Source: Glutinoglossum americanum | Lineage: Eukaryota; Ascomycota; Geoglossomycetes; Geoglossales; Geoglossaceae | NCBI GenBank assembly: GCA_020080175.1 | Contig: JAGHQL010000265.1 | Span: forward strand, 1-23,914 | DNA: 23,914 bases | Reading direction: 5' to 3' | Shown: piece after piece, positions 1 to 23,914 of the stretch | Position numbering within the stretch: position 1 is the stretch's first letter | Layout of the letters: every line of letters starts with the position of its first letter | Notes under the pieces: generated by a model | The model's database searches: none | Told to the model about the DNA's origin: nothing | Seen by the model: only the letters and a program-made list of their open reading frames with translations | Program-made: the position numbers and the translations under genes

Positions 1-1195
1 CCCCCCGCCCCCGGCCCCGCACACCCCACATCCGCCAGGACCTGGCCCGCGCACCGCCCCCACGCGCCCTCGATCTCCTTCCGGGCGCGCACGCCGCCCT
101 TGGAGGCCTGGCTCGCGATCTCGGGGTACCGGTCCGCGAGCCAGAGGAGGGAGGCGTGGGACTGGATGTTGGGCGGGGAGAAGAGGTCGGGGATTAGGAG
201 GTGCGGGGCTTTTTTGAGGAGGGTGAGGAGGAAGGATGAGAGGGCTGTTGAGAGGGGGGAGGTGGATTTTGGGGAGGAGGAGAGGAGGGAGGGGAGGTGG
301 GGGAGGAGGTGGGATTTTATGGTTGTTAGGGGGGTGGAGGTTTGGGCTAGGGGGCAGAAGTAGAGGATGTGGTGGAGGACTTGGTAGGTTTGTGTGAGGA
401 TCTGGGGGGAGGGTTTTTTTTTAGCGGTTTGTGGTGGCTTTCTTGTTTTGTAAGAAGTCTCGCATACGTACCTTCTCCTCTTGCTCATCCAGCAATCCGA
501 TAAGCAAATCGAGCTTGAAATCCTTACTGAACAGGTAATAGAGTTCGAAGCTCAGTTTGACGGCTTGAACGCGTCTCGCGAGCGTCGGCTCTCCATCGCC
601 GTGAGGGGTTGTGGCGATATCGAGGATCGACTGGTAGGCATCTTGTTTCTGTTTTGAGGGATGAGAGCATGGTTGTCAGTTTTGTTTTCCCTTTTTCTTG
701 GAGGGTGATCGCCATGATTGCTATTCATGGGTATCTTGTAGCTTTGGAGAGTATATCCCTAAGCGGAGAGGGCAAATGGTAGATTTTAAGTGATATGTGG
801 ACCTTGTGTGACTTTTTCTCTTTTGAGGTAAGGGTTTTGGTGCCTTTCTTTCTGGTGGGAATGATATTCACCAATTGATTTGGAAAACTCTCTCCCCTCA
901 CGGTCTCTTCCAACTTATCTAGATCTTCTAGTGCTAGCTGATCGGGTCCCTTGGAAGCAGCTTCCGGAACTGCCCACTCGGGTGTGCTTGGCGTCGGTGA
1001 AGTCCTTGCCGGTGAAGTCCTTGCCGGTGATGCTATCGTTACTTCTTCCCCTTCCGATGGCTGTTTTGGCGGTGAGGTACTTCTAGGCTCCGGATCCTTA
1101 TGGCCAACCGGGAATTGCACGTCGTCAGCGAGATAAGCAGGATCAAGACTGCGTTCGCTCGCACTTGACTCTCGTCTCGTGGTGCTCCCCACCAT
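1..1195 (-). CDS. Unrecognised fungal protein, 5' three exons, runs off the left edge
   Basis: Exons on the minus strand are 1195-872, 648-472 and 401 to the window edge. All junctions are phase 0. Intron 1 (871-649, 223 bp) starts GTGAAT and ends AAACAG with a CTGAC branch site; intron 2 (471-402, 70 bp) starts GTACGT and ends CCCCAG. The start ATG at 1193-1195 has an acceptable context (AACG before ATG). Exon 1 gives 108 residues, polar and Pro/Ser-rich, with a tandem SPART motif from a 15-bp duplication at 996-1025. Exon 2 (59 codons) and exon 3 (133+ codons) look alpha-helical; exon 3 contains the motifs HLLIPDLFSPPN, LLWLADRYPEIAS and KEIEGAW, and ends in G/C-rich codons. No stop interrupts about 300 codons across the three exons, and exon 3 is strongly biased to C in third position, which supports real coding. 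I do not recognise the family; a helical-repeat scaffold is a guess. The first intron is long for this genome, so a different exon 1 is possible. Confidence 0.7.
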
Positions 1196-4100
1196 CGTTG
1201 TTGTCCCGAGGTCTAGAACAGATGACGTCCCTCCCCCAAGAACCTTTTGGGTTTAAAGAGCACCCTGGAATGCGCTCTGCTGGCAGGAATCCTAAAGCAA
1301 AATAAAAAACACTCAAAGTCCCCGCCAGAGGTGTAAAGAGGTATCTGGAAGCTCTTGATCTTGAGTTCTCTATATCCCGTCCGTTCTCCCAGTCTCGTCC
1401 GTCTCTGCAAGCAAGGACAGCCTGAGAAGTGGACTCTCTGGCTTCCCCTGGTGGCTCATAAGAGAAATCATAGCAAGACAAACAAGGGACGGAAGAAAGA
1501 AAGAGGTCGACGATATCAAGGAATATGAAACCAGAGCTCACCGCGAGCTTTTTCGTTCTCATTCATCGACAGTTCCACCTGGTTCAGCTAAACAAAGCCA
1601 GCCATCATCAAACCACCTACTTTTGGCTAGTAAACGAAGCAATTGATCAAAGACATCAACTCATGTCTCTCTCCAATGCTCTCCTAAGCGACCCCGCTTT
1701 GGTTTTCCTCTTTGTTCCATTGGCGGTTAACTAAATCTGTTGGCCCACAGGGTTCTCAAGGGTACCGGTTTCGTCCTGGAGCGAGATGCTCCTCTCTTTG
1801 GATAACAATGTCAAGGGAACGAGGTGGTTGAGGCTGGAGTAGAGCCCACGCGGTGATTCTCGACACCGTTCTGACGTTAATTAATTACTCCACGTACAGA
1901 TGGACAGACTCTTCCCGCGTCTTGTGGGAGATACATTGCTCGTAGGACCGCGATCCATGTGATGGTTGGAAGACAGTCCCCACCGACCATCTGGTTACGC
2001 AGGAAGTGTTTGAACAACTTCACCAAAGTTCAATTAGCGTAAAGTGAAAGCCCGCAGTATTTCAGAAATTATCCCTTAGATGTTTCCCGAATCAACGTAA
2101 TTCCCCCGCCGATAGGTGAGGTTTAGAGCTAAAAAAACCCCCCGAGCCAACTTTTGAATCCGGATTTGGAATAAATATCCTAGTTCCGCCTCATTCCCGC
2201 TAATACCCTACAATATCTCCGTCTATAAACATTCCACCCACTCAATCGAAAACTTCAGCGTCCCTGCTCGCAATAACACGGCCTCCCCGCATTGTCCCAA
2301 CATCCACCTCCGCACCCAACCTGTACGTATAATATGCGATTATATGGATGAAGCGTCCCTCAAAATCTCGAAACGATTTGTAAGGGCTACATTTCTCCTT
2401 GGCGTTGCGGCCCGCGTTTGGGGCACAGTAGCTGATCTTCTGTGCTCTGTACCGCAGGAATTCTTCTTCTAGTCTTATTGATGCGCAAAATTACGCAATT
2501 GTGCGAGTGTGTCGAAACCTCTTGATGTCGCAACACGTACATTCTGCGCAGTATCACGTATAAACGTGCAGGTAGGTACTGTACCTCGTACGCACATACT
2601 TACCAAGCGTGTTGTAGTTGTCTATCCAAGTACCTCTCAGCTCACGGGCGGAATTAGTCAGAGCGAGTGAGGTTTTTGATGCTCGAGGGCGCGGATCCTC
2701 TACCGCCCAAGTGCCTGCGGAACGAAAATAGTAAGAGACAGGCTGCCAGTGCGCGCGAGGTACCGTACTCTGTACAACAGTCACCTCATCCTCTTTTTTC
2801 CACCTTGCCTCGTTTCGCCTTGTACCGTGTTGCCCCCGTGGGGGTTCCGCGAAACGATTCCCGTGTTATGTGAGGAGAGAATCTGTACGATGAACGTGGC
2901 AAAGCAGCGTTGTTTCTTTTTAAAAATAAAGATAAGCTTTTATTATTTCTTTTCGTCTATTTTGGTTTTGGTATTTTCTTCCCCAGGCGAAGGAAAGAAG
3001 CTTCGTGGGTGGGAAATGTTATACATTTATGATTTTCAATGATCATTTGTTGGTCTGTCCATGGATTTGCGGATCTGCACGAGAATAGGGGAGGCGATTT
3101 ATTTTTGTTTTGAGCTTGTTCCCCTTATAACTATCGCGTCGTCGGGATTACGTAGATTACCACTCTTGGCCTATATGCGGACCTTCCAAACGATAGTATG
3201 TTGCGTACGGGGTCAACGAAAAACCCACCGGCTTATCCGTGCGGTGAATTCCATTTCTTGTGGGATTCTGCCTATATAGGAAATGCGGATTTCTTCGTCG
3301 CATGGTGTTTTGCGGTTGCAGTTTCTTTTCACAATCCGTTTGTTGGTTAATGCTCCGTTGTCAAAGACACCGAGTACTTGTAGTAGCGTTGGCTTTCGTC
3401 TTGTTTTCGTCTGGTTTTCGTCTCAATGATAGACAGTCTAAGAACTGCGCCCTCCAATCTGGTCCGAGCGGCGAGGCTCAGTTCAATTGACCCCATCTCT
3501 ACCACTCAGGTGGCGAGGCAGTTTTGGGGGTGCCCTGGATATTATTATCTTATCTTTCCGAATCTGTTTCTACATCTTTCGACGTGAGCCGCACCTCAGA
3601 CTTCAAATATATTGCTTGTTTCAGGAAACCCCCATTTATCGCCACCGGCCTTCTACGGGCAGGAACAAGTTTCGACGGTGAAGGCACATCTCCAACTCGG
3701 ATATTTTCCAGAACTTGATGCGAGGCACGACTGGGAATCCCACCCCGGTCTATGACTTTTGCCGAATAAATGAATCCACATCCCTTTCGCGCTCCGGATA
3801 AATTGATGATTTAACATCCATTTCCAAACGGGGGTCCCGACTCATTCGTGAGCTTTTGTGTCATCTTGTGTTTTGTTGTTGGGCAAACGTTGTTTGGAGA
3901 CGAGACAGGTGGCGACGGCGGTGCTGATGCCTAGGACGAGAGTCGTGTTGTTGTTTTTCATGCCAACGGTGGGACCCATAATACAATGTAGACGGTTGTA
4001 CGGGTTCGCGGTTCGGCACCGTCGAGGGATTACTGACCGTCGAGCGATTCGTGGCTGTGCGATAGATGTGCCCATTTGCATGTAGATACACGTTGTACCG

Positions 4101-5385
4101 CCCAGTGATCAGTCTGGATGTGTAGCCAGAGTTCTTTAATCAGGGGTCGGAGTATTTTCACCCGGTCCACCCTATTCGCCGGCGTTTGTCAGTCATCTTC
4201 CTCTCATCCTCTCATGCGTGGGTGGTATGCGGAGGAAGAGTAGCTTCATCAATCCGTCAATGCGTGGTGTTCCGCTTGCCTTCCGAGCCCGACTTATGCG
4301 CATGGAAGTTTCGTCTCATATTGTGTTTGGCAGACGGAATGCGTGCTATGCTCGATCTGGCGATGGAGCCAAGAGAAGGGTGGGTCTTTGGACGAGGGTG
4401 GTTGACCTGTCAAAGCTGTCAAAGCCCGGCACAGAGCATGGGCTGGTCCTCAGCCAATTTTGCGAGTTTGTCGGAGTCGCAAATCTGCAACAGACGAGTT
4501 TCACCGCGCGGGCTGTCAGAAGCGAGGGAGAAGGGGAAGGCTAAACCGACATTTTACGTTCAACCGACCGTTTTCGAACGGCCCATCGCCACAAAGCCGC
4601 GATTGCTCACTTGCCTCCTCCAAGAATAAGACGATTCCACGCGTGCGCCATCGCTGCTGTCAGGGCTATTTCTGTTTAGGTTTATGTTCCGATAAGCGTC
4701 CGCAATCCCTCAACTCTCTATCGCTCATAGTAGCGCATACAAGGTTACTTGAGCATGTTGCTGTTGTTCCCCGTTTCCCCTGGCCCTCCTACTCTTCCCA
4801 TGAAGTGTGATGGGTTTCCGGACAGCATTGGAAAACCTACTTCTGCTTCTGGCCGTGAAACCGCGGTCTCTAGGGGACTTGCGCCTCTTGGTCGAACCCC
4901 TCTAACCCTCCAACCTTCCCACCCCCCCCCTGTGAGATCGGCTCCTGCCTGCGAGATCTCCTTACGCAAGACTTGTGTAATCCCCGGCCGCGCGCTATCC
5001 TCCCGCCTGTAACATGGAATCCGGCAACTTCATTCCTACGTCAAATAGGAACCCTGGCTCTGGCTTGGCCAGTCCCTCTTATATTCATGCGTTGCCCCCG
5101 CCTTTTCTTTGTCCGTTGAGAGAGCAAGCCTGGAGCTGTCTTCTCCTTTCTTTTCTTGCTACCACCAGTTCGGAGAAATATATGGAGAATGCTAGAGTCT
5201 GGCCCATCATCAGTGCGTTAGTCTCGTCAGCCCTAACGACTGGATCGTCGTCGTGACTTTCGCTCTCTTGTGCGCGCCGAGGATTTATTCAACCGCCTAC
5301 TTTATTGCCTGCTACGTTCTCTGGAAGAAGCAGCGCCTAAATCTCTATTATTAATCTCTCTTCTATCTGATCCTGTCGCTCGAGG
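1196..5385. other. Long intergenic stretch, no supported gene
   Basis: About 4.2 kb separate the divergently oriented genes at 1195 (minus) and 5386 (plus), so both promoters should lie here. Open frames of 60-150 codons occur on both strands but none shows splice-linked continuation, a family motif or a coherent codon pattern. The part from about 5030 to 5385 is C/T-rich, as in many fungal leaders, and is a likely 5' untranslated region of the membrane-protein gene. A TATAAA-like string sits near 2223. I see no tRNA, rRNA or clear transposon. Confidence 0.5.
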
Positions 5386-7267
5386 ATGCCTGTATCACCT
5401 CCCACGATCGTTGTTAGGTCCCCCCAGGCGACCCCCGAGATCACTGCTGCCAATACAGCTGGCAGTAATGTGAGCTCGCACGCTTATCAGATGTTGCTGT
5501 TTAATTCAACTCAATCTTTGGCGACATCAACCGTAGTTCTCACAATATTCAACACCATTGCCGCTTTCTTGACCATGACGATTATCATTCACGATTGTTG
5601 GAGGGCCTTCCGGGCCAAAAATCAGGGCTTTGAGTAGACCCCCTCGCATTCAATGCAACTAGAACTCTTTGCTGACCTCCACTAGGAAAAGGAAGCTATA
5701 TTTTTTGACGAATATTCACCCTGCAGAGACGTTTCCTCTCATAGTTTCGGTAGCGGTCATCATCCAGGGCTTCATATTTGCTGGGGTTGAGTCTATGGGG
5801 TTATCGAAATTTCGGGTTTCGGGGTGCACGAAGATCTCAGAAGTTGTATGGACAGGTATGTTGCCCGAGACTGCAGTCATGTCTAGTATGAAGGGGCGAA
5901 CGCTGACAGCGTTCACAACAGCAATATGGCTCGTCCCAATCACTATCAAAGTCTTTGCCGCAGAGACCGCCATACGAGCCTTGAGGAACCCGAGATTCCC
6001 GCCTCGAGGCAGAAAGACTATCCCCGCCTGTCTAGCCGCTATATTAATCCTGATTGTCGTAATGTGGGCACCGTCGAGGATTTACCCCGCGGAGGACCGC
6101 TGCATCGCGAGTCTAATGTTCTATATACGGAGCAAAGGAAAGGCTGGTGTGGTTTCTATCCTATGCATCGCCGGCGTCATCATTATCTCCCTTGTTATTA
6201 CACTTGTGCAGTTGTCTCGAAACGTTCAGATCCGCAAAGATGAGCGCATCGCAGCAAGCAGAATGGTCTATTACCTTGCTATTACCGTCGCCATTCTAGT
6301 AAGACAAGGGACCCATCAAGTGACTGGTTGTATGCTAAGTTCTCGATAGGGGTTTGCTATACCGTACTTTGCCGAGCGGGCTAGGCACAAAAACTCCAAC
6401 CTCGCGAACATGATGGCCACAGTATCCCTAAACCTCTGGGGCCTAACCAACAGCTTCCTCCACCTGTTCCTCCGCGCAAACGCCAAGAGTACAGCCATCA
6501 AGCCGTCTGCGGCATCATGGTCGAGACAGAATCGGCAGGCGATATTCAGACCTAGTGAACTCACACTCGCCCGCACCTCGACAGAGATCTCAATGGTACG
6601 AGAATCTAAATCCCAAGAGAGCGGCCAGAGTGAAACCGAGAAATCAAATCTACCCACTTTCCCACCACCGTTGAAATCACCTTCCGGGATGGGCGCCTAC
6701 GCACCATTTAGGAACGCCTGGTCGGCTAGAAATCTCATATCCCGGAAACCCACCACTCCCGAAGCCATAGCCAAGCAACCGACCCCATCCCGCCCCCGTA
6801 CACCAAGCTACTCCATCTTCCCCAAGGCGTCGCCTCCCCCACCCCCAATGCCACCCCTGCCACAACTCCGACAATCAACAACAACCCCTGACGCTCCAGC
6901 CGACGTCAACTACCATGACACCAGCGCTACAACAGGTATCGCAATCACCTACGACGACCTCACACCCCCTCCCCGCACCGCTCATAGCCGTGGCTCTTCC
7001 GCTAGCTCTGCAACGGTCCAAATCGGCCTTCGCATCTCCAACGCCATCGCAATGGGCTTAAACTCAACCTTAAGTACTACTATCTTCCCGGAGCCAGCTC
7101 CCATCCCCGCGCCACTGCGCGTTCCAGGGGCGCAGAAGATGTTGCCACCAACACCGAGAGGGGAGAAGAGGTCACTTTTGAGGTTGCCGGAGGCGGCGGT
7201 TATGACAAAGAGTGTGGGGGTCAGGGAACAGGCCCGGGCGAGCAGGCCGGGTGGGATGTGGATATGA
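5386..7267 (+). CDS. Seven-helix GPCR-like integral membrane protein
   Basis: Coding exons are 5386-5633, 5686-5855, 5922-6298 and 6350-7267: 1713 bases, 570 residues. The three introns (52, 66 and 51 bp) have GTAGAC, GTATGT and GTAAGA donors, TAG/CAG acceptors and CTGAC or CTAAG branch sites, and all phases agree. The short N-terminus has an N-glycosylation-like NST and is followed by seven hydrophobic segments. These lie at about 5509-5580, 5725-5790, 5845-5960 (WTAIWLVPI across intron 2), 6020-6075, 6155-6215, 6265-6365 (across intron 3) and 6395-6470. A roughly 250-residue tail follows, rich in Ser, Pro and Arg with a PPPPPMPPLP stretch; it is probably cytosolic. The layout fits a fungal seven-transmembrane receptor of unknown ligand. 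I see no CFEM cysteine domain, so a classic CFEM-type Pth11 is unlikely. A non-receptor membrane protein cannot be excluded. Confidence 0.8.
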
Positions 7268-9033
7268 TGGTGGTGTGTTTTGAGCGTCTTTTCCCTTTTT
7301 GGTTTTTGGTGTCGCGGTGTTACACACAAGTCATAGATCTTTTATCTTCTGCCAGGTGTCCTATTGTCTCTTACTAGCACAGGACAACCTAATACCTCTT
7401 ACGTCGCATTCCCCCGATACCATCCCGCTGGTTTTAGGTTGTCGGGTTTGGTGGGCACTAGCATAGGACCCTTTCTTCTATTACTCTTCATTCTTCTTCC
7501 TCCTCCCGGCACCGGCGATCTAGAGCTGCCGGGGAGTACTGTGGCTGGAAACGAAACAGCAGAAACGGCGGAGAGAACCGCCTTAAAAGCAATTACGCTC
7601 GTTCATTTCACCCTGTCAATCTTTTTATTCTTCTTTTTTTTTATTTTTACTAGGGCTTAGAACAGGGATCAAACGAGGTGGGCGAGGCAAGGGGAAGCGG
7701 GTCTCGTTTATGTTTATGAGTCGTGGTTTTTATTCCCTTTTCTTTTTTTCTTTTCTTCTTTTCTCTGGGGTGCGGGGTGGGAGTGTAAGGAGAGATAAGA
7801 TAGGTACACGCACCCAGATACCCATTGCATAGGCTGCGAGGGTGCAGGAAGGGCAAGGATTGGGAGGATTTGATTTGAAATGAAAATTATCCCGGATGTC
7901 TGTTATTTTGTGAAGTATCCCACATCTATCACAGCGGCTATAACTGTCACACGAAAGACTTTAAAAAGGGGTTAGAATGATTAGGTAGTTTTTAGCCCTT
8001 AAGTTCCCCCGTTCCAATTGATCGAGTGAAAAGTGCCCAACACAATCGGGATCGATCACCTTCTTAGGTAAGGGAGGGGCGTCTGAGGTTTGGAGGTTGG
8101 TTTGCTTCCTTGGTTGTTGATTGGCTGGACTAACAAACAAACGGGGAGTTACGTAAATAGGGGAGGTGGATACGGTGGAAACGCAAGTATGCACCGCACT
8201 CGTTAAGATTTCTGAAGGGGGAGCTAGGAGCCTGGGGGTTTCCTTTTGCTTGACAGTTTGATTTGACGCGGGAGGGTTGGGTGGTGCGGACGAGGGATAA
8301 GAGATGGCACATGGATAAAACAGCGACTTTTCTTGGAAAATTTAAATAAATAACCCCCCCCCTTAAAAAAAATAAAAAGCCAATCTGTTCCGATAGAGCC
8401 TGGGTGGTGGGTTTGGGGAGTGCGAAAGCCGGGAGAGACGCTGCGGTGCGTGGTGGTCTGGGCCCGAAGCTGGCTTCTTTTTTTTTCTGGAGTCTTGGAT
8501 AATAATAAAATGAGGTGCAGACCCCACGGAGACGGGTCGATTTCAACCAGGCCGGAGAGATCTTGGCGGTGTTTGATCGACCGACGTTAACGTTAGCTGG
8601 CTGATCTTTGACTTGGCTGCGTCGTTCCGTGCGATCGGCTGGGCTGGCTTTCATTGGCTCGGGGTCTGGTCGTTCTGGTGTCTGCCTTGACTATAGGCGG
8701 AACTGCCGCGCTGCTGAGCCTATTGGAGGTAGTCGAGCCGGATGCAACTCTTTTGGCTGTGGTTGGATCCCCTTTGCTATAGAGGTCGGGGTGATGGTAG
8801 TGAGACTATGCCTGCGTACCTTTAGAACGCTGGAATGAAACGCCGAAAGCAATAAATGTTATCCCCACTCTATCGACATATGATGGCGTCCTACGCTCCT
8901 GATCTTTTTAAAAGATGATTACTTGAGCACCTCTGGCCTTTTGAATGCTATAAAGTCAGTGTGCAAACCGCTATAGTGTTGTTTCATCTCGCACTCTTCT
9001 CATGGTTGTACTAAAAGACACAAGACAATTGCC
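7268..9033. other. Intergenic stretch with low-complexity tracts
   Basis: It holds T/C-rich tracts at about 7615-7650 and 7720-7770, and an A/C homopolymer patch at about 8340-8380 (a C run followed by an A run). A 174-codon minus-strand open frame at 8130-8654 has no recognisable motif and overlaps these tracts, so it is not called. The first part is probably the 3' untranslated region of the membrane-protein gene. A TATAAAG string at 8949-8955 lies about 80 bases before the ATG at 9034. Confidence 0.45.
8715..8830 (+). repeat. Dispersed repeat, left copy
   Basis: The stretch containing GGTAGTCGAGCCGGATGCA matches 11653-11770, which contains GGTAGTCGAGGCGGTTGCA, in the same orientation. By eye similarity runs for about 110 bases at roughly 70%. 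The two copies bracket the eroded-gene block. No coding capacity or family is recognised. Confidence 0.5.
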
Positions 9034-9290
9034 ATGTTGCCTACGTTTCTCTGCGCCTGCTTCCTATTGCTGCCTATGAGACTACGTAAGTACCATTCCG
9101 GTCGATCATGGTAAATGGTTACTTGTAACTAACTATCTTGAATGTTGGCCCCTCTGTAGCAGAGTATACCCATGCTGACAGCCTCCGTAGCCCGTTCCGT
9201 CCTTTCTTCGCTGTTCACGGACTCTATAGCCTGTGTCTGTCTATAGCAGCGAATATATTACTTCTCTTCGACTCTAGGCAGACAGCTTAG
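9034..9290 (+). CDS. Possible small two-exon protein with hydrophobic segments
   Basis: Exons 9034-9085 and 9160-9290 would encode 60 residues. The 74-bp intron has a GTAAGT donor, a CTAAC branch site and a TGTAG acceptor, and the phases match. The start has an AATTGCC leader and a TATAAAG about 80 bases upstream. The N-terminus (MLPTFLCACFLLLP) resembles a signal peptide or membrane anchor; a second hydrophobic stretch (LCLSIAANILLLF) lies near the C-terminus. No family is recognised. It could be a real small membrane or secreted protein, or the surviving 5' end of a longer eroded gene, since hydrophobic frames continue downstream to about 9480. Confidence 0.35.
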
Positions 9291-9504
9291 TAGAGTTGTA
9301 GGGGGGAAACGTGTTTTTCTCGTGGCTGGGATGGTTATCGTTAAAAATACTGCCGGGCATCCGTTATGCCCAATATTCGGCTTATTTACTTGTGTTATGA
9401 TGGTCTTATCTAGTGGCTGGCCAGCGATCTATCTCCTGAGAGGTAAAAATACATTGAGAACGGCGAATCGGTTAAACAGCAACGGGGGTTTAGCTCCTTG
9501 GGGG
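9291..9504. other. Short stretch without a supported gene
   Basis: The plus strand has an open frame at 9322-9603 whose first half is hydrophobic (SSGWPAIYLL), and the minus strand also stays open for about 120 bases. Neither has splice signals or a family match. It may be the eroded continuation of one of its neighbours. Confidence 0.3.
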
Positions 9505-9888
9505 TTACGAGGGCGAATACTTCCTGAATTCGACCTCCGCGAACCAGGTCCAGGGGGCGACCATCGTGACCCCAGGCGGATTTGCGACTTGCGAGAGATC
9601 TAGAGTTTCGTTGTCGTGGACATTGTAAAGGCAATTGAAGATGTCGTTGGATAGAATAGGGGATACCTATCCATCATTGATCGGAAAGGAGATACCCAGG
9701 TCCTTTGCGTCATCTCCAGAGTCGATAGTTAACCTCATATCTCCTTTGCACGCTCCTGGAGGTCGGCTTTACGGGGCCCCCGACAGAGTTTCATGGCTCA
9801 AAGCCGGCACCTGTGGTGACAAGACATTGCCTTCAACACCAAGCAAGTATAGAGTACGAAGTCTTGGCCATTTAGAGCGTATGAGTAA
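9505..9888 (-). pseudogene. Eroded coding segment of unknown family
   Basis: One minus-strand frame keeps protein-like sequence over about 125 codons with only two internal stops. Readable motifs are GVEGNVLSPQVPALSHETL, DAKDLGISFPIND, NDIFNCLYNVHDNE, DLSQVANPPGV and APWTWFAEVEFRKY. The composition (Trp, Pro-Pro-Gly, Asn/Asp-rich) is unlike random frames, so this is likely a former exon. It lies just downstream of the AAA-ATPase-like relic on the same strand. It could be that gene's 3' part or a separate gene; I do not recognise the family. Confidence 0.45.
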
Positions 9889-9921
9889 GAAATAATAGAC
9901 TCGTGACGTGCAATTAGCTAG

Positions 9922-11411
9922 TCAGTCCTCGCTTGGAGGTCGCTCAAACATGTGTCTGTGTTATATGTAGTTTCGGCCCTTCCCTCGTCGCAGAAGTGAT
10001 AGCCGTTGAAATATTTAGTCATAGTCAAAATATGCTTTTGATAAGCTTCGAAGTTCGGGCTAGAGCGCCTTTAGGGCGGCTTGTATATCCAAACTAGTTA
10101 AACCACAAATCCCTGCCAAGTCCCTGTCGAGTGACAGGTTGGCTGCCACGCTAGACCCGCTGCCAGCGCCGGATAAAGAGAGCGGCGAGATGCCTGTGAT
10201 GAAAGCGTTTCGAATCCCTTTCGAGAGCAATGATTTTACTATAGCCCAAAAAGTTCTAAATGTTTGTTCGACCGCTGTGCCCTCCCAAGTAGCCTTTTAA
10301 GGCTCAAGATAGTCATTGCTGAAGGCATCATATTCGCCAACGAATAAGTGGATCTGCGAAAAAATTTCGAGCATTAGAAATAATGAAATCGAATAAGAGA
10401 GCAAGTAGTGCTTACCCCATTCACACCGGCAAGTGTCTTGTCACCTCTTTGCCGAGCATCTCTGATTGCTTTCTTAACCGGCTGAACACATTCTGTGAGG
10501 CTATGGGCGGGGTCGGTAGGATCAATGGCCTTAGGCGCATCCCTGCCTAGATATGCGGCATATGTATCATGGAACTCCACAAGCGGCTGGGTTATCATGC
10601 ATTTGAGAGCCCGATCTGCATCTATTATGTTCGGACTGCGGCTGATATAGGGAGAAATCAAGGTCAAGGTGAAGTATTGTCTAGGTTTCGCCCTTCCTTC
10701 TACAATATCATTTTTGCACATCAAGACCCTTTCGTAATTAAAATAGAAGTTAGTTTCGCACGCCATGGTATTAGGAACTGGCCACGGACCTCAAAGGATG
10801 ATTGATGTACATCCGCATACTGAAGGCCGTGAAAGTGTTCCAGCATGCTTATTGTCAATGATTTCCCAAACCGACAAGGGTGGAAAAGAGGACCGGCTTC
10901 TTGATGGTCTCTGGGAATGAGATGTATCGACTGCGGTCGAAGCAAACCTGCCTTTCACCTCTCAGTATCGTAGAGATGCCAGCCCCTATGGAATTGAAAT
11001 GCTTCAGCCTGCTATTAATAGTCAAACTACCATCGCCGATTCGGGACCTCTCTAGTGGAGGCACTATTTGAGTATGAATGCTTCCCTTTTTATATGCAGG
11101 AAGGCGGAATCTTTCTTGTCGTAGTTGTAGAGTCTCCTGTCACGGTAAATCAGACCAACACGTATGTATATTACAACATCTAGCCTTGGACCCAAATGTT
11201 CGCAATACTCACTAGTGCTAGCATACTCTCCATGCCATTCCTTCAATATCTGCTTAAGGTACGCCACCTCCCCCTCAAGACGTGCCAGTCTCGCCCAGGT
11301 TCCCACACCAGAGCTATAGGGATTACCGCATCGGGTGGGCTTTGATCTAAGGGTAATCCGAGGGTGAGCGACATGGTAATTTAAACGGTTTATGGCGAGT
11401 TGGAGTTTCAC
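9922..11411 (-). pseudogene. Eroded AAA-ATPase-like gene (PF09820-type)
   Basis: Pieces in more than one minus-strand frame read in order like the fungal AAA-ATPase-like family, whose members often carry a C-terminal PD-(D/E)XK nuclease domain. First comes a coiled-coil-like N-terminus (RLARLEGEVAYLKQIL, about 11300-11250). Next are RQVCFDRSRYISFPE and the P-loop-like CRFGKSLTISMLEHFHG (about 10960-10820). Then come QYFTLTLISPYISRSPN, FHDTYAAYLGRDAPKAIDP, EYDAFSNDYLEP after an intron, and GIRNAFITGISPLSLSGAG. A normal intron lies at 10415-10354 (62 bp, GTAAGC to CGCAG). Several frame breaks and stops make a working product unlikely, and no nuclease catalytic motif is readable downstream. The family's role in fungi is unknown to me; the assignment rests on motif order remembered from the family. 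Confidence 0.65.
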
Positions 11412-12500
11412 ATGTGAAAGGGAGCTTAGAGTGTAAGTAAGCGGGTATTAGCTCTGGCGTTAGTGGTATCATAGGTATTGGCACTCCGGTGTGAAGATCT
11501 GTGTAGGTAATCGAGCCAGTGATATTTCTAAAGGCGTGACCGGGTCAGTCGACCTCATAGGTCGAGCAGAGCTTAGTCAGCCCCACGGGCCTAAATACTA
11601 ATAATACATAGTGGATCGAGAAGGCTCAACACCGGCCTCGCCCTTACGTTATTAAGCATATTGAGGGTAGTCGAGGCGGTTGCATTTTCTAAGCTATGGT
11701 TGGGATCGTTATTTACTTGTGGTTGTAGAGGGCGGGTGGGCTGACTAAGCCTACCCGCCTATTGGAAGGCTCGATTCGAAAAGTGCAATGGCGTTAATAC
11801 TAGGTATATTTGGTATCTTACATCATCTATTTAATACAAGCCTACTCGTTTCATATGCTTTATTTCTCTCGATTAGTGACGGCTTTCCAGGCAAACCGGC
11901 GCCAGGGCTGGAATTAACTCAAAGGCAACCGCAATACCGCACACTTTGAGCTTTCGATATTGTGCGCTACGATATATCACTTCCCTCTACTGCCTCTAGC
12001 TAAATGATACCATCTGAAGGGTGGCCGGTGGCATCGTAAGGTAGTAGGAAGCAATAAAAGGGAGCAGCAAGGCTGCACGGACATACGAATGGCTACCTCT
12101 CATGGCGAGCCCTACAGAAGTATATCCCCCTTCTAGGTATCACTGCCTGCGAATGTGGAGCTCAAGGCTGATATTACGCAACCTCGGACTCCTCTAAGGT
12201 GCCTAGAAATGCCGGCTCTGACATTTTGATCCCTGGCAACAGAATCAGACGCCAGAGGAAGTCCACTTTAAGCTATGAGGCACTAGGTGCGGAATCATGT
12301 GGGGTTCGAGTAGGGTCGCTTTGTGACTGGGCCGTTCCCTCAGTAAAGTCATGGACTTAGGGACCGATACAAGACAGGGTCAGAGAGTGGGGAATATAGA
12401 AGAGTAATATATTGCCGCATTTGGCAAATATCCTAGACTATGGAAACGTTGTGTATGGATCAAACGAATACCATGGTGGCAGGTGGGGTAGTTGGTAGCA
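11412..12500. other. Stretch without a supported gene, holding a repeat copy
   Basis: No open frame or splice-linked coding signal is convincing on either strand. The stretch holds the right copy of the dispersed repeat (11653-11770) and an imperfect hairpin (11731-11759). The last few hundred bases are the probable 3' flank of the minus-strand NLR gene that ends at 12501. Confidence 0.45.
11653..11770 (+). repeat. Dispersed repeat, right copy
   Basis: Direct-oriented, diverged partner of 8715-8830. It contains an imperfect inverted repeat with 12-base arms, 11731-11742 (GGCGGGTGGGCT) and 11748-11759, separated by five bases. In the left copy the corresponding stretch has lost most of the pairing. 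Confidence 0.5.
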
Positions 12501-12509
12501 TTATAGAGG

Positions 12510-14300
12510 CTGTGCGCCTGACTCGAGTAGCTGCTGGACGATTTGGTCGCGGCCGCCGTACGAAGCTGCCTGCATCGCGTTGCCGTGGCATCCCCCTTGC
12601 GCATTGACGTCGGCCCCCTTATCGAGCAACCGATGGACGATCTGACCGTGGCCGCTGTACGAAGCTGCCTGCAGCGCGTTGCCGTAGCGTCCCCCTTGCG
12701 CATTGACGTCGGCCCCCTTATCGAGCAGAAACCGGACAATCTGGCTGTGGCCGCTGTACGAAGCTGCCTGCAGCGCGTCGCCATAGACTCCTCCTTGCGC
12801 ATTGATGTCGGCCCCCTTATCGAGCAGAAACCGGACAACCTGGCTGTGGCCGCTGTGCGAAGCTGCCTGCAGCGCGTTGCCATAGACTCCTCCTTGCGCA
12901 TTGATGTGGGCCCCCTTATCGAGCAGAAACCGGACGGCCTGGTCGTGGCCACCGTTCGAAGCCGCCTGCAGCGCGTTGCCAAAGGGGCCTCCATGCGCAT
13001 TGATGTTGGCACCCTTATCGAGTAGCAACCGGACGATTTGGTCGTGGCCGCCTTTCGAAGCCGCCTGCAGCGCGTCGCCGTGGTATTCCCCCTGCGCATT
13101 GATGTCAGCCCCTTTATCGAGCAGCAACCGTACGGTTCGCTCGTGGCCGCCGATCGAAGCCGCCTGCAGCGCGCTGCTGAAGGAGCCTCCATGCGCATTG
13201 ATGTTGGCCCCCTGATCGAGCAGCAACCGGACGATTTGGTCGTGGCCACCAGTTGAAGCCGCCTGCAGTGCGCTATCGTAGCATCCCTCTTGCGCATTGA
13301 CGTCGGCCCCTTTATCGAGCAGCTGCCGTACGATTCGCTCGTGGCCGCCGTTCGAAGCCGCCTGCAGCGCGTTGCCAAAGAAGCCTCCATGCGCATTGAC
13401 GTCGGCCCCCTCATCGAGCAACCACTGGACGATCTGGTCGTGGCCGCCGTACGAAGCTGCCTGCAGCGCGTTGCCGCGGCCTCCATGCGCACTAATGTCG
13501 GCCCCCTTATCGAGCAGCAACCGGACGATTTGGTCGTGGCCACCAGTTGAAGCCGCCCGCAGTGCGCTATCGTAGCATCCCCCTTGCGCATTGACGTCGG
13601 CCCCTTTATCGAGCAGATGCCGTACGATTCGCTCGTGGCCGCCGTTCGAAGCCGCCTGCAGCGCGTTACCGTGAAAGCCTCCATACACATTGACGTCGGC
13701 CCCCTCATCGAGTAACCACTGGAGGATCTGGTCGTGGCCGCCGTACGAAGCTGCCTGCAGCGCGTTGCCATATATGCCTCCAAACGCATTTACGTCGGCC
13801 CCCTTATCGAGCAACCACTGGACGATCTGGTCGTGGCCGCCGTGCGAAGCTGCCTGCAGCGCGTTGCCGTAGGGGCCTCCTCTATCCATATTGGTGTCGG
13901 CCCCCTTACCGAGCGGCAACCGGACGGTTTGGTCGTGGCTACCGCCTGAAGCCGCCTGCAGCGCGTCGCCGTGGCATTCCCCTTGCACATTGACATCGGC
14001 CCCTCTATCGAGCAGCTGCCGTACGGTTCGCTCGTGGCCGCCGATCGAAGCCGCCTGCAGCGCGTTGCCGCAGGAGCCTCCATGCGCATTGACGTCGGCC
14101 CCCTCATCGAGCAACCACTGAACGATCTGGTCGTGGCCGCCGTACGAAGCTAACTGCAGTGCGCTGCCGTTGCGTCCCCCTTGCGCATTGACGTCGGCCC
14201 CCTTATCGAGCAACAAACGGACGATTTGGTCATGGCCGCCGTTCGAAGCTGCCTGCAGCGCGTTGCCAAAGAAGCCTCCACGCGCATTGACGTCGGCCCC
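12510..14300 (-). repeat. Array of 18 near-identical ankyrin repeats (99-bp period)
   Basis: Consensus unit: GNALQAASxGGHDQIVRxLL followed by DKGADVNAxGGxx, 33 residues or 99 bases. All units keep the 33-residue spacing except one that is two residues shorter and one that is one longer. Variation concentrates at the two residues before the GNAL motif, the residue after AAS, the HDQ/HER pair and the residue before LL. A degenerate first unit (LSLKGAAQRLLDKG) precedes the array. High unit identity means recent homogenisation by unequal crossing over or gene conversion, as known for fungal NLR repeat domains. Assembly collapse or expansion is possible in such arrays. Confidence 0.95.
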
Positions 14301-14766
14301 CTTATCGAGCAGCCGCTGGGCCGCCCCCTTAAGACTAAGCAAGGATGTGTAATAAAGTGGTAGTGGAAAACCACTCATAGTGTTTCCGAACTGTTGTTCT
14401 TTCCATGGTTCATCCGGATCATGGATTCGAAGCCAGTTCAGAAAGCTACGACCGGAATGCTGACTGAATAATTTGTAAACGCGATCTGAGATTCTCTGAG
14501 CTTCCGCTATGGTGCCTTCAATTATCTTAGCATGTGTGAACCAGTATTCCGCCGAGTATCGAAGTAGGGGGTTATCATCGAAACATTGAATCGACAAATC
14601 GGGCTGGTCTATCTGGAGGAGGTATGAGACGCAGCATTCACAGATGTGGCTGTGCGCCAATTCGGCAGAAATGAAGAAGGCGGATGTTGATCTGCCTGAC
14701 ATTAAGTATTCCTGGGCAGAAAAATGAGCAAATCGTACCACGTCACATCGGGTCCGGGTGCCGCAA

Positions 14767-14774
14767 ATATTGAT
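14767..14774 (+). repeat. Target-site duplication, left copy (ATATTGAT)
   Basis: The eight bases ATATTGAT directly flank the left terminal repeat and recur exactly at 17251-17258. Eight to eleven bases is the usual duplication length for Mutator-like elements. Confidence 0.95.
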
Positions 14775-14887
14775 GGGTCCCGGTATGTCCACCTTGCTAT
14801 TTGGGGCGGCCACCTTGTTTCGCGCGGCCACCTTGATTTAAGCGGCCACCTTGTTTGGTGCAGCCACCTTGTTTGCGCAGCCACCTT
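14775..14887 (+). repeat. MULE terminal inverted repeat, left, with six CCACCTTG iterons
   Basis: CCACCTTG recurs at 14789, 14810, 14828, 14846 and 14864, and as CCACCTT at 14881. Spacings are 21, 18, 18, 18 and 17 bases. Spacers are partly conserved (TTT...GCGG or GCAG). Iterated terminal motifs suggest multiple transposase binding sites; that function is inferred. Confidence 0.9.
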
Positions 14888-14938
14888 ACTACCACTTTGA
14901 TTGTGTTGTTTCCATAGTTCTGTACTTAATTATATACA

Positions 14939-16972
14939 TTACTCTCTCTTGTTTCTTTCTCTCAATGCATAGGCTCTTGTTGTCGCTCGAGTCATTCCGA
15001 CCAAATCAGGCTCGAGAGTCCACAGCGGTTCAGAAGCACCCTGACTCTCAACTAGTCTTGCCAGTTCTCGATGTACTAACTCATCTTCAGAAGAGTCATG
15101 GTACTCTTGTTCATCGCTACCAGTTGGTTCTGCAGAGGGAGACTTTAGCCCTCTCTTACACTCCTTTCGTGCTCGCTTCCTAGCCCTCGTTGATGGCTTT
15201 GCCCGAGGTGCTTTCTTTTGTCTAGCTGAGGATTTTGCTGCCTGTCGTTCAAAAGAAGATGGGTCTCGAGTTGTTGAAGATAGAGGCTGACGATTTCGAG
15301 GACGTCCTTTTGTTTGTATTACAATAGGATTAAGGATAGGACGAGGAGCTGCCTGAATAAACTGTTCAGGAGGTTGTTTGAAAAACCATCGAGGATGAAA
15401 GTCATGTTGATATAGTGGTTGCCCAACCGCAAGTCGATCCTTGATGATGTGGTAGCATGGTATACCCATAGAATCAATAGAGGTTCAGTGGCATGGATGG
15501 TGTAGAGTTGGGTGGTTAAGAAGCTGCTTCTGTCCGTGTACTTGCCAGAGAGCATATGGTGTAATGTGGCCAATAAGGGCGCTAAATAGAGGAGTGCGAA
15601 AGCTTTGAGGTATGCGATTCTGAGCGGCCTCCATAGCAGCATTGTGCTCATGGTGTTGAGCAGTCAACATTAGAGAAAGCTTCTGAAGAACCCCATAAAG
15701 GTCTCCTGTAGAGACCTGTAGATATCTCTTTACCACTGAATGTGCTCCTTCCACTCGAGAAGTTTCACGATGCCCAAAGTGCAAATGCCGATCAGCCCAA
15801 CAACGAACAAATCTTTCCTTCTCCTTATCCAACCAAGTCTTAGCTAAGTATCTTAATAGTTGAGGATACTCTCGCCAACGCATTTGAAACTCAATCCACC
15901 CCCTATTGTAGTCTTCTATTGTCTCCGATGATACCAAGTGATACCATTGGTGCATAAAAGAACCTTCCTCTTCTGAATCCTTTTCATAGAGTTTAAGATC
16001 TCGTCCATAGGAAAGTACATTCTTGTTGATATGCCAACTACATAAAAGGTTATGAGATTGCGGAAATATAGAGGAGATAGCATTCATAAGACCTTGGTCT
16101 TTATCAGTAACAATAACTTCAGGAACAGTAATACTTCGAGTTTGCATTACATTATGAAGCATTCTTAATGCTGAAGTATAGTCTTCCTCTGTTTCTCCTG
16201 ATAAGAATATGAAAGCAGCAAAGAATGTTCGATGTAATCCTGTACTACCAAGAATATCAAGAAGAGGCATATGAAAGCGATTGGTTTTATATGTGCAGTC
16301 CATCAATAGAACTTCAGGGTATCGCTTCAAAAGAACAAGAGACTTTGGATGTGCGAAAAACAGTAAGGTAATATGACCATCTTGATCTAGCTGATAGTTA
16401 AACTCAAATGAATTTGTCTTTAATTCATGAAGCATAGCTTCAATTGGTGACTTTCCTTCTAGAAGTTCTGCTCTCAATTCCCAGCGTACATTATATATAT
16501 CTTGAATTGTCCAAGCTAAACCTGGATGCTCAATTGTGATAGCAGAAGCTATCTCTTTCGGAGCGACTCCTGACCTAGTCATTGCAGCTATGCGTTGTCG
16601 GATTGGAGAGGGAAACTTACGATGTTGATGATGTGCTACCGGACCACTTGGCTTATGGTTATGAGTTGCATCCATTACGGTAAGCTCCCATTGTTCTTCA
16701 TTAGCTGAAGTAACTAAGTGAGCTCGACACTTAAAAGAACAGCCAGTCTTTTAACTAACTAAGGGTTTCTTTCTTATGGCCACTCGATCTCGTGGTTTTC
16801 CACTTTTGACACAATGGATATATCGGGTACGGATAACCCCATCGCGACAACTTGTACTTCTGCCAATTGCTATCGCATATCCATGACTCCCAGCATGTTC
16901 TTGCAGGTATGCAAAAAGAGAATCATAGTCAGGAAAGACACCTTCACAAGGTGGAGCAAGGTCGAGCGACAT
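14939..16972 (-). pseudogene. MULE transposase (FAR1 zinc cluster, MULE DDE domain)
   Basis: A single minus-strand frame of 678 codons starts at the ATG 16970-16972. It is interrupted by two stops, TAA at 16748-16750 and TGA at 15485-15487, with no frameshift. The N-terminal part has a FAR1/WRKY-GCM1-like zinc cluster: HCVKSGKPRD, GCSFKCRAHL just after the first stop, and HNHKP. The catalytic core reads VLLMDCTYKTN (first Asp), VIVTDKDQGL (second Asp), CSWHINKN (Cys-His pair) and SRVEGAHSVVKRYL (Glu), the expected order for MULE transposases. After the second stop SMGIPCYHIIK continues the family's usual cysteine/histidine region. A basic, low-complexity tail follows, with an AT-hook-like GRPRNRQP and an acidic SSEDE patch. 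The TAA could come from CAA by a C-to-T change. The copy is probably not autonomous now, unless one stop belongs to an unrecognised intron. Confidence 0.9.
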
Positions 16973-17137
16973 GTTTAAGCAGCCTGGTCGGTCGGTCAGT
17001 AGGTTTTTGACAGAAGATTAATTTCAACTTTGTGTGCGCAATTGTGACTTAACTGTAGGGTTTGACTAACTACTTTGTTCTTAGTATCTACATCTATTCG
17101 TGTTGGTAGGAACACATGCATACTGCATATGCAACTA

Positions 17138-17250
17138 AAGGTGGCTGCGCAAACAAGGTGGCTGCACCAAACAAGGTGGCCGCTCAAATCAAGGTGGCCG
17201 CGCGAAACAAGGTGGTCGCCCCAAATGGCAAGGTGGACATACCGGGACCC
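17138..17250 (-). repeat. MULE terminal inverted repeat, right
   Basis: Reverse-complement partner of the left repeat, same length, with the same six iterons (here CAAGGTGG) in the same spacing. By eye 110 of 113 positions agree. Confidence 0.9.
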
Positions 17251-17258
17251 ATATTGAT
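17251..17258 (+). repeat. Target-site duplication, right copy (ATATTGAT)
   Basis: Exact direct copy of 14767-14774 adjoining the right terminal repeat. On the NLR strand it encodes part of the E-E-I-N stretch of the last exon. Confidence 0.95.
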
Positions 17259-19497
17259 TTCTTCTCTTGACAAAGAGACTAAACTGTGACAGATCCGTAG
17301 GACATTTGAAGCGTCATATAATCTCTCATCTGGATCTATAGGATTATCTCCTGGTTTCAGTATTGCAGCTTCTGCGACTTCCTGGAGAGTCAACGGGCGC
17401 GCTGAAAATGCAAGCCACTGCAAAATAGACTGCGCCTCATCAAAATCGCTCTTAGCAATGTCTGTTAATATTCGTTCGTATGTTTCGTCTAGGGTTGCTG
17501 GTAACTCTTGAAGGGCTTTCTTCACTGCGGCTACCTTTTTGCATTCTCGTAGTGTGTCGAGTTGACAGACGGCCCAACGAAACCTTCAACTATTTGGTCA
17601 GCAGGCTCTTTTGCCTCGAACACGAGAAATGGTAGAATAACTCACATGCCATGAGCTCCCTCCCCGAGCTTTGCTTCGATATTTGCTTTGAGATTGCTCG
17701 GCAGTTTTACTAGGACTGGGTCTTCTGCAAGGCGGGCCCTTACGTGCATCCTGATGTCGGCATCCACTTTTGGGCTCCGGATGGAGATCCCTCCAGCTGC
17801 CGGGATCTCTAGGGTACTACGAATATCGTGCTCATTTCGGCTTGTTGCTAGGACGTGAAGGTTTTCAAATCCGTGTTTAATCATCCGCTTTATTTGATCT
17901 AATAATTCTTGCCTCTTCGACTTCGCGGAATTCTCTGGAAATTCGTCCAGAGCATCAATAACGATGTATATCTCCTTTCCTAGGTTATCTATGACGGAGA
18001 AAAGAGTCGAAGTAAGCTCTTCGGTGGTCGGTACATGTCCGGGCGTTTTGTACCGAGCGTATATCGCCTGGACTTCTCGTGGTAACTGTATTTCTCCGGC
18101 ACAGAGTTGCCTTATCAGTGAGCGTAGAAAAATGGCCACATCTTGCTTTTCGGTGTCTCTGAAGTCAAAGTAGAAGTATGCCAACTTGTGAGTCGTATTT
18201 GCGAGACAAACTTCTTTTACAGCTTCGATAATTGTCGAACTGACGTTCAAGTTAACTGGGGAAGCAGGATTTGGTGCCTCAGATCTTCGTACCTCAGAAC
18301 CGTCTTTCCACATCCAGCTGGGTAACGGAGATTAGCCTTTGGCCCCTCAAAGAAAGTTGCTGTATATGTACACTCACGGATACCATGTAGCCACAGAAAA
18401 CCACGAGACCTCATCCAACTACCAAAGTCATCTGACTCGAGAAACCAAACTCCAGTCTCTGGCTCCCGTCTTCTTATAGCAGTATTGTGATTTGTTGACG
18501 GATCGACCAAGCTGAGCCATTCCAGTATCTTCTGTTGCTCATCGCCTAGGTGAGGTTAGCGATAGAGTAGCAGCTTTGATGGAGATCTTATGTCTACTTA
18601 GTTGACTTTGACGGACGCCTTTTACATCACCATGAATACCTATCGAAGGTTTTTAGTTATATTTGTGTCTGGAAACATGGGAAGAGACAGTGGAATAATT
18701 TACCATGGCATAATTCCTCCAAATCTTGAAAGGTAATATCTATATTTTCGACCAGCTCCAGGATCTCTGTCACATCTCCTGAGATGCTCAGTTGACCTCG
18801 ATAGATCGCAGAAACTCCTTAGTTGTCTTGGATAGGAGGTTACTAGAACAGTGAGCTTCAAAGTGGATAGTTAAGATCGAAACTCACCACCCGTCGATAG
18901 TCAAAGAAAGCTGGAATATTTGCATGCATCGATGCAGAGTGCTAATAGTTTGTAGATGTTCCTCATTTTTGAGCGGCCACACGACGCTCCGGTACCACTT
19001 CTTCCCTTCACTCCTTTCCATAAATTCCTGAAGGATTGATTTGAGCAGGTTGAGCTTGCCATGGCAAGTGTGGGTAGCAGAATACAGAACGGACGTGTTA
19101 TTAAACGAGTCGAATTTTGCGCTTTCGCTCCTCAGGAAGCGCTCTAGCTTTTCCAAAACATGAACAAGTGTGGAGAGCTCCACAGTAAGTTCGCGAGATT
19201 CCGAAGAAGCATGCTTCACGGACCCAGTGTATTTAGAAACTATCTTAGTCAGCTCCAATGCCAGACTAATTAAGCCAGCGATGCCGAACGTTAAACTCAA
19301 AGGGTCCATTCTTATGGCTGCAGGGTTCGATATATGGAATCTCTAAGCGTTCTTTAAAGCGAAGCAGAAATACCCCGGGTTACTTTGATAGACAGAGTAC
19401 CTAGGGTTGGATCACCGAAGCTAGCTTCTAACACTGCAGTGTCAACAATGTCTATCGGTGGCTGCTTGAGTCTAGTGGGAAAGCGTCAAAAAGCGCA

Positions 19498-19954
19498 ATG
19501 CCGCCTCAGGGCCACAAACCTCTGAGGGTTCTTATCACTGGCGAATAGTAGATGAGGCCGATACCGGGGATTTCGAGAACCCCACAACGCCGCCAATGAT
19601 GTCCATCGATCGTTTGGCAACAACCTCGACTATCGTGAGCCATTTTCTCTTACCGAATGTTCGATCAATTTCAAACGCTTGAAGGCCGTTGTTAGTGTAA
19701 GATTTCCGGGAGCTATTTAAGAGAGGGGTGCATACTCTCTTCCGCAGGCCTCGGTCGGTGCCAAGGAGTGGACGGCATCTTTGAGGCGCAACATTCTTCT
19801 TGGCCTGGGTGACAACCGGGTTCTCGAGCTAACTAGGAGCATACAAAAACAGCTCCTCCAGCCGCTTATGGAGTTCAGGGAGGGATATCCATTTAGGGTC
19901 GATCCTTCGCAGAACATGATGTGGCACAAGATGGAGATGAGGACGGCGAGCTAG
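19498..19954 (+). pseudogene. Eroded plus-strand coding pieces upstream of the NLR gene
   Basis: Three neighbouring plus-strand pieces read like protein. ATG 19498 gives a 16-codon MPPQGHKPLRVLITGE. A second frame to 19682 gives YHWRIVDEADTGDFENP, TPPMMSIDRLATTSTIV and HFLLPNVRSISNA. A third, 19736-19954, gives EWTASLRRNILLGLGDNRV, SIQKQLLQPLMEFREGYPF and VDPSQNMMWHKMEM, then a stop. A CTTCCGCAG acceptor-like string precedes the last piece. Together they suggest a former multi-exon gene divergent from the NLR. I do not recognise the family, and frame changes between pieces make a functional gene doubtful. Confidence 0.4.
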
Positions 19955-20499
19955 ATGAGAACTCGGAGTGATGGTCGGAAATGGGATGGGACAATGGTAC
20001 GACTCCGTCTCGGGTTACTTCGGACTCCATATAGTCCATTAATGTTGTATATTATTGGGCCAACGTGATACCACGTGACGATGCCAATTTATTGGGAAAG
20101 GGGGTTTACCGCGAGGGTATGTATAGGGGACAGGAGAATTGCACTCTCCAAGACTAACTAGGAGATATCGTGGGTTGTTGGGAACGAGGAAATATTACAG
20201 TATAGCAAATATTAAAACATAAGCTAGATTGAACTATATTGATAGTTAGTAGTAAGCAATACTCTTTTAAGAGATTGTATATTATTTTTGATAAAAAATA
20301 TATATCCAGAGGTTGAAGTAATAATGATAAAAAGAAGTATATGACTTGATAATATATGCAATTCAATAATAATTTATATTAGAGAGAAATTTATAATATA
20401 AATAAAAGATATAATGTACTTTATTACTTCATCAAATACTTTTTTTTGCTTTTATTACTTTAAATTTAAGATGTGTTTTCTTTTGTAATAACAATATAG

Positions 20500-20894
20500 A
20501 TCTTTACTCTTGAAACTAGAATTATTCTCACAATTAAAGTAATTCAAATGATAACATGATTAACTCTTCAATATACTACAAAACAGTTTGATATTCTCTA
20601 AAGCATACTTAGTAACAGAATAGTTGAAAAAGTTTCTCTAGTCAACAAGATAAATAGTAAGTTAATTTTAACTTTAGCTGAAAAGAAAACAGTTGTTAGA
20701 TATATATTCAATCTAGATTCATAAAGATTTTTACTTTAGAAGTTTGATATAGAAGATATAGTCAACTGTTTAATCAAGAAATATAATTTACAATATGTTA
20801 GAAAGAACTAAACTGATCACTTTATCAAATTATAACTAGAGCTCCATATGCATTTTTCTCATACCTATAACTACTAAAAAACTATTATAGTAGC
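20500..20894 (+). mobile_element. pogo/Fot-type (Tc1-mariner) transposase relic, N-terminal part
   Basis: A plus-strand frame with several stops still reads like the N-terminal HTH and CENP-B-like region of fungal pogo/Fot transposases. It begins with ETRIILTIKVIQM. LTLAEKKTVVRYIFNLDS resembles the family's LT.LEE..IV.YI..LD, and KFDIEDIVNCLIKKYN and YVRKN plus TDHFIK resemble the downstream helix region. The DDE core is missing, cut off near 20894 where an LTR-like repeat starts. Heavy A/T drift points to an old, RIP-altered copy. The match is by motif order only. Confidence 0.6.
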
Positions 20895-21241
20895 TGTTGG
20901 GTAAGGGTCCAGTTGGTTAGTAAATAAGTTAAGAAAGAAAGCTAGCCTTAAGGAAGGCTGATAGAAAATAGAGGAGGCTATCCTATATATAATATACTAA
21001 TGTCAGGTCCTAGGAGGGTGCTGCAGGTGTCCGAGGTTTGGAGGAGTTGTTCGGGAAGTTGTCTATAGGTCAGGAAGTTGTTTATAAGTTTAGAAGTAAG
21101 TTCTCAAGCTTAAATAGGTGTTATAGCTTGGTAGGAGGCCCGGTAAGATATCAGAGGTAAATGGGCTAATGTAATAACTTTCGATATTAAGGCGACACGA
21201 AGGCACTCCGACGTCGAGGATTTTTGAGAAGTTCAGTAACA
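20895..21241 (+). mobile_element. Solo LTR-like remnant
   Basis: This 347-bp stretch begins TGTTGGG and ends AGTAACA, giving the TG...CA form with four-base inverted ends. It follows directly on the pogo-type relic, as if inserted in it. I see no clear matching flanking duplication and no second copy in the window, so the boundaries are tentative. The copy looks old. Confidence 0.35.
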
Positions 21242-21365
21242 GTGTAATATTGTACCTTACAGCAGTAACGATGGCTAACTACCTAACCTACATATAGATA
21301 AGACTTAGATATATAAGGACTAATAGGTTAACTCAATAGTTTGAGGATGACTATACGTCAGTCTG

Positions 21366-21603
21366 ACTTAGAATGTATGGTAGGCAGAATAGACTTGATT
21401 CTAACAGGCAGAAAATATAGAAGACTGATCACTAACCTCCAAGCAGGAGGTCAGTGGGTCATATATATATACATGACGACGAACGCATAATAGCTAGGAG
21501 ATTGCATTACATATGGATGAGATGTCATCGATGTCACATGAGCTAATTACCTGACTATGGAAGCTTAGTAGCCTTGCCGAGTAACTGACTGTAGGTCATG
21601 ATA
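21366..21603 (+). mobile_element. LTR-like repeat, copy A (old)
   Basis: Matches copy B at 23564-23833 in the same orientation. Shared stretches include CAGAATAGACTTGATTCTA, a CTGATC-TAACCTCC-type segment, and an end containing GGTCATGA. Copy A is more A/T-rich, consistent with age and RIP. The end has the form expected of an LTR terminus. No internal retroelement coding region is recognisable next to it. Confidence 0.5.
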
Positions 21604-22017
21604 CTATTAACCAGAATAGTAAAATACCAGAACATAAAGTAAGGAAATCTTGTTTAATTTCAGTCTAGACAAGAATATTAACTTTTTCTAAGAGCACAGG
21701 TGATAGCATCACTGGAGTTGTACAGAAATCTCAACAACATTCAGGGCATAAGATGAATTCAGCTAAAGCCTATCACTTTAGCTTACTAAGGAAAAATGAA
21801 AGGAAGCTTTCAATGCAAGTTTTGGAGAAGTGCAAGAAGATGATCGAGAGAGTGATGAAACAGTCTGCAACCCAGCAATTATAGAGAAAAAAAAGATATA
21901 GGAGATTGAATTATATGAGGTCACTATAGATGAGTTAAAATTAGAGCTCACGAGTAAATAGGTATTAACTTAAATACATGTATATAAAGAGACATAAATA
22001 ATGTATAAGGGATGCAG

Positions 22018-22330
22018 CTAGCGTTGCTTATACCACTTCCACTTGCTTCGCTGGATTGGTGCCAGCGCAGCGCCTTCGTTATGAGGGCTTTCAGGTGTGA
22101 CGTCATGTATCGCGGACCCCGCACCCCTTTTGAAGGGGGTCGCTGGCCTCATTAGGAGGACAGCGATTAGTTCTATTACATATTGAATGGCAATGGATTC
22201 TAGCTCTCTATATAGCCATACCACGAAGGCGTAACGCCGTATAGCCCGATTGTTTAGCCGTAGCGGTCATACTGACTGCGTAGATACTGGCATACTGCCA
22301 CTGCGACCCATCAGACCTACGCTAAGGTCT
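22018..22330. other. Normal-GC block after the AT-rich zone
   Basis: A G/C-richer block starts abruptly at about 22018. It holds a short hairpin, CCCCTTTTGAAGGGG near 22121-22136, and an ACGAAGGCGTAACGCCGTA segment near 22222. The 68-codon minus-strand open frame has no motif. It could be part of another repeat, but no second copy lies in the window. Confidence 0.3.
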
Positions 22331-22440
22331 AACATAATGGCACTTCTATAAAAGCTCCTTGAAGCATCTAATGCCGGCAGTTAAAGCTAGGAGTGACTGG
22401 AGCAGGATGCCAGAAATAGCTCCCTCTAAAAATGACCCTT

Positions 22441-22880
22441 TTGTGATGAGGGCTGGGGTACGATAGGGGCTGGACTACGAATGGGGCTAGAGTATAGGGG
22501 AGTACAGGAGTGGCAGGGCTGGACCACGAGGGGAGGACTGTGAGGGGGGCTAAAGCACAATAGGGGCTGAATTATGGAGGGAGCTGGAGTACAATGGGGA
22601 CTGAATCATGGGATTAGATCACGGAAGGGGGATTGGGGCTAGAGAATGACTGGGGCTGAAGAATGATTGGGGCTGGAGCACAATGGAGTTAGATCACAAG
22701 GGAGCTAAGCACGATTGAGGCTGGAGAACGTTTGGGGCTGGAGAACGGTTGGGGCCGGAGAATAATCGGGGCTAGAGAATAATTGGGGCTGGAGAATGAT
22801 TGGGGCTGGAGAACGATTGGGGCTAGAGAACGGTTGGGGCCAGAGAATAATCAGGGCTGGAGCATGATGGGGAGCTAGAA
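22441..22880. repeat. Degenerate minisatellite, 17-bp unit
   Basis: The unit TGGGGCTGGAGAACGAT recurs head to tail. It is best kept at 22719-22868, where the 17-base spacing is regular over about nine units. Upstream units from 22441 are looser and include variants such as GGGGCTGGACTACGA and GGGGCTGAATTATGG. There is no coding potential beyond low-complexity frames. Confidence 0.85.
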
Positions 22881-23563
22881 ATGGCTTCCTCCTTCATGGC
22901 GGAGGCTGGATCACAAGGAGTGGTTGACTGAGGAGAGCCAGAAATGGCTACCTTCGAAAGCGGCCAGAGTACGATAGTGAAGAGATGCCAGAAATAGCCC
23001 CTCCCCAAAAATAGCTCGTTCGAAAATGGCTCCTTTAAGAATAGGCACTGTATCGAGACTGGAAGTCATTTCAGACCTGAAACTATGCATTCTTTTGGGG
23101 CCAGTTGCCCCTCCGTCACGCTTCAGGGCGTTCATTCTGGCTTTCATCAAAAGGCCTTGATTATCCCTCCAAAAATGACACCAACTCCAGTACTGGCTCT
23201 GACCTCCAGTTTCAGCATTCCCCTTCAAAAATGACCTCACTCTACTGTCACGAATTGCCAGTTCCGGTGCCTGGAAGGCATATTGGGTGGATTCTATTAA
23301 GACGATACTAAACTAAAGGAAGAAGAGGGGTGTGGGGTGTGAGGAAGTTTATATACATATAAGCATAACACTGTGTGGCCGCACAGTGCCGGCAAGCCGT
23401 ACTCTTAACACTGAGGCTCTCCCACCGAACACCAAGGTTTAGCCTTTAACACTATAGCTTGTAGCAGCCACACATAAGCCACACGTAGACTGCTATAGTG
23501 CCACACATTAGCTACATATAGATCGCCATAGTCGTAACACAGAGCGACTTGATGTTGGCCCAA
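22881..23563. other. Repeat-rich stretch without a gene
   Basis: Short motifs such as AAAAATGACC, CCAGAAATGGCT and CAAAAATAGCTC recur irregularly between 22881 and 23235 and make the 60-110-codon minus-strand frames there low-complexity. The stretch 23390-23540 repeats CACACATAAGCCACACGTAG-like words. Nothing resembles a host gene. Confidence 0.45.
23369..23388. repeat. Near-perfect 20-bp palindrome
   Basis: CACTGTGTGGCCGCACAGTG equals its own reverse complement except for one mismatched pair near the centre. It contains GGCC at the centre. Function unknown; it may belong to an LTR or other repeat terminus. Confidence 0.6.
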
Positions 23564-23833
23564 TTTAGAATGTAGAGTAGACAGAATAGACTTGATTCTA
23601 GTAAGCAGGAGATGTAGAAGAACTGATCGCTGACCTCCAGCGGGAGGCCAGCGAGCTACTTATATACACGACGGGCATTCAACAATAGACCAGACGTCAT
23701 AAAGCAATAAGGATGTATGCTTGCGGAATCCATATAGCCATATAGGCGAGTCGCCGTTTGCGTAACCCGAGCTAGTTACCCGGCCGCAGAGGCCTAAATG
23801 GCCTCACCGGGTAACCGACTGCGGGTCATGACA
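23564..23833 (+). mobile_element. LTR-like repeat, copy B
   Basis: Same family as 21366-21603, in the same orientation and less A/T-shifted. It ends GGTCATGACA. Its 5' limit is uncertain because similarity to copy A fades upstream of about 23560; a TGTCAC at about 23238 could be the true start. What follows (23834-23914) is G/C-rich and runs off the window. Confidence 0.5.
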
Positions 23834-23914
23834 GTATGACGGCCGCTTATATAAGCTGGGCCGCGAAGGTTGGGTGCCGCGGGCGTCGAGGCCGAGCTAG
23901 CCCTAGAGGGCCGG

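What the first reader, a model, noticed from the sequence alone, without database searches (positions are those of the whole stretch)
14767..17258. MULE insertion splits an NLR gene and leaves a junction that would read in frame
The element sits between the NACHT region and the ankyrin sensor. Taking the host sequence without the element and with one ATATTGAT copy gives SREEIN-ICGTRTRCDVVRF with no shift, and VVRFAHFSAQEYL follows as expected for the family. So the NLR was open here before insertion, and a clean loss would return it. This gives a present/absent polymorphism in a non-self recognition gene.
Basis: partly seen in the sequence, partly recalled or inferred. Interest (0 to 1): 0.75.

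Follow-up and report, generated by a model that had tools for sequence, protein, structure and literature searches.

The report
Jumping gene splits fungal immune-receptor gene
A cut-and-paste transposon has landed inside a fungal immune-receptor-like gene and cut it in two; this is an ordinary kind of gene breakage that would matter only if other strains still carry the unbroken gene.

Summary
A 2,476-bp Mutator-like element (14775-17250) sits between two perfect copies of ATATTGAT (14767-14774, 17251-17258); its inverted ends match at 110 of 113 bases. It carries a MULE transposase frame (PF10551, 6.5e-28) with two in-frame stops. It cuts a minus-strand gene with a HeLo/SesA-like N-terminus, NACHT, a weakly matched winged helix and about 18 ankyrin repeats. 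Joining the flanks over one TSD copy leaves the frame unshifted.

Three corrections. (1) The insertion lies inside the winged-helix stretch, not between NACHT and sensor (sub-threshold matches). (2) The open ankyrin array does not date the insertion or prove recent function: repeat arrays of dead Podospora NLRs can stay nearly stop-free (PMC1805685). (3) The gene may have a second frame break near 18796-18791, so losing the element need not restore it (weak).

The polymorphism was not testable: no genome is held and five scans confirmed no relative. There is a direct precedent: Podospora nwd2, an NLR gene inactivated by a transposon in het-s strains (PMC3321046). New member of a known kind.

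The parts
14775..17250 (-). Mutator-like element (MULE), 2476 bp, transposase on the minus strand, same direction as the NLR gene
14767..14774 (.). target site duplication ATATTGAT, left copy
17251..17258 (.). target site duplication ATATTGAT, right copy
14775..14887 (+). left terminal inverted repeat, 113 bp, begins GGGTCCCGGTATGTCC, with an array of 18-nt sub-repeats (GGCCACCTTGTTT core)
17138..17250 (-). right terminal inverted repeat, 113 bp, 110 of 113 identical to the left one
15488..16750 (-). main transposase reading frame (421 aa), MULE domain PF10551 at residues 147-244; D-D-E candidates at residues 151, 216 or 218, and 334 (assignment recalled, not tested)
16754..16972 (-). N-terminal transposase stretch, from an ATG; FAR1 DNA-binding domain passes its cut-off only when read across the stop with X
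   Evidence: 13.1 bits alone; 32.8 bits with X, cut-off 28.1
16751..16753 (-). in-frame TAA stop inside the transposase (in the FAR1-like domain)
15485..15487 (-). in-frame TGA stop inside the transposase, within a Cys/His stretch that looks SWIM-like by eye
18888..19309 (-). NLR exon 1 from ATG: PigL_N / SesA (HeLo-like) N-terminal domain
18704..18842 (-). NLR exon 2 (start 18842 or 18786 disputed; frame break between about 18796 and 18791 if 18842 is used)
18378..18545 (-). NLR exon 3, linker into NACHT (hand-placed borders)
18293..18317 (-). NLR exon 4, P-loop GCGKT (hand-placed borders)
17646..18239 (-). NLR exon 5, NPHP3_N / NACHT NTPase
17259..17583 (-). NLR exon 6, 5' part: end of NACHT and first half of the winged helix; as it stands it reads into the TIR and stops at 17184-17186
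12501..14766 (-). NLR exon 6, 3' part: second half of the winged helix and about 18 ankyrin repeats of 33 aa; open to a stop at 12501-12503

Best explanation
A cut-and-paste Mutator-like DNA transposon, of a kind known in filamentous ascomycetes, inserted into the last coding exon of a HeLo-like/NACHT/ankyrin NLR gene. Steps: transposase binds the repeated 18-nt motifs in the long ends (inferred), makes an 8-bp staggered cut in the winged-helix codons (inferred from the TSD), and repair duplicates ATATTGAT (the duplication is shown). As the gene stands, translation would read the N-terminal and NACHT parts, enter the right TIR, and stop 22 codons later at 17184-17186; the ankyrin sensor is left as an orphan frame (frames shown, expression inferred). 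The likely effect is loss of the receptor, or a sensorless fragment. The copy is probably non-autonomous now, because its transposase frame holds two stops. Whether the insertion is fixed or segregating is unknown.
For: 8-bp TSD and 113-bp TIRs with 3 mismatches. MULE domain 97.5 bits, with the related Transposase_mut (23.2 bits, cut-off 21) and ZSWIM1-3 RNaseH-like (57.2 bits) profiles on the same frame. FAR1 32.8 bits across the stop written as X; the same stretch also matches AFT at 30 bits. Joined flanks open with no frame shift, and the winged-helix match extends across the junction with a score above 9 of 9 shuffles. NACHT/NPHP3_N and ankyrin domains on either side in the same direction. 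Hand-placed introns with GT-AG borders rebuild an intact P-loop. Reading stops in the TIR. Fungal MULEs with long TIRs are on record: VdMULE1 has an 8-bp TSD, and VdMULE1 and 2 have 15- and 17-bp subterminal repeats (PMC3441728, passages).
Against: No second copy, empty site, transcript or relative could be examined. The winged-helix match is below Pfam's cut-off even when joined (19.0 against 27), the 99-aa joined piece gave none, and 2 of 9 shuffled joins also extended past the 5' piece. A SWIM domain was looked for and not found. The gene may have been dead already: possible frame break near 18796-18791.
Confidence: 0.9

Rival explanations
1. The NLR was already a pseudogene (frame break in the linker near 18796-18791) and the MULE landed in dead sequence; losing it would return nothing.
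For: The best-looking intron 1 (18887-18843, GTGAGT...CTAG, 45 nt) gives DGC-NLLSKTTKEFLRSIEVN-stop, and the following coding-looking stretch is in another frame. Codon usage trained on 444 codons of this gene favours that frame for the 15 disputed codons (+2.5 against -2.5 and -6.3 nats; the printed frame labels of that script are shifted by one, the peptides are right).
Against: One acceptor of 14 tested (18786, GAG) keeps 538 codons open. Fifteen codons are a tiny sample. PigL_N did not extend into either version. The other exons are open, P-loop included. Order of events is unknown.
Confidence: 0.35
2. The element works as an intron: splicing in or near the TIRs removes it and the NLR is still made.
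For: Of 8 donors and 5 acceptors tried, seven GT-AG pairs give in-frame fusions without stops. The outer 63 nt of the left TIR are open in the ankyrin frame.
Against: The only good donor in the TIR (GTATGT at 17242) is out of phase with all 5 acceptors tested. Donors that fit are GTCTCT, GTCAAG, GTCCAC and GTTTCG, two of them outside the element. The intron would be about 2.4-2.6 kb, whereas this gene's other introns, as placed by hand, are 45-158 nt.
Confidence: 0.04
3. The allele segregates, and the MULE-bearing and empty alleles are kept by selection on non-self recognition, as at het-s/nwd2.
For: nwd2 carries a transposon insertion in all wild het-s isolates examined (PMC3321046 and PMC4344463, passages). 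Another Podospora NLR pseudogene, nwdp-1, lacks the stops in some strains (PMC12222747, passages). Ankyrin units vary at columns 7, 10, 11, 13, 20, 24 and 29, with higher dN/dS (0.79 against 0.27 elsewhere), as expected for a recognition surface.
Against: No isolate compared. dN/dS is below 1 even in the variable columns, which were picked for being variable. Most transposon insertions need no selection to explain them (general knowledge).
Confidence: 0.12

Closest known systems
Podospora anserina nwd2 inactivated by the REPA transposon in het-s strains (PMC3321046, PMC4344463; passages seen)
   Same: A fungal NACHT NLR gene broken by a transposon, giving premature stops.
   Different: There an approximately 0.5-kb repa scar in a WD40 NLR, shown to track the het-s genotype in wild isolates; here a MULE with both ends and a damaged transposase in an ankyrin NLR, and no population data.
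VdMULE1-3 of Verticillium dahliae (PMC3441728; passages seen)
   Same: PF10551 transposase; TIRs with internal direct repeats (15 and 17 bp in VdMULE1 and 2); 8-bp TSD in VdMULE1.
   Different: VdMULEs are 3.4-3.6 kb with TIRs of 73-86 bp in the paper's table and a terminal GGNAA; here 2.5 kb, 113 bp and GGGTCCC.
Muta1 of Aedes aegypti (PMC5225508; passages seen)
   Same: Long TIRs built of a terminal imperfect palindrome plus a subterminal tandem repeat array; 8-9-bp TSD. It excises mostly precisely when an 8-bp TSD is present.
   Different: Mosquito element with 12-bp repeats in 145-bp TIRs and demonstrated activity; no sequence comparison made here.
Hop/Jittery groups of MULEs (PMC6446971; table passages seen)
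   Same: These groups include fungal members, FAR1 in part of the members and SWIM in some.
   Different: No tree was built here; placement not tested.

Membership tests
Mutator-like element (MULE) | MULE transposase domain | tested here: met
   PF10551 97.5 bits, cut-off 27.6, profile 1-99 of 99
Mutator-like element (MULE) | 8-11 bp TSD (range from PMC6446971) | tested here: met
   8-bp ATATTGAT on both sides
Mutator-like element (MULE) | terminal inverted repeats, often long | tested here: met
   113 bp, 110 identical
Mutator-like element (MULE) | N-terminal zinc-type DNA-binding domain (FAR1 or similar) | tested here: met
   PF03101 32.8 bits over cut-off 28.1 with X at the stop; 13.1 bits without the part beyond the stop
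Mutator-like element (MULE), Hop/Jittery group | C-terminal SWIM finger (some members) | tested here: inconclusive
   no Pfam match with X at the stop; Cys/His pattern only by eye, and the stop falls inside it
Mutator-like element (MULE), Hop/Jittery group | groups with Hop/Jittery transposases in a tree | not tested
   no related transposases held
Fungal NLR (STAND) gene | N-terminal effector/signalling domain | tested here: met
   PigL_N 32.2 bits over cut-off 27.2; SesA 21.8 bits below its 26.3
Fungal NLR (STAND) gene | NACHT-type NTPase with P-loop | tested here: met
   NPHP3_N 82.4 bits, NACHT 30.0 bits; GCGKT rebuilt by hand-placed introns with GT-AG borders
Fungal NLR (STAND) gene | winged helix after NACHT | tested here: inconclusive
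   GPIID_WHD 16.9 bits (5' piece) and 19.0 bits (joined), cut-off 27; no hit for a 99-aa joined piece
Fungal NLR (STAND) gene | C-terminal superstructure repeats | tested here: met
   ankyrin, 18 copies of a 99-nt unit
Fungal NLR with highly conserved repeats (over 85% identity over at least 100 aa, PMC4986451) | high internal conservation of the repeats | tested here: inconclusive
   mean pairwise identity only 69% over the 15 of 17 units that are 33 aa long, best pair 91%; but the best 100-aa self-comparison is 88% and 7 of 113,049 exceed 85%
nwd2-type transposon-null allele of an NLR | empty and filled alleles segregate | not testable with these tools
   no genome held

The most novel reading that the evidence does not exclude
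The MULE-filled and empty forms segregate, and because MULEs can leave precisely, the element acts as a reversible off switch for a non-self recognition receptor: strains would regain recognition when a related active copy supplies transposase.
Probability: 0.06. Interest if true: 0.65.

Novelty: new member of a known kind. Interest (0 to 1): 0.3.

Why it matters
If isolates with and without the element exist, this would be a further case, beside nwd2, of a transposon making a null allele of a fungal NLR, and a direct test of whether such nulls are neutral losses or balanced alleles. As it stands it is one well-defined broken copy, and a reminder that an open repeat array says little about whether an NLR is alive.

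Tried and rejected
Own-genome copy number and empty paralogous sites: no genome held. Relatives of the transposase in viral contigs and in bacterial/archaeal genomes, of exon 1 in viral contigs and of the NACHT exon in both: none confirmed, though 4, 6, 77 and 14 stretches matched a short pattern. RIP as cause of the damage: indices of the two NLR halves and the MULE are not RIP-like (-0.81 to -0.32); two of the three TIR differences sit in a CpA/TpA context (contexts printed, judged by eye), too few to tell. Dating by open frame: with TIR divergence 3/113 the chance of no stop in 757 codons of the 3' half is about 0.33, and about 0.016 if frame-shifting indels are a tenth of substitutions; over the rough interval on 3 differences it runs from 0.80 to 0.04 without indels and from 0.44 to 0.00 with them. 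TIRs need not be identical at insertion, and repeat exchange can keep an array open, so no date is claimed. tRNA and Rfam scans were empty. Literature search for transposon-broken fungal NLRs: in the lists, judged by titles and abstract starts, I saw no case beyond Podospora; several listed papers that hold the words 'transposon insertion' were not opened, so this is not a claim of absence. The passages of PMC1805685 also mention a Podospora NLR pseudogene (NWDp3) preceded by a transposable-element relic. Passages of PMC12258605 and PMC2441463 added nothing on this point.

Full report
What was checked. The finding states that a MULE at 14767-17258 splits an NLR gene and that the flanks read in frame when joined over one TSD copy. 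I read the stretch, listed frames, measured repeats, computed borders and the joined frame, and scanned protein families.

The element. It runs from 14775 to 17250 (2,476 bp) between two perfect copies of ATATTGAT. Its ends are inverted over 113 bp with three differences, at positions 24, 35 and 66. Each end begins with the near-palindrome GGGTCCC and then holds an array of 18-nt units around GGCCACCTTGTTT: 8 of the 9 matches to this core in the window (up to 2 mismatches) lie in the two TIRs, against 0.7 expected in shuffles. The minus strand encodes a transposase: PF10551 MULE at 97.5 bits, with Transposase_mut at 23.2 and ZSWIM1-3 RNaseH-like at 57.2 bits on the same frame. A FAR1 DNA-binding domain reaches 32.8 bits when the first in-frame stop is written as X, against 13.1 bits for the stretch before the stop. 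Two stops, at 16751-16753 and 15485-15487, break a frame that otherwise runs from an ATG at 16972 to 14942. A SWIM finger was looked for and not found.

The gene. On the minus strand, from an ATG at 19309, hand-placed exons at 19309-18888, 18842 or 18786 to 18704, 18545-18378, 18317-18293, 18239-17646 and 17583 onward give a PigL_N/SesA-like N-terminus, a NACHT/NPHP3_N NTPase with an intact P-loop, and the start of a winged helix. Beyond the element, the second half of that stretch and about 18 ankyrin units follow to a stop at 12501-12503. This is a layout of fungal NLRs described in PMC4986451 (passages). The repeats average 69% identity among the 15 of 17 units of 33 aa; 7 of 113,049 self-comparisons of 100 aa exceed the 85% that paper uses for high internal conservation, best 88%, so the array is at the edge of that class.

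The junction. With one TSD copy the lengths differ by 2,484 bases, a multiple of three. The minus-strand frame is open across the join as SREEIN-ICGTRTRCDVVRFAHFSAQEYL, while the two other frames contain stops. A winged-helix profile, PF22939, matches the 5' piece at positions 13-43 (16.9 bits). It matches the joined piece at 13-87, through the junction, with 19.0 bits, above all nine shuffled controls (14.7-17.5 bits; 2 of 9 also stretched past position 43). The gain is small and below the curated cut-off, and a shorter 99-aa joined piece gave no match. The simplest reading is that the exon was whole here and the element sits inside the winged helix.

What the insertion does. As it stands, the 5' reading frame enters the right TIR and stops at 17184-17186, so any product lacks the second half of the winged helix and the sensor. 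The ankyrin frame is left without the gene's own start. Splicing the element out was considered: seven of the GT-AG pairs formed from 8 donors and 5 acceptors keep the frame, but none uses the one good donor-like site (GTATGT at 17242), and the intron would be about 2.4-2.6 kb, whereas the gene's other introns as placed are 45 to 158 nt.

First, 'a clean loss would return it'. MULEs can leave precisely: Muta1 did so in 25/29, 27/31 and 24/27 examined events in yeast when 8-bp TSDs flanked it (PMC5225508, passages). But this copy's transposase frame is broken, and the gene itself may carry another lesion. With donor 18887, 1 of 14 acceptors tested for intron 1 (18786) keeps the frame open. The better-looking 45-nt intron leads, after about 15 codons, to a frame break near 18796-18791, and codon usage mildly favours those 15 codons as coding. 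This is weak evidence on a short stretch; the Pfam profile of the N-terminal domain did not decide it. Second, the open sensor as a sign of recent life. In Podospora, the WD repeats of two RIP-damaged NLR pseudogenes hold no stop (NWDp2) or one stop (NWDp1), which the authors ascribe to exchange with active loci (PMC1805685, passages). Third, the polymorphism itself. Nothing here tests it: no genome is held, and five scans for relatives confirmed none, in collections of viral and prokaryotic DNA where a fungal locus is not expected.

What is known. The closest biological precedent is nwd2 of Podospora anserina, an NLR gene inactivated by a REPA transposon in all het-s wild isolates analysed (PMC3321046, passages; PMC4344463, passages). 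Another Podospora NLR pseudogene, nwdp-1, is without stop mutations in some strains (PMC12222747, passages). Fungal MULEs with repeat-bearing TIRs, one with an 8-bp TSD, are on record (PMC3441728, passages), and Muta1 has the same style of TIR (PMC5225508, passages). The element and its effect are therefore a new member of a known kind.

Verdict. Observation confirmed; interpretation partly supported; interest modest (0.3), rising only if isolates turn out to segregate for the element.

Noticed in passing
18842-18786: Possible frame break in the NLR linker exon, independent of the MULE; of 14 acceptors tested only a GAG site keeps the gene open.
   Followed up: partly
12380-13789 (-) and 12531-13025 (+): The GC-rich ankyrin array is open in other frames too (469 aa and 164 aa), so openness of the array alone is weak evidence of selection.
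   Followed up: no
12501-14300: Ankyrin units vary mainly at columns 7, 10, 11, 13, 20, 24 and 29 of the 33-aa unit, with higher dN/dS than the rest (0.79 against 0.27); the columns were picked because they vary.
   Followed up: partly
20010-22000: AT-rich stretch (GC 0.27 and 0.37 in its two parts) with mildly RIP-like composite index (0.17 and 0.28); the substrate index (0.93 and 0.95) does not pass the usual limit.
   Followed up: no
22631-22872: Minisatellite of 17-nt units, 14.4 copies.
   Followed up: no
21349-21424 and 23546-23621: 76-nt direct repeat, 76% identical, 2197 bases apart; perhaps ends of an old element.
   Followed up: no
5663-7267 (+): Two consecutive reading frames of 228 and 305 aa without a Pfam match above its cut-off; look like a membrane protein gene by eye.
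   Followed up: no
17242 and the mirror site in the left TIR: Each TIR holds a GTATGT sequence that resembles a fungal 5' splice site.
   Followed up: partly
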